Source: Actinomycetes bacterium (GTDB taxonomy: Bacteria > Actinomycetota > Acidimicrobiia > Acidimicrobiales > JAMCQF01). Taken from it: DNA of 59,181 nt. The translations under genes and the position numbers were made by a program. The notes under the pieces are model-generated. The model was given only the letters and a program-made list of their open reading frames with translations, made no database searches and was not told the DNA's origin. Position 1 is the first letter of the stretch. The number at the start of each line of letters is the position of its first letter. Shown piece by piece: positions 1-59,181 of this stretch. The stretch spans positions 1 through 59,181 of the forward strand of contig JAJZBS010000006.1 of NCBI GenBank assembly GCA_021851885.1, given 5' to 3'.

Positions 1-184
1 CAACACCCGCCCAGGCGGCGACGGCTCCGATGCCCAGACGGCGCGTCGACGGGGCCATGCGCGCGACGGCACCTGCGACGCGCCCACCGGGGCTTGGGCG
101 GCTCCCGGGGCTCGGGCGGCTGCCGGGGCTCGGGCGGCTGCCGGCCGGCGCGACGTCGGCGAGCGCCGCGCGCGTCGTGCCCAC
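1..184 (-). CDS. 5' end of an unidentified protein, cut by the window edge
   Basis: An open frame starts at a GTG (184) five bases after the alr stop and runs off the left edge, giving 61 residues. A G-G-T-G-G-G-G stretch inside the end of alr could serve as ribosome binding site. The visible part is V-G-T-T-R, then three copies of a Pro-Ser-Gly-Arg hexapeptide, then an Arg-rich stretch followed by the start of a small hydrophobic segment (RRLGIGAVAAWAGV). In many actinobacteria alr is followed by an alpha/beta hydrolase that begins with a similar N-terminal hydrophobic segment, then tsaE. That identity is inference from gene order only; no catalytic motif is visible. An internal ATG (55) is an alternative start that would leave the repeat outside the protein. 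Confidence 0.35.
   Translation of the reverse strand, partial: MGTTRAALADVAPAGSRPSPGSRPSPGSRPSPGGRVAGAVARMAPSTRRLGIGAVAAWAGV
89..142. repeat. 18-bp tandem repeat, three units
   Basis: Three consecutive 18-base units (89-106, 107-124, 125-142); the last two are identical and the first differs at two bases. Read on the minus strand they encode (Gly-Ser-Arg-Pro-Ser-Pro) repeats in the putative gene at the left edge. The unit length is a multiple of three, so the frame is kept. Confidence 0.8.
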
Positions 185-189
185 CCGGC

Positions 190-1455
190 TCACCCCACCG
201 ACAGCCGCGGGACGCGCGGTCCGATCCCGCAGAGGATCTCGTAGCTGATCGTGCCGCACAGGCGCGCCCACTCTTCGGCGTCGACCATCTCCCCCCCCTG
301 GCGGCCGAGGAGGACGACTTCGTCCCCGACAGCAACATCGTTATCCGGCCCGCAGTCGACGAGGAGCTGGTCCATCGTCACGACGCCCGCGAGAGGCCTG
401 CGCCTCCCCCCGATCAGCACAGCACCGCCCGCCAGCGAGAGACGCCTCGGCACGCCGTCCGCATAACCGAGGGGGACGACGGCCACCTGCGTCGGTGCAG
501 GCGTCGTGTAGAGGAGCCCGTAGGAAAGCCCTTCCCCGGCCCCGACACGCCGCACGTGGGCGACACGGGCCTTGAGCGACAGGGCCGGGGTGATCTCGTG
601 GCCACCGCCGGGGGCAGGTGCACCGTCTGGTGCGAAGGGCACGGGGGGGTAGCCGTACAGGGCGATGCCACAACGCACCATGGACAGTCGGGCCCGCGGA
701 TGGGCGATCGCCCCGGCCGAGTTGGCGGCGTGAACGATCGGTGGGTTGATGCCGTCGGCAGCCAGCCGCCGCCGCGCGTCGTCGAAGCACCGGAGCTGCG
801 CCGCCGTGAAACCGCGGTCCGGATCGCCGACCTCGAGAGGATCGTCGGCTTTTGCGAGATGGGTCCACAGCCCTTCGACGGCGACACCGTCCGCGACGGC
901 GGCGGCGCGGGCGACCGCGGGCAGCTCCGCCACGTCGGCGCCGACACGATGCATTCCGGTGTCGACCTTGAGGTGCACGCCCACAGATCCGTCCCGTCGG
1001 GTCGATCCACCGTGGGCGCCCGCGACGCCAGGCAAGGGTGCGGCGGCGGCGAAGGCGCGGGCGGCGGCTCCGGCTTTGGCGTGTCGTTCGGCGGAATCCG
1101 GGCCGGCCGCCGCCGCGACGGCCCGGACGCCGGCTGCCGTGTAGACCGTCGGCGTGAGCGCATAGGCCACCGCGTCGGCCATCGCCTCCGGTGGGGGCTC
1201 GGACAACAACAAGATGGGAGCGACGACGCCCGCTTCTCGCAGCGCCATCCCCTCTTCGACCGTGGCGACGGCAAGCCGATCGGCGCCGTGCGCGAGCACG
1301 GCCTCCGCGACGGTGATCGCCCCGTGGCCGTAGGCGTCGGCCTTGACGACGGCGCACAGGTGTGCAGGAGACGCGACCGACGCCAGAACAGCAGCGGCTC
1401 TGCCGAGCGCGCCCCGGTCGATCTCGGCCCATGCCGGGCGCAACAACCGGGTCAC
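190..1455 (-). CDS. alr: Alanine racemase
   Basis: PLP-dependent racemase (421 aa) converting L-alanine to D-alanine for peptidoglycan; cytosolic. The N-terminal motif AVVKADAYGHGA carries the PLP lysine (K38) and the family catalytic-tyrosine motif is present as LSYGLLYT in the C-terminal beta domain, followed by VPLGYADGVPR and the terminal signature GIGPRVPRL. Length is normal for the family. The GTG start at 1455 overlaps the nnr stop in a GTGA, so translation is probably coupled to nnr. It closes a run of wall-precursor genes (glmM, glmS, alr) transcribed right to left. Residue motifs are seen directly; function is by family. Confidence 0.95.
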   Translation of the reverse strand: MTRLLRPAWAEIDRGALGRAAAVLASVASPAHLCAVVKADAYGHGAITVAEAVLAHGADRLAVATVEEGMALREAGVVAPILLLSEPPPEAMADAVAYALTPTVYTAAGVRAVAAAAGPDSAERHAKAGAAARAFAAAAPLPGVAGAHGGSTRRDGSVGVHLKVDTGMHRVGADVAELPAVARAAAVADGVAVEGLWTHLAKADDPLEVGDPDRGFTAAQLRCFDDARRRLAADGINPPIVHAANSAGAIAHPRARLSMVRCGIALYGYPPVPFAPDGAPAPGGGHEITPALSLKARVAHVRRVGAGEGLSYGLLYTTPAPTQVAVVPLGYADGVPRRLSLAGGAVLIGGRRRPLAGVVTMDQLLVDCGPDNDVAVGDEVVLLGRQGGEMVDAEEWARLCGTISYEILCGIGPRVPRLSVG

Positions 1456-2933
1456 CGGCAGGCGTCCCGGCGCGCCGTCAACCACCGTGCGACGAGATCG
1501 GGCACGTCCCCGGCGACGAGCCCCTCCGCGTAGCCGAGGGCTGCCGCGCGCCCGTGCACGTGCGCGCCAAGAGCAGCCGCATCCAACGGGTCGCCGACAC
1601 CGCGGGCGACCAGTGCTGCGACCATGCCCGCAAGGACGTCTCCGGTCCCCGGGGTGGCGAGGCGGGCGTCGCCGGCGGTGACCAGGCGGGCGTTCCCGCC
1701 GGGATCGGCGACGACCGTCGTCGGGCCCTTCAAGAGCACGACGACTTTGAGGCGGGCGGCGACGGAGCGCACCCAGGCGATGCGGTCGGGACCCGGTGCG
1801 GGTCCGGCGAGGGACCCGAGCTCCCCTTCGTGGGGAGTCAGGACGACCGGCTCGGTCGTCGTGGCCCTCCTGCGAGCCAGGAGCTCCTCGGCGTCGTCGA
1901 TGCCACCGAGCGCGCCGATGGCGTCCGCGTCGAGGACGAGCGGCAGCCGGCAGGTGGCGACGAGACGGCGGACGCTCGCGACGGTCTCCGGCGCCCGGCC
2001 GAGGCCCGGTCCGGCTACGAGGACACGGCTGCGCTCGGCCGTCGCGCAAGCAGGCTGCGCCCAGTCCCCGGCGGGCAGGGCGACCACGACGGCGTCGCCT
2101 GCTTCGACGGAGACGGGGCCCGACGGCGATGCCGGGATGGCCAGGCGGACCATGCCGGACCCGGCGCGCAGCGCGGCGCGCGCACACAGCCCTGCAGCGC
2201 CCGTCATGCCGGGCGACCCGGCGACGACGGTGACGGCCGACCGCCACTTGTGGGTGTCGCGCGCTCGGGCAGGGACGAGCCTGTCCACGTCGGCATCCTC
2301 GACGAGGGCGATCACCGGCGGTCGGGACGACCCGTCTTGTGCCGCTGCGCTCTCCCGGCCGGCAAGGACGGCTCCGGCCGCATGCGGATCCCCCACGTCG
2401 ATGCCGATGTCTGCGACGGTCACGCGCCCGGCGAACGCCGGGCCGTCCCCCAAGAGGAGGCCCGGTTTGAGCGCGGCGAAGGTGACCGTCCGGTCGGCGT
2501 GCATGGGAAGCCCCGATGCAGAGCCGGTGTCCCCGTCGACGCCCGAGGGGATGTCGCACGCGACGACGGCACAGCCTTGCGGGACCGGCGGTGCGTCGTA
2601 GGACCCGCGAAATCCCGTCCCGTAGGCCGCGTCGACGACCGCGTCGGCACCGCGGACGGCGGATCCCAGCTCCCCGGCCGCCGCGGTCGCGTCGACCACC
2701 CGAACCCGGACACCGGCCAGTGCCAACTTGCCCGCGGCGACCCGCCCGTCCCCGCCGTTGTTCCCCTTGCCGGCGACCACCGTGACACGCCGCCCGTACG
2801 CGCCGCCGAGCGTCCGCAGGACCCCGCGAGCCAAGAAGGTCCCCGCCCGCTCCATCAGAACGGCGACCGGGGTCGTCTCCTGGGCCGCCATGTCCGCTTC
2901 TCGCATGGCAGCGACGTCGAGAACCGGTCTCAT
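1452..2933 (-). CDS. nnr: Bifunctional NAD(P)H-hydrate epimerase / ADP-dependent dehydratase
   Basis: Metabolite-repair enzyme (493 aa) that restores hydrated NAD(P)H: the N-terminal YjeF_N domain epimerises R/S-NAD(P)HX and the C-terminal ribokinase-like domain dehydrates the S form using ADP or ATP. Residues 55-63 give the Gly/Asn-rich nucleotide loop (AGKGNNGGDG) of the epimerase; the second half has AGPGLGRAPE and near residue 430 the anion-hole motif PGTGDVLAG with its catalytic Asp. The ATG at 2933 is chosen over an in-frame ATG 36 bases upstream because it follows a strong GAGGAGG and begins with the usual MRPVLDVAAMREAD. It lies 10 bases after acpS and overlaps alr by 4 bases, the common actinobacterial order. 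Confidence 0.93.
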   Translation of the reverse strand: MRPVLDVAAMREADMAAQETTPVAVLMERAGTFLARGVLRTLGGAYGRRVTVVAGKGNNGGDGRVAAGKLALAGVRVRVVDATAAAGELGSAVRGADAVVDAAYGTGFRGSYDAPPVPQGCAVVACDIPSGVDGDTGSASGLPMHADRTVTFAALKPGLLLGDGPAFAGRVTVADIGIDVGDPHAAGAVLAGRESAAAQDGSSRPPVIALVEDADVDRLVPARARDTHKWRSAVTVVAGSPGMTGAAGLCARAALRAGSGMVRLAIPASPSGPVSVEAGDAVVVALPAGDWAQPACATAERSRVLVAGPGLGRAPETVASVRRLVATCRLPLVLDADAIGALGGIDDAEELLARRRATTTEPVVLTPHEGELGSLAGPAPGPDRIAWVRSVAARLKVVVLLKGPTTVVADPGGNARLVTAGDARLATPGTGDVLAGMVAALVARGVGDPLDAAALGAHVHGRAAALGYAEGLVAGDVPDLVARWLTARRDACR

Positions 2934-2943
2934 CGCCTCCTCG

Positions 2944-3333
2944 TCACCTGTCCCCAAGCGCGACGACACAGGCCGCCGCGGTCGTGGCGGTGTGCGTCAG
3001 CGTCACGAGCCAGGAGGTCACACCGCGCGAAACTGCGACCTCTTGTGCCCGGCGGCGCATCTCGATCCGGGGCGCACCGGTCTCAAGGCTCACGACTTCG
3101 ACATCGGTGAAGCCAATCGCGCCGAAACCCGCGCCCAAGGACTTCATCGCGGCTTCCTTGGCTGCAAAGCGCGCTGCCAGGCGCTGGGCGATGCGTGCCG
3201 GCGAGCCGTGGGTGACGTCGGTCTCCCCGGAGGTGAACAACCGGTCGGCGATACCGGGCCGGCGGTCGAGGACGCGGGCGAAGCGCTCGATGTCGACAAG
3301 GTCCAGACCGATCCCTAGCACCGACACGGTCAC
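2944..3333 (-). CDS. acpS: Holo-[acyl-carrier-protein] synthase
   Basis: AcpS (129 aa) moves the 4'-phosphopantetheine of CoA onto the ACP serine, activating fatty-acid synthesis. The diagnostic N-terminal motif GIGLDLVDIERF (metal-binding Asp) and the RFAAKEAAMKSLG motif (metal-binding Glu, CoA contact) are both present, with the typical C-terminal strand SWLVTLTHTATTAAACV. The GTG start at 3333 overlaps the glmS stop by four bases (GTGA); the next GTG, two codons on, is an alternative. Length is usual for AcpS-type PPTases. Confidence 0.95.
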   Translation of the reverse strand: MTVSVLGIGLDLVDIERFARVLDRRPGIADRLFTSGETDVTHGSPARIAQRLAARFAAKEAAMKSLGAGFGAIGFTDVEVVSLETGAPRIEMRRRAQEVAVSRGVTSWLVTLTHTATTAAACVVALGDR

Positions 3334-5222
3334 TCCACCGTGACGGTCTTGGCCAGGTTGCGCGGGCGGTCGACGTCGAAGCCGTGGGAGCGGGCCAGCA
3401 CATAGGCCAGCACCTGGAGCGGCACCACGTTGACGATCGGTGCGAGCAGGGGCAGCGTCGGTGGGACCCATAAGACGTCATCTGCCCAGCCGGCCGTCTC
3501 CTCGTCTCCGTCCTCACAGACAGCCACGACGGTGGCACCTCGCGCCTTGGCCTCGGCGATGTTCGCCATCGTCTTCTCCCACACGGCCGAGCGCGTCGCG
3601 ACGGCGACCACCACTGTTCCCGGCTCGATCAAGGCAATGGGACCGTGCTTCATCTCCCCGGCCGGGTAGCCCTCGGCGTGGAGGTAGGCGATCTCCTTGA
3701 GCTTGAGAGCTCCTTCGAGGGCGACGGGGTATCCGGCGTGGCGGCCGATGTACAAGAAGTTGTGCGCGCCCACGCTGTCCTCGGCCACCTTTGTGTAGGC
3801 GTCGAAGCGACCGACGGCCTTGGCCACCAGGCCCGGGAGCCCTGCCATGGCCTGGAGCAGGTCGGCTGCCCTGTCAGGCGCGAGGGTGCCTCGGTGCTCG
3901 GCGAGGCGCAATGCCAGCAAGTCCATGGCGACGATCTGGGAAAGGAACGTCTTCGTCGCGGCGACCCCGACCTCGGGCCCGGCGCGGGTGTAGAGGACCG
4001 CATCGGCGTCACGAGTCATCGAGGAGCCGACGACGTTGGTCACCGCGATGACCGGGGCGTCCTGGCGGGCGCACATACGCGCCGCTTCGAGTGTGTCGAT
4101 CGTCTCGCCCGACTGGCTGACGGCCACCACGAGCGTGCCGCGATCGAGCGGCGGATCGCGATAGCGCAGCTCGCTCGCTATCTCGACGTCGGCAGGGAGG
4201 CGCATCCACGACTCCACGGCCAGGCGTGCAATATGCGCCGCGTGCAGGCTGCTGCCGCAGGCGACGAACGCGACACGCGACACCGCGGAGGGATCGATCC
4301 CGGCAAAGCCGTCTCCTTCCACGGCGCCGCCGCGAGCCAACAGGGCACCCGGATGCTCGCCGATGCGGCCGCGCAGCGTGTCGGCGACCGCGGCGGGCTG
4401 CTCGTGGATCTCCTTGAGCATGAACGTCGCGTACCCGCTCTTCTGGGCTGCGTCGAGGTCCCAGTGCACATCGAGGGTCGCCGGGACGACTTCGTCACCC
4501 GCCGCCGATGTGACCCGGATGCGCTCGGGGCGGATCTCGGCCACCTGATCGTCGTCCAGGACGAAGTAGCTGCTGGCCACTCCGAGGAGGGCCGGGATGT
4601 CCGAAGCGAGGTAGGACGAGCCGTCAGAGGTGGCGAGCACGAGCGGGGAGACTTTGCGCGCGGCGACGATCAGCTCCGGGTCCTGCGCGCTGATGACGGC
4701 CACAGCGAACGAACCGGTGACGCGCGAAATTGCGGCGCGCACAGCCGTGGCAAGGGGCATCGAGGTGGCGCGGGGCCCGCCGGATGCAGCGAGCTCCGCT
4801 TCGACCAAGTGGGCGACGACCTCGCTGTCGGTCGTCGACGCGAAGACGTGGCCGGCGGCGGCGAGCTCGTCGCGCAAGGCGGCGTGGTTCTCGATGATCC
4901 CGTTGTGGACGACGGCGATCTCGCCGGCGCAGTCGGCGTGCGGATGGGCGTTCTCTTCCGTCGGCGTCCCATGGGTCGCCCAGCGCGTATGGCCGATCCC
5001 GGCCCGGGCGCCGTCGGTCCCCGCGGGAAAAGCCGCGTCCACCGCCCGGCGCAAGGTCGCGAGGGAACCAGCCCCCGTGGCTGCCCGCACCCGGACCGGG
5101 CCGGCAGTGGCCGCCAGGGCGATCCCGGCAGAGTCGTAGCCGCGGTACTCGAGACGGGCGAGTCCGTCGAGCAGGATGGGCAGCGCAGGCGCTCGGCCCG
5201 TGACGCCGATGATGCCGCACAT
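3330..5222 (-). CDS. glmS: Glutamine-fructose-6-phosphate aminotransferase
   Basis: GlmS (630 aa) makes glucosamine-6-phosphate from fructose-6-phosphate and glutamine, the committed step to UDP-GlcNAc. After Met removal the N-terminal nucleophile Cys is exposed (MCGIIGVTG), followed by LEYRGYDSAGIA and the glutaminase motifs HTRWATHG and HNGIIENH. Two SIS sugar-isomerase domains follow (ACGSSLHAAHIAR; SQSGETIDT; later YIGRHAGYPVALEGALKLKEIAY), and the protein ends with the conserved PRNLAKTVTVE. It is slightly longer than the roughly 610-residue norm, with extra Ala-rich loops in the glutaminase half. It lies just after glmM and overlaps acpS. No glmS riboswitch is visible upstream; only 11 bases separate it from glmM. 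Confidence 0.97.
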   Translation of the reverse strand: MCGIIGVTGRAPALPILLDGLARLEYRGYDSAGIALAATAGPVRVRAATGAGSLATLRRAVDAAFPAGTDGARAGIGHTRWATHGTPTEENAHPHADCAGEIAVVHNGIIENHAALRDELAAAGHVFASTTDSEVVAHLVEAELAASGGPRATSMPLATAVRAAISRVTGSFAVAVISAQDPELIVAARKVSPLVLATSDGSSYLASDIPALLGVASSYFVLDDDQVAEIRPERIRVTSAAGDEVVPATLDVHWDLDAAQKSGYATFMLKEIHEQPAAVADTLRGRIGEHPGALLARGGAVEGDGFAGIDPSAVSRVAFVACGSSLHAAHIARLAVESWMRLPADVEIASELRYRDPPLDRGTLVVAVSQSGETIDTLEAARMCARQDAPVIAVTNVVGSSMTRDADAVLYTRAGPEVGVAATKTFLSQIVAMDLLALRLAEHRGTLAPDRAADLLQAMAGLPGLVAKAVGRFDAYTKVAEDSVGAHNFLYIGRHAGYPVALEGALKLKEIAYLHAEGYPAGEMKHGPIALIEPGTVVVAVATRSAVWEKTMANIAEAKARGATVVAVCEDGDEETAGWADDVLWVPPTLPLLAPIVNVVPLQVLAYVLARSHGFDVDRPRNLAKTVTVE

Positions 5223-5233
5223 AATTCCCCAGG

Positions 5234-6574
5234 CTACGACGAGCCCAGTGCGTGGGCGACCGCAGCACTTAGACGTGCCACCGCAGCGCGCGCTTGCTCG
5301 TCAGTAGGGGCCTCGACCATGACGCGCACGGCGGCCTCGGTGCCACTCGCCCGGACGACCACCCGGCCCCGATCGGCGAGCTCCGCTTCCACGACGGCCA
5401 CCTCGGCCCAGAGTGGCTTCGCGTCGTCCAGGCTGGCCACGTCGGCGACGGCGACCGTCGCGCTCGCCTGAGGAAGGCGTGTCATCGCCCCGGCAGCAAG
5501 ATCTGCGAGCGGTTGCTTCGCGCGGCACACCAGATCGCAGAGCATGACCGCTGTGAGAATCCCGTCCCCGGTCGTGGCCCGGTCGCGGAAGACGATGTGC
5601 CCGGACTGTTCGCCCCCGAGGACGAACCCGCCGGCGTCCATCGCCTGGAGGACGTTGCGGTCCCCAACGGGGCACGACACGACCGTGACGCCGATGGCGT
5701 CCATCGCCCGGGTGAGGCCGAGGTTGGACAGGACGGTTGCGACGATCGTCTTTCCCTCCAGGCGCCCCTGTGCCTGGAGGTCGGCTGCGAACAGGGCGAG
5801 CAGGACGTCGCCGTCCACCAGGTTCCCGTCGGCGTCACAAGCGACGAGGCGGTCGGCGTCCCCGTCCAGGGCGAGCCCGAGGTCGGCACCGCTGTCGCGC
5901 ACAGAAGCGATGAGCGCCTCCGGGTGCGTCGAGCCACACCCGTCGTTGATGTTCTCACCGTTCGGCGTCGCGCCAATGGTCTGGATGCGTGCGCCAAGGC
6001 GCGCGAAGACCAACGGCGCCACCTCGGTCGCGGCGCCGTTGGCGGCGTCGACGACGACGGTCAGGCCGTCGAGGCTCCCGCCCTCGACAGAGGCACACAG
6101 GTGGTCGACGTAGTCGTCGTGCGCGCCGGCGTAGGTGGTCAGAGCCCCAACGGTGGGATCGCCGAGGTCCGCCTCGTCGGTCCCGAGGACGGCGTCCAGG
6201 GCTTCTTCGATCACGGCCTCGGTCTTCCTCGGGATCTTCCGTCCGGTCGCGTCGAAGACCTTGACGCCGTTGTCCCGGTAGGGGTTGTGCGAGGCCGAGA
6301 CCACAAAAGCCGGCACGGAGCGCGACGCGGCTGCGAATGCGATGCCCGGCGTCGGCAGGACGCCGAGATCGCAGACGTCGGTCCCCTCGGCGGCGAGGCC
6401 CGCCGACAATGCGGCCTGCAGGAGCGGTCCGGAACGGCGCGTGTCACGACCAACGAGGACGCTGCCTGGTCCGAGTGCCCTGGCGCAGGCCCGCCCGAGG
6501 GCGAGGAGGAGCTCGGGTGTGAGCTCGGTGTTGGCGACGCCGCGAATCCCGTCCGTCCCGAAGCGGGCGCGCAA
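5234..6574 (-). CDS. glmM: Phosphoglucosamine mutase
   Basis: GlmM (446 aa) converts glucosamine-6-P to glucosamine-1-P for UDP-GlcNAc synthesis; it works directly upstream of glmS in the pathway context. Motifs: FGTDGIRGVAN at the N-terminus, the phosphoserine loop VVSASHNPY (Ser95 by the start used here), the Mg site LDGDADRL, GEQSGHIVF for substrate specificity, and RASGTEAAVRVMVEA near the end. The frame is open upstream into rpsI, but family alignment puts the start beside RFGTDGIRG; the best candidate is TTG at 6574, four bases after the rpsI stop. The Shine-Dalgarno there is weak, so translation may rely on termination-reinitiation. Confidence 0.93.
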   Translation of the reverse strand: MRARFGTDGIRGVANTELTPELLLALGRACARALGPGSVLVGRDTRRSGPLLQAALSAGLAAEGTDVCDLGVLPTPGIAFAAASRSVPAFVVSASHNPYRDNGVKVFDATGRKIPRKTEAVIEEALDAVLGTDEADLGDPTVGALTTYAGAHDDYVDHLCASVEGGSLDGLTVVVDAANGAATEVAPLVFARLGARIQTIGATPNGENINDGCGSTHPEALIASVRDSGADLGLALDGDADRLVACDADGNLVDGDVLLALFAADLQAQGRLEGKTIVATVLSNLGLTRAMDAIGVTVVSCPVGDRNVLQAMDAGGFVLGGEQSGHIVFRDRATTGDGILTAVMLCDLVCRAKQPLADLAAGAMTRLPQASATVAVADVASLDDAKPLWAEVAVVEAELADRGRVVVRASGTEAAVRVMVEAPTDEQARAAVARLSAAVAHALGSS

Positions 6575-6578
6575 CGCT

Positions 6579-6971
6579 CTACCGCTTCGAATACTGCGGC
6601 GCCTTGCGAGCCTTCTTGAGCCCGTACTTCTTGCTCTCCTTCTCCCGGGCGTCACGGGTCAGGAGGCCGGAGCGCTTGAGGCTCGAGCGCGTCTGCGGTT
6701 CGATCTCCGCCAAGCCACGAGCGATGCCGAGGCGCAGGGCGCCGGCTTGGCCGGTCGCTCCACCGCCCGTGATGGTGGCGTCGACGTCGTAGGCGCCCTC
6801 TGCGGCTGCCAGGCGCAGAGGCTCGGCTGCGACCATGCGCGCCGTAGCCGAGGGGAAGTACTGCTCGAAGGGACGACGATTCACGGCGATGACGCCCGTG
6901 CCGGGACGGATGCGGACGCGTGCGACCGCGGCCTTGCGGCGTCCCGTCGACTGGACCAGTGGCTTGGGCAT
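6579..6971 (-). CDS. rpsI: 30S ribosomal protein S9
   Basis: Small-subunit head protein uS9 (130 aa) whose C-terminal tail reaches the P-site tRNA. The family signatures [32 protein letters not shown] and the basic tail ending in KAPQYSKR (C-terminal Arg contacting tRNA) are all present. The length equals the family norm. It follows rplM by 40 bases, the conserved rplM-rpsI pair. Confidence 0.98.
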
Positions 6972-7011
6972 GGGCTCCTCTCGGTTTCCCTATCGCGTCG
7001 GCGAGGCGGCG

Positions 7012-7473
7012 TCAGCCGCGCGACGATGCCGTCCGACGGGCGTCCGGCAGGTCGAGCGGCTCAGGCGACTGGGCGGCGTGGGGGTGGGTCGGTCCGGCGT
7101 AGACCTTGAGCTTGGTGAGCATCTGACGGCCGAGGGGGCCCTTGGGGAGCATGCCCCGCACCGCCCGGCGGACAACCTCCTCCGGCTTCGTGTCGAGAAG
7201 CTCGGCGTAGGAGCGGCTCTTCAGGCCCCCGGGATAGCCGCTGTGGCGGTAGGCCAGTTCGCGCTCTGCTTTGCCGGCCGTCATGTGGACTCGGGAGGCG
7301 TTGACGACGACGACATGGTCGCCGGTGTCGAGATGAGGCACGAAAATGGGCTTGTGCTTGCCCCGCAGGATCCGCGCGACCTCGGTGGCGAGCCGCCCCA
7401 GGACCATCCCCTCGGCGTCGACGACATACCAGCCGTGGACCACCTCGGATGCTTTCGGTGAGTACGTGCGCAC
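7012..7473 (-). CDS. rplM: 50S ribosomal protein L13
   Basis: uL13 (153 aa), an early-assembly 23S rRNA binder. Recognised by WYVVDAEGMVLGRLATEVARILRGK, the GDHVVVVNASRV strand and the signature GYPGGLKSRSYAELL; the RAVRGMLPKGPLGRQML segment follows. The GTG start at 7473 sits behind GAAGGACCTGT; the open frame continues upstream but without family similarity. About 10 extra C-terminal residues (Pro/Ser/Arg) extend it beyond the usual 142-147. A 122-base gap from truA suggests its own promoter or leader. Confidence 0.97.
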   Translation of the reverse strand: MRTYSPKASEVVHGWYVVDAEGMVLGRLATEVARILRGKHKPIFVPHLDTGDHVVVVNASRVHMTAGKAERELAYRHSGYPGGLKSRSYAELLDTKPEEVVRRAVRGMLPKGPLGRQMLTKLKVYAGPTHPHAAQSPEPLDLPDARRTASSRG

Positions 7474-7595
7474 AGGTCCAGGTCCTTCGTTCTCTGTCGC
7501 CGGGGTGCCGCAAGGGTCTGCGCCCCGGGGTCTCCCCGCCGGAGCACGCACGCGCCGGGATGTCCAAGCGTGCGGCAACCGCCTTTCGCGACCCC
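7474..7595 (-). promoter_or_regulatory. truA-rplM intergenic leader (candidate)
   Basis: 122 bases between the truA stop and rplM start, one of few real gaps in the cluster. A 5-bp inverted repeat (CCCCT/AGGGG) straddles the truA stop around 7592-7606. No convincing -35/-10 pair was found, so a promoter or L13-type autoregulatory leader is only suspected. Confidence 0.25.
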
Positions 7596-8570
7596 TCAAC
7601 GATAGGGGCTCCTGGGCACATCGGCAACCTCCCCCCTTTGCGGGGTGGAGTGGGCCGGGTCTGGCAGGGGGGCGGAGCCGGTTGGCGCGTAGGAGACATG
7701 CAGCAAGTAGAGCCCGTCGGGGGGCGCCAGCTGGCCGGCCGTAGAGCGGTCCCGGGAGGCCAGGATCGATGCCACATGCCCGGCTTTGCGGCGCCCGCAG
7801 CCCACGTCGACGAGGGTGCCGACGACGGACCGGACCATCTGGTGGCAGAAAGCGTTTGCCTCGATCTCGAAGTAGAGCAAGTCGCCGGGGCCTTTGCGCC
7901 AGGTCGCATCCGTCACGCGCCGCACGAGCGACGGCTCCGACGCCGTGCCCTCGTCGCTCACAGGCGCCTTCGGCCGGCGGCAGAAGGCCGCGAAATCGTG
8001 CTCACCGAGCAGAGGATCGCAGCCGAGCCGGAGGGCGCGCAGGTCCAGGGGGCGCTCGACCTGCCAGGCAAGTCCCGCCAGGAAGGGATCGGGAAGCGGC
8101 GCCGTCAGCAGCACGTAGCGGTACCGACGCGCGGTGGCCGAGCGACGAGCGTCGAATTGGGGGTCGGCTTCGGCGACCTCGCGCAGGACGATCGCCGGTG
8201 CAAGCATCTTGTTGCACGAGCGCTTGAGGGCGACGAGGTCGACGCCGGCAGCGGTGTCGAAGTGCACGACCTGGCCCCAGGCGTGCACACCGGCGTCGGT
8301 CCGCCCCGCACAGGTGATCTCGACCTCGTGGCCGCTGACGCGCTCCAACGCTTCGGCCAGCTCGCCGGCGACGGTGCGCTGGCCCGGCTGGTGAGCAAAG
8401 CCCCGGAAGGGGCGGCCGTCGTATGCGACGACCGCAGCGACACGGCGCCGCGGTTCTTCGTCGCTAGTGATGGGGCCCCCAGGGGCCGTCGGGCCTTTCC
8501 GGGCGCTCTGGCCTTTCCGGGCCGTCGGGCCTTTCCGGGCGCTCTGGCCTTTCCGGGCGCTCTGGCCCAT
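7596..8570 (-). CDS. truA: tRNA pseudouridine(38-40) synthase
   Basis: TruA (324 aa) isomerises uridines 38-40 in the anticodon arm. The catalytic Asp is D92 in AGRTDAGVHAWGQVVHF; YDGRPFRGF, the CAFCHQMVRSVVGTLVDVG-like region (EANAFCHQMVRS) and the R-x-x-Y-R-Y-V-L strand are present. With the ATG at 8570, 12 bases after rplQ, the first 31 residues are five hexapeptide repeats of G-Q/P-S/T-A-R-K, which no TruA needs; the core begins near residue 43. There is no strong Shine-Dalgarno at 8570, so a non-ATG start inside the frame cannot be excluded. Position after rpoA-rplQ is the usual actinobacterial and firmicute context. Confidence 0.92.
   Translation of the reverse strand: MGQSARKGQSARKGPTARKGQSARKGPTAPGGPITSDEEPRRRVAAVVAYDGRPFRGFAHQPGQRTVAGELAEALERVSGHEVEITCAGRTDAGVHAWGQVVHFDTAAGVDLVALKRSCNKMLAPAIVLREVAEADPQFDARRSATARRYRYVLLTAPLPDPFLAGLAWQVERPLDLRALRLGCDPLLGEHDFAAFCRRPKAPVSDEGTASEPSLVRRVTDATWRKGPGDLLYFEIEANAFCHQMVRSVVGTLVDVGCGRRKAGHVASILASRDRSTAGQLAPPDGLYLLHVSYAPTGSAPLPDPAHSTPQRGEVADVPRSPYR
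8478..8567. repeat. 18-bp minisatellite at the 5' end of truA
   Basis: Five tandem 18-base units. On the minus strand they encode GQSARK, GQSARK, GPTARK, GQSARK and GPTAPG directly after the putative start Met of TruA. Units differ by a few bases between a GQSARK and a GPTARK version. Confidence 0.8.
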
Positions 8571-8582
8571 GGCGCGATTGGG

Positions 8583-8936
8583 TCAGACCAGCTCGATACG
8601 GGCCATCGGCGCGTTGTCGCCGGGCCGCGGCCCGAGCTTCAAGATGCGCGTGTAGCCACCCGGGCGATCCGTATAGCGCGGGGCGATCTCCTCGAAGAGC
8701 CGGCGCACCATGTCGCGATCGCGCATGAGGGCGACGACGCGGCGGTGCTGCGCGACCCCGCCCTTGCGGGCTTCGGTGATCACCTTCTCCACGACCGGCC
8801 GCATCGCCTTCGCCTTCGCCTCCGTCGTGACGACGAACTCAGCGGCCACCAGCGAAGAGACGAGGTTCCCGATCATCGCCTTCTGGTGGGCAGCGCCGCT
8901 GCCCAGGCGATGGCCTTTCTTCGGCGTTCCGCGCAT
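8583..8936 (-). CDS. rplQ: 50S ribosomal protein L17
   Basis: bL17 (117 aa), a large-subunit protein near the exit-tunnel rim. Begins MRGTPKKGHRLGSGAAHQKAMIGNLVSSLVAAE, the family N-terminus, with the conserved TTEAKAKAMRPVVEKVIT. The ATG at 8936 is one base after the rpoA stop; an upstream Met in frame is rejected because it lies inside rpoA and lacks similarity. Normal length and no C-terminal tail, unlike several other ribosomal proteins here. Confidence 0.98.
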   Translation of the reverse strand: MRGTPKKGHRLGSGAAHQKAMIGNLVSSLVAAEFVVTTEAKAKAMRPVVEKVITEARKGGVAQHRRVVALMRDRDMVRRLFEEIAPRYTDRPGGYTRILKLGPRPGDNAPMARIELV

Positions 8937-8937
8937 C

Positions 8938-9879
8938 TCAGCCTCCCCGGACCCGCAGCGTGAGACCACGCTCATCCAGCCGCTGGACAACCTCGTCGAG
9001 GGACTTCTGGCCGAAGTTCGTGATGTTGAGCAGCTCCTCGACCGTCTGTTCGAGAAGCTCGCCGATGGTGTTGATCTGTGCCCTCTTGAGGCAGTTGCGC
9101 GGGCGCTCCGTCAGGTCCAGATCCTCGATCGGCAGGTCGAGATCCGGGGACCCGCTGGACGTCGTCGCCAGGTCACCGAGCTCGAGGCCTTGGGGCGCCT
9201 CGCTCATCTCGGCCACCAGGGCGACCAGGCTCCTCAGCGTCTCGGCGGCCGACGCGAGTGCCTCGCGCGGCGTGATCGAGCCGTCTGTCTCGATGTCCAG
9301 GATGATGCGGTCGAAGTTCGTCGACTGCTCGACCCGTGCGGGCTCGACGATGAAGGCCACTCGCCGCACCGGCGAGAAGAAGGAGTCGACCGGGATCGTG
9401 CCGATCGACGACCCGGCCTTGTCCCGTTCCGCCGACACATAGCCCTTGCCGCGCTCGATGGCGAGATCGAAGGCGAGGCGTGCTTTGGAGTTGAGGGTCG
9501 CAATATGGGCTTGCGGGTTGAGGACCTCTGCATCGCCCGGCAGCTGGATGTCGCTTGCAGTCACCTCGGCAGGCCCGCGCACGTCGAGACGGGCGGTGAA
9601 GGGCTCGTCGCCCGTCGAGCGGAACACCACCTGCTTCAGATTCAAGATGATCTCGCTGACGTCCTCCTTGACCCCGGTGAGGGTCGTGAACTCGTGCAGG
9701 GCCTCGTCGAAGCGAACCTCGGTGATGGCCGTGCCCGGGATCGAAGACAGGAGCGCACGCCGGAAGGCGTTCCCGAGGGTGTGCCCGAAGCCGGGATCGA
9801 GCGGGCCAATCGAGAACTTCTGTCGGTTGAGCTCCTCCTCGGTCGTCGTGTCGACGGTGGGGCGCTGGATGATGAGCAT
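8938..9879 (-). CDS. rpoA: RNA polymerase subunit alpha
   Basis: Alpha subunit (313 aa): N-terminal domain for dimerisation and assembly of beta/beta', linker, then C-terminal domain that binds UP elements and activators. Seen: FSIGPLDPGFGHTLGNAFRRALLSSIPG in the N-terminal domain and the alpha-CTD LDLTERPRNCLKRAQINTIGELLEQTVEELLNITNFGQKSLDEV. The start ATG (9879) follows GGAGGAG at about 12 bases. It lies between rpsD and rplQ as in most bacteria. Confidence 0.98.
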   Translation of the reverse strand: MLIIQRPTVDTTTEEELNRQKFSIGPLDPGFGHTLGNAFRRALLSSIPGTAITEVRFDEALHEFTTLTGVKEDVSEIILNLKQVVFRSTGDEPFTARLDVRGPAEVTASDIQLPGDAEVLNPQAHIATLNSKARLAFDLAIERGKGYVSAERDKAGSSIGTIPVDSFFSPVRRVAFIVEPARVEQSTNFDRIILDIETDGSITPREALASAAETLRSLVALVAEMSEAPQGLELGDLATTSSGSPDLDLPIEDLDLTERPRNCLKRAQINTIGELLEQTVEELLNITNFGQKSLDEVVQRLDERGLTLRVRGG

Positions 9880-9966
9880 GTCGGTGGTAGCTCCTCCGGA
9901 TCTGTCGTGTGGGCCGTGCTGGTTCTCGTCTGGGACGGCGATCGACGCGGGTCGATGCCCGGTTAG

Positions 9967-10614
9967 TTACTTCGAGTACAGCTCGACGATCAGCTGCTCG
10001 CGCACTGGCTCGTCGATCTGTTCGCGAATAGGCAGGCTCACGACGGTCGCCTTCGTCGGAGCGTCCTGGGCGACTTCCAACCACGCCGGCTTGGTGCGGT
10101 CGATCGTGTCGAGGTTGTGGCGGATCAAGATGAAGTTCGCCGCTTTCTCGCGCAAGCTCACGATGTCACCCTTGCGCACGCGAAACGACGGGATCGTCAC
10201 GCGGTTCCCGTTCACGAGGACCTGGCCGTGCCGGACGAACTGGCGCGCCTGGGCTCGGCTGGATGCCCACCCCGCGCGGAAGGTCACGTTGTCGAGGCGC
10301 AACTCGAGCATGCGCAACAAGTTCTCGCCTGTGATGCCCGACTGGCGATTCGCCTCTTCGTAGATCCTCACGAACTGCCGCTCGAGCACGCCGTAGATCC
10401 GGCGGGCCTTCTGCTTCTCGCGCAGCTGAACGAGGTACTCGGAACCCTGCCGGACACGGTCACGGCCGTGCTCACCCGGCGGGAATGCCCGCTTGCGCCG
10501 CTCGGCGATCTCGCTGACGGGGCACTTGATCGAGTTGCAGCGCTCTCCCTTCAAGAAGAGCTTCGTCCGCTCACGCCGGCAGAGGCGGCAGACAGGTCCG
10601 GTATAGCGAGCCAT
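9967..10614 (-). CDS. rpsD: 30S ribosomal protein S4, zinc-binding form
   Basis: uS4 (215 aa) nucleates 30S assembly and lines the mRNA entry channel. Cysteines at 9, 12, 26 and 31 form the C+ zinc site; the S4 RNA-binding domain is residues about 104-165 (LELRLDNVTFRAG, RQFVRHGQVLVNG, FRVRKGDIV). It is slightly longer than the 200-209 norm, with a loop in the last third. The ATG at 10614 starts the canonical MARYTGPVCRLCRRE; the frame stays open upstream without meaning. It follows rpsK by 25 bases. Confidence 0.98.
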   Translation of the reverse strand: MARYTGPVCRLCRRERTKLFLKGERCNSIKCPVSEIAERRKRAFPPGEHGRDRVRQGSEYLVQLREKQKARRIYGVLERQFVRIYEEANRQSGITGENLLRMLELRLDNVTFRAGWASSRAQARQFVRHGQVLVNGNRVTIPSFRVRKGDIVSLREKAANFILIRHNLDTIDRTKPAWLEVAQDAPTKATVVSLPIREQIDEPVREQLIVELYSK

Positions 10615-10639
10615 CGTGTGCTCCTTGCTCCTAGCCCGC

Positions 10640-11037
<398 letters not shown>

Positions 11038-11038
<1 letters not shown>

Positions 11039-11418
11039 CAGTGCTTACGTACCTTCTTCTTGCCGGCAACTGTCTTCTTGGGGCCCTTGCGCGTGCGCGC
11101 GTTCGTATGGGTGCGCTGGCCGTGGACCGGAAGCCCGCGACGATGCCGGATGCCCTGGTAGCACCCGATCTCCATCTTGCGCTTGATGTCCTGCGCCGTG
11201 TCCCTGCGTAGGTCGCCTTCGACCTTGAGATTGGCGTCGATCCAGTTGCGGAGGCGCAAGACCTCTTCGTCGGTCAGGTCGTGCACGCGGGTGTTGGGGT
11301 CGACCTCGACCGCCTGGACGATCTGGCGCGACGTCGTCCGGCCGATCCCGTAGATATAGGTGAGCGAGATCTCCAGCCTCTTCTCACGGGGAATGTCGAC
11401 GCCGGCTATGCGGGCCAT
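11038..11418 (-). CDS. rpsM: 30S ribosomal protein S13
   Basis: uS13 (126 aa) in the 30S head, contacting the large subunit and P-site t[29 protein letters not shown], the helix-two-turn-helix region and the [22 protein letters not shown] tail mark the family. It follows rpmJ by 40 bases and overlaps rpsK by one base. Confidence 0.98.
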
Positions 11419-11458
11419 TGATCGCGTCCGTTCCTCACAGGGGCTCCCATCACTTCCA

Positions 11459-11572
11459 CTATCCCTGCCGCTGCTTGTGGCGCGGGTTGTCGCAGATGAC
11501 CAGCACCCGCCCGTGGCGGCGAATCACCTTGCACTTGTCACACATCTCTTTCACGCTCGGGCGAACCTTCAT
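11459..11572 (-). CDS. rpmJ: 50S ribosomal protein L36, zinc-binding form
   Basis: bL36 (37 aa), the smallest large-subunit protein. The reverse strand reads [20 protein letters not shown] followed by [17 protein letters not shown] and TAG. Cys11, Cys14, Cys27 and His32 form the C+ zinc site, so this is the zinc-requiring paralogue. It sits 104 bases after infA and 40 before rpsM, its usual place. Confidence 0.96.
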
Positions 11573-11676
11573 GACCTCATCCCTCTACCCGTCGCTCGAT
11601 TCCTTGCCCTGCTGCCGTCTGTGCTCGCCTCTTTCGAGGGAAGCGCCTACCCCGACCTCCGCGGGGCCGCTTGCGA

Positions 11677-11901
11677 TCACTTGTAGCGGTAGGTGATCCG
11701 TCCGCGGGTGAGGTCGTAAGGCGTGATCTCCACCTGGACGCGATCGCCAGGAAGAATGCGGATCCGGTGCATCCTCATCTTCCCCGAGCTATGCGCAAGC
11801 ACCTTGTGACCGTTCTCCAGCTCGACCTTGAACATCGCGTTTGGCAGTGGCTCGACCACCGTGCCCTCAAGCACGATCGCGTCCTCCTTGGGCTTCGACA
11901 G
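11677..11901 (-). CDS. infA: Translation initiation factor IF-1
   Basis: IF-1 (74 aa), an OB-fold factor that blocks the A site during initiation. Family core: [53 protein letters not shown]. Oddity: no ATG, GTG or TTG fits the family start. A CTG at 11901 lies five bases after a perfect AGGAGG (11912-11907) and gives a protein one to two residues from the usual 72-73. The nearest standard start is a GTG 12 codons upstream, which adds [12 protein letters not shown] and has only a weak GAGAAA. Because IF-1 genes are very conserved, the CTG reading is preferred. Met substitution at CTG is assumed. Confidence 0.9.
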
Positions 11902-11906
11902 GTGAT

Positions 11907-11912
11907 CCTCCT
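11907..11912 (-). promoter_or_regulatory. Strong Shine-Dalgarno deciding the infA start
   Basis: AGGAGG on the minus strand, five bases before a CTG. It is one of the best ribosome binding sites in the window and is the reason for assigning CTG as the infA start. Confidence 0.6.
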
Positions 11913-12076
11913 GGTACTTGTTCCACACTTTCTCGGCCCACCGGCACCCGGAGACCGCGGAACGCAACCCGAGCCGATTGGCATGGAGCCGAGTTGCAGC
12001 CCGGTGGGCGCGTGGCTTGAGGATCCGTGGTCGATCCCTGAGCAGGCGCGCACCACCCCGGCACGAACCGGTCAAG

Positions 12077-12082
12077 AGTGTA
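12077..12082 (-). promoter_or_regulatory. Candidate -10 element upstream of infA
   Basis: TACACT on the minus strand inside the 298-base gap between map and infA (11902-12199). It would start an infA-rpmJ-rpsM-rpsK-rpsD-rpoA-rplQ transcript with a leader of about 170 bases. No good -35 is visible, which is common for high-GC promoters. Nothing else was recognised in this gap. Confidence 0.3.
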
Positions 12083-12199
12083 GCTCGGCATGCGGGAAAG
12101 GGCCACCCGGCACGTCCGGGCCGGCGGGGCGCCGTGGCAAGGAGCTCCGTGAAGGCACCGGGAGGGCGTCGAAGATGCCCGCCGGACCGGCGGCGGGGC

Positions 12200-12940
12200 T
12201 CACAGCAGGGTCAAGATCTCCGGCCCGGCGTCGGTCACGGCGATGGTGTGCTCGAAGTGGGCGGAGAGGCTGCCGTCGGCGGTGACCACGCTCCAGCCGT
12301 CGTCGAGCAGCTTCGTGTCGGGCCGGCCGGCGTTGACCATCGGCTCGATCGCGAAGACGTGGCCGACCTTCAAGATGGGCCCCGGCGTTCCGGGCCAGTA
12401 GTTCGGCACCTGGGGCTGCTCGTGCATCTCGGTGCCGATGGCGTGCCCCACGTACTCCTCGACGACCGAGAACCCGGCTGCCTCGGCCACCTTCTGGACC
12501 GCCCTTCCGATCTCGTGCAGGCGCGTCCCGGCTGTCATCTGGGCGATGCCCGCCGAGAGGCTCTGCTCGGTGACGGCGATCAATCGAGTCGCTTCGGGGC
12601 TGATCTTTCCCACGCCCGCGGTGTACGCAGCATCCCCGTGGTAGCCCTCGACGATCGCCCCGCAGTCGATGGAGATGATGTCCCCCTCGGCAAGACGGTA
12701 GGGCCCGGGGATCCCGTGGACGATCATGTCATTGGGTGACGTGCAGATTGTCGCCGGAAAGCCCCGGTAGTTGAGGAAGTTCGAGCGCGCCCCCCTCTTG
12801 GCGATGACGTGACGGGCGATCTGGTCGAGCTCGGCCGTGGTCACCCCCGGCTTGATCGCCGCCTTCGTCGCCTCGTGGATCTCCGCCACGACGCGGCCGG
12901 CTCGGCGCATCTTCGCGATCTCGTCCGGTTTGCGGATCAC
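12200..12940 (-). CDS. map: Methionine aminopeptidase, type I
   Basis: Removes the initiator Met from nascent proteins using two divalent metals. The five metal ligands are visible in order: Asp in [11 protein letters not shown], Asp in [11 protein letters not shown], His in [10 protein letters not shown], Glu in FAIEPMV and Glu in FEHTIAVT. As called it has 246 residues, the usual size, starting V-I-R-K-P-D-E-I from GTG at 12940 with GGAAG eight bases upstream; a GTG three codons earlier (12949) is equally possible. There is no N-terminal SH3 linker of the kind in some longer type I enzymes. It follows adk by about 130 bases. Confidence 0.96.
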
Positions 12941-13070
12941 CTGCGCCACTTCCGGAAGGCCTCCGCTCGCACGGCTTCGTGCCCGTGTTGGGCAAGAGCC
13001 CCAAGGCCCGGCCTGCGCGCGCTCGCGCAAGGTGCTTGGAGAGGCGGGTGACCGCTGCGGGTTGGTGGCT

Positions 13071-13748
13071 TCACGGCTGCCTTTCCACCTTGCTCCGGCG
13101 CGCGTCGATTGCCCGGACGAGGCGCGCCGTCACCATGTCCGGCGAGCCGACCCCGTTGACCGACTCAAGCTGGCCGCGCCCGCGGTACCACTCGACGAGC
13201 GGGACGGTCTCCTTGTCGTAGAGGGCCAGCCTGCGGCGGATCGTCTCCTCGTTGTCGTCCTCGCGCTGGACAACCTCGCCGCCGCAGATGTCGCAGGTCC
13301 AGTTGACCTTCGGCGGAGCGGAGAGGTGGTAGTTGTGACCGCAGTCGACGCAGACGCGCCGCCCGAGCAGCCTGCGCATGACCATGCTGGCGGGCACGAC
13401 GATGTCGACGGCCGCGTCGATGTCTTCGGGCGAGAGGAACTCGGCAAGGGCCTCGGCCTGTGCGACGGTACGCGGGCAGCCGTCCAAGATGAAGCCTCGG
13501 TTCTTGGTGTCATCTTTGTCCAGGCGCTCAAAGACCATGGCCATGACGATGTCGTCAGGCACGAGCTCTCCGGCGTCGACGAGAGCTTTGGCCTTGAGCC
13601 CGAGTGGTGAACGCGTCATGACCGCGATGCGGAACATCTCGCCCGTCGAGATGTGGGACGCGACGTAGTGGTGGGACAGCCGTACGCACTGCGTCCCCTT
13701 GCCGGCCCCCTGGATGCCGAGGACAACGAGCCGAGTGCCGGACGACAC
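13071..13748 (-). CDS. adk: Adenylate kinase
   Basis: Transfers phosphate between ATP and AMP (225 aa). The P-loop is GIQGAGKGTQ; the AMP-binding HISTGEMFR follows, and the LID is the long type with two CxxC pairs (CVDCGHNYH; CDICGG) that bind zinc. DGCPRT replaces the usual DGFPRT in the NMP-proximal motif, a mild oddity. The GTG start at 13748 immediately follows the secY TAG with no gap, so coupling with secY is likely. The secY-adk-map order is standard for Gram-positive spc operons. Confidence 0.97.
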   Translation of the reverse strand: MSSGTRLVVLGIQGAGKGTQCVRLSHHYVASHISTGEMFRIAVMTRSPLGLKAKALVDAGELVPDDIVMAMVFERLDKDDTKNRGFILDGCPRTVAQAEALAEFLSPEDIDAAVDIVVPASMVMRRLLGRRVCVDCGHNYHLSAPPKVNWTCDICGGEVVQREDDNEETIRRRLALYDKETVPLVEWYRGRGQLESVNGVGSPDMVTARLVRAIDARRSKVERQP

Positions 13749-15059
13749 CTACTGGAGGAAGCCCTCGTAGTTGCGCATCATGAGCTGGCTGTCGATCTGC
13801 TTCAGCGTCTCGAGTGAGACCCCTGCGGCGATCAGGAGGGTCGTCCCCGCAAAGGGGTACTGGTTGATATGCCACAAAGCGAGAAGGATCGACGGCACGA
13901 CGGCGACGAGCGCAAGGAACAGCGATCCCGGGAACGTGATCCGGTTGAGGATGCGAGATAGGTACGTCACCGTCGGCTGGCCCGGCCGGATTCCCGGTAT
14001 GTAGCCGCCTTGCTTGCGGATGATGTCCGCTTGCTGGTGGGGATCGAACGTGACCTGCACGTAGAAGAAGGTGAAGGCGACGATCAGGAAGAAGTACAGG
14101 ATGATGTACGTCGGGTTGATGGGATTGACAAGGTTGTTGTTCACCCACGAGCGCAGGCCCGTCCAGGGGATGATGTTCGTCGCGAGCAGGGGGATGTAGA
14201 GGATCGAGCTCGCGAAGATGATCGGGATCACACCGGCCTGGTTGACCTTGAGCGGGATGTACGTGCTCGAACCGCCGTACATCCGCCTCCCGACGACCCG
14301 GCGGGCGAAGGTCACGGGGATGCGCCGTTGCCCGTTCTCGACGAAGACGATCGCGACGATCAACGCGATGGCGACGAGGATCAGGACCGAGAGCTTGAGC
14401 GCCCCACCTTGGGCCAGGACCGCTCCGCCGCCATAGGGGATGCCGGCGACAACACTCGCGAAGATCAGGATGGACATTCCCTGGCCGATGCCCCGCTGGG
14501 TGATCAGCTCACCGAGCCACATGACGAAGGCGGTCCCGGCCGTAAGGGTCAAGACGATGAAGGCCACGCGGGGAACGGTGAAGTCGGGGATCAAGTCGAT
14601 CGTCTTGGAGCCGCCCGACTGCAAGATCCCGAGAAGGCCGCTGTGAAACGCGTACGCGAGCCCCGTCGACTGGGCCAGGGCAAGGAGCACTGTCAGGTAG
14701 CGCGTCGCTTGGGTCAGCTTCTTCTGGCCGACTGCGCCCTGGTCCCGCCACTCCATGAAGCGCGGGATCACCCCGCTCAGGAGCTGGATGATGATCGAGC
14801 TCGTGATGTAGGGCATGATGCCGAGCCCGAACACGGCGATCTTGGTCAACCCGCCCCCGGAGAACAGGTTCAAGAAGCCGAGGATGCCCCCCGCTTTGGC
14901 CTGCGTCTCCAGCTGCTGGACCGCCTTGAAGCTGACGCCGGGAACCGTGACGTTGGCGCCGATCTGATAAAGGGCGACGACGCCGATGGTGAACAGGACC
15001 TTGTTGCGCAGGTCCGGAACTTTGACGAAACGTCCCAGGTTGCGTAGTGACTCGAGCAC
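13749..15059 (-). CDS. secY: Protein translocase subunit SecY
   Basis: Central channel of the Sec translocon in the cytoplasmic membrane (436 aa). Ten hydrophobic segments alternate through the protein; the plug-region motif ALYQIGANVTVPGV, the TM2 stretch FGLGIMPYITSSIIIQLL, the cytosolic loop motif RGIGQGMSILIFASVV and the C-terminal MMRNYEGFL are present. It pairs with SecE encoded at 42.1 kb. It lies 18 bases after rplO and is flush with adk. Confidence 0.98.
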   Translation of the reverse strand: MLESLRNLGRFVKVPDLRNKVLFTIGVVALYQIGANVTVPGVSFKAVQQLETQAKAGGILGFLNLFSGGGLTKIAVFGLGIMPYITSSIIIQLLSGVIPRFMEWRDQGAVGQKKLTQATRYLTVLLALAQSTGLAYAFHSGLLGILQSGGSKTIDLIPDFTVPRVAFIVLTLTAGTAFVMWLGELITQRGIGQGMSILIFASVVAGIPYGGGAVLAQGGALKLSVLILVAIALIVAIVFVENGQRRIPVTFARRVVGRRMYGGSSTYIPLKVNQAGVIPIIFASSILYIPLLATNIIPWTGLRSWVNNNLVNPINPTYIILYFFLIVAFTFFYVQVTFDPHQQADIIRKQGGYIPGIRPGQPTVTYLSRILNRITFPGSLFLALVAVVPSILLALWHINQYPFAGTTLLIAAGVSLETLKQIDSQLMMRNYEGFLQ

Positions 15060-15077
15060 GACGCGGCCTCCTACCGG

Positions 15078-15566
15078 CTACCGGTTGGTATGAGCGCTGC
15101 CGGTGACTGGCGGCCGGCCGCTCTTGTACGGCAGGGCGATGACCTCGCAGGTGCCACCTGCTGCCTCCACTGCCCGCCGGGCCGATACAGAGAAGGCATG
15201 TGCCCGGACCGTCATCGGACGCGTGATCGCGCCGCGACCAAGGACCTTGACGAGAGCGCCCCTGCGGACGAGGCCTGCTGCCGCGAGCGTGTCCGGTCCC
15301 GCATCGTCGCCGGAGAAAGAGCCGAGCACGTCCAAGTTCACCACGTGATAGGTGATCCGCGTGGGGTTGTTGAAGCCGCGCAGCTTCGGGACACGCTGAG
15401 CCAACGGGAGCTGGCCCCCCTCGAACCCCGGCTTGACGCTGCCGCGGGCCTTGAGGCCTTTGGTGCCGCGGCCGGCGGTCTTCCCACCTTTGCCGGCGAT
15501 CCCCCGGCCCACGCGACGGCGCCCGCGGCGGGACCCTGCGGGAGGAGCCAGATCGTGGACCTTCAT
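15078..15566 (-). CDS. rplO: 50S ribosomal protein L15
   Basis: uL15 (162 aa), a late-assembly large-subunit protein. The Gly/Arg-rich N-terminal arm (RRRVGRGIAGKGGKTAGRGTKG, family core GxGxxKT) and GFEGGQLPLAQRVPKLRGF identify it; the C-terminal globular domain has GAITRPMTVRAHAFS. It ends about 10 residues longer than usual (SGRPPVTGSAHTNR). Its start overlaps rpmD by four bases (ATGA). Confidence 0.97.
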   Translation of the reverse strand: MKVHDLAPPAGSRRGRRRVGRGIAGKGGKTAGRGTKGLKARGSVKPGFEGGQLPLAQRVPKLRGFNNPTRITYHVVNLDVLGSFSGDDAGPDTLAAAGLVRRGALVKVLGRGAITRPMTVRAHAFSVSARRAVEAAGGTCEVIALPYKSGRPPVTGSAHTNR

Positions 15567-15823
15567 TGCCGCTTCCCTTTCCCTTTGTCCTTCGACGGAG
15601 CCGCGTCTGCCGGTCGGACGGTGACGAGGTGACCGACCCGATCGAGCATGCCACGAATCTCGGGTCGATCCGGGAGCACGTTCACGCGACCAGGGCCTCG
15701 CAGCCCAAGGGCACGCAAGGTGCCCCGGTGCTTCGGCTTCGCCCCGATCGCCGAACGGACCTGGGTCACCTCAATCCATCCCTCGACTTGGGCAGCGCCC
15801 TTCGTCTCGGACCCCGGGCTCAC
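15563..15823 (-). CDS. rpmD: 50S ribosomal protein L30 with short extensions
   Basis: uL30. The core is [53 protein letters not shown], about 58 residues. The called protein has 86: the ATG at 15823, fixed by an ATGA overlap with rpsE, adds 17 N-terminal residues (M-S-P-G-S-E-T-K-G...), and a Lys-rich C-terminal tail ([11 protein letters not shown]) follows. No start codon closer to IEVTQ has comparable context. The same ATGA overlap links it to rplO downstream. Confidence 0.94.
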
Positions 15824-16740
15824 GGTGCCACCTCACTGCCAGAACCGGGCATGGCCGCCGGGGCCTCATCTTCGGCCGGCACGCCACCGGTTGCGGCCGG
15901 CGGCGCGTCGGGAGCCGTCTCAGCTGCTGCCGGCGCCTCGGCTGCGGGAGCTGCGGAAGCTGCGGGCGAAGGGGCGCCTGTGGGTGCCACAGCCGCAGCT
16001 GGGGCCACCTCGGCTGGGGCCACCTCGGCTGGGGCCGACTCAACTTGGGCAGTCTCAGCTGGGGCCACCTCGGCTGGGGCCACCTCGGCTGGGGCCGACT
16101 CAACTTGGGCAGTCTCAGCTGGGGTCGCCGCGGCTGGGGTCGCAGTGACCGGGGGGGCTTCGGCGGGCACAACCACGCCCTCGGAGACCGCGCCGTTGGC
16201 TCCCGGGACATCGGCTCCTCCCTGCGCCCGGGCCCGGTAGGCCCGAAGGATGCGGGCCGGGACGACCTCCTCGGCCGGCTTGCCCCGCGCGCGAGCGACG
16301 TCCTCGGGCCGCCGAAGCGCCTTCAAGCCGGCGATCGTCGCGTGGGCGACGTTGAGACCGTTCGTCGATCCGAGCGACTTGGTGAGGACGTCGTGGACAC
16401 CGGCCATCTCCAGGATGGCGCGGGCGGCGCCGCCGGCGATGACGCCGGTCCCAGGAGCAGCCGGCTTGAGGAGGATGCGCCCGGCACCACTCTCGCCGAT
16501 GATCGGGTGGGTGATCGTCGATCCTGCAAGCGGCACGTCGAAAAGGTTCTTTCGCGCCTCTTCGATCCCCTTCTGGACGGCGAGGCCGGCCTCTTTCGCC
16601 TTGCCGTACCCAAGCCCGACGCGGCCGTTGCCATCCCCGATGACCATGAGGGCGGTGAAGGAGAACCGGCGCCCACCTTGGACGACTTTCGAAACCCGGT
16701 TCACCCGGATCGTGCGCTCTTCGTACTGAAGGTCGGCCAT
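15820..16740 (-). CDS. rpsE: 30S ribosomal protein S5 with a long acidic C-terminal tail
   Basis: uS5 (306 aa) at the mRNA entry and decoding-fidelity centre. Residues 1-175 are a complete S5: double-stranded RNA-binding N-domain ([40 protein letters not shown]), then [17 protein letters not shown] and the [15 protein letters not shown] region. Residues 176-306 are an Ala/Pro/Glu tail of about 131 residues that includes two exact copies of a 20-residue unit ([12 protein letters not shown]...). S5 is normally 160-220 residues. The tail is in frame, free of stops, and ends in an ATGA overlap with rpmD, so it is a real part of the gene rather than a read-through. Confidence 0.96.
16001..16120. 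repeat. Two identical 60-bp units in the rpsE tail
   Basis: 16001-16060 and 16061-16120 are base-for-base identical. Within each unit a shorter 15-base element is itself repeated. The unit encodes 20 residues and keeps the frame. Exact identity points to a recent duplication or ongoing slippage. Confidence 0.95.
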
Positions 16741-16742
16741 GC

Positions 16743-17114
16743 TCAGAGCTCCAATCCACCGGCGCGGGCAGCGTCCGCCAGTGCCGCGACGCGTCCGTGA
16801 TAGCGGAATCCCCCGCGGTCGAAGACGACGGCTGAGATCCCGGCGGCCTTAGCTCGTTCGGCAACGAGACGTCCGACCTCCGCCGCGGCCGCCACTCCGC
16901 TGGTCCCGGCCGATCGCACGTCCGGCTCTTGCGTCGAGGCGGAGGCGAGGGTCTGGCGGGCAACGTCGTCGATGATCTGGGCGGAGATGTGCCGGCTCGA
17001 TCGGAAGACGGCCAAGCGCGGACGAGCCGCACTGCCCGATAGATGGCGGCGGAGGCGCGCGTGGCGGCGGATGCGGGCGTTGCGCCCGGTTCCCGTGCTC
17101 TTCGTGGAGGTCAT
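16743..17114 (-). CDS. rplR: 50S ribosomal protein L18
   Basis: uL18 (123 aa), binds 5S rRNA with L5. Basic N-terminus ([17 protein letters not shown]), [20 protein letters not shown], and the terminal [27 protein letters not shown] motif are classic. Two bases separate it from rpsE; its start ATG overlaps the rplF stop by four bases. Confidence 0.98.
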
Positions 17115-17650
17115 TTCGCTGTCTTCCCGGCCTTGCGCATGACGCGCTCGCCTGCGTATCGGATGCCTTTGCCCTTGTAGGGCTCCGGCTTGCGGAGCTG
17201 GCGGATGTCGGCGGCCACTTGACCGACCTTCTGCTTGTCGATCCCCTTGACGACGATGTGCGTCGGATTGGGCACCTCGAAGGTGATCCCGTCGGGGGCG
17301 GCGACTGAGACCGGATGGGAGAAGCCGAGGGCGAGGTCGACGCGCTGGGGACTGGCCGCCGACGCACGGTACCCCACCCCGACGATCTCCAGCTCCTTGA
17401 CGAATCCTCCCGAGACGCCCGTCACCATGTTCGCCAGGAGCGCTCGGGTCAGGCCGTGCAGCGCGCGATTGTGGCGCTGATCGTCCGGGCGGTGAACAGT
17501 GATCTGAGCGTCGGCCTGATCGACGGTGATCTCACCGGGGAGCTCACGTTCCAAGGATCCCAGCGGTCCTCGCACGGTGACACGACGACCGTCGAGCGAG
17601 ACGGACACCCCGTCGGGGATGCTCACAGGGGCGCGCCCGATCCGCGACAT
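17111..17650 (-). CDS. rplF: 50S ribosomal protein L6
   Basis: uL6 (179 aa) near the sarcin-ricin loop and GTPase centre. [34 protein letters not shown], the middle [24 protein letters not shown] and the terminal signature [23 protein letters not shown] are present. Normal length with no tail. Confidence 0.98.
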
Positions 17651-17686
17651 CAGAGCTCACCACCCTGGCTCGGGAGAAATGTCCGG

Positions 17687-18091
17687 TCACCAGACATAAC
17701 ACAGCACCTCTCCGCCGATCCCGCGCTTGCGCGCCTCCTTGTCACTCATCAGGCCTTGGCTCGTCGACAGGACGGCGACTCCGAAGCCACCGAGGACACG
17801 GGGCAGCTTGTCGGCGCGCGCGTAGATCCGCAGACCCGGCTTCGAGATGCGGCGCAGACCGGCAATGCTCCGCTCGCGCTGTGGCGAGTACTTGAGGGTG
17901 ATCTCGAGCTCACGTCCGGGGCGACCAGGGACGTCGTGCGCATTGAACCCGGCGATGAAGCCCTCGTCGGTGAGGACCTCGGCAAGGTGCTCCTTCAGCG
18001 TCGATCCCGGCATGCGGACGGTCTCGTGCATGGCCGTATTGGCGTTGCGGATACGCGTCAGCATGTCCGCGATGGGGTCGGTCATCGTCAC
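17687..18091 (-). CDS. rpsH: 30S ribosomal protein S8
   Basis: uS8 (134 aa), a central-domain 16S binder. [17 protein letters not shown] and the C-terminal signature [31 protein letters not shown] mark it. In E. coli S8 represses its own operon by binding the rplE leader; no such structure was recognised here, where gaps on both sides are only 28-36 bases. Confidence 0.98.
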
Positions 18092-18119
18092 AGGGAAGCA
18101 CCTCCTCTCGTCATCTCGC

Positions 18120-18305
18120 TCACCAGCTTGCCTTCGTCACGCCGGGGATCTCTCCGTTGTGGACCATCATGCGGAAGCAAATACGGCACAACCCGAACTT
18201 GCGGAACACCGCCTTCGGGCGACCGCACCGGCGACAGCGCGTGTACGCGCGCACCTTGAATTTGGGCTTCGCCTGCTGTTTGTTGATGAGTGCCTTCTTG
18301 GCCAT
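18120..18305 (-). CDS. rpsN: 30S ribosomal protein S14, type Z (zinc-binding)
   Basis: uS14 (61 aa), the short zinc form. Two CxxC pairs (Cys24/27 and Cys40/43 in [13 protein letters not shown] and [11 protein letters not shown]) bind zinc. Ends [11 protein letters not shown] as in all type Z proteins. Together with C+ S4 and L36 this indicates that the main ribosome set is zinc-replete; no C- paralogue lies in the window. Confidence 0.97.
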
Positions 18306-18334
18306 GTGTATCCGGTCCTCTCCAGCCTCGTCGC

Positions 18335-18919
18335 CTAGCGCGTTTCCCGGCGAAACGGGAAACCGAACGCGGCAAGGAACGCTCGCCCCTCGTCGTCCGA
18401 GCGGGCTGTCGTGACGATGGTGATGTCCATGCCCCGCACCGAGTCGACCTGGTCGTAGTCGATCTCGGGGAAGATGAGTTGTTCGCTGACGCCGAAGGTG
18501 TAGTTCCCGTGGCCGTCGAACGAGCTTGCCGACAGCCCACGGAAGTCACGGATCCGCGGAATCGCCAAGGCGATCAATCGATCGAGGAACTCCCAGGCCC
18601 GGGCCCCGCGCAGGGTGACCTTGGCGCCAATCGCCATTCCCTCGCGCAGCTTGAACCCGGCAATGGACTGCCGGGCCCGTGTCACGATCGGCTTCTGGCC
18701 GGTGATCGTCACGAGATCGCGCACCGCGTTGTCGATGATCGACTGCTGCGTCACGGCCTTGCCGAGGCCCATGTTGACCACGATCTTCGACAGACGCGGC
18801 ACCTGCATCACATTGGCAAGGCCGAGCTCGTCCTGCAGCTGCCCGCGGACCTGCGTCGCGTACCTCTCCATGAGCCGGGGCCGCGGGGAGGTCGCAGGTG
18901 CCGCTGCGGTGGCCGCCAT
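18335..18919 (-). CDS. rplE: 50S ribosomal protein L5
   Basis: uL5 (194 aa) of the 5S rRNA complex and B1b bridge. [60 protein letters not shown] and [30 protein letters not shown] identify it. The ATG at 18919 overlaps the rplX stop (TGATG) and adds about 15 Ala/Pro-rich residues before the usual start region; an upstream Met in the frame lies inside rplX and is rejected. Confidence 0.97.
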
Positions 18920-19224
18920 CACAGGTCTCCCCTGCACTTGGCACACACGCGCACCTTGCGGCCCTGATCGTCGATGCGAATGGCGATGCGCGTCGGACCG
19001 CAGACGGAACAGATGAGAGCCACAGCCGACACCGGGATCGGCATGTCTTTGTCGATGATGCCGCCTTGCATGGTGGCGCCAGCGGGCTTCGTATGCCGCT
19101 TGGCCATGTTTGCCCCGTCGACGATGACCTTCTCCTCGCGCGGGAACGCCCGTAGGACGACGCCCTCGCGTCCACGGTGCTTCCCTGAAAGGACGCGCAC
19201 CCGATCACCTTTCTTTATGCGCAC
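18919..19224 (-). CDS. rplX: 50S ribosomal protein L24
   Basis: uL24 (101 aa), initiates 50S assembly and lies at the tunnel exit. KOW motif [22 protein letters not shown], then the conserved Asn-Met-Ala-Lys-Arg-His region and a C-terminal pair of Cys-x-x-Cys ([15 protein letters not shown]) as in many bacterial L24. GTG start at 19224 overlaps the rplN stop by one base. Confidence 0.97.
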
Positions 19225-19592
19225 TAGAGCACCTCCGGTGCAAGAGAGACGATCCGCATGAAGCGCTTGTCGCGCAGTTCCCGACCCACGGGGCCGAAGA
19301 TGCGGGTGCCGCGCGGCTGCTGCTGGTCGTTGACAAGCACAGCTGCGTTCTCGTCGAAACGGATGTAGCTACCGTCCGGGCGGCGCTTCTCCTTCTTGAC
19401 GCGCACCACGACGCACTTGACGACGTCGCCCTTCTTGACGTTGGCGCCAGGCAACGCATCCTTGACCGTCGCGACGAAAGTGTCCCCGATGCTCGCGTAC
19501 CGCCGGCGGGAACCGCCGAGCACCTTGATGCAGAGGACTTCCCGGGCTCCCGAGTTGTCGGCAACCTTGAGGCGCGATTCCTGCTGGATCAC
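19224..19592 (-). CDS. rplN: 50S ribosomal protein L14
   Basis: uL14 (122 aa), at the subunit interface bridge B8. [60 protein letters not shown] and the end [19 protein letters not shown] are family-typical. The GTG at 19592, in a GTGA overlap with rpsQ, replaces the usual ATG-initiated start; the upstream Met in frame would add 11 unrelated residues. Confidence 0.98.
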
Positions 19593-19870
19593 CGCGCACG
19601 CTCCAGGATCTCGACGATCCGCCAACGCTTCGTCTTCGACATCGGCCGGGTCTCCTCAACGCGGACGCGGTCACCGACGTTGGCGTCGTTCGCCTCGTCG
19701 TGCGCGTAAAGCTTCTTCGTACGCTGGACCGTCTTCGCATACCGTGCGTGACGCACCCGTTCCCGCACGGCAACGACCGCGGTCGCATTCATCGCGTTGG
19801 AGACCACGATCCCCTCGCGTACCTTCCGGCGGTTCACCCGCTCGGTGTCGTTGGTCTCGTCGACCATCAC
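19589..19870 (-). CDS. rpsQ: 30S ribosomal protein S17
   Basis: uS17 (93 aa), an OB-fold 16S binder. [21 protein letters not shown], the [39 protein letters not shown] block is the family signature. The start is either GTG at 19870 or ATG at 19867; both overlap the rpmC stop. The N-terminus is about 10 residues longer and more acidic than usual. Confidence 0.97.
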
Positions 19871-20358
19871 TCACCCTCCCGGGCCGTCGCCCCGTCGCCG
19901 TCATCCGGATCGTCATCGCCGGGCATTGCACCGTCGTCCACCTCGCCGTCGGAGAGGTCGTCCTCGGCGAGCTCTCCTTCACCTTCGTCTCCTTCGAACC
20001 CGGCGTCGTCGGCGCCCGTGTGCGCGGCTGCATCTCCCTCGGCTTCCGCCTCCGCTGCAGCTGCGGCTTCCGCCGCGGCGGTGCGCGCGCGCCGTGCGGC
20101 GGCTCGCTCTGCCTGGAGCTCGGGACTCACGTAGACCTGCTCTCCACGCTCCAGAGCCTCGGCTGCCGCTATCTCCCGCGTGCGGAGCTCGGTGAGCACC
20201 CGCGCGATATCGCGTCGCACCTCGGGAACGCGGGCCGGATTGTCCAGCTGGCCCGTCGCAAGCTGGAATCGCAGATTGAACAGCTCGCGACGCGACTCTG
20301 CCAAGCGCGAGTCGAGCTCGTCGTCGTCGTAGGTCAGCAGGTCGGAAGCCTTGAGCAT
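19867..20358 (-). CDS. rpmC: 50S ribosomal protein L29 with a long acidic C-terminal tail
   Basis: uL29 sits at the peptide exit port beside L23, where SRP and trigger factor dock. Residues 1-75 are a complete L29 ([56 protein letters not shown]). The gene encodes 163 residues, more than twice the usual 60-77. Residues 76-105 are Ala/Arg/Glu-rich and probably helical; residues 106-163 are dominated by Asp, Glu and Gly and look disordered. The start overlaps rplP (TGATG) and the end overlaps rpsQ, so the tail is inside the coupled operon. Similar tails occur on L22, L4, S3 and S5 in this cluster. Confidence 0.95.
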
Positions 20359-20792
20359 CAGGACGCCTCCCCTGCCTGCCCGGCACCTGCGCGCGAGACG
20401 AACTTGGCTTTGAACGGCAGCTTCTGGATCGCCCTCTCCATGGCAGCCTTGGCCAGGTCGTGCTCGACCCCGGCCAGCTCGAAAAGGATCCGACCCGGGC
20501 GCACGACCGCCACCCAGTGCTCGGGGTTGCCCTTGCCGGACCCCATGCGCGTCTCGGCCGGCTTCTGGGTGACCGGCCGGTCCGGGAAGACCCGGATCCA
20601 AACCTTGCCACCACGGCGGACGTGCCGGGTCATGGCGATACGAGCTGCTTCGATCTGGCGGGCGGTCAGCCACCCCGGATCGAGCGCCTGAATGCCGTAG
20701 TCGCCGAAGGTGATCGACGTGCCACCCTTCGCCTGGCCGGTCAGCCTCCCGCGCTGCTGCTTGCGGTGCTTGACCTTACGGGGCATCAACAT
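20358..20792 (-). CDS. rplP: 50S ribosomal protein L16
   Basis: uL16 (144 aa) near the A and P sites and the evernimicin site. [19 protein letters not shown], the [40 protein letters not shown] signature and [19 protein letters not shown] are present. ATG at 20792 overlaps the rpsC stop (TGATG). The last 10 residues ([12 protein letters not shown]) are a short extra tail. Confidence 0.98.
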
Positions 20793-21772
20793 CAGTCGAG
20801 CTCCTTGCGGAAGTGGGGAGCTTCGTGGTGCTCGTTGCGGGTGCGGCGCTCGATCTCTTCCTCTTCGGCGAGGAGGCGCTCGAGGGCATCACTTCCGGCA
20901 CCGGCGCCGGGGAGGGGGGCACCCGTCGGGGTCGCTTCACCACTCACTGGCGCTGCCTCGTCGGCGGCAGGTGCCTGGGCCTCGGCCGAGGCCGTGGCGG
21001 CCTCTGCTTCCGGGGGAGCTTCGACGCGGCGGCGCCCGCCGCCTGCCGAGATCAGCCGGCGCGGGCGGGCGCCCATCCCCGACGTCTCCCCGACGGCCAT
21101 CGCCGCCTCCCGGGAGATCTTCTCGTCGGCGGACGCACGGTACGGGAGGATGTCGCCCTTGTAGATCCAGACCTTGATCCCGATGCGCCCGAAGGTGGTG
21201 CGCGCCTCGCGGAACCCGTAGTCGATGTCGGCGCGCAGCGTATGGAGCGGGACGCGCCCCTCGCGATAGGACTCGCGCCTGGCCATCTCGGAGCCGCCGA
21301 GGCGTCCCGAGCACTGGACGCGCACGCCCTGGCCTCCGGCCTTCTGCACGGTCTGGATCGCGCGCTTCATCGCGCGCCGGAAGCTCACGCGCCGGCTCAA
21401 CTGGTCGGCGATGCCCTGCGCTATCAGGGCTGCATCGAGCTCCGGTTGCTTGATCTCCTGGATGTTGAGCTGGACCTTGCCGACGAGACCGGTGATCTCT
21501 TCGAGCTTGCGCCGCAACCGCTCAGCTTCGGAGCCGCGACGACCGATGACGATGCCTGGGCGCGCCGTATGGAGGTCGACGCGCAACCGGTCACGCGTCC
21601 GCTCCACCTCGATCCTGCTCACCGCCGCCGCTTCGAGCTGGGACATCAAGTAGTCGCGGATCTTCCAGTCCTCGATGACGTAGTCCTGGTAGGCCCGCTC
21701 CTCGAACCAGCGTGACTTCCAGTCGGTGGTGATCCCGAGCCGGAATCCGTAGGGATTGACCTTCTGGCCCAT
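20792..21772 (-). CDS. rpsC: 30S ribosomal protein S3 with an acidic C-terminal tail
   Basis: uS3 (326 aa), which with S4 and S5 forms the mRNA entry helicase. Residues 1-211 are the normal S3: [19 protein letters not shown], the KH domain with [14 protein letters not shown], and the C-domain with [19 protein letters not shown] and [13 protein letters not shown]. Residues 212-326 are extra: a Met/Gly/Arg link, then from about 251 an Ala/Glu/Pro-rich segment ending in an acidic-basic stretch ([20 protein letters not shown]). S3 tails of up to about 60 residues are known in actinobacteria; this one is longer. It begins flush with the rplV stop. Confidence 0.96.
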
Positions 21773-22510
21773 TCAGCTTCCGCTCCCGTCGTCCTCCGAC
21801 GCCTCGTCGACGCCTTGCTCCTCGTCCTGCTCGGCGTGGTCGCCGGCCTCGGCGTTGCTCTTGTCGGAGTCGTGGTCCCCTTCGGCCCCGTCCGGCGTAT
21901 CGACGTCTTCGGCGTCGACTTCGTCCTCCGCGTCGCGTGCCTCCGCGTCGAGCGCTTCCGCCTCGCCCATGTCACGATCTTCTGCGGCCAGCGACAACTC
22001 TTCGACCTCTTCGACCTCGGTCGCCTCCTCCGCTCCCTGGCCACGCCCGCCCCGGCGCAGCAGGGACCGGCGGGCGCCGGCGACGCGGCGTGCACGCTGC
22101 GCGGCCGCCCCGGCCGACTGGCGGCGCTGGCGCTCGCGGATGCGCTCCTCCGACATCCGGGCGACGATCACGGTGATGTGGCTCGAGCGCTTCCGGATCC
22201 TCGTCGCGCGCCCCCGGGCACGAGGGCGCCATCTCTTGAGCGTCGTCCCTTCGTCGGCGTAGCAGGCGGAGACGTAGAGCTCCTCGGGATCGAGGTCGTC
22301 GTTATTCTCCGCATTGGCGACAGCCGACGCGAGGACCTTGGCGACCACCTGCGCCGCGCGGCGCTCGGAGTAACGGAGGATCTCTGCAGCCCGATCGGCG
22401 TCCTGGCCGCGGATGAGGTCGAGGACCTCACGCACCTTGTACGCCGAGATGCGCTCGTGGCGCAGGATCGCCCGCGTGCCGGGCCGTTCGTTGGTCTTGG
22501 CTCCGGTCAC
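21773..22510 (-). CDS. rplV: 50S ribosomal protein L22 with a long acidic C-terminal tail
   Basis: uL22 (245 aa) lines the exit tunnel and the exit port. Residues 1-118 are a full L22, including [20 protein letters not shown] and the beta hairpin ([20 protein letters not shown]) that reaches the tunnel constriction. The tail is bipartite: residues 119-158 are strongly basic and Gly/Arg-rich, residues 160-245 strongly acidic (runs such as [20 protein letters not shown]). L22 is normally about 110-120 residues; mycobacteria have shorter Lys/Ala tails. GTG start with no gap after rpsS. Confidence 0.96.
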
Positions 22511-22789
22511 TCAGCGCCTCCCTGCGCGTTCCTGACCGGCGTGGTACCGGAAGGTCCGAGTCGGGGCGAACTCGCCCAGCTTGTGCCCCACCATCGACTC
22601 GGTGACATAGACCGGGATGTGCTTACGGCCGTCGTGAACCGCAAGGGTGTGGCCGACCATGTCGGGCAGGATGGTCGAGCGTCGCGACCAGGTCTTGATG
22701 ACCCGCTTCTCGTTCTTGGCATTCAGCTCGTCGACCTTCTTGAGCAGGTGTGCGTCGACAAAGGGGCCTTTTTTCAAGCTGCGCGGCAT
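22511..22789 (-). CDS. rpsS: 30S ribosomal protein S19
   Basis: uS19 (92 aa), in the 30S head near S13. [41 protein letters not shown] and the end [23 protein letters not shown] match the family exactly in length and layout. 12 bases after rplB, flush with rplV. Confidence 0.98.
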
Positions 22790-22801
22790 AGCTGCTCCCT
22801 G

Positions 22802-23638
22802 CTACCGTCGACCGCCGCGTGTGCGGCGCCGGCGGACGATCATCCGGTCGGTGTCCTTGCGCTTCGCCCGTGTGCGCCCTTCGGGCTTGCCCCACGGGGA
22901 CACGGGATGGCGACCGCCGGACGACTTGCCCTCCCCGCCGCCGAGGGGATGGTCGACCGGGTTCATCGCGACACCGCGCGTCTGGGGCCGGACCCCCTTC
23001 CAGCGGTTCCGGCCGGCTTTCCCGACCGAGACCAGCTCGTGCTCGACGTTTCCGACGACGCCCAGCGTCGCCCGGCAGTCGAGAGGCACGCGGCGCATCT
23101 CCGTCGACGGGAGCCGGAGCGTGGCAAAGGGGCCGTCCTTGGCGACGAGCTGCACGCTCATGCCCGCGCCGCGCGCGAGCTTGCCGCCCCCGCCGGGGCG
23201 CAGCTCCACGTTGTGCACAAGGGCACCGACCGGGATGTAGCGCAATGGCAGCGCGTTGCCCGGCCGGATCTCGGCTCCGTGGCCGCTTTCCAGCCGGTCC
23301 CCGACTTTCACCGCCGAAGGGGCGAGGATGTAGCGCTTCTCGCCGTCCAGGTAGTGGAGCAAGGCGATGCGGGCGCTGCGGTTGGGGTCGTACTCGATGG
23401 ACGCGACCTTGGCCGGCACCCCGTCCTTGTCGCGGCGGAAGTCGACGTAGCGGTACTGGCGCTTGTGGCCGCCACCGCGATGGCGCGCCGTCTTGCGACC
23501 GAGATTATTGCGCCCGCCCGTGCCAGGACGCGGCCCGACGAGGGACTTCTCCGGAGCCGAGCGCGTGATCTCGGCGAAGTCGGCGACGGTCTGGAAACGG
23601 CGGCCCGCGCTGGTGGGGTTGCGCTTGCGCAGTGGCAT
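22802..23638 (-). CDS. rplB: 50S ribosomal protein L2
   Basis: uL2 (278 aa), a primary 23S binder near the peptidyl-transferase centre. [25 protein letters not shown], then [27 protein letters not shown] and the signature region [21 protein letters not shown] identify it. The second His of the common D-H-P-H motif is Leu here, while the first, functionally important His is kept. Basic C-terminus ([13 protein letters not shown]). 11 bases after rplW. Confidence 0.98.
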
Positions 23639-23649
23639 CGACAGTCCTC

Positions 23650-23943
23650 CTACGCTCTCTCGAACAGGTCGATGCGGTCGTCGCTTGCGAGCGATACGAC
23701 TGCGCGCTTGGTGTCAGGGCGGCGGCCGATGACCGCGCTCGATCGACTGCGCTTGCGCTTGCCCTTGCGGCTCATGGTGTTCACCTTGGCGACGTTCACA
23801 CCGAATGTCGCTTCGACGGCCTCGCGGATCTGGATCTTGGTCGCCCGCGGATCGACGACGAAGACGTAGACGCCCGTCTCCATTTGCTTGTAGGTCTTCT
23901 CCGAGATGATCGGGCGGATGAGGACGGGGTAGGTCGGGCTCAT
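23650..23943 (-). CDS. rplW: 50S ribosomal protein L23
   Basis: uL23 (97 aa), docking site for trigger factor and SRP at the tunnel exit. [53 protein letters not shown] is the complete family core; the basic loop GKRKRSRSS follows. No extra tail, unlike its neighbours L29 and L22. ATGA overlap with rplD. Confidence 0.98.
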
Positions 23944-24779
23944 GGCCGGTCCTCCTCGGCACCCTCGGCGCCCTCTTCTGCGTCGGCGTCTTCCTCGGCG
24001 CCGGCTTCGTCATCGGCTGTGTCCGCGGCTTCGCCAGCGGCTTCGGAGGCCACCGGGGCTTCGGAGGCGGCCGGCGCGTCCTCGGCCGCGGTGTCCTCGG
24101 GCGGGGTGATCTCGACGATTGGACCGACCGCGCCGGGGAGCGTGGCGGTCGTGAAGACGACCCAGTCGCTGCGCAGCACGTCGTAGGTGTTGAGCTCCCC
24201 CGGGATCGTCAGCCGGACATGGGCCAAGTTGGCGAACGAGCGCCACGCGACTTCGTCGTCGGGGCCGAGGACGACGAGGACGCTCCCGGCCAGGCCCAGG
24301 CGGTCGAGCGCGCGGGCGGCCTCCTTTGTACGTGGCTCGTCGAAGGTCCAGGCGTCGACGACGCAGATGCGCCCCTCGCGCATCCTGTCCGACAGGGCGG
24401 ACGCGAGGGCGAGGCGCACCATCTTGCGGGGGGTGCGCTGTGCGTAGGAGCGCGGCTTGGGGCCGTGGGCGATGCCGCCACCCACCCAGATGGGAGAGCG
24501 GGTCGAACCGGCACGCGCCCGCCCGGTGCCCTTCTGCCGCCATGGCTTGGCGCCGCCGCCTCGGACCTCTGCTCGCGTGCGGGTCGAGTGGGTCCCGGAC
24601 CGGGCGCCGGCAAGCTGCGCAGTCACGACCTGGTGCATCACCGCCTTGTTCGGCGCGACACCGAAGACGGTTGGATCGACCGAGACCGTGCCGGTCACCG
24701 CGCCGTCGAGACGCCGGCGGCTGACTGCGACCTCGTCCACCACGACGCGAGAGGCGCGCACGGCGCCCGCAGGGCTCAC
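23940..24779 (-). CDS. rplD: 50S ribosomal protein L4 with an acidic C-terminal tail
   Basis: uL4 (279 aa) reaches the exit-tunnel constriction with a long loop. The loop motif is intact ([39 protein letters not shown]); the globular part has [14 protein letters not shown] and ends near residue 224 (GPIVEITPP). Residues 225-279 are an acidic Ala/Glu/Asp tail. In E. coli L4 represses the S10 operon through its leader; here the only structured leader is upstream of rplC. GTG start at 24779 overlaps the rplC stop (GTGA); the open frame further upstream is inside rplC and has no similarity. Confidence 0.96.
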
Positions 24780-25492
24780 GAGGCCACCTCGGCGTCCGGG
24801 CTCGGGATCTTGACGGCGTTGCGGATGACGACCATGGCACCGCGAGGACCGGGGACCGATCCGCGCACGAGGACGATCTGGCGGTCGGGGTCCGCTTGGA
24901 CGACCTCGACGTTGAGGGTGGTGACCGATCCCCCGCCGAGGCGACCCGCCATGCGCGTGCCCTTGAAGACCCGCGCCGGCGTCGCACACGCGCCGACCGA
25001 CCCGGGGGACCGGTGCTTCTTGTGATTACCGTGGGCGGCCCCTTGGCCCTTGAAGTTGTGGCGCTTCATGCCACCGGCGAAGCCCTTGCCCCGGGCGACC
25101 GCCGTCACGTCGACCTTGTCGCCGCTCGTGAAGATGTCCGCAGCGATCTCGTCGCCGACCGCATAGGCGGAGACGTCGTCGAGGCGGAGCTCGACCAAGC
25201 GGCGCCCCGGCTCGACCCCCCACTTGTCGAAGTGGCCGGCCGCCGGTCGGTTGAGGGCACCGCGTGCGTAGACGGATCCCTGCGACCCGCCCGAGCGGGC
25301 TTTGGCGTCCTTGCGCACCTTGGCAACGCCGTAGGTCACCTGCAGGGCCCCGTAGCCCTCGTTCTCCGGCGTCTTGACCTGCACGACACGTACCGGGACA
25401 ACCCGGAGCACGGTCACGGGAACGGCGCGGTTGTCGGCATCCCAGACCTGGGTCATGCCGACTTTCTCACCGATGATCGCCTTTTTTGCCAT
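24776..25492 (-). CDS. rplC: 50S ribosomal protein L3
   Basis: uL3 (238 aa), early-assembly 23S binder whose loop approaches the peptidyl-transferase centre. [16 protein letters not shown] at the N-terminus, [49 protein letters not shown] is the full signature, and [18 protein letters not shown] closes it. ATG at 25492 is chosen by family length; the frame is open for another 430 bases upstream, but that stretch lacks similarity and overlaps rpsJ. L3 follows a 340-base non-coding leader, an unusual break between rpsJ and rplC. Confidence 0.97.
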
Positions 25493-25832
25493 CGTGGCCC
25501 TGCAGCTCTCGTCCCGAACTCTCGTCCCAACGGAAGGTTGGTCTCGCTCGCGTCGACAGCCCACCTGGCGATGGACCACCGACCTGCCCCGGGCACAAGC
25601 CCGGATCTCATAGAGGCGCTCCGCGGGAATCGTCCCAGCGGAGCGCTCGTAGTCAGTTGTGCCGTGCGGTCCCCGGCATGACACCGGGCACGCACGGACG
25701 TCGTCGTGTCCCTCGGACCGATTGACCCGAGGCTCCCTGGCCACAGGGTGGGCGCGCGCCCGGCCCCGTGCCTGGGACGTGACACTGTAGCACCGAATCA
25801 CCGTCGCGACGCCAGGCGGCGCAGCGGCGGGT
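25493..25832 (-). promoter_or_regulatory. Structured leader between rpsJ and rplC
   Basis: 340 bases without a recognisable gene, in a place where rpsJ and rplC are normally 10-50 bases apart. An extended -10 (TGC-TACAGT, 25784-25789) gives a possible start near 25777 and a leader of about 285 bases. In the leader are perfect inverted repeats: 9 bp with a 13-base loop (25616-25624 with 25638-25646), 6 bp with a 4-base loop (25589-25594 with 25599-25604) and 5 bp with a 7-base loop (25672-25676 with 25684-25688). By analogy with ribosomal-protein leaders this may be an autoregulatory RNA for L3, L4 or another product; that is inference. Confidence 0.45.
25784..25789 (-). promoter_or_regulatory. 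Candidate extended -10 promoter for the rplC-led transcript
   Basis: TACAGT preceded by TGC on the minus strand. No acceptable -35 lies 16-18 bases upstream, which fits extended -10 promoters. Confidence 0.35.
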
Positions 25833-26159
25833 TCAGGCCGTCTGGATCTTGATCTCGATGTCGACGCCGGCCGGCAGATCCAGCCTTTGGAGCGAGTCGA
25901 CGGTCTTCGGCGTGTGATCGACAATGTCCACGAGGCGCTTGTGGATGCGCATCTCGAAGTGCTCGCGGCTGTCCTTGTGCTTGTGCGGGGAACGGATCAC
26001 CGTGTAGCGGTGGGTCTCCGTCGGAAGCGGGACAGGCCCGCGCACCTTGGCCTGGGTCCGGAGAACGGTCTGGACGATCTTCTCGGTCGAAGAGTCCACG
26101 ATCTCGTGGTCGTACGCCTTGAGGCGGATCCGGATCTTCTGCTTGGCCGCATCGGCCAT
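25833..26159 (-). CDS. rpsJ: 30S ribosomal protein S10 (NusE)
   Basis: uS10 (108 aa) of the 30S head, also the NusE antitermination partner of NusB and Nus[40 protein letters not shown] is the core, with [13 protein letters not shown] and the C-terminal GVDIEIKI. The ATG at 26159 follows GAAGG; about six extra N-terminal residues (MADAAKQ) precede the core. It is 28 bases after tuf and separated from rplC by the leader. Confidence 0.98.
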
Positions 26160-26187
26160 AACGCCTTCTTTCGCTCTCGTTCCGAGG

Positions 26188-27375
26188 CTACTTGATGATC
26201 TTCGTGACGCGGCCGGCACCCACGGTCCGCCCACCCTCGCGGATGGCGAAACGCAGGCCCTCGTCCATGGCGATCGGCTTGCCGAGCTCGACGGTCATCG
26301 TCGTGTTGTCACCTGGCATGATCATCTCGGTGCCCTCGGGCAGGGCGATGGTGCCGGTCACGTCCGTGGTACGGAAGTAGAACTGCGGCCGGTAGTTGGT
26401 GAAGAAGGGCTTGTGGCGCCCGCCCTCCTCCTTCGTCAGGACGTAGACGTTGGCCTCGAAGTTCGCGTGCGGCGTGATGGAACCGGGCTTGCACAGGACC
26501 TGGCCGCGCTCGACCTCCTCCTTCTTCGTCCCCCGCAGAAGGGCGCCGATGTTGTCCCCGGCGCGCCCCTCGTCGAGGAGCTTGCGGAACATCTCGACGC
26601 CAGTGCAGACCGTCTTCTGGGTCGGGCGCAGGCCGACGATCTCGACCTCCTCACCCACCTTGATGATCCCCTGCTCGACGCGGCCCGTCACGACCGTGCC
26701 CCGGCCGGTGATGGACATGACGTCTTCGACCGACATGAGGAAAGGCTTGTCGACGACCCGCTCCGGCTCGGGGATATAGGAGTCGATCGCCTCGACGAGC
26801 TCGTTGATCTTCGCCACCCAGGCGGCATCCCCGTCGAGGGCTTTGAGGGCGCTGACGCGCACGACCGGGACGTCGTCTCCGGGGAACTCGTACTCGTTGA
26901 GCAGCTCCCGGACCTCCAGCTCGACCAGGTCGAGGAGCTCTTCGTCGTCGACCATGTCGGCTTTGTTGAGGGCGACGACGATGTAGGGAACGCCCACCTG
27001 GCGGGCGAGCAGGACGTGCTCCCGCGTCTGGGGCATGGGGCCGTCGGCGGCGGAGACGACGAGGATCGCCCCGTCGACCTGGGCAGCGCCGGTGATCATG
27101 TTCTTGATGTAGTCGGCGTGCCCGGGCATGTCGACGTGGGCGTAGTGGCGGTTCGGCGACTCGTACTCGACATGGGCGATCGAGATGGTGATGCCCCGCG
27201 CCTTCTCCTCTGGCGCCTTGTCGATCTGCTCGAAGGGCGTGTAGGTGGTGTTCGGGTTGGCCTCGGCCAGCACCTTGGTGATCGCGGCCGTCAGCGTTGT
27301 CTTACCGTGGTCGATGTGCCCCATCGTCCCGACGTTGATATGGGGCTTCGTCCGTTCGAACTTCTGCTTGGCCAT
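26188..27375 (-). CDS. tuf: Elongation factor Tu
   Basis: EF-Tu (395 aa) carries aminoacyl-tRNA to the A site. G1 GHIDHGKT (19-26), switch [15 protein letters not shown]3 DMPGHADY, G4 NKADMVDD, then domains II and III ending [14 protein letters not shown]. The ATG at 27375 ([17 protein letters not shown]) is the family start; 11 upstream residues in frame are rejected. 94 bases after fusA. Only this copy lies in the window. Confidence 0.98.
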
Positions 27376-27469
27376 TGTGGAAGTTGCTCTTTCTCCTCGT
27401 GGCGGCACCGCCCGGTGCCACCCTGTCGCCGATGGATTTGCCGTTGATCTCGCCGCCGGGCGCTGTCGC

Positions 27470-29566
27470 CTACTCGCCGCGAACCCGGGCGATGACCTCC
27501 TTGGCGATGGAGCCCGGGACCTCCTGGTAGGAGTGGAACTGCATCGTGTAGGTCGCCCGCCCCTGGGTACGGGAGCGCAGGTCGGTAGCGTAGCCGAACA
27601 TATCGGAGAGCGGAACCTGAGACCGGATCACCTGGCTCGACCCGCGCTGGTCCATGCCCTCGACCCGCCCCCGCCGTGACGAGAGGTCCCCGATGACGTC
27701 GCCCATGAACTCTTCGGGCGTGACGACCTCGACCGCCATCACCGGCTCCAGGAGCACCGGGTGGGCCCGGCGGGCTGCCTCCTTGACCGCCATGGAGCCG
27801 GCGATCTTGAAGGCCATCTCCGAGGAGTCGACGTCGTGGTAGGAGCCGTCGACCAGGGTGACCCGGACGTCGACGGTCGGATAGCCGGCGAGGATGCCGG
27901 AGGTCAGGGCCTCCTGGATCCCGGCGTCGACGGCGGGGATGTACTCCTTGGGCACGACGCCACCGGTGATCTTGTCCACGAACTCGTAGCCACCGCCGGG
28001 GCCTGTCGGCTCCAGATTGACGAGGACGTGCCCGTACTGGCCGCGCCCGCCCGTCTGGCGGACGTAGCGGCCCTCCACCTTCTCGACGTGGCCGGTGATG
28101 GTCTCCCGGTAGGCCACCTGTGGTTTGCCGACGTGGGCGTCGACGCTGAACTCCCGCAGCATCCGGTCGACGAGCACCTCGAGGTGGAGCTCGCCCATCC
28201 CGGAGATGACCGTCTGGCCGGTGTCCTGGTCGGTATGGACCTGGAAGGTCGGGTCCTCCTCGGAGAGGGCGACGAGCGCACGGCCCAGGCGGTCCTGGTC
28301 GGCTTTGGTCTTCGGCTCCACGGCGACGTGGATGACCGGCTCGGGGAACTCGAGCGACTCGAGCAGGATCGGATGGGCCGGGTCGCAGAGCGTGTCACCC
28401 GTCGTCGTGTTCTTGAGCCCGACGGCCGCGACGATGTCCCCCGTGAAGACGGCGTCCTTGTCCTCTCTGTGGTTGGCGTGCATCTGGAGCAGGCGCCCGA
28501 AACGCTCCTTGGTGTCCTTGGTCGTGTTGAGCACCGTGGTGCCCTTGGCGATCGTGCCGCTATAGACCCGGAGGTAGGTCAGCTTGCCGACGTAGGGGTC
28601 GGTCATGATCTTGAAGGCGAGGGCGGCGAAGGGCTCCTCGTCGTCGGCGGCACGGAAGACCTCCTCGTTGCCCTTCTTCGCGGTCCCGCGTGTCGGGGGG
28701 ACGTCGAGCGGGCTCGGAAGGTAGTCGCAGACGGCGTCGAGGAGGGGCTGCACCGCCTTGTTCTTGAAGGCCGATCCACACAAAACGGGGACGATCTCGC
28801 TTGCGATGGTCCCGGTCCTCAGCGCCTTGCGCAGGGCGTCGGCTGTGATCTCCTCGTTTGCAACGTAGGCCTCCATGACCTCGTCGTCGAAGTTCGAGAC
28901 CACGTCGACAAGCTGGTGGCGCGCGTCGGCGGCCTCTGCGGCCATCTCCGCCGGGATGGCGACGTCCTCCCAGCGCTCGCCCCGCTCGGCGTCGTTCCAG
29001 ATCAGCGCCCGCATGGCAAGCAGGTCGACGACCCCCCGGAAGCCTCCTTCGCTGCCGATGGGCAGCTGGACGACCGCGGGCAGCGCGTCGAGGCGGTCGC
29101 GGATCATCTCGACGGAGCGGGAGAAGTCGGCGCCGATGCGGTCCATCTTGTTGACGAAGCAGATCCTCGGCACGGCGTACTTGTTCGCCTGGCGCCACAC
29201 GGTCTCGGTCTGGGGCTCGACGCCGGCCACGGCGTCGAAGACGGCGACGGCGCCGTCGAGGACACGCAAGCTGCGCTCCACCTCGACGGTGAAGTCGACG
29301 TGGCCCGGTGTGTCGATGATGTTGATCCAGGTGTCGCGCCATACGCACGTCGTCGCAGCCGAGGTGATCGTGATCCCGCGCTCTTGCTCCTGGACCATCC
29401 AGTCCATGGTCGCAGCCCCTTCGTGGACTTCGCCCATCTTGTAGTTGCGACCGGTGTAGTACAGGATCCGCTCGGTCGTCGTGGTCTTGCCCGCGTCGAT
29501 GTGCGCCATGATCCCGATGTTGCGGGTCCTGGCAAGGGGGAGCTCTCTAATAGGTCGGTCAGCCAC
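27470..29566 (-). CDS. fusA: Elongation factor G
   Basis: EF-G (698 aa) drives translocation and, with RRF, recycling. G1 [15 protein letters not shown] (21-35), switch [13 protein letters not shown]3 DTPGHVDF, G4 [10 protein letters not shown]; domains II-V follow, with the domain IV tip region [35 protein letters not shown] and C-terminal [16 protein letters not shown] at 29566 gives the normal length; the frame is open upstream but overlaps rpsG in another frame. Shine-Dalgarno is weak. 70 bases after rpsG. Confidence 0.97.
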
Positions 29567-29636
29567 GCTGGGTGTCTCGCTACTCAGTGGATCTCGTCGG
29601 TCGCCGGCCCCGAAGAGCCGGCCGGTTCGTTGCGCC

Positions 29637-30107
29637 CTACCAGCGGTAGTGGGCGAAGGCCTTGTTGGACTCGGCCATCTTGTGGAGGTCCTCACGGCGC
29701 TTGACCGCGGCCCCCACTCCGTTGGCGGCGTCCTGGATCTCACCGGCCAGGCGCAACGCCATCGTCTTCTCGCGCCGCTCGCGGGCATAGCCGACGAGCC
29801 AGCGCATGGCGAGTGTGCTCGCCCGGCGTGGGCGGACCTCGACGGGGACTTGGTAGGTCGCCCCTCCGACCCGCCGGCTGCGCACTTCGAGCTCGGGGCG
29901 GGCGTGGTCGACGGCACGCTTCAAGACGGCGATGGGATCCGAGTCGGTGCGCTCGCCGACGAGGTTGAGGGCCTCGTAGACGATCCGCTCGGCGAGCGTC
30001 CTCTTGCCCCTCTGGAGGACCTTGTTGACGAGCTGGGTCACGAGCACAGAGTGGTGCACGGGGTCCGGCAGGAGCGAGCGGTGCGCGGCAGGGCCGTTAC
30101 GGGGCAA
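29637..30107 (-). CDS. rpsG: 30S ribosomal protein S7
   Basis: uS7 (156 aa) nucleates the 30S head. [61 protein letters not shown] and the end [11 protein letters not shown] match the family exactly. The start is TTG at 30107: AAGGAG lies seven bases upstream, the rpsL stop is one base upstream, and [10 protein letters not shown] replaces the usual M-P-R. Confidence 0.97.
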
Positions 30108-30108
30108 C

Positions 30109-30480
30109 TCAGGACTCCTTCTTGACCCCGTAGCGGCTGCGGGCTTGCGCCCGGTCGCGCACACCCGAGGTGTCGAGGGCGCCCCGCACGATCTTGTAGC
30201 GCACGCCGGGGAGATCCTTCACGCGGCCGCCACGCACGAGAACGATCGAGTGCTCCTGCAGGTTGTGGCCGACCCCGGGGATGTAGGCCGTCACCTCCGC
30301 ACCGGTCGTCAGGCGGACGCGGGCGATCTTGCGCAGGGCCGAGTTCGGCTTCTTCGGCGTCGCCGTGAAGACGCGCGTACACACACCGCGCCTCTGGGGT
30401 GCTCCCTTGAGGGCAGGAGTCTTCGTCTTCGCCTTTTTCGACGTCCGACCCTTGCGGACGAGTTGATTGATCGTGGGCAC
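30109..30480 (-). CDS. rpsL: 30S ribosomal protein S12
   Basis: uS12 (123 aa) in the decoding centre. [11 protein letters not shown], the [26 protein letters not shown] block and [30 protein letters not shown] are present. Both lysines that mutate to give streptomycin resistance (in [11 protein letters not shown] and in GRVKDLPG) are wild type. GTG start at 30480. First gene of the str block, 184 bases after rpoC. Confidence 0.98.
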
Positions 30481-30568
30481 GCGGGATCTTTCGGGTTCTC
30501 TCGATTGGGTCGCGGAAACGACCCCGGGGAATGGCGCGCCGCACTAAGGCGGCTTTCGCCGAAGATGC

Positions 30569-30598
30569 ATGGTAGAGCCTCGCCCGGCATTCGGGCAA
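30569..30598 (-). promoter_or_regulatory. Candidate promoter for rpsL-rpsG-fusA-tuf
   Basis: On the minus strand TTGCCC (30598-30593), an 18-base spacer, then TACCAT (30574-30569). It lies about 90 bases before rpsL and downstream of the rpoC hairpin. Spacing and the TAnnnT form fit a housekeeping sigma promoter; not proven. Confidence 0.4.
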
Positions 30599-30608
30599 GC
30601 GAAACAGG

Positions 30609-30657
30609 CCGCCGGATGCGACACCCGGCGCCGGCTCAGCCGGAGGCTCCCCGGCGG
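30609..30657 (-). terminator. Nested hairpin downstream of rpoC
   Basis: An outer 7-bp stem (30651-30657 with 30609-30615) encloses a small GC-rich inner stem (30638-30643 with 30631-30636), starting eight bases after the rpoC stop. There is no U-tract, so it is a partial terminator, pause or processing site at best. Confidence 0.35.
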
Positions 30658-30664
30658 ATGTCTC

Positions 30665-34711
<4,047 letters not shown>

Positions 34712-37700
34712 CTAGAAGCTCCTCTCCGAAGCGATGCGCGCGTCTTCCTCGTCGGAGCCGCGCTCGGGCCTGCTGATGTCGATACCGAGCTCCTCGGTCG
34801 TCCGGTAGACGTCCTCGTCCAGCTCGCGCATCTCGATCTCCTCGCCGGTCCGCGAGAGGACGTCGACGTCCAAGCACAACGACTGCATCTCCTTGAGCAG
34901 GACCTTGAAGCTCTCGGGGATTCCGGGCTCGGGAATGTTCTCCCCCTTGACGATGGCCTCGTAGACCTTGACCCGGCCGAGCACGTCGTCGGACTTGATC
35001 GTGAGCAGCTCCTGGAGCGCGTACGCCGCCCCGTACGCCTCGAGGGCCCAAACCTCCATCTCGCCGAAGCGCTGGCCACCGAACTGCGCCTTGCCGCCGA
35101 GGGGCTGCTGGGTGATCATCGAGTAGGGGCCGGTCGAACGGGCGTGGATCTTGTCGTCGACAAGGTGGGCGAGCTTGAGGATGTAGACGTATCCGACGCT
35201 GATCGGGTTGTCGTAGGGATCGCCCGTCCTGCCGTTGAACAAGGTCACCTTGCCCTCGGTGTTCATGAGGCGCGCCCCGTCGGCCGAGTCCGGCCGGAGG
35301 TTCTCGAACACCTTGCGGATCGTCGGGTGCCGCCCGGCGTCCTGCTCCTCGTCCCAGTGCGCTCCGTCGAACACCGGCGTCGATATCCACACGTCCGGAT
35401 CGGTCCGGGGCCGGATCTTGGCCGTCGCTGTGGTCGACTCGGTCCGGACCTCGTCGGCACCCGGCCAGCCCCAGCGCGCCGCGTAGCCGAGGTGCGACTC
35501 CAGCACCTGGCCGACGTTCATCCGGCTCGGGACGCCGAGGGGGTTCAAGATGATGTCGATCGGGGTGCCGTCGGCGAGGTAGGGCATGTCCTCGACGGGC
35601 AGGATCTTCGAGATGACGCCCTTGTTGCCGTGTCGGCCGGCGAGCTTGTCGCCCTCGGAGATCTTCCGCTTTTGGGCGACGTAGACGCGCACGAGCTGGC
35701 TCACCCCGGGCGGCAGCTCGTGGCTGTCTTCTCGCGAGAACACCCGGACGTCGATGACGGTCCCCGACTCGCCGTGGGGCACCTTGAGGGACGTGTCACG
35801 CACCTCGCGGGCCTTCTCGCCGAAGATCGCCCGCAGGAGCCTCTCCTCCGGGGTCTGTTCGGTCTCCCCCTTGGGGGTGACCTTCCCGACGAGGACGTCG
35901 CCGGTGCTGACCTCGGCCCCGATGCGGATGATCCCGCGATCGTCGAGGTCGGCCAGGATCTCCTCCGACAGGTTCGGGATGTCGCGCGTGATCTCCTCGG
36001 CCCCGAGCTTCGTGTCGCGGGCGTCGACCTCGTACTCCTTGATGTGGATCGAGGTCAGGACGTCGTCGCGCACGAGGCGCTCCGAGAGGATGATGGCGTC
36101 CTCGAAGTTGTAGCCCTCCCACGGCATGAAGGCGACGAGGAGGTTCTTGCCGAGGGCGAGCTCCCCGTTGTGCGTAGAAGGGCCGTCGGCGAGAAGATCG
36201 CCCGTCGTGACCTTGTCCCCTTCGGAGACGAGGGGTCGCTGGTTGATGCAGGTGTCCTGGTTGGAGCGGCGGAACTTCGCAAGCCGGTAGGTCTTGCGTT
36301 GCAGCGGCATACCGAGGCGGTCCTTCTGACCGGCCGTGTAGTCGACGATGATGTGGTCCGCCGTCGCCTCCACGATGGCGCCGGCTCCCTCGGCAAGTGT
36401 GACGTCCCCTGCGTCGCGGGCCGCTCGAGCCTCCACTCCGGTGCCGATGTAGGGGGCCTCGGGCACGAGGAGAGGGACCGCCTGCTTCTGCATGTTGGCA
36501 CCCATCAGGGCCCGGTTGGCGTCGTCGTGTTCGATGAAGGGGATGAGCGCCGTCGACACTGAGACGATCTGCTTCGGCGAGATGTCCATGAGGTCGACCT
36601 CTTCGGGGGGGACGAAGTCGATCTCGCTCGTCAGGCCATACGAGGTCGTCGTCGCTCCGACGCGCACCCCGGCCCCCTGCGGGCCACGCCGCACGAGAAC
36701 GCGGTCATGGGCGAACACGCCGCGCTCGTCGACGGCCGCGTTGGCCTGGGCGATGACGTGGTCCTCTTCCTCGTCGGCTGCGAGGTAGACGATCTCGTCG
36801 GTCACCCGCCCGCCGGTCACCTTCCTGTAGGGAGTCTCGATGAACCCGTACTCGTTGACGCGTGCATAGGTCGCCAGCGCCCCGATCAGGCCGATGTTCG
36901 GGCCCTCCGGGGTCTCGATCGGGCACATCCGCCCGTAGTGGGAGGTGTGGACGTCACGTACCTCGAAGCCGGCCCGCTCCCGGGAGAGGCCTCCCGGGCC
37001 GAGCGCCGAGAGGCGGCGCTTGTGGGCAAGGCCCGACAGCGGGTTCACCTGGTCCATGAACTGGCTCAGCTGGCTCGTGCCGAAGAACTCCTTGATGGCG
37101 GCGACGACGGGCCGGATGTTGATCAGGGTCTGGGGCGTGATCGCCTCGACGTCTTGCGTCGTCATCCGCTCGCGCACGACCCGCTCCATGCGCGACAGGC
37201 CGACCCGGACCTGGTTCTGGATCAGCTCGCCGACCGACCGGACGCGCCTGTTGGCAAAATGGTCCTGGTCGTCGAGGCGGTAGCCGGCCTCGCCGGCCGC
37301 CAAGTGCAGCAGGTACGTCGACGCAGCCAGGAGCTCGCTCGGGCTGAGAACCGACTGGCCGGGCGCGGGGCGCTCGAGGTCGATCGAGAACAGGTCGGCG
37401 ACACGCTCGATCTCGGCTCCGAGTTTCCTGTCGAGCTTGTAGCGCCCGACGCGCGTCAAGTCGTAGCGCTTCGGGTTGAAGAAGGCGTTCTCGAAGTAGG
37501 CACGCGCCGCCTCCACCGACAGCGGCTCTCCGGGCCGGGCCCGCTTGTAGATCTCGAGCAGAGCCTCCTCGCGCGTCGGCGCCAGGTCACGCTCCTTTTC
37601 CCACTGGCCCCCAAGGAAGTCGAAGTGCCGGACGAAACCTTCGAGGAACGCCTGGTCCTCGTAGCCGAGGGCGCGCAGCAGGACGAAGAGCGACACGCGT

Positions 37701-38272
37701 CGCTTGCGGGCCACGCGGACGCCAGCCGTGACGTCCTTGCCCGGGCGCGACTCGACGTCGAGCTCGATCCACTCGCCACGGTAGGGATGGACGGTGCCGG
37801 TCACGATGATCTTGGCGTCTCGGCCCGGCTGGAAGATGACCCCCGGAGACCGCACGAGCTGGCTCACGACGACGCGCTCGGTGCCGTTGATGATGAAGGT
37901 GCCCCGGTCGGTCATGACGGGGAAGTCCCCCATGAAGACCGTCTGCTCCTTGATCTCCCCGGTCTGGGAGTTCATGAAGCGCGCGCGCACGAAGATCGGC
38001 GCCGCATAGGTCATGTCCTTTTCCTTGCACTCCTCGACCGAGAACTTCGGGTCCGAGCGCAGGTCGATGTCGTCCGGGTCGAACTCGAGCTCGAGGCGCA
38101 GCTGGCCCGTGAAGTCCTCGATCGGGCTGATATCGGCGAACGCCTCGGCCAACCCCCGATCGAGGAACCACTTGAACGACTCTCGCTGTATCGCGACGAG
38201 GTCGGGAAGCGGCAGGACCTCGTCGATGTTCGCAAACGAGAAGCGCTGCAGGGTGGACGTACGAGCGGGCAC
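34712..38272 (-). CDS. rpoB: RNA polymerase subunit beta
   Basis: Beta subunit (1186 aa). The rifampicin-binding region reads [31 protein letters not shown]: the residues matching E. coli D516, H526 and S531 are wild type, but N518 is Val and T525 is Ala. [20 protein letters not shown] and the C-terminal [23 protein letters not shown] region are intact. GTG start at 38272 ([13 protein letters not shown]). A 332-base gap with a hairpin and a candidate promoter separates it from rplL. Confidence 0.98.
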
Positions 38273-38418
38273 GAGCTACTCCTCGACAGTCAGGACCGGG
38301 CAGATACCTACCGTGCGCAGGCAACCCGGCCTTGAGGCCGGGAAAGGTGCGACCAGCGCGCGCGCCATTCAGGCGGGAAACGACGCGGGTCGCGAAGAGG
38401 CTGGCACGGCAATCAGCC

Positions 38419-38447
38419 AGCATAACAGCGCGGGCGCGTCGACACAA
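38419..38447 (-). promoter_or_regulatory. Candidate rpoB promoter
   Basis: On the minus strand TTGTGT (38447-38442), 17-base spacer, TATGCT (38424-38419). The -10 keeps the key TA...T pattern and the spacer is optimal; the -35 matches only its TTG. Confidence 0.45.
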
Positions 38448-38523
38448 CCGCCACGCGCGTCCAGCACAGCCGACGCGTGCGTAGGGTAACGAGGCGCACC
38501 AGCTAGGTCAAGGACCGCCGGGA

Positions 38524-38563
38524 CCGCCGGGCCGACCGAAGGTCACCCCTGCGGGCCCGGCGG
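38524..38563 (-). terminator. Hairpin between rplL and rpoB (attenuator candidate)
   Basis: Perfect 10-bp GC stem (38554-38563 with 38524-38533), 20-base loop, 41 bases after the rplL stop. No U-tract, so partial read-through into rpoBC is plausible. Confidence 0.5.
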
Positions 38564-38604
38564 GCGTCCCTGCCCCAACCGCGGCAGCCCCCCGATGGGG
38601 CGGG

Positions 38605-39006
38605 CTACTTGAGCTCGACGGAGGCGCCGGCCTCTTCGAGATCGGCCTTCGCCTTGTCGGCAGCTTCCTTGTTCGCCTTCTCCAAGACGGGCTTCGGTGC
38701 CCCCTCGACGAGGTCCTTCGCCTCCTTGAGGCCAAGGCTGGTGAGCGTCCGGACGACTTTGATGACCTGGATCTTCTTGTCGCCGACGGCGGTGAGGATG
38801 ACGTCGAACTCATCCTTTTCCTCTGCGCCCTCGGCCTCGCCACCACCTGCAGCGCCGGCTGAAGGCGCAGCTGCCACGGCGATAGGTGCCGCAGCCGTGA
38901 CGCCGAAGCGCTCCTCGAACTCCTTGAGCAGTTCGCTCAGCTCGAGGACGGTCATCGCCGAGATCGCGTCGAGGATCTCGTCTTTGGTGAGGGTCTTTGC
39001 AGCCAT
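38605..39006 (-). CDS. rplL: 50S ribosomal protein L7/L12
   Basis: bL12 (133 aa), the multi-copy stalk protein that recruits translation GTPases. N-terminal dimer domain ([30 protein letters not shown]), Ala/Gly/Glu hinge (about 38-65), C-terminal domain ([40 protein letters not shown]). Normal length. 81 bases after rplJ. Confidence 0.98.
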
Positions 39007-39087
39007 CGGTGTGCTCCTTCTTGTCTGTTCTTGTCAGTTCTCGTTCGTACTTGCCGTTTCGCCGCCAGGCGGGAGCCGCTCCGGCCC

Positions 39088-39621
39088 CTACTCCTCGCCG
39101 GCGCCGCGAGCGTCGACCAGGGCCCGGAGCCCGTAGGCGAAGTTCTGGGGCAAGGCGTTCAAGAGCCCGGCGAGCTGGCGCAGCGGTGCGGCCAAGCCTC
39201 CGGCGAGGCATGCAAGCAGGACCTCGCGCGACGGCAGTTCGGCGATGGCCCGCAGCTCGGCCGGCTCAAGCAGTCGACCATCGATCGCCCCTTGCTTGAG
39301 CGCCAGGTTCGGGTTCTCGCGGGCGAAACCGACCAGGGCCTTGGCAACCGCCCCGACGTCGCCGTCGACGAAGGCGATCGCCGTCGGCCCCGTCAATGCC
39401 CCCTCGAGCCCTTCCCACGGGCCGCCGTGGACCGCCCGGCGGACGAGGGTGTTCTTGAAGACCTTGTAGTGGCCTCCGGCTGCGATGAGGGCCTGGCGCA
39501 GCGCCGCCAGCTCGGCGACCGTCAGGCCTCGGTACTCGGTGAGGATCACGGCGGACGACGACGACAACCGTTCCCGCACGTCCTCGACGACCGCTGCCTT
39601 GTCTGACCTCGGTCCTTCCAT
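39088..39621 (-). CDS. rplJ: 50S ribosomal protein L10
   Basis: uL10 (177 aa), stalk base that binds 23S rRNA and L12 dimers. EGPRSDKAAVVEDVRERLSSSSAVILTEYRGLTVAELAALRQAL and KVFKNTLVRRA identify it; the C-terminal helix (LRQLAGLLNALPQNFAYGLRALVDAR) binds L12. ATG at 39621 follows AGGAGG; an upstream in-frame ATG lies in the leader and is rejected. Preceded by an L10 leader. Confidence 0.97.
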   Translation of the reverse strand: MEGPRSDKAAVVEDVRERLSSSSAVILTEYRGLTVAELAALRQALIAAGGHYKVFKNTLVRRAVHGGPWEGLEGALTGPTAIAFVDGDVGAVAKALVGFARENPNLALKQGAIDGRLLEPAELRAIAELPSREVLLACLAGGLAAPLRQLAGLLNALPQNFAYGLRALVDARGAGEE

Positions 39622-39699
39622 GTCCTGCCTCCTCGACGGTGTGCCCGCACGAGATCTCGGGACACCCACCCCGGGGACACGCTCGGCCCGGCTTCGCGG

Positions 39700-39776
39700 C
39701 AGGAATCACCTCGTCCGGAAGGCGCAGAGCGCCACTTCGGCCCGGGCAGCCCGGGCACCGGAGATCTTCGGCGGTT
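39700..39776 (-). ncRNA. L10 leader (autoregulatory 5' UTR of rplJL)
   Basis: On the minus strand the conserved pieces of the L10(L12)4-binding leader appear in order: CCGAAGA near 39770, CTCCGGTGCCCGGGC, an apical stem, then CGGACGAGGTGATTCC near 39705. The element ends about 80 bases before rplJ. In bacteria that have it, excess L10-L12 complex binds it and lowers rplJL expression. Recognition is by eye; a covariance search with the L10_leader model would settle it. Confidence 0.65.
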
Positions 39777-39866
39777 CGATGTCTGGTTGTCTAGCGGGCC
39801 GCAACCCTACTACGGGTTGAAGGGCACCGGCGCCGGGGCGAAACGACGGCCTCTCGGCACCCGGCC

Positions 39867-40592
39867 TCAAGCGCTCTGCGCGAGCTCCTCGTCGGTGATC
39901 CGGGCACGGTTCGGGTCGATCTTGACCCCAGGGCCCATCGTCGAACAGACGGTGATGGAGCGCATATAGCGCCCCTTGGCGGCCGAAGGCTTGGCGCGCA
40001 CCAGCTCCTCGACGACGGCGTGGATGTTCTCGATGAGCTGGCTCCGCTCGAAGGAGACTTTGCCGACCCGGACGTGGACGTTGCCCACGCGATCGGTGCG
40101 GTACTCGACGCGCCCCCCCTTGAACTCGGTGACGGCGCGACCGACGTCGGTCGTGACTGTCCCCGACTTCGGGTTTGGCATGAGGCCGCGCGGGCCCAGG
40201 ATGCGCCCGAGCTGGCCCACCTGGGGCATCAGGTCCGGGGTGGCGATGGCGATGTCGAAGTCGAGGAAGCCGTCGTTCTGGACACGGGCGACGAGGTCGT
40301 CGGCGCCGACGACGTCGGCGCCGGCCGCACGCGCCTCGGCTGCCGCCTCCCCGGCGGCGAAGACCGCCACCCGCGAGGTCGTGCCGGTGCCGGCGGGAAG
40401 CGTCAGCGTGCCGCGCACGATCTGGTCAGCCCGGCGGGGGTCGACCCCGAGACGCACGGCCAGCTCGACGGTCTCGTCGAAGGCGGCCGACGCAACGTCT
40501 TTGACGAGATCGACCGCCTCTGCCAACTCGTAGAGGGTCTGGCGGTCGAACTTCGCCGCGGCTGCGGTCTGCTTCTTGGTCACCCGAGTCAT
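39867..40592 (-). CDS. rplA: 50S ribosomal protein L1
   Basis: uL1 (241 aa), the mobile stalk that handles E-site tRNA. The signature [38 protein letters not shown] is intact, with [20 protein letters not shown] and [15 protein letters not shown] at the end. The usual L1 autoregulatory hairpin was not identified in the 51-base gap from rplK. Normal length. Confidence 0.98.
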
Positions 40593-40643
40593 GTGCTTGC
40601 CTCCTGCCTTCCGTCGCCGGCCCTGTCGCGTGCTCTGCCCGCG

Positions 40644-41075
40644 TCAGCCGGTGACAGCAATGCCCATTGAGCGGGCTGTGCCGGCGACCTGGCGCTTGGC
40701 GGCGTCGATGTCGGATGTGTTCAGGTCGGGCAGCTTCACCTTGGCGATCTCGGCTACCTGGGTGTCACTGACCGACCCGACGGTCTCGCGCCCGCTTGTC
40801 GCCGCCCCCTTGTCCAAGCCGGCCGCCTGGCGCAGTAGGACCGCCGTCGGCGGGGTCTTCAAGATGAAGGAGAAGGTGCGGTCATCGTAGATCGAGATCT
40901 CGACGGGGATGACCGAACCACGCCGGTCCTCGGTCGCCGCGTTGTACTGCTTGCAGAACTCCATCGTCTGCACCCCATGGGGGCCAAGCGCCGTTCCCAC
41001 GGGGGGCGCGGGGGTGGCCTGGCCCGCCGGGAGCTGGATCTTCACCAGCGCCGTGACACGCTTCTTCTTCGCCAT
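40644..41075 (-). CDS. rplK: 50S ribosomal protein L11
   Basis: uL11 (143 aa) of the GTPase-associated centre; binding partner of thiostrepton-type antibiotics and Rel[38 protein letters not shown] and the C-terminal [25 protein letters not shown] are present. FCKQYNAAT replaces the common FCKAFNAAT. 47 bases after nusG. Confidence 0.98.
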
Positions 41076-41122
41076 CGTCGGTCCCTTGTCCTATCCGTCT
41101 CGTTGGTTGCGCGCCCGAGCCG

Positions 41123-41995
41123 CTACAGCCGGGCAACCTGGCCGAAGTCGAGCTCCACAGGAGTCTCCCGGCCGAAGATGTTGACGAGGACCTTGAGCTT
41201 GAGCTGGTCCTCGTTGATCTCTGCGATCTGGCCCGAGAAGTCGGCGAAGGGCCCTTCCTTGACCCGCACAGTGTCGCCCACCTCGTACTCGAGGCGGGGG
41301 CGGCTCTTGCGCTGGCTCTGGCCGCCGTCGACCTTCACCTGCAGGAACGACTCGACGTCCCGGCGCGACAGAGGCGTCGGCTTGGTCCCGGGACCGACGA
41401 AGCCGGTCACGCCGGGCGTGTCGCGGATCACGGTCCACGCCTCGTCGTGGAGGTCGCAACGGGCCAGCAGGTAGCCCGGGAACAGCTTGCGCTGGACGAC
41501 GACCTTCTTGCCGTTCTTCCATTCGACGACGTCTTCCATCGGGATGACGACCTCGTAGATCTGGTCTTCCATCCCCATCGAGGAGATGCGGCTCTCCAAG
41601 TTCGACTTCACCTTGTTCTCGTAGCCCGCGTAGCTGTGCAGCACGTACCAGCGCCCAGGCCGGTCGTAGGGACTCTCGACGATCGGCTCTTCCTCGTCGA
41701 CGCCGTCCCACACCTCCTCGGCGGCTCCCGGTCCGGCATCTTCGGTGACGGACCGGTCATCACCGGGGGATACGTCAGCACCGTCGGGTTCGGCGCCCAC
41801 CGCCTCCTCGGCCTCGGGGGGCTCTGGAGTCGTCGCGCTCCCGAAGACTGCTGCGAAATCCGCTGCGTCGGAGCCGCGCGGGGCTGATTCCGTCGGCGGC
41901 TCGGCCTCGCCCCCGATCTCAGGCGCGTGGGGGTCGCCGGTGGCGGGGGCCACGGCCCGGTTGTCCTGTTGCGCGTCGGTATCGTCCATCGTCAT
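41123..41995 (-). CDS. nusG: Transcription termination/antitermination factor NusG with an acidic N-terminal extension
   Basis: NusG (290 aa) binds RNA polymerase through its NGN domain and Rho or S10 through its KOW domain. NGN starts near residue 114 ([53 protein letters not shown]); KOW is at about 235-290 ([25 protein letters not shown]). Residues 1-113 are an acidic Ala/Glu/Asp/Pro-rich extension. Extended N-termini are known in streptomycete and mycobacterial NusG but are typically shorter. ATG at 41995, with a second ATG two codons on. 63 bases after secE. Confidence 0.96.
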
Positions 41996-42058
41996 TGAAA
42001 AGTCGGGGGGTTCGGTGGTCTTAGGCGGGAGAGTTCAGCAGGAAAGGCGTCGCGTGCG

Positions 42059-42352
42059 CTAGCTGCGGAAGAGATAGAAGACACCCTTGGCCGCTCCGTA
42101 GTTGAGGGCGAAGATCAAGCCGATGAGGAGGACGAGCGTGACCAAGACCACCGTCGAGTAGTTGATCACCTCGGTCTTGTTCGGCCATGCGACCTGCCGC
42201 ATCTCGGCACGGGTCTCACGCAGGAAGCTCCCGGGCGTCGTCCGCTGCTCCGCAGGCTTCGGGCGCGGCGGGGTCGGGCGCCGCTGCGCGACGGCGCCGT
42301 CCTCGGCCAGCTGCCCCTGGCGCTGCATCATGCGCTTCATTTCCCTGTTCAT
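42059..42352 (-). CDS. secE: Protein translocase subunit SecE
   Basis: Single-TM SecE (97 aa) that clamps SecY. After a Pro/Arg-rich cytosolic N-terminus comes GSFLRETRAEMRQVAWPNKTEVINYS, the family amphipathic motif, then one TM segment (TVVLVTLVLLIGLIFALNYGA). The ATG at 42352 follows GAGGAG; an upstream Met in frame lies inside tRNA-Trp. 33 bases after that tRNA, in the usual rpmG-tRNA-Trp-secE-nusG order. Confidence 0.96.
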   Translation of the reverse strand: MNREMKRMMQRQGQLAEDGAVAQRRPTPPRPKPAEQRTTPGSFLRETRAEMRQVAWPNKTEVINYSTVVLVTLVLLIGLIFALNYGAAKGVFYLFRS

Positions 42353-42385
42353 AGGGCTCCTCGATCTTTGGAGAGGCTGAACAAG

Positions 42386-42458
42386 CAGGGCAGGAGGGAC
42401 TCGAACCCCCAACCGCCGGTTTTGGAGACCGGTGCTCTGCCAGTTGAGCTACTGCCCT
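42386..42458 (-). tRNA. tRNA-Trp (anticodon CCA)
   Basis: Cloverleaf read on the minus strand: 7-bp acceptor (AGGGCAG with CTGCCCT), anticodon stem CCGGT/ACCGG around loop CTCCAAA, T-arm GGTTCGAGTCC form, discriminator G. 3' CCA is not encoded. Confidence 0.95.
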
Positions 42459-42556
42459 TCAACGGCCGGCACGCCTGCCGGCCTCGGGGCCAGCAGCCCA
42501 CGTTAGCACCCCCCCGGATCGTCCAGTCCGGCGTCCAGGCAGTCAGTCCCCGCCGC

Positions 42557-42721
42557 TCAGCGGGTCTCCCTGTGGAGGGTGTGGGTCTTGTCCCACTGGC
42601 AGTACTTCCGCATCGTGATCCGCTCACGATCGTTGATCTTGCTCTTGGTCGTGATGTAGTTGCGGCGCTTGCACGTCTCGCAGGCCAAGGTCACCTTGAC
42701 CCTCTTGTCGTTCTTCGCCAT
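42557..42721 (-). CDS. rpmG: 50S ribosomal protein L33
   Basis: bL33 (54 aa). Minus strand reads [40 protein letters not shown], then [14 protein letters not shown]. The first zinc knuckle C-x-x-C (14/17) is intact, but the second has one Cys only (Cys41-Gln-Trp-Asp44), so it is between the C+ and C- types. Asp44 might act as the fourth ligand. Not recorded as a longer open frame because of its size. Upstream of tRNA-Trp and secE. Confidence 0.93.
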
Positions 42722-42889
42722 GGGATTGCTCCTTGTCCGCTCCGAGGGCCCCGGATCCCCGGTTCACGCCCTCCCGGGATGCCGGGTTGCGCCCGTGCCT
42801 CTTCGTCTCCGACGGGCCTGGTGCCGCAGGCCACGCCCGTCCTGGTTGTTGTCCGCCCACGCCCGGCATTGCGGCCCGGCGTGGGCCCG

Positions 42890-42963
42890 TAGCGGCGGTC
42901 GGACTCGAACCGACGACCTCACGATTATGAGCCGTGCGCTCTAACCAGCTGAGCTACGCCGCC
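42890..42963 (-). tRNA. tRNA-Met (anticodon CAT)
   Basis: Minus strand: acceptor GGCGGCG pairing with CGCCGCT (G-U at the first pair), anticodon loop CTCATAA with stem CACGG/TCGTG, T-loop TTCGAGT, discriminator A, no encoded CCA. The closed first pair (G-U rather than a C-A mismatch) argues for an elongator; Ile2 with modified C34 cannot be excluded by eye. Confidence 0.88.
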
Positions 42964-42969
42964 TGGGTG

Positions 42970-43042
42970 AGCCCCCTGTCGGAATCGAACCGACGACACC
43001 AGCCTTACCATGGCTGTGCTCTGCCGACTGAGCTAAGGGGGC
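42970..43042 (-). tRNA. tRNA-Thr (anticodon GGT)
   Basis: Minus strand: acceptor GCCCCCT with AGGGGGC, anticodon stem CAGCC/GGCTG around ATGGTAA, T-loop TTCGATT, discriminator T. Six bases from tRNA-Met, so both are probably on one transcript. Confidence 0.95.
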
Positions 43043-43064
43043 GCAGCGCTCCGGCCGCGCCCGC

Positions 43065-43070
43065 ATGATA
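43065..43070 (-). promoter_or_regulatory. Candidate -10 for the tRNA-Thr/tRNA-Met transcript
   Basis: TATCAT on the minus strand places a start near 43058, about 16 bases before tRNA-Thr. A convincing -35 is not visible. Confidence 0.45.
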
Positions 43071-43245
43071 CCCGCGCCCAGCACCGACCGGGACCTCCGC
43101 CAGCCTAGCTCTCGGTGCCCACTCTCGGGGATGCACGGACAGCGGTGCCTTCGCCCGCCGGTCCCCGGGCGGGCCGGGGCTGGCGGGCGACGAGGAGGCG
43201 CAGCCGGAGGAGATAAGAGTCCCCTGCCGGGCCACCGGTGCTCTT

Positions 43246-43755
43246 ATGCTCTCGTTCGTGCCGGGCACGATACGGGTGCGCATCGCAACGGCCGCCGACG
43301 CCGAAGCGACCGCGGCCATCTACAACGCCGAGGTCCTCGGGGCCATGACGACGTTCGACCTCGTCCCACGGACCGTCCGGGCCCAGCAGGGATGGTTGGC
43401 CGGTCACGGGGGCGTCTATCCGGCAGTCGTCGCCGAAGTCGACGGTGGGGTGCTCGGGTTCGGTGCGCTCTCCCCGTACAGGAACCGACCTGCCTATGCG
43501 ACCACCGTCGAGGACTCCGTCTACGTCGACGAGGGCGCCCGCGGGCAGGGCACCGGCAGGGCCATCCTCACTCAGCTCACCGAGCTCGCCCGCTCCGGGG
43601 GATTCCACACGGTCATCGCCCACATCGCCGGCGACAACGACGCGTCGGTGGCCCTCCATCAGGCCTGTGGGTTCGCCCTCGTCGGCGTGGAGCGGGAGAT
43701 AGGGCGCAAGTTCGGCACCTGGTTGGACGTCGCCATCTTCCAGTACATGCTCTGA
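43246..43755 (+). CDS. GNAT acetyltransferase, phosphinothricin acetyltransferase-like
   Basis: Single-domain N-acetyltransferase (169 aa), cytosolic. IRVRIATAADAEATAAIYNAEV opens the GNAT fold; the Pat/YncA pattern GALSPYRNRPAYATTVEDSVYV precedes the acetyl-CoA loop RGQGTGRAILTQL, and HIAGDNDASVALHQACGFALVG closes it. Family members acetylate phosphinothricin, methionine sulfoximine or other small amines; the native substrate here is unknown. Start ATG 43246; GTG at 43258 or 43276 are alternatives. First plus-strand gene after the supercluster, convergent with the next gene. Confidence 0.85.
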   Translation: MLSFVPGTIRVRIATAADAEATAAIYNAEVLGAMTTFDLVPRTVRAQQGWLAGHGGVYPAVVAEVDGGVLGFGALSPYRNRPAYATTVEDSVYVDEGARGQGTGRAILTQLTELARSGGFHTVIAHIAGDNDASVALHQACGFALVGVEREIGRKFGTWLDVAIFQYML

Positions 43756-43815
43756 CGCTTGCCGGGCCGTGGCCGCGTCCGTCTCACGACGAGGGCCTCC
43801 GGAGATAGTGCCCCG

Positions 43816-45408
43816 TCAAGCCCTGGCCGGGGCGCTCGACAAGGTTTGGGGCGCATGACGGAGGGAAGCTCCGAGCGGCGCCGTGAGGACGGTCACCAGA
43901 GCGACGGCTGAGACGGCGGCAAGGATCGGGTTGGCATGCAGGAGGTCCCCGATGAGCTGCCTGCCACCGGGCAGGCCGATGAAGGGAGAGACGATCGAGC
44001 CGACGATCAGCACCTTGCGCAGCCATCCCGTGGACACGGGGACGAGGAGCACGAGCCCCCACGACAGGTACCAAGGCTGGACAACCGGGCCGAGCACGAC
44101 GACCAAGAGCATGGTGACCCCCATGGCCCGGAGCGCCCCGATGCGGTCGCTGTGCGCGAGAAGGAACAGACCGACGCCCGCGGCAATGGCCAAACCCACG
44201 ACACGGGTTATCGACAGCACGGTCGCCGAGGAGATGCCGATGCCGATGCCGTGGACGAGGCGCGAGACGATCATCCCGATGCCTGTCGACGGGGCCAGCC
44301 ACGAGCGCACCGTGCCCGGCGTCGCCAGGTTCAAGACCCAACCCCACCCCAGTCCGGTCGCCATCGACAGCGCGCCCATGACGCCGACTCCCAGAGCGCC
44401 CGCCAACGCGACACGCCGGAGCCTGTCCCGCACGGGGGTGCCTGTGCCAAGCCACTCCCACCCGATGTAGACGATGCCGAGCGCTGCGGGGACCTTGATG
44501 GCCGCCCCTAAAGCGCACAGGACGATCCCCGCGAGCGGCTTCTTCTGGCGCGCCAAGGTGACCCCGGCGACGAGCAGACCGAGCATGAGGGCGTCGTTGT
44601 GCGCCCCGCCCACGAGCTCGAGGAGCGTGACCGGGTTGAGAACGGCGAGCACGAAAGACTCGCCGGCACTGCGGTTGAACGTCCGGGCGAGCTTGGGGAT
44701 GTACACCGCGAGAAGTGCGACACCGACCAGCTCGAGGAGCCGGAGGGCGACGACGGTGGCGAGGGCGTTGTGCAACGTCACCTTGGCGAGGAGACCGTCG
44801 ATGCCGAGGAAGAGAGGACCGTAGGGGGCGGGCGCATTCATCCACAGCGGGTCGACCGGGGTGACGTAGGGGCCCGACCCGAGGACGTGCGGGCCGAACA
44901 TGTACGGGCTGATGCCGTGGCTCATCATCTCGCCCTGCGCGGCGTAGCTGTAGACGTCGCGGCTGAACAGCGGCGGCGCGACGATCAGGGGAAGGACCCA
45001 CAAAGCGAGAACCCACATCAGATCTCGTGTCGATATCTCCCTGTTGCGAGCGGCCCGCGCGAGGCCCCACCAGACGCGCATGAGCAGGACGAGGCCGCCG
45101 TAGACGGCGACGAGGCCGAGGAAGAGGCCCTGCTGGTTCTGGTGCGTCCCCACGGGGTCGATCCCAAAGAACCACGAGCCGGGGATCTTGAGGGTGAACG
45201 GCGACGAGGGTTGTGAGGTGCCCCAGGTGATCGACAGGATGGCGACGAAGCCCAGCGCCGCGGAGCGCGCGACGAAAGATCGTTGGACCGGGGGCTTCGC
45301 CTCGGTCGGCGCGGACGGCAGCGCTCGGACCGTGAGGGCGACAAGCGCCGTGCGGAGCCGGTCGACCGCCGGACGCACAGCCGGCTTTGTAAGGGGGCGC
45401 AACGTCAC
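43816..45408 (-). CDS. Polytopic polyprenol-phosphate-mannose-dependent mannosyltransferase (MptB-like)
   Basis: Membrane protein (530 aa) with about 12 hydrophobic segments and the GT-C glycosyltransferase motif PLFSRDVYSYAAQGEMMSHGISPY, whose acidic residue is expected to act on polyprenol-phosphate mannose. AGGAHNDALMLGLL and VQPWYLSWGLVLL match the mycobacterial/corynebacterial MptA/MptB alpha-1,6-mannosyltransferase type. Probable role: lipoglycan or cell-surface mannan. GTG at 45408 is chosen because a promoter (45418-45445) fires only two to three bases upstream, which rules out the 28-codon upstream extension. Convergent with the GNAT gene; 60 bases between stops. Confidence 0.7.
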   Translation of the reverse strand: MTLRPLTKPAVRPAVDRLRTALVALTVRALPSAPTEAKPPVQRSFVARSAALGFVAILSITWGTSQPSSPFTLKIPGSWFFGIDPVGTHQNQQGLFLGLVAVYGGLVLLMRVWWGLARAARNREISTRDLMWVLALWVLPLIVAPPLFSRDVYSYAAQGEMMSHGISPYMFGPHVLGSGPYVTPVDPLWMNAPAPYGPLFLGIDGLLAKVTLHNALATVVALRLLELVGVALLAVYIPKLARTFNRSAGESFVLAVLNPVTLLELVGGAHNDALMLGLLVAGVTLARQKKPLAGIVLCALGAAIKVPAALGIVYIGWEWLGTGTPVRDRLRRVALAGALGVGVMGALSMATGLGWGWVLNLATPGTVRSWLAPSTGIGMIVSRLVHGIGIGISSATVLSITRVVGLAIAAGVGLFLLAHSDRIGALRAMGVTMLLVVVLGPVVQPWYLSWGLVLLVPVSTGWLRKVLIVGSIVSPFIGLPGGRQLIGDLLHANPILAAVSAVALVTVLTAPLGASLRHAPQTLSSAPARA

Positions 45409-45417
45409 TGTAACCGT

Positions 45418-45445
45418 ATTGTAATGAAGGAAACGAAGTACGCAA
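45418..45445 (-). promoter_or_regulatory. Promoter of the mannosyltransferase gene (leaderless mRNA likely)
   Basis: Minus strand: TTGCGT (45445-45440), 16-base spacer, TACAAT (45423-45418), then nine bases to the GTG start. The predicted start lies about two to three bases before GTG, so the mRNA should be leaderless or nearly so. Confidence 0.6.
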
Positions 45446-45552
45446 GGGCGGGCCACGGCCGGGCCACAGTCACCGGGTAAACGCCTGCACACGGCCTGTG
45501 CCGGCGACCCGGCCAGGCCGCGCGTGCCGGTGCCGGTGCCGGTGCACCGAGA

Positions 45553-45783
45553 CTAACCCGCCTCGTTGGCAAGAGCCGGATCGGCAGCGGGAGTGCAGAC
45601 CGGCCCCCTTGGCGGCCGCGCTGGGGTTGGGCGCGAAGCGGAGTGGCTGCCTCCGTTGGCCGGTGCGTTCCCGTGGTGGGCCGTCGCCGCCCGTCGGCGG
45701 ACCTCGATCTGTGCTCGTACCACCCGACACGCCGCGTCCAAGACGCCTTCGTTGTGATCCACTTCTTCCTTAGCCGCGCGCAT
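45553..45783 (-). CDS. Possible small hypothetical protein
   Basis: A 76-residue frame, MRAAKEEVDHNEGVLDAACR..., in the 625-base stretch 45409-46033 that has no clear gene. The first half could form an amphipathic Glu/Arg helix; the second half is Pro/Ala-rich. A GATAAT hexamer (45803-45808 region, minus strand) lies about 20 bases upstream. No homology is recognised, the ribosome binding site is weak and codon bias is not clearly coding. The rest of the stretch holds the mannosyltransferase promoter, a short run of GTGCCG hexamers at 45534-45550, and nothing else identified. Confidence 0.25.
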   Translation of the reverse strand: MRAAKEEVDHNEGVLDAACRVVRAQIEVRRRAATAHHGNAPANGGSHSASRPTPARPPRGPVCTPAADPALANEAG

Positions 45784-46033
45784 GTGTAGCTCGTGGCAGG
45801 AGCTATTATCGCGTGCCCATGCGCGTATGTGATCAGGGACGACCAGCCGTCGATTGCCCCGCGTCAGCGACGGTCTCGTCCGGTTGCCCAGGGCCGTCTT
45901 CGCGTTCGGTTCGGGTGTCAGGACGGGCCCAGGGGCGTGCCCCTCCGCTCGCGTTTTCGGCCTCCGGGCCACCAGGCCACTTTGTGGGTGATCTGGCGGC
46001 AGACCTTTGCGAAGGCGACGTCGAGATCCGCCC

Positions 46034-49000
46034 TCAGCCTTCGTAGCCCTCGACGTCGACGACGACGTCGACCGAGCCGCTGTGGTTGAAGACCGTGATC
46101 GCGCCTGTTGGTCCGACTCCGGCGACGACGAGGTTTGCCACGCTCTGACCGGGCGACCAGTTGAGGTCCGAGGCCGTCGGGAGCGGCTGACCTTCAGGCC
46201 AGGCCGTGAGGTAGGAGCCGGCGGTGGTGTCCGTCGCGGTGACCTCGAGCACGACCGACGTCGCGCTGGCCGGCACCTCGCCGACGCCGGCAACCTGGAT
46301 CGTCTCCGACCCGCCGGGACCGAGCGTCGTGAGCGCGGCGTTGGCAGCAGGGAGGCCCTCTGAAGCACAAAACGCCGGCACAGGCGAGCTGCCGCAGCGG
46401 GTGTCGGCGATGCGGGTCGGCGACAGGGCGGTGTAGCCGGCGCCCGTCGACGAGAAGTAGCCGCTCACGTCGACGACGACGTCGGTGGAGGCGCTGGCGA
46501 GGACATCGATGGTGCCCGACGCCGACAGCGCGACGACGGACCGGTTGGCGACGGTCTCGCCCGCGCGGAAGTTGAGGTTCGAGGCCACCGGGATGGCCAC
46601 GGGCCCGAGGCTCGGGCTCGGGCCCGGATAGGCAGTGAGGTAGCCGTCCGCCACCGGGCCGACGACGGTCAGGTTGACGATGACGGCCGTCGCTGATGCG
46701 GGAACCGATCCGACGCCCGCGACCTGGATCTCGAGGGGGCTGCCAGGCACGAGGGTCTTACCGTTGCACTGGGCGGCGGCGGCGGTGAGCGACGAGGGGT
46801 TCCCCGGCCGCGTGTCACAGATCCGCGACGGGCTCGTCGCAGTGAAGCGCGAACCGGACCCCGTCGTCGCGTATCCCTCGACGTCGATGGCGAGGTCGGT
46901 CGCTCCGGGCGAGCCGTTGAAGACCGCGACCTGGCCCGCGGCGGACACGGGCACCTCGACGAGGCCGGCGACGAGCTGGCCTGCGGAGAAGTTGAGGTCC
47001 GAGGCGACGGGGCGCGCCGTGCCCGCGGGGGACACCGTCAAGTACCCCGGTTGCGCCGGGCCGATCGCGGTGACGTTGAGCACGACCGCGCCGATCCCGT
47101 TCGTGGGAACGGGCCCCACCCCGGTCACCTGGACCATCTCCGTTCCCCCTCCCGCGAGAGCTTGGCCCCCGTTCGCGCAGGGCCCGCTCACGCCGGCGGG
47201 GACATCGGCACCGCCGGCCGCCGCAGCGGAGCGCGTGTCGCAGATCCGGGCCGGCGTCACCCCGACGTAGGAGAGACCGGGCGGTGGCGGTGCGGCGTAG
47301 GTGAACCGGTCGGAAGCAGAGGTGGCCGAGGTGCCGCCAGGGGTCGCGACGGTGACGTCGACGGTGCCGGCGACCTGAGCCGGAGAGACGGCGGTGATCT
47401 CCGTCGGGGAGACGACCGTGGCGCCGGTGGCCTCGACAGAGCCGAAATCGACGATGGCGGGGTTCTGGAAGTTGGTGCCAGTGATCGTGACCGCCGTCCC
47501 ACCGGCGGGCGGGCCGCTCGCGGGACTCACGCCTGTGACGGTCGGCGGCGTGGGCGGTGGGTTCGTGACGTCGACGAGCTCGACGGCCGTCGCTGTGTAA
47601 AAGACCTCCAGGCGCCGTCCGCTTGCGACAAGCACCGCGCCGTTCGCCAGCCCGGCGAAGGTACCGCTCACCCCTCCGGCCGCGGTCAGGATGTCAAAGG
47701 TCGTGCCATAGGGCGCGCCTGCAAAGGAGTCGGTCACTGCGAGGGTCCCCCCGATGCTCGCCGTGCCGGAGCCGGAGAGCTGGGAGTAGCCCGAGCCCGG
47801 CGCGAACCCCGTGATGTCGGCGTGGAGTCCCCCACCCGCGGCGAACGTCGCATTGCCGCTGTCGTGGAGTATCCCGGGCGTGGGGGTGGTGCTGCCCGGC
47901 ACGACGGCCTCACCGGTGACGCCCGCGTCGAGGCCGCCGATGGAGCCGGTGCCCTCGAGCACGGCGTCGGGGAAGCCGTGGGAGAGCGTCACCGTGCCGG
48001 CAGTGGCCCCTGCGGCGACGTCGAGGACGCCGGTCGGACCCGCCGGGCTGCCGCTCCCTTCGACGACGATGCCGCCGGCGGGGGTGACCGAGTCGGTCAC
48101 CTTGGTGGCGGCGAGCCCTGCGGGGCCGGACACTGTGGTCTCGGCGGTGAAGGAACCGGTTCCGGAGATCGTGCCCGAGAACGTGGTGGTCGTCCCGGTC
48201 GCGGGCTCCGAGATGACCACCGAGTCATCGGTGATCGAGTAGGGAACTGTTGCCGACGACGGCAACTCCCACGCGAGGTCGCCATTGGCGCCAACGGACA
48301 CGGAGGTCGCGGACCCGAGGGCGCCGGCGGCGAACGCCACCACGTGCCCGTTGGCATCCACAGTCGTCCCGCCGGAGTAGGAGTTGGCGTGCGGCAGGTC
48401 GGCGGTTGTGAAGGACGTGAACGGGCCCATCACGAGGCCCAGAGAGCCCGTGAGGTTCTCGCTCACCGTGAAGTTCAACCCGCCCGTTCCCGTGATCGTG
48501 AAGTTGGCGGCAGCGCCGGAGTCGGTGATGGTGCCGGTGTCAGGCGTGACGGTGGAGACCTGCTGAGCGTGCCCGGCAAGGTCGAGCGTCGCTCCCGCCG
48601 CCACGTCGAGCTGCCCGCTGCCGTAGGCGTTCGCCGCGCCGGAGTCGAACGTTGTCGAGCCCGCCGTGGCGAGCATCGCCCCGCCAGAGAAGGAGTTCGC
48701 CCCGCTCAGCGTCACGCTCGTCGCGTCGGTGTACGTGTTCAGGTACCCCGGCCCCGTCACGTTTCCCGAGAATGCGATCGAGCCGCTGGCGGTGCCGACG
48801 TAGAGCTCGCTTGTCACTGTCGTGAGGTCAATGTCGTTAGCGATCGTGCCCTGCGCCGGCACGCTGACCATGGCGTCCGTGCCGACTGTGATCGTCCCGG
48901 TCCCCGCGCTGCCGCCGCAGCCGAGGTAGAGGGCCGTCCCGTAGAAGACCGTCGTGCCGCCACCGTAGGTGTTGGCGGCACATGCCGGAGGGAGAAGGTC

Positions 49001-50680
49001 GACGTTTCCGGTGAACGAGCTCGCTCCGATCTCGAGCGAGTAGCCGGAGCCGCCGTCGGTGACGGCGCCACCGACGATGAAGAGGGTCGCGCCTTTCTGG
49101 TCGATTGTCGAGCTTGCCGTGAGCGTGACGGCGCCGTCCCAGGTGACGTCAGAGGCCCCGGTCGCTTCGAGGGTCCCGCCGTCGAGTGTGAGGGCGCCGT
49201 TGGCCGCGGGCACGGTGATCCCGTTCGCGCTGTCCAGGACGCCCCCGACGACCGTCGTCCCGCCGGTGCCCAGCGCAGAGCCGTTGGTGATCTCGAGCGT
49301 GCCGCTGCTCACGGTCGTGCCGCCCGTGTAGGTGTTCGTCCCCGACAGGGTGAGTGCCGCCGCCGCGTCGACCTTGACCGCTACGGTGCCGCCCGAGCCG
49401 GAGTTGTCCTGGATCGTCCCGGAGAAGGTGGTCGTCCCGCCCGCGTCCTCGAGCGTCACCGCCGATGAGGCGAGCTGGTTCTCGACGGTGCCGGCGCCAG
49501 AGAAGCTCGCGACGGCTTGTGAGAGGCCGTGCATGTCATAGGTCGCGGCGGTGTTGACGGTAAGAGCGCCCGTGGTCGCGACCTCGTCCGACACTGCGCC
49601 CTCGGTGACAAGCGTGCTGCCCGACGCCGAGACGGTCGTGCCGCCCGTATAGGTGTCGCCTGTGGCGTTGTCGAGCACGACGGTGTCCCCCGGGCATCCG
49701 GGGTATCCGGTCGTGAGGCTCCCCGTGCCGGTGATCTGGCCGGTGAGCGTTGTCGTTACCCCCGAGGACGCGCAGACGACGACCCCGCCGGGCGAAGACG
49801 TCGAGTTGTCGATGATCGGGTTCGCGATCGTTCCCGTCGCCTGCAGCGAGGGAAGGAGGGACGCAACCGAGGCCACCGTGACCGTGCCGGTTCCGCCGGA
49901 GATCGCGTCAGGGCAGGACGGGTCGAGCTCTCCCCCGCCGACGGCTGTCGTGCCCGAGTAGGTGTTCACCGTGCAGTTCCCCGCGCTCAGCGGGTAGAGG
50001 ACGACGGTGCCGGCGTTCGCCGCGTCGCCAACGGTGAGGTTCATCGCCGATCCTGCGATCACCCCTTCTAGTTCGAGGCTGGCGGCGTTCTTCGATGCGA
50101 CCTCCTCGCCTGAGGTCCCGATCGTGATGCCCGGATGGAACGCCACAATGCCCGACGTCCCGGCCTGGCAGATCGCGATCGTCGTCGCCGACCCACAGTC
50201 GGTCGTCGCCGCGGTCGGTGTCAGGGTGATCGACGTGGCGGCGCCGGACCCCTCGTTGACCGTGTAGGGGTCCTCGAAGTCGATCGAGTCGAAGGAGGTC
50301 GCTGGAGCCGCGCCACCGCCTCCAACCTCGGTGCCGGCGTCATAGGTCACCGTCGCGGTGGTCGCCCCTACGGGGAAGACGATCTGGGCCCCCGCGGGGG
50401 GGCCTCCGGCGGCCGTGCAGGACGCCCCGCTCGTCGTCGTCCAGTTCGTCCCGACCGACCAGTTGCCCGGGGCGCCTCCCGATCCGTTCCACGTGCAGAC
50501 CGCGGTGGGCGCCGCGCTCGCCGGGGAGCTGTCGAGGGCAAGGAACGCCCCGAGGGCTCCGACCGCCAGCGCGGCGAGTGGCGTTGCGAGGATGGCTGCC
50601 AGGACAAGCCGCGCCCGGCGCGGTCGAGGTCTGACGCGACTGGGACTCGACTGGCCGGCTACCGTCTCCGGGTTCGCCAT
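46034..50680 (-). CDS. Large secreted protein: autotransporter-type repeats, TIG domain and three C-terminal D-V-x-G-Y modules
   Basis: 1548 aa. Residues 1-56 are a long signal peptide (Arg-rich n-region, hydrophobic 25-48, A-S-A cleavage site at 54-56). Residues about 60-1030 are Gly/Thr/Ser-rich and carry passenger-associated repeats such as NTYTGGTTVSSGTLEITNGS and ANSYSGGTTVDANG, which predict a beta-helix. An IPT/TIG domain follows (about 1040-1130, TVTGVSPASGPPAGGTAVTITGTNF). Three modules of about 135-145 residues then start at about 1136, 1277 and 1413, each with P-x-R-I-x-D-T-R, SDLNxxxGQ/E and D-V-x-G-Y. There is no beta-barrel, LPxTG or C-terminal TM. AAGGAG precedes the ATG. Function unknown; a surface or matrix role is inferred. 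Confidence 0.88.
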   Translation of the reverse strand: MANPETVAGQSSPSRVRPRPRRARLVLAAILATPLAALAVGALGAFLALDSSPASAAPTAVCTWNGSGGAPGNWSVGTNWTTTSGASCTAAGGPPAGAQIVFPVGATTATVTYDAGTEVGGGGAAPATSFDSIDFEDPYTVNEGSGAATSITLTPTAATTDCGSATTIAICQAGTSGIVAFHPGITIGTSGEEVASKNAASLELEGVIAGSAMNLTVGDAANAGTVVLYPLSAGNCTVNTYSGTTAVGGGELDPSCPDAISGGTGTVTVASVASLLPSLQATGTIANPIIDNSTSSPGGVVVCASSGVTTTLTGQITGTGSLTTGYPGCPGDTVVLDNATGDTYTGGTTVSASGSTLVTEGAVSDEVATTGALTVNTAATYDMHGLSQAVASFSGAGTVENQLASSAVTLEDAGGTTTFSGTIQDNSGSGGTVAVKVDAAAALTLSGTNTYTGGTTVSSGTLEITNGSALGTGGTTVVGGVLDSANGITVPAANGALTLDGGTLEATGASDVTWDGAVTLTASSTIDQKGATLFIVGGAVTDGGSGYSLEIGASSFTGNVDLLPPACAANTYGGGTTVFYGTALYLGCGGSAGTGTITVGTDAMVSVPAQGTIANDIDLTTVTSELYVGTASGSIAFSGNVTGPGYLNTYTDATSVTLSGANSFSGGAMLATAGSTTFDSGAANAYGSGQLDVAAGATLDLAGHAQQVSTVTPDTGTITDSGAAANFTITGTGGLNFTVSENLTGSLGLVMGPFTSFTTADLPHANSYSGGTTVDANGHVVAFAAGALGSATSVSVGANGDLAWELPSSATVPYSITDDSVVISEPATGTTTTFSGTISGTGSFTAETTVSGPAGLAATKVTDSVTPAGGIVVEGSGSPAGPTGVLDVAAGATAGTVTLSHGFPDAVLEGTGSIGGLDAGVTGEAVVPGSTTPTPGILHDSGNATFAAGGGLHADITGFAPGSGYSQLSGSGTASIGGTLAVTDSFAGAPYGTTFDILTAAGGVSGTFAGLANGAVLVASGRRLEVFYTATAVELVDVTNPPPTPPTVTGVSPASGPPAGGTAVTITGTNFQNPAIVDFGSVEATGATVVSPTEITAVSPAQVAGTVDVTVATPGGTSATSASDRFTYAAPPPPGLSYVGVTPARICDTRSAAAAGGADVPAGVSGPCANGGQALAGGGTEMVQVTGVGPVPTNGIGAVVLNVTAIGPAQPGYLTVSPAGTARPVASDLNFSAGQLVAGLVEVPVSAAGQVAVFNGSPGATDLAIDVEGYATTGSGSRFTATSPSRICDTRPGNPSSLTAAAAQCNGKTLVPGSPLEIQVAGVGSVPASATAVIVNLTVVGPVADGYLTAYPGPSPSLGPVAIPVASNLNFRAGETVANRSVVALSASGTIDVLASASTDVVVDVSGYFSSTGAGYTALSPTRIADTRCGSSPVPAFCASEGLPAANAALTTLGPGGSETIQVAGVGEVPASATSVVLEVTATDTTAGSYLTAWPEGQPLPTASDLNWSPGQSVANLVVAGVGPTGAITVFNHSGSVDVVVDVEGYEG

Positions 50681-50846
50681 TGCAGCTCCTTTCGTGCCGG
50701 ACCCGCTTGCGCGAGGCCGTGTGGGCTCGTCACGATGCCACCCTGCTATGTGGTCAACTCTCGACCATTGACGTACGAGATGCCGGCTACGGCGCTTCCC
50801 GCAACAACCCGAGCTGATGACCTCTGGTCAATAAGCTCGCATGTCG

Positions 50847-50875
50847 ACTATGTCATGGGGGATCTGTCATGTCAA
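50847..50875 (-). promoter_or_regulatory. Promoter of the large secreted-protein gene
   Basis: Minus strand: perfect TTGACA (50875-50870), 17-base spacer, CATAGT (50852-50847). This is the best-looking housekeeping promoter in the window. It leaves a 5' leader of about 160 bases before the ATG at 50680. Confidence 0.65.
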
Positions 50876-51324
50876 GTAGGTCCTACCAAGACATGATGAC
50901 GACTCGAGGTGTGCTCGTCCATTGGGCTCCGACAGCCGGAATTCCGGCAGGGACGCGGTTGGGAGCACGACAAGGTCAGCTCGCGGCGGCCAGGGTCGCC
51001 AAGGCGAGGATTGACACGTCGATCAGGTCTTTGGCGTCCTGCCCCCGTCCGTGAACACGAGGGCTCGTGCCCGTGAACACGGTGCCTGGCTCCCATGTGA
51101 AAGCCAGCGGGGCCGGTGCCACGTATCTCCCCTGAACCCGTGGGCAACCCAGCCAGCGCCCGCACGCACGTTGCGCCGCGGTCTCTTTCATCGTATGTCG
51201 ACGTTCACTGCGCTTTCGCTCACATGGGACCTCAGGGCATGCCCGCTACCCCGACTGCATTGCGGGGCTCCCCCTTCCCGTTACTGCGCCCTGCTACCTT
51301 CTCCTGAACGAGCTGACGGTCGGG
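50876..51324. other. Non-coding stretch between lipoprotein gene and secreted-protein promoter
   Basis: About 450 bases, visibly lower in G+C than the surroundings between 50740 and 51310. Short frames in it have no plausible start context or similarity. Two copies of CGTGAACACG-like sequence occur around 51049-51084. No RNA gene, transposon end or terminator was recognised. Confidence 0.4.
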
Positions 51325-51855
51325 TCACCCGCCGAGGTACCACTTGCCTTTCACCTTGGTCAGCGGGAGCGTCGGGTTCGTCGAGCTCGAGTTGCCCTGA
51401 ACCCGGTTCCACGCCTGAGCGAAAGTCTCCGACCCACGGGGAAGCCCTGCGTTAGGGTCGTGGTTCGACAGGCACGGGCTCACGACGCAGAACTTGTCGG
51501 CAACGATGACGGCGATGGCTTCCGTATCCGTGGGGGAGATGGCGACGTTGCCGACTCGCGCTCCTTGGATCGTTGCCCTCTGGCTATTCGTGGGGATTTC
51601 GCGGCCGTTGTCCAGTCCCACGGGGAGATGGCCGAGGGTGCTCCGGCAGCGGCTCTGCTCGGAGGGCACGTACCACTGGCAGATGCTGACGACGCTGCGG
51701 CTCTTCTGCAACGACTGGATGACGCCTGCGAGCACGGCCTGCGGCGATCCGTGGCCCGGTGCGGCGCCGGACGACGAACCGCCCCCGCCACAGGCACCAA
51801 AGAGCACTCCTGCAGCAAAACCCATCCCTGCGAGTCTTGCTGTTGTCGACCTCAC
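51325..51855 (-). CDS. Predicted lipoprotein, NTF2/DUF4878-like size and layout
   Basis: 176 aa. The GTG at 51855 follows AGGAGGAGGGG. The N-terminus VRSTTARLAGMGFAAGVLFGAC is a lipoprotein signal with lipid-receiving Cys22 (F-G-A-C), then a Gly/Ser linker. The mature part has two close Cys pairs (SICQWYVPSEQSRC; KFCVVSPC) that could form disulfides and ends KVKGKWYLGG, an ending common in small extracytoplasmic NTF2-fold lipoproteins. No function is recognised. The gene follows tRNA-Tyr on the same strand across about 300 bases that hold no other gene. Confidence 0.75.
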   Translation of the reverse strand: MRSTTARLAGMGFAAGVLFGACGGGGSSSGAAPGHGSPQAVLAGVIQSLQKSRSVVSICQWYVPSEQSRCRSTLGHLPVGLDNGREIPTNSQRATIQGARVGNVAISPTDTEAIAVIVADKFCVVSPCLSNHDPNAGLPRGSETFAQAWNRVQGNSSSTNPTLPLTKVKGKWYLGG

Positions 51856-52161
51856 CGTTGCCCCTCCTCCTGTGAGCGCCGGCACCCGGGCCGGCAGGGC
51901 ATGGCGGGAAGCCGCTCTACCGGCACCGCGCGCCGGGTACTCCCAGCCTACGTCCAGCCCACCCCGGGTGCCTCGACCCACCCGAGCGCCGGCACACCGG
52001 CCCCTCCACGGCCCTGTCCGGCCGCGCCGGGCCTGCCCCATTTTCGGCACTCCCGTTGCCCGGCCCCCGCCTCGCTGGGCCGGGCTCGCGGGTCGCCTCA
52101 CGAGCGCTCCGTGTCGGCGTTCCCGCGCTGTTCCGCCCGCTTCTTTCTCCCCGCTCTTGTG

Positions 52162-52247
<86 letters not shown>

Positions 52248-52258
52248 GCAAGCGACAA

Positions 52259-52264
52259 ACGATA
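52259..52264 (-). promoter_or_regulatory. Candidate -10 for tRNA-Tyr
   Basis: TATCGT on the minus strand, start expected near 52252, five bases before the tRNA. It is in the 65-base divergent spacer shared with yajQ. Confidence 0.4.
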
Positions 52265-52300
52265 GCGCGCCCTCACCGCCCCTCCGGTGGCCCGGTCCGC

Positions 52301-52306
52301 TACGGT
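52301..52306 (+). promoter_or_regulatory. Candidate -10 for yajQ (leaderless)
   Basis: TACGGT followed by six bases and the ATG; the start would fall on the A of ATG. No Shine-Dalgarno precedes the gene, which supports leaderless translation. Confidence 0.35.
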
Positions 52307-52312
52307 CGTGCC

Positions 52313-52801
52313 ATGCCGACGTTCGACATCGTGTCCGAAGTGGATTTCCAGGAAGTGCGCAACGCCGTCGACCAGGCGATGCGCGAGGCGACGAACCGCT
52401 TCGACTTCAAAGGGACCGACTCGACCATCGAGCTGTCGGACAGTGAGCTCGTCCTCGAATCGGCGTCCGAGGACCGCTTGAAGGCCCTTGTCCAGGTTCT
52501 CGAAGAGAAGCTCGTCCGCCGCGAGGTCTCGCTCAAAGCGCTCCAGCGCGGGAACGTCGAAGAGGCCAGCAAAGGCCGCGCGCGCCAGAAGATCACGATC
52601 AACGCCGGCATCTCCTCCGACAATGCCAAGCGGATCAACCGCTTCGTCAAGGACAAGGGGATCAAGTCCGTCAGCTCTCAGGCACAAGGTGACCAGCTGC
52701 GCGTCACATCCAAGAAGCGCGACGACCTCCAGGCGATCATCGCAGCCCTCAAGGCAGAGGACTTCGGTATTCCGCTCCAGTTCACGAACTTCCGGGACTG
52801 A
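52313..52801 (+). CDS. yajQ: YajQ/UPF0234 family nucleotide-binding protein
   Basis: 162 aa, complete family member: MPTFDIVSEVDFQEVRNAVDQAMREATNRFDFKG at the N-terminus, GNVEEASKGRARQKITINAGISSDNAKRINRFVKD in the middle, and the C-terminal LKAEDFGIPLQFTNFRD. Members bind nucleotides or RNA and one in Xanthomonas binds cyclic-di-GMP; the role in actinobacteria is not settled. The start is fixed by the family; the long open frame upstream runs antisense through tRNA-Tyr and is rejected. Confidence 0.95.
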   Translation: MPTFDIVSEVDFQEVRNAVDQAMREATNRFDFKGTDSTIELSDSELVLESASEDRLKALVQVLEEKLVRREVSLKALQRGNVEEASKGRARQKITINAGISSDNAKRINRFVKDKGIKSVSSQAQGDQLRVTSKKRDDLQAIIAALKAEDFGIPLQFTNFRD

Positions 52802-52876
52802 GCGCTATGCCGGCGGCGCCGGCAATCGCCCGACCCCGGTGTCGAGAACCCGACCCCGGACGAGAATGCGGTCGCC

Positions 52877-53359
52877 TCAGCCGTAGTAGCCGCTGTGGAT
52901 GTAGACACAGGGAACGCCCTCTGCGTGGAACATGGCGCAGTTGCGCGGGTCGTCCTCGAACGCCAGGCGCACGTCGAAGCCCGCTGCGCGCAGGTTGGCG
53001 AGCGCCTGCCTCTTGTACCCGTCGACTGCGGTGTGGTCGGTGCGCTCCCGCATGATCAGGAGGTCCCAGCGCAGCCCGTAGCGGTTCAGCCAGGCCAAGG
53101 TCTGCGGCCGAACGCGCTGGGGCCTGCCGGTGACCAGTGCAACGGCAAGGTCGGCGTCCAGCAGGTCGAGAAGGCGGGCCAGCTCCTCGACGAGGGGGTC
53201 CTCCCCGCACGCGGCGAAGAACCGCTCCCAGTCGCGGTCACCTCCTTCGATGTAGTGCTGACGCCCGGCCGCGTCGGACAGGACCCCGTCGACGTCGAAG
53301 ACGACGGCGGGGCCGGGGGCAATGGGCCCCGCGCGCCAGGTCCAGCCGGATCCGGTCAA
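52877..53359 (-). CDS. HAD-superfamily phosphatase, polynucleotide-kinase 3'-phosphatase-like
   Basis: 160 aa. Motif I is [11 protein letters not shown] (nucleophile and acid Asp), motif II LVTGRP, a Lys in YKRQAL as motif III, and motif [11 protein letters not shown]. The small cap and the R-P-x-x-x-R-P-Q-T pattern resemble the HAD domain of phage and bacterial polynucleotide kinases or swiveling 5'/3' nucleotidases; the substrate is unknown. The TTG start at 53359 overlaps the acs stop (TTGA), so it is translated after acs. No other start gives the motif I region an N-terminus of normal length. Confidence 0.75.
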
Positions 53360-55335
53360 TCCTCGGCTGGTGCCGCCTGCGAGCGGCGGCGAATCTCGTC
53401 CACCACGCTCGCGTCGGCAAGGGTGGTCGTGTCGCCGAGGGCGCGCCCCTCGGCGACGTCGCGCAGCAGCCGTCGCATGATCTTGCCGCTGCGCGTCTTC
53501 GGCAAGTCGTCGGTGAACACGATCGACTTCGGCCGTGCGATCGGGCCGATCTTGTCGGCCACGTGCTGGCGCAGGCGCGTGCCCAGGTTGTCGCCTGCGC
53601 TTTCGCCACTGCGCAAGGTCACGAAGGCGACGATTGCCTGGCCGGTCGTGGCGTCGGTGGCACCGACGACGGCCGACTCGGCGACGGAGGGATGGTCGAC
53701 GAGGGCCGACTCCACCTCGGTCGTCGAGACGCGATGCCCGGAGATGTTCATAACGTCGTCGACGCGCCCGAGTAGCCACAGGTAGCCGTCCTCGTCGATC
53801 TTCGCCCCGTCACCGGCGAAATAGCGCCCCGGGAAACGGCTCCAGTAGGTCTCGTGGTAGCGCTCAGGATCTCCGTAGATGCCGCGCAGCATCGCCGGCC
53901 ACGGCTGGGTCAGGGTGAGGTACCCGCCACCGTGCTCGACCGGGTTGCCGTGGTCGTCGACCACCTCTGCGCCGATGCCGGGCAGCGGGAACGTCGCCGA
54001 GCCGGGCTTGCAGTCGGTGACCCCGGGCAGCGGGGAGATGAGGATCGCGCCCGTCTCGGTCTGCCACCACGTGTCGACGACGGGGCAGGTGCCTCCCCCG
54101 ACCTCCTTCCAGTACCAGACCCACGCCTCCGGGTTGATCGGCTCGCCGACCGAGCCGAGAAGGCGCAGGCTCGTGAGGTCATGGCGGGACAGGTAGCTCG
54201 TCCCCCACTTCATGAACGTCCGTATGGCCGTCGGAGCGGTGTAGAGGATCGTCACTTTGTAGCGTTCGACGATGTCCCACCAGCGGTCCTTGTCGGGAAA
54301 GTCGGGAGTGCCCTCGTACATGACGCTCGTCGCGGCGTTGGCAAGCGGCCCGTAGACGATGTAGCTGTGGCCGGTCACCCAGCCGATGTCCGCCGTGCAC
54401 CAGTAGACGTCGCGCTCTGGGTGGAGGTCGAAGACGTAGCGGTGCGTGAACGCCGCTTGGGTCAGGTACCCGCCCGTCGTGTGCATGATCCCCTTGGGGC
54501 GGGCGGTCGTACCGGAGGTGTGGAGGAGGAAGAGAAGGTCCTCGGCGTCCATGTGCTCCGGCGGGCACTCGGCCTCGGCCGACGCCATCAACTCGTGGTA
54601 CCAGAGGTCGCGCCCGGCGCTCATCGCAACCGCACCCCCTGGGGCCAGATCGCCGAGGCGCCGGACAACGACCGCGTGTTCCACGTCGGTGCCCTCGATG
54701 GCCGCGTCGACGTGCTGTTTGAGCATCACCGGAGCACCTCTGCGCCAGCCCCCGTCCGCCGTGACGACGACGCGGGATCCCGAGTCGACGATCCGGCTGC
54801 GCAGGGCGTCCGACGAGAACCCTCCGAAGACCACGATGTGCGGAGCACCGATTCGCGCGCAGGCGAGCATCGCGACGGGCAGCTCCGGGATCATGGGCAT
54901 GTACATCGCGACGCGGTCGCCCCGCCGTACGCCCAGGCTCTTGAGGACGTTGGCAAAGCGCTGGACCTCGTCGAGGAGCTGCGCGTAGGTGATCGTGCGC
55001 GTCTCGCCCGACTCGCCCTCCCAGTAGTAGGCGACCCTGTCTCCGAGCCCGCCGGCAACGTGGCGGTCCAGACAGTTCCAGCTCGCATTGAGCGTTCCCC
55101 CGTCAAACCAACGGGCGAATGGCGGCTCCCACGCACAGGTGGTGTCCCACGGCCGGAACCAGTCCAGGGCGTGGGCCTGCTGCTCCCAGAATCTGTTGAC
55201 GTCAACAGCGGCCTGATCGTAGAGGGAACGATCGGTCACGAGAGCGTCGCTGCGGAACGCGGGAGACGGGGGGAAGACGCGGCTCTCGACGAGCAGCTCC
55301 TCGATCGTGGCTCCCTCGGATCCGTCGTCAGCCAT
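53356..55335 (-). CDS. acs: Acetyl-coenzyme A synthetase
   Basis: AMP-forming enzyme (659 aa): acetate + ATP + CoA to acetyl-CoA. The ACAS N-domain [16 protein letters not shown] precedes the adenylation P-loop [72 protein letters not shown], and the C-terminal [14 protein letters not shown] whose Lys is the site acetylated by Pat-type enzymes. The ATG at 55335 follows GGGAGGG. Divergent from the fusion gene across 76 bases; coupled to the HAD gene downstream. Confidence 0.96.
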
Positions 55336-55411
55336 GACGCACACCCTCCCCGCTGGCTTTCCCACGCACGCTACCTGACTCGCTGGTCCGACCTGCCATG
55401 ATGGTGGGATC

Positions 55412-58400
55412 GTGGAAGTGCGACGTACCTGGCCGGGCACCTCCGGTCCTCCGATCGCGCCCCCTGCCGACGGCGTGCCGGACACGCTCGATGTGTCGGT
55501 TCCTGTCGGATGCCGCGTCCTCGTCCTGGGGAACCTTCTCCTTGCCCCCGGTGGCGAACAGGGCTCGACCGATCCACGTGGACCGGCCGCTGCGGCCAGC
55601 CCCGGCGGGTCCGCCGCGCGCAGCGATGGTCCGTTCCAGCCATCCCACGACCCGCTCGGCGAGCTGGTCTGGGCGCTGCGAGACTGGGACGGCCCCGGCG
55701 TCGTCGTCCTCAACGGCAACGTCGTCGAGCTCGACGCTGCCAGACCGGATGAGCAGCCTGGGTCGGCTGGGGCATCGACGGCCGGGGCTGGGGCATCGAC
55801 GGCCGGGGCTGGGGCATCGGCGGCTGGGGCCGGGGCATCGGCGGCTGGGGCCGCAGAGGGTGGGCGCCCATCCGCGCCGGCACCGGCCGAGGCGCTTCCG
55901 ATCAGCAGGGGCCCTCTCCCGCCGACCTTGGTCGATGCCGTGTCCTCGTTCCTCGGCGGCGGGGGACGACGGGTCATCTATCTCCCCGGTTCCCACGACG
56001 CCCACATCGCCGAGGACCCTGCCCTCCGCCAAGCCGTCCTCGCGTCGGGGATAACACTTGCTCGCAGCGCCGATCTCCACTTCGCCACCTCGCAGGACCC
56101 GCGCGTCGTCCACGTCGAACCGGGCCGGTCGCTGCACGATGCAGCTGCGGGCGGGCTGGGCGTCACGGCACCGGCAAGGCCTGGGGCCAGTCCCCACGCC
56201 GGCCGTTGGCTCGGTTCGGAGTCGGCGCGCCTCGGCGACCTCGGCCTGTTCTCCCGATTCATGACCTCACGGTTCCTCTACCGGCGCCTGGGCAAGAGGG
56301 CATGGCTCCTGCTGCTCCCCATCGCGGTGCCGCTCCTGCTGCGCATCCCGTGGATCGCTTGGGCCTGGGCGCACGCGACGTCGATCCACGTCGGAGGATC
56401 CCGGGCGGCGACGTCCGCTGCGGTCCACGCGGCGAGCTGGCGCCCCTACCTCAGGGCCGCTCTCGTCACGACCGCCGTCGAGCTCGTCGTGGTTGTGGCC
56501 GTGATCGCCCTACTCGGCCGCTGGACCTGGGAGGCAATCGACGAGCTCGCGCCTGTTGCGCGCCTGCGCGGGATCGCCGCCAACGACGCGGCTCGCGACA
56601 GAGGCCGCGCCCTCGTGGCGTCGGGAGCGTCAGGGCTTGTGACGAGCAACACCTTTCAGGCGGAGCTGACCCACCTTGCAGGAGGCTTCTACGCCAACGC
56701 CGGCGCCAACACCCTCGTCGTCGACGCCATCCCCGCCCGGTTCGGCCTGCCGCCCGTCTTCGCGACGCGAGCCCGGACGTCGTGGCTCGAGCTCCAAGCG
56801 GGCGCCGATCTCCACGCCGTCCTCTACGACGGCAGCGGGTCCGCCCACGGCGGGAACCTTGTCGAGCGCGCAGTCGCGCGCCGCAGCCCGCAGCGGCCAA
56901 CACCGGTGGCGCTTGCCGCGGCCTGGCCCCAGGGAGGCTCGTGGCCGCGCCTCGCCGGCGACGATCGCCACCGTCGCCTGATCCGGCGCGTCGCCAGCCT
57001 CTCCATCGCGGCCACGGCCGTCGTCGATCTTCTCTCGGCCGTCACACCACCCCTGCGGGGGCGGCTGCACGCCATCTTGGAAGTACTGCCGCTCCCGGCC
57101 ACCCAGGCCGCCGCCGCTCTCGTCGCCCTAGCCGGCGTCGCCCTGGCCGCCATGGCGCGAGGGATCCGCCTCGGGCAGCGACGCGCCTGGACGATCGGGA
57201 TCGTCGTGCTCGGGGCAAGCGTCTTCCTCAACCTGGTCAAGGGCGGAGACTTCGAGGAGTCCCTCGTCTCCTTGGCGTTGATCACCTTTCTCCTCGGAGC
57301 GCGCCAACACTTCCGCGCCCCCTCCAACCATCCTCCGACCCGCGCAGCGCTCACCACCTTCGGCGGTGCCCTCACGGGGGTGATCCTGCTCGCAGCGGGT
57401 GGCCTCGAGATGGCGGAGCGGCTCGGGCACGACCGCCATTTCATCTTCTTCCCCCGCGCCGTCGCGGCGGTGGCCGAGCGCATGGTCGGGTTTCATGCCA
57501 TCGCGCTTCCCTCGCACATCGACCGCTTCCTCTCTCCGGCCATGGGCGCGATCGGCGTCGGCCTCGCTGCGGTCGCGCTCGCCATCGCGACGCGTCCAGT
57601 ACGCGACCTGCGGGACAACCTCGGCGGGCACGACACGATGGAACGCGCCCGCGACATCGTCCGTCGTCACGGTGGAGGCACCCTCGACTACTTTGCTCTG
57701 CGCAGCGACAAGCGCCACTTCTTCCACCGTGACAGCCTCGTCGCCTACGCCGTCTTCAACGGCATCTGCCTCGTCTCACCCGATCCGATCGGCCCGGCGG
57801 CCGAGAGGGAGGAGGTCTGGGGCGCCTTCCGGAGATTCGCGGAAGCCCGGGGCTGGTGCCTGAGCCTGCTCGCCGCCAGCGAAGAGTGGCTCCCGATCTA
57901 CCGTGCCTCGGGATTGCACCATCTCTACATGGGCGACGAGGCGGTGGTGGACGTCAACCGTTTCACCCTCTCCGGCAACACCAACAAAGGCCTTCGCCAG
58001 GCACACGGGCGGATCCGCAAGTACGGCTACACGATCGAGTTCCATGACCCCGCAACCGTGGATCGCGACCTGGCGGCGAACCTGGCCTCCCTCATGGGCG
58101 AGACGCGCCGCGGCGAGGCCGAGCGCGGATTTTCCATGGCCCTCGGGCGCGTGTTCGATCCTTCGGACACCGGGCTGCTCCTCGCCGTCGCCCGTAACGC
58201 CGACGGCACCCCGGTCGGCTTCTGCCAGTACGTCCCCGCCCGCGACATCAACGGCTTCTCCCTCGACGTCATGCGGCACGACGGCGGAGACCATCCGAAC
58301 GGGCTGTTCGACTTCATCCTGGTCGAGACGGTCTTCCACCTGCGCGACAACGGCTTCACCGGCCTCGGTCTCAACTTCGCGGCGATGCGCTCGATCCTTG

Positions 58401-58687
58401 ACGGGAGCACCGCCGACAGCGTCGCCCGCCGGCTCGAGCGGTGGTTCTTCCGCCGCCTTTCGGACTCCGCCCAGATGGAGTCACTCTGGCGCTTCAATGC
58501 CAAGTTCCACCCCGACTGGCAGCCGCGCTACATCGTCTACGACTCCCTGGAGAGGTTCCTGCCGACCGCGATCGCCCTCATCCGGGCCGAGTCCATCTGG
58601 GAGATCCCCGTCGTCGGGCGTTTCCTCGTGCCGGGCGCTGACAAGCAAGACGCCAAGGCGGCGGAGCACGCGGCGCAGGCGGGGTAG
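55412..58687 (+). CDS. Membrane fusion protein: degenerate metallophosphoesterase plus MprF/LysX-like lipid aminoacyltransferase (DUF2156)
   Basis: 1091 aa. Residues about 33-480 have the layout of a calcineurin-like phosphoesterase interrupted by two TM segments (about 297-320 and 347-369), but its metal motifs are altered: LGNLLL (40-44) for S-D-x-H, NGNVVE (101-106) for G-D, GSHD (193-196) for G-N-H-D and SNTFQAEL (412-419) for G-H-T-H. Residues 528-730 hold about six TM segments. Residues 745-1070 are a DUF2156 GNAT-like domain ([43 protein letters not shown]) as in phosphatidylglycerol lysyl/alanyltransferases. Family activity: transfer of an amino acid from aminoacyl-tRNA to membrane lipid. 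GTG start at 55412; the Shine-Dalgarno is weak. Confidence 0.85.
55768..55851. repeat. 21-bp minisatellite, four units, in the fusion gene
   Basis: Four 21-base units encode G-A-S-T/A-A-G-A heptads (residues about 120-147), in a loop between two degenerate phosphoesterase motifs. The first two units are identical; the last two differ by a few bases. In frame. Confidence 0.85.
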
Positions 58688-58727
58688 GGCTTCAGGCGGG
58701 GTAGGGCTTCAGGCGAGACAGGGCCGC
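58677..58727. repeat. 17-bp tandem repeat spanning the stop of the fusion gene
   Basis: Two exact 17-base copies (58677-58693 and 58694-58710) and a third degenerate copy (58711-58727). The TAG stop of the fusion gene lies in the first copy. Confidence 0.85.
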
Positions 58728-58739
58728 AGGCGATCAGCC

Positions 58740-58796
58740 GGTCAACCGATGAGAAGGGTGATCAACCGGAGCTTGCGGTCAGCCGATGAGCAGGGT
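58740..58796. repeat. Imperfect duplication of the nuoN 3' end
   Basis: 58740-58759 and 58777-58796 match at 18 of 20 bases. The second copy contains the nuoN stop codon and last codons; the first is a downstream duplicate carrying an equivalent stop position. Confidence 0.75.
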
Positions 58797-59181
58797 CGCG
58801 TGCCGTGCAAAGTCGACCAGCGGGCCCGGGTAGAGGCCGAAGAAGACAGTGACGGCGACCGACAGAGCGACCACGACGCGGATCGCCATCGGGACGACGA
58901 CCGCATCGGCGGGGACCGGCGTCTCCGGGTCACCGACCTCGCCTGCCGGGTCCGGCGCTCCAACCGCGGCGTGCGTTGCGGTGGCGATCGGCACGGCCGA
59001 AGCTCCCTCGGCAGTCGGCAGCCCGGCGGCGAGGTCTTGGGCCAGAGCGTCGCCATCCGGTTCGGCTACAACGCCAACATGCCCGCTCTGCACCGAAAGT
59101 AGCCCGTAGCCGGTCTCGGGCATGTCCTTCGCTGCCGGAAGCCCTGCGAGGGAGCCCGCATACATGAGCACGACCACCCGG
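58779..59181 (-). CDS. nuoN: NADH-quinone oxidoreductase subunit N, C-terminal part (cut by window edge)
   Basis: About 134 C-terminal residues of a membrane protein whose start lies beyond the right edge. RVVVLMYAG..., a loop of about 70 Ala/Pro/Glu residues, then the last TM segment (AIRVVVALSVAVTVFFGLYPGPLVDFARHATLLIG). The V-V-L-M-Y element and the terminal G-L-Y-P-G-P-L-x-D-x-A are typical of NuoN, the proton-pumping antiporter-like subunit of complex I. The loop between them is longer and more acidic than usual. Convergent with the fusion gene. Confidence 0.72.
   Translation of the reverse strand, partial: RVVVLMYAGSLAGLPAAKDMPETGYGLLSVQSGHVGVVAEPDGDALAQDLAAGLPTAEGASAVPIATATHAAVGAPDPAGEVGDPETPVPADAVVVPMAIRVVVALSVAVTVFFGLYPGPLVDFARHATLLIG

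Follow-up and report, generated by a model that had tools for sequence, protein, structure and literature searches.

A LysX-like aminoacyl-lipid synthase of the Acidimicrobiales with a probable pseudo-phosphoesterase as its N-terminal half

Introduction

Pseudoenzymes are usually met as isolated end products. LpxH, the UDP-2,3-diacylglucosamine pyrophosphohydrolase, is a metallophosphoesterase (MPE) of lipid A synthesis, and to our knowledge the actinobacteria concerned here have no lipid A. Transferases with an LPG_synthase_C domain, among them MprF and the actinobacterial LysX, are expected to use aminoacyl-tRNA. In the retromer, the subunit Vps29 is a metal-independent scaffold built on a catalytically inactive MPE fold (PMC3101248). 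The product of actinobacterial LysX is Lys-DAG, diacylglycerol serving as the acceptor of several LysX enzymes (PMC10580965); LysX2 (Rv1619) is an unusual actinobacterial MprF-like protein (PMC8974105). In the open-access literature we found no description of an MPE fused to MprF or LysX, nor of a pseudo-MPE of this kind.

Here we analyze such a fusion in an Acidimicrobiales contig (JAJZBS010000006.1), the whole 59,181-nucleotide stretch of which we refer to as the window, and follow its relatives through the order. An earlier note on the same DNA, made from the sequence alone, had proposed that the N-terminal half is a degenerate phosphoesterase, and we report below how its claims fared.

Results

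Domain organization of the fusion protein

The fusion gene occupies 55412..58687 on the + strand, where the earlier note had placed a two-part protein of 1091 residues; the frame is exactly as described (1091 aa, with the stop codon counted in the coordinates) and is present in a single copy in its 3.29-Mb genome. The start codon is GTG, and a second GTG at V22 leaves the true start uncertain. The domain order is an MPE fold split by a transmembrane (TM) hairpin, a LysX-type TM region and an LPG_synthase_C domain, all features given below being on the + strand. The first part of the degenerate MPE domain (55493..56290, residues ~28-293) is delimited by the match to A1, a profile made from an alignment of 31 N-domains, together with an AF2 model and Foldseek, and the second (56582..56941, residues ~391-510) by the A1 match, AF2 and the alignment with intact relatives. 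Between them lies the TM hairpin (56300..56530, residues ~297-373; hydropathy, conservation and AF2 helices). Its hydrophobic segments, at ~297-318 and ~345-373, fall after the middle-His motif and before the last one, and a conserved S-R-x-x-Y-R-R motif precedes it. Hydropathy confirms that two TM helices divide the phosphoesterase part, as had been claimed, and in the alignment the intact relatives carry the hairpin at the same place, between the H4 and GHxH motifs. A 21-bp tandem repeat (4.1 copies, 95% match; 55765..55851) codes for a Gly/Ala/Ser-rich linker between MPE motifs 2 and 3, which has low pLDDT in the AF2 model.

The LysX-type TM region (56963..57616, residues ~518-735) is supported by partial NCBIfam LysX and MprF matches, by hydropathy and by PF16995 (tRNA-synt_2_TM), which matched the homologues L035 and L043, above the cut-off in L035; a Pfam scan of the window protein itself gave no PF16995 match. 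The LysX match, the best of the partial NCBIfam matches, covers residues 518-1073 with 261.6 bits, compared with an equivalog cut-off of 742. The MprF match (residues 521-1057) is far below its equivalog cut-off and begins at position 319 of 841 of the profile, so that the N-terminal flippase is not represented. The LPG_synthase_C (DUF2156) domain (57656..58540, residues 749-1043; Pfam E 4e-63) scores 213.7 bits (cut-off 27.5), spans positions 3-298 of the 298-position profile, and aligns over its full length with PDB entries 4v34 and 4v36, bearing out the impression of a complete DUF2156 domain. No tRNA synthetase (LysRS) domain was found in the window protein by the Pfam scan; it has the TM region and the LPG synthase domain of LysX without the C-terminal LysRS. 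The label "MprF-like" given to this half thus holds for the catalytic domain, but the architecture is closest to actinobacterial LysX minus LysRS, and the flippase half of MprF is absent. In the motif F-[KN]-x-K-[FY], the window protein has N, as do the LysRS-sized LysX homologues L303 and L304, whereas PaMprF and BlMprF have K. Judging from its family, the window transferase may use phosphatidylglycerol or diacylglycerol as acceptor. The soluble parts of both the MPE and the transferase are probably cytoplasmic, because there are arginine-rich motifs on either side of the hairpin and the TM segments are probably even in number.

Degenerate metal-ligand motifs

We aligned the homologues and scored eight canonical MPE residues, those of D-x-H, GD, GNH, the middle H and GH-x-H, a check that the earlier note had proposed. 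The window copy retains one of the eight, H195, the other seven being replaced (N41, L43, N103, S194, P237, N413 and F415). The D-x-H motif has become N41-L42-L43 (55532..55540) within G-N-L-L-L, and the Asp of the GD motif is N103 (55718..55720) within N-G-N-V-V-E. The GNHD motif reads G-S-H-D (S194-H195-D196, 55991..55999), with S194 in place of N and H195 kept, and the GHxH motif reads S-N-T-F (N413-T414-F415, 56648..56656), with N413 and F415 in place of H-x-H. These four changed motifs are just as they had been quoted; in addition, P237 (56120..56122) stands in place of the middle His, which in intact relatives lies in E-H-G. D196 corresponds to the structural, non-ligand Asp of GNHD, a residue kept in 93% of dead copies. 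The window N-domain neither reaches the PF00149 gathering score nor has the metal ligands of a catalytic MPE. Because seven of the eight ligands are lost, it is most likely unable to bind the usual metal pair and catalytically dead.

Identification and predicted structure of the N-terminal domain

Sequence-only methods fail to detect the MPE in the window N-domain. A Pfam scan of the window protein returned only LPG_synthase_C, with no MPE match at E<=1, and residues 1-510 had no match in family searches. Searches of PDB sequences yielded no MPE with the window N-domain and noise only with an intact N-domain, and a first scan of genome contigs with the N-domain query found nothing. The MPE identity was confirmed through homologues and predicted structure. 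With window residues 1-512 as query, an N-domain homologue was found in 33 of 99 relatives, and the A1 profile matches 115 of 397 genomes of the Acidimicrobiales (mostly metagenome-assembled, plus the RefSeq genome of Acidiferrimicrobium sp. IK) as well as a handful from other classes; most of the matches lie within open frames of ~950-1270 aa. Over the domain, the window copy is 22-41% identical to 30 aligned relatives.

The structure prediction and fold search suggested by the earlier note retrieved MPE-fold proteins. AF2, run with the 31-row alignment, gave a window N-domain model with a mean pLDDT of 76.9 and a core above 90, and the Foldseek list for this model is headed by MPE folds (Vps29, prob 0.93; PptH, 0.90; LpxH, 0.91), with further matches to the PolD small subunit, purple acid phosphatase and Rv0805. 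The E-values are all above 0.001 (best 0.016), probably due to the hairpin and the low-complexity inserts. The N-domain of the intact fusion L048 was modeled with a pLDDT of 89.8 and matched LpxH with an E-value of 5.7e-8 (prob 1.00), followed by GpdQ, Rv0805 and purple acid phosphatase. By AF2 and Foldseek, the window domain is predicted to have the calcineurin-like MPE fold, a double beta-sandwich.

Intact and dead relatives

L048 has a complete set of motifs: SDLHL, AGD, GNHD, EHG and GHTH. PF00149 is above the Pfam cut-off in all three intact fusions scanned (L048, L136 and L180) and in the stand-alone proteins L056, L106 and L110. We tallied the ligands of the 96 fusions with a near-complete N-domain: five have 8/8 (L048, L136, L180, L181 and L144), two have 7/8, three have 4-5, and 86 have 0-3. 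Fusions with intact sites, whose existence had been guessed, therefore do occur in L048, L136, L180 and L181, and in L144 (G202) as far as its contig reaches. We also considered L144 as an intact stand-alone enzyme that had lost its partner; its frame runs to the contig end and has a C-half match, and it is a truncated fusion. The dead short frames number two, one at a contig edge and one with an in-frame stop. L194 (G315) is a dead fusion with an in-frame TAG after the N-domain, which could be a sequencing error or a natural split. An assembly artefact as the source of the fusion was rejected, as the fusion recurs in many families. Together, the loss of seven of eight ligands, the predicted MPE fold and the intact fusions elsewhere strongly support the proposal that catalysis was lost and the fold retained.

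Stand-alone relatives of ~450 aa have intact ligands; for those whose profile match stopped short of D-x-H, the motif is present in those that were aligned. Two further families of the phylum, f77 and f79, commonly have such LpxH-like MPEs with a TM hairpin (L104-L122, ~450 aa), with all ligands present wherever they could be aligned.

Evolutionary history

Two trees of the N-domain, one of 119 rows with the ligand columns removed and a careful one of 53 rows, both require at least five changes between the intact and dead states. Because the outgroups are intact, we read these changes as losses, in L035, L182, L140, L053/L141 and a large clade that includes the window, and we infer that the direction was from intact to dead. 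Ligand loss occurred at least five times in the Acidimicrobiales and allied lineages, that of the window included. In a tree of the C-half only, all fusions form one clade (support 100) in which the intact ones are basal, and the dead fusions lie in a 26-row clade (support 99). The N- and C-trees agree and there is one fusion clade; therefore, the fusion arose once and its two halves descended together.

Either half can also be missing. L208 (G011) is a LysX-like protein nested among the fusions, beside L035, without any MPE domain and with a different gene directly upstream, and in L059 the N-domain is strongly eroded. Conversely, L056 (G004) is an intact MPE alone, nested among the fusions; no LPG_synthase_C was found in its one-contig, 99% complete genome, an apparent loss of the transferase half.

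Upstream of the fusion gene, both the window (52877-55342) and L043 (5715-8176) have genes for an acetyl-CoA-synthetase-like protein and a HAD phosphatase; in L038 and L046, NADH dehydrogenase (nuo) genes adjoin the fusion. The gene neighborhood is consistent with vertical inheritance and offers no functional hint. Elsewhere in the window, 46034-50680 on the - strand encodes an apparently secreted protein of 1548 aa with an IPT/TIG domain and a match to the passenger-associated-transport-repeat (PATR), which is unusual for an actinobacterium.

Selection on the dead domains

In dead copies, the ancestral residue is kept in 16% of cases in the ligand columns versus 67% in 41 other conserved columns (p 9e-5). 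Pairs of dead copies, formed among other fusions because the window copy has no close relative, have N-domain dN/dS values of 0.12-0.29, similar to or somewhat above those of the C-half; the N-domain is the faster-evolving half in most pairs. Because of these low ratios, we conclude that the dead N-domain is under purifying selection rather than in free decay. It is not indispensable everywhere: the erosion in L059 and the absence of the domain from L208 indicate that some lineages can dispense with it.

Discussion

What the dead domain may do

We consider it probable that the window protein represents a tRNA-dependent, LysX-like aminoacyl-lipid synthase with a pseudo-phosphoesterase N-half, the metal ligands of which were lost at least five times and which was kept as a non-catalytic membrane module. 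By the trees, a membrane-anchored LpxH-like MPE with its TM hairpin was fused, once, to a LysX-type transferase, and the metal ligands of the fused phosphoesterase then disappeared on at least five occasions, one of them in the window lineage. The dead domain was most likely retained as a scaffold docked to the membrane on the cytoplasmic side, or as a lipid- or phosphate-binding module, with a part in placing or regulating the aminoacyltransferase; this role is suggested by purifying selection, by fold retention and by the fact that the ligands were lost selectively. The phosphatidylglycerol or diacylglycerol to which the transferase would add an amino acid is probably reached from the cytoplasmic face. 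For the window domain, a docking, scaffolding or lipid-sensing role is a putative one, drawn from analogy. Lipid- or nucleotide-sensing regulation of aminoacylation by the N-domain, the role put forward in the earlier note, is plausible, because the nearest solved fold is that of LpxH, which hydrolyzes a lipid, and because purifying selection acts on the dead domain.

Other readings of the same data deserve weighing. The N-domain could be a passive vestige that is heading for deletion and is tolerated because the transferase does not need it. The faster evolution of the N-half in most pairs, its erosion in L059 and complete loss in L208 amid fusions, and the repeat-derived linker inserted in the window copy would all fit, but the dN/dS values of dead pairs are far below 1, a domain of ~400 residues has been retained across many families, and structural positions were kept while the ligands vanished; we regard this reading as unlikely. 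Continued catalysis, through substitute residues or a single metal site that is left, is a good deal harder to accept. It could appeal to H195 and D196, which remain in the window, to D1 or H5, kept in some dead copies, and to scattered conserved carboxylates (E460, E485); however, the replacement residues are heterogeneous and often hydrophobic, and no conserved set or cluster of His, Asp, Glu or Cys residues that could supply the ligands exists across the dead copies. Such substitute ligands in homologues are what the earlier note had said would overturn its view. That the N-half is not a phosphoesterase and resembles one by chance is barely conceivable: the window protein has no Pfam MPE match and no PDB sequence match, but its identity of 22-41% to 30 aligned relatives, some of them fusions scoring above the PF00149 cut-off, and a Foldseek list headed by MPE-fold proteins already contradict this.

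A further possibility, on which we are doubtful, does not compete with the pseudo-phosphoesterase reading but carries it further into the past. The ancestral fusion may have been a two-step enzyme in which the LpxH-like domain hydrolyzed a lipid phosphate or a nucleotide-activated lipid, thereby supplying or tuning the acceptor of the transferase; in dead copies, another enzyme would supply the acceptor and the domain would be kept for docking only. By analogy with LpxH, a membrane-lipid pyrophosphohydrolase and the nearest solved fold, the substrate of the ancestral MPE may have been a lipid phosphate or pyrophosphate, and from this resemblance the original fusion protein may have linked the supply of the acceptor with its aminoacylation. 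In keeping with this, the same hairpin is present in intact MPEs that stand alone, and the C-domain groups with actinobacterial enzymes, several LysX enzymes using diacylglycerol (PMC10580965). On the other hand, G004 has an intact MPE alone and no LPG_synthase_C, such that the two activities are separable, and the substrates proposed for family members are putative. More broadly still, we tentatively envisage a two-step membrane-lipid enzyme whose hydrolase has repeatedly turned into a dead lipid-sensing or docking module setting the output of cationic aminoacyl-lipid, leaving, mostly within one order, a graded natural series from enzyme through pseudoenzyme to domain loss.

Within one family we find the stand-alone enzyme, the intact fusion, fusions with some or nearly all ligands gone, a shrunken domain and a deleted one, and the partner domain serves as an internal control. 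Exchanging N-domains, intact for dead, on a single transferase could show directly what an enzyme domain does after its chemistry is lost. The family also hints at a hitherto undescribed step at which the Acidimicrobiales may control lipid aminoacylation, and it may lead to the missing substrate of the LpxH-like membrane hydrolases of actinobacteria.

Comparison with known systems

The N-domain of the intact fusions is closest, among solved folds, to LpxH, with which it shares the motif order D-x-H, GD, GNHD, H, GHTH and a membrane-lipid context. Unlike LpxH, the fusion has a TM hairpin between H4 and GHxH and a LysX-type half, and the window copy has lost seven of the eight ligands. Vps29, the top Foldseek match of the window model, likewise has an inactive MPE fold, but it is a eukaryotic, soluble, separate subunit that keeps vestigial metal binding, and the likeness found is structural. 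On the transferase side, the TM region and LPG_synthase_C are common to the window protein and to LysX, the bifunctional lysyl-lipid synthase/LysRS of Mycobacterium and Corynebacterium, whereas the window protein has an N-terminal MPE-fold domain and no LysRS. MprF, the aminoacyl-PG synthase/flippase, shares the synthase-side TM region and LPG_synthase_C, but its N-terminal flippase domain has no counterpart in the window protein. LysX2 (Rv1619) differs in having its synthase domain outside the cytoplasm, and it is not reported to carry a phosphoesterase domain. Both parent families, the MPEs and the LysX-type transferases, are thus known, and the main interest of the fusion lies in the well-documented evolutionary series that it provides.
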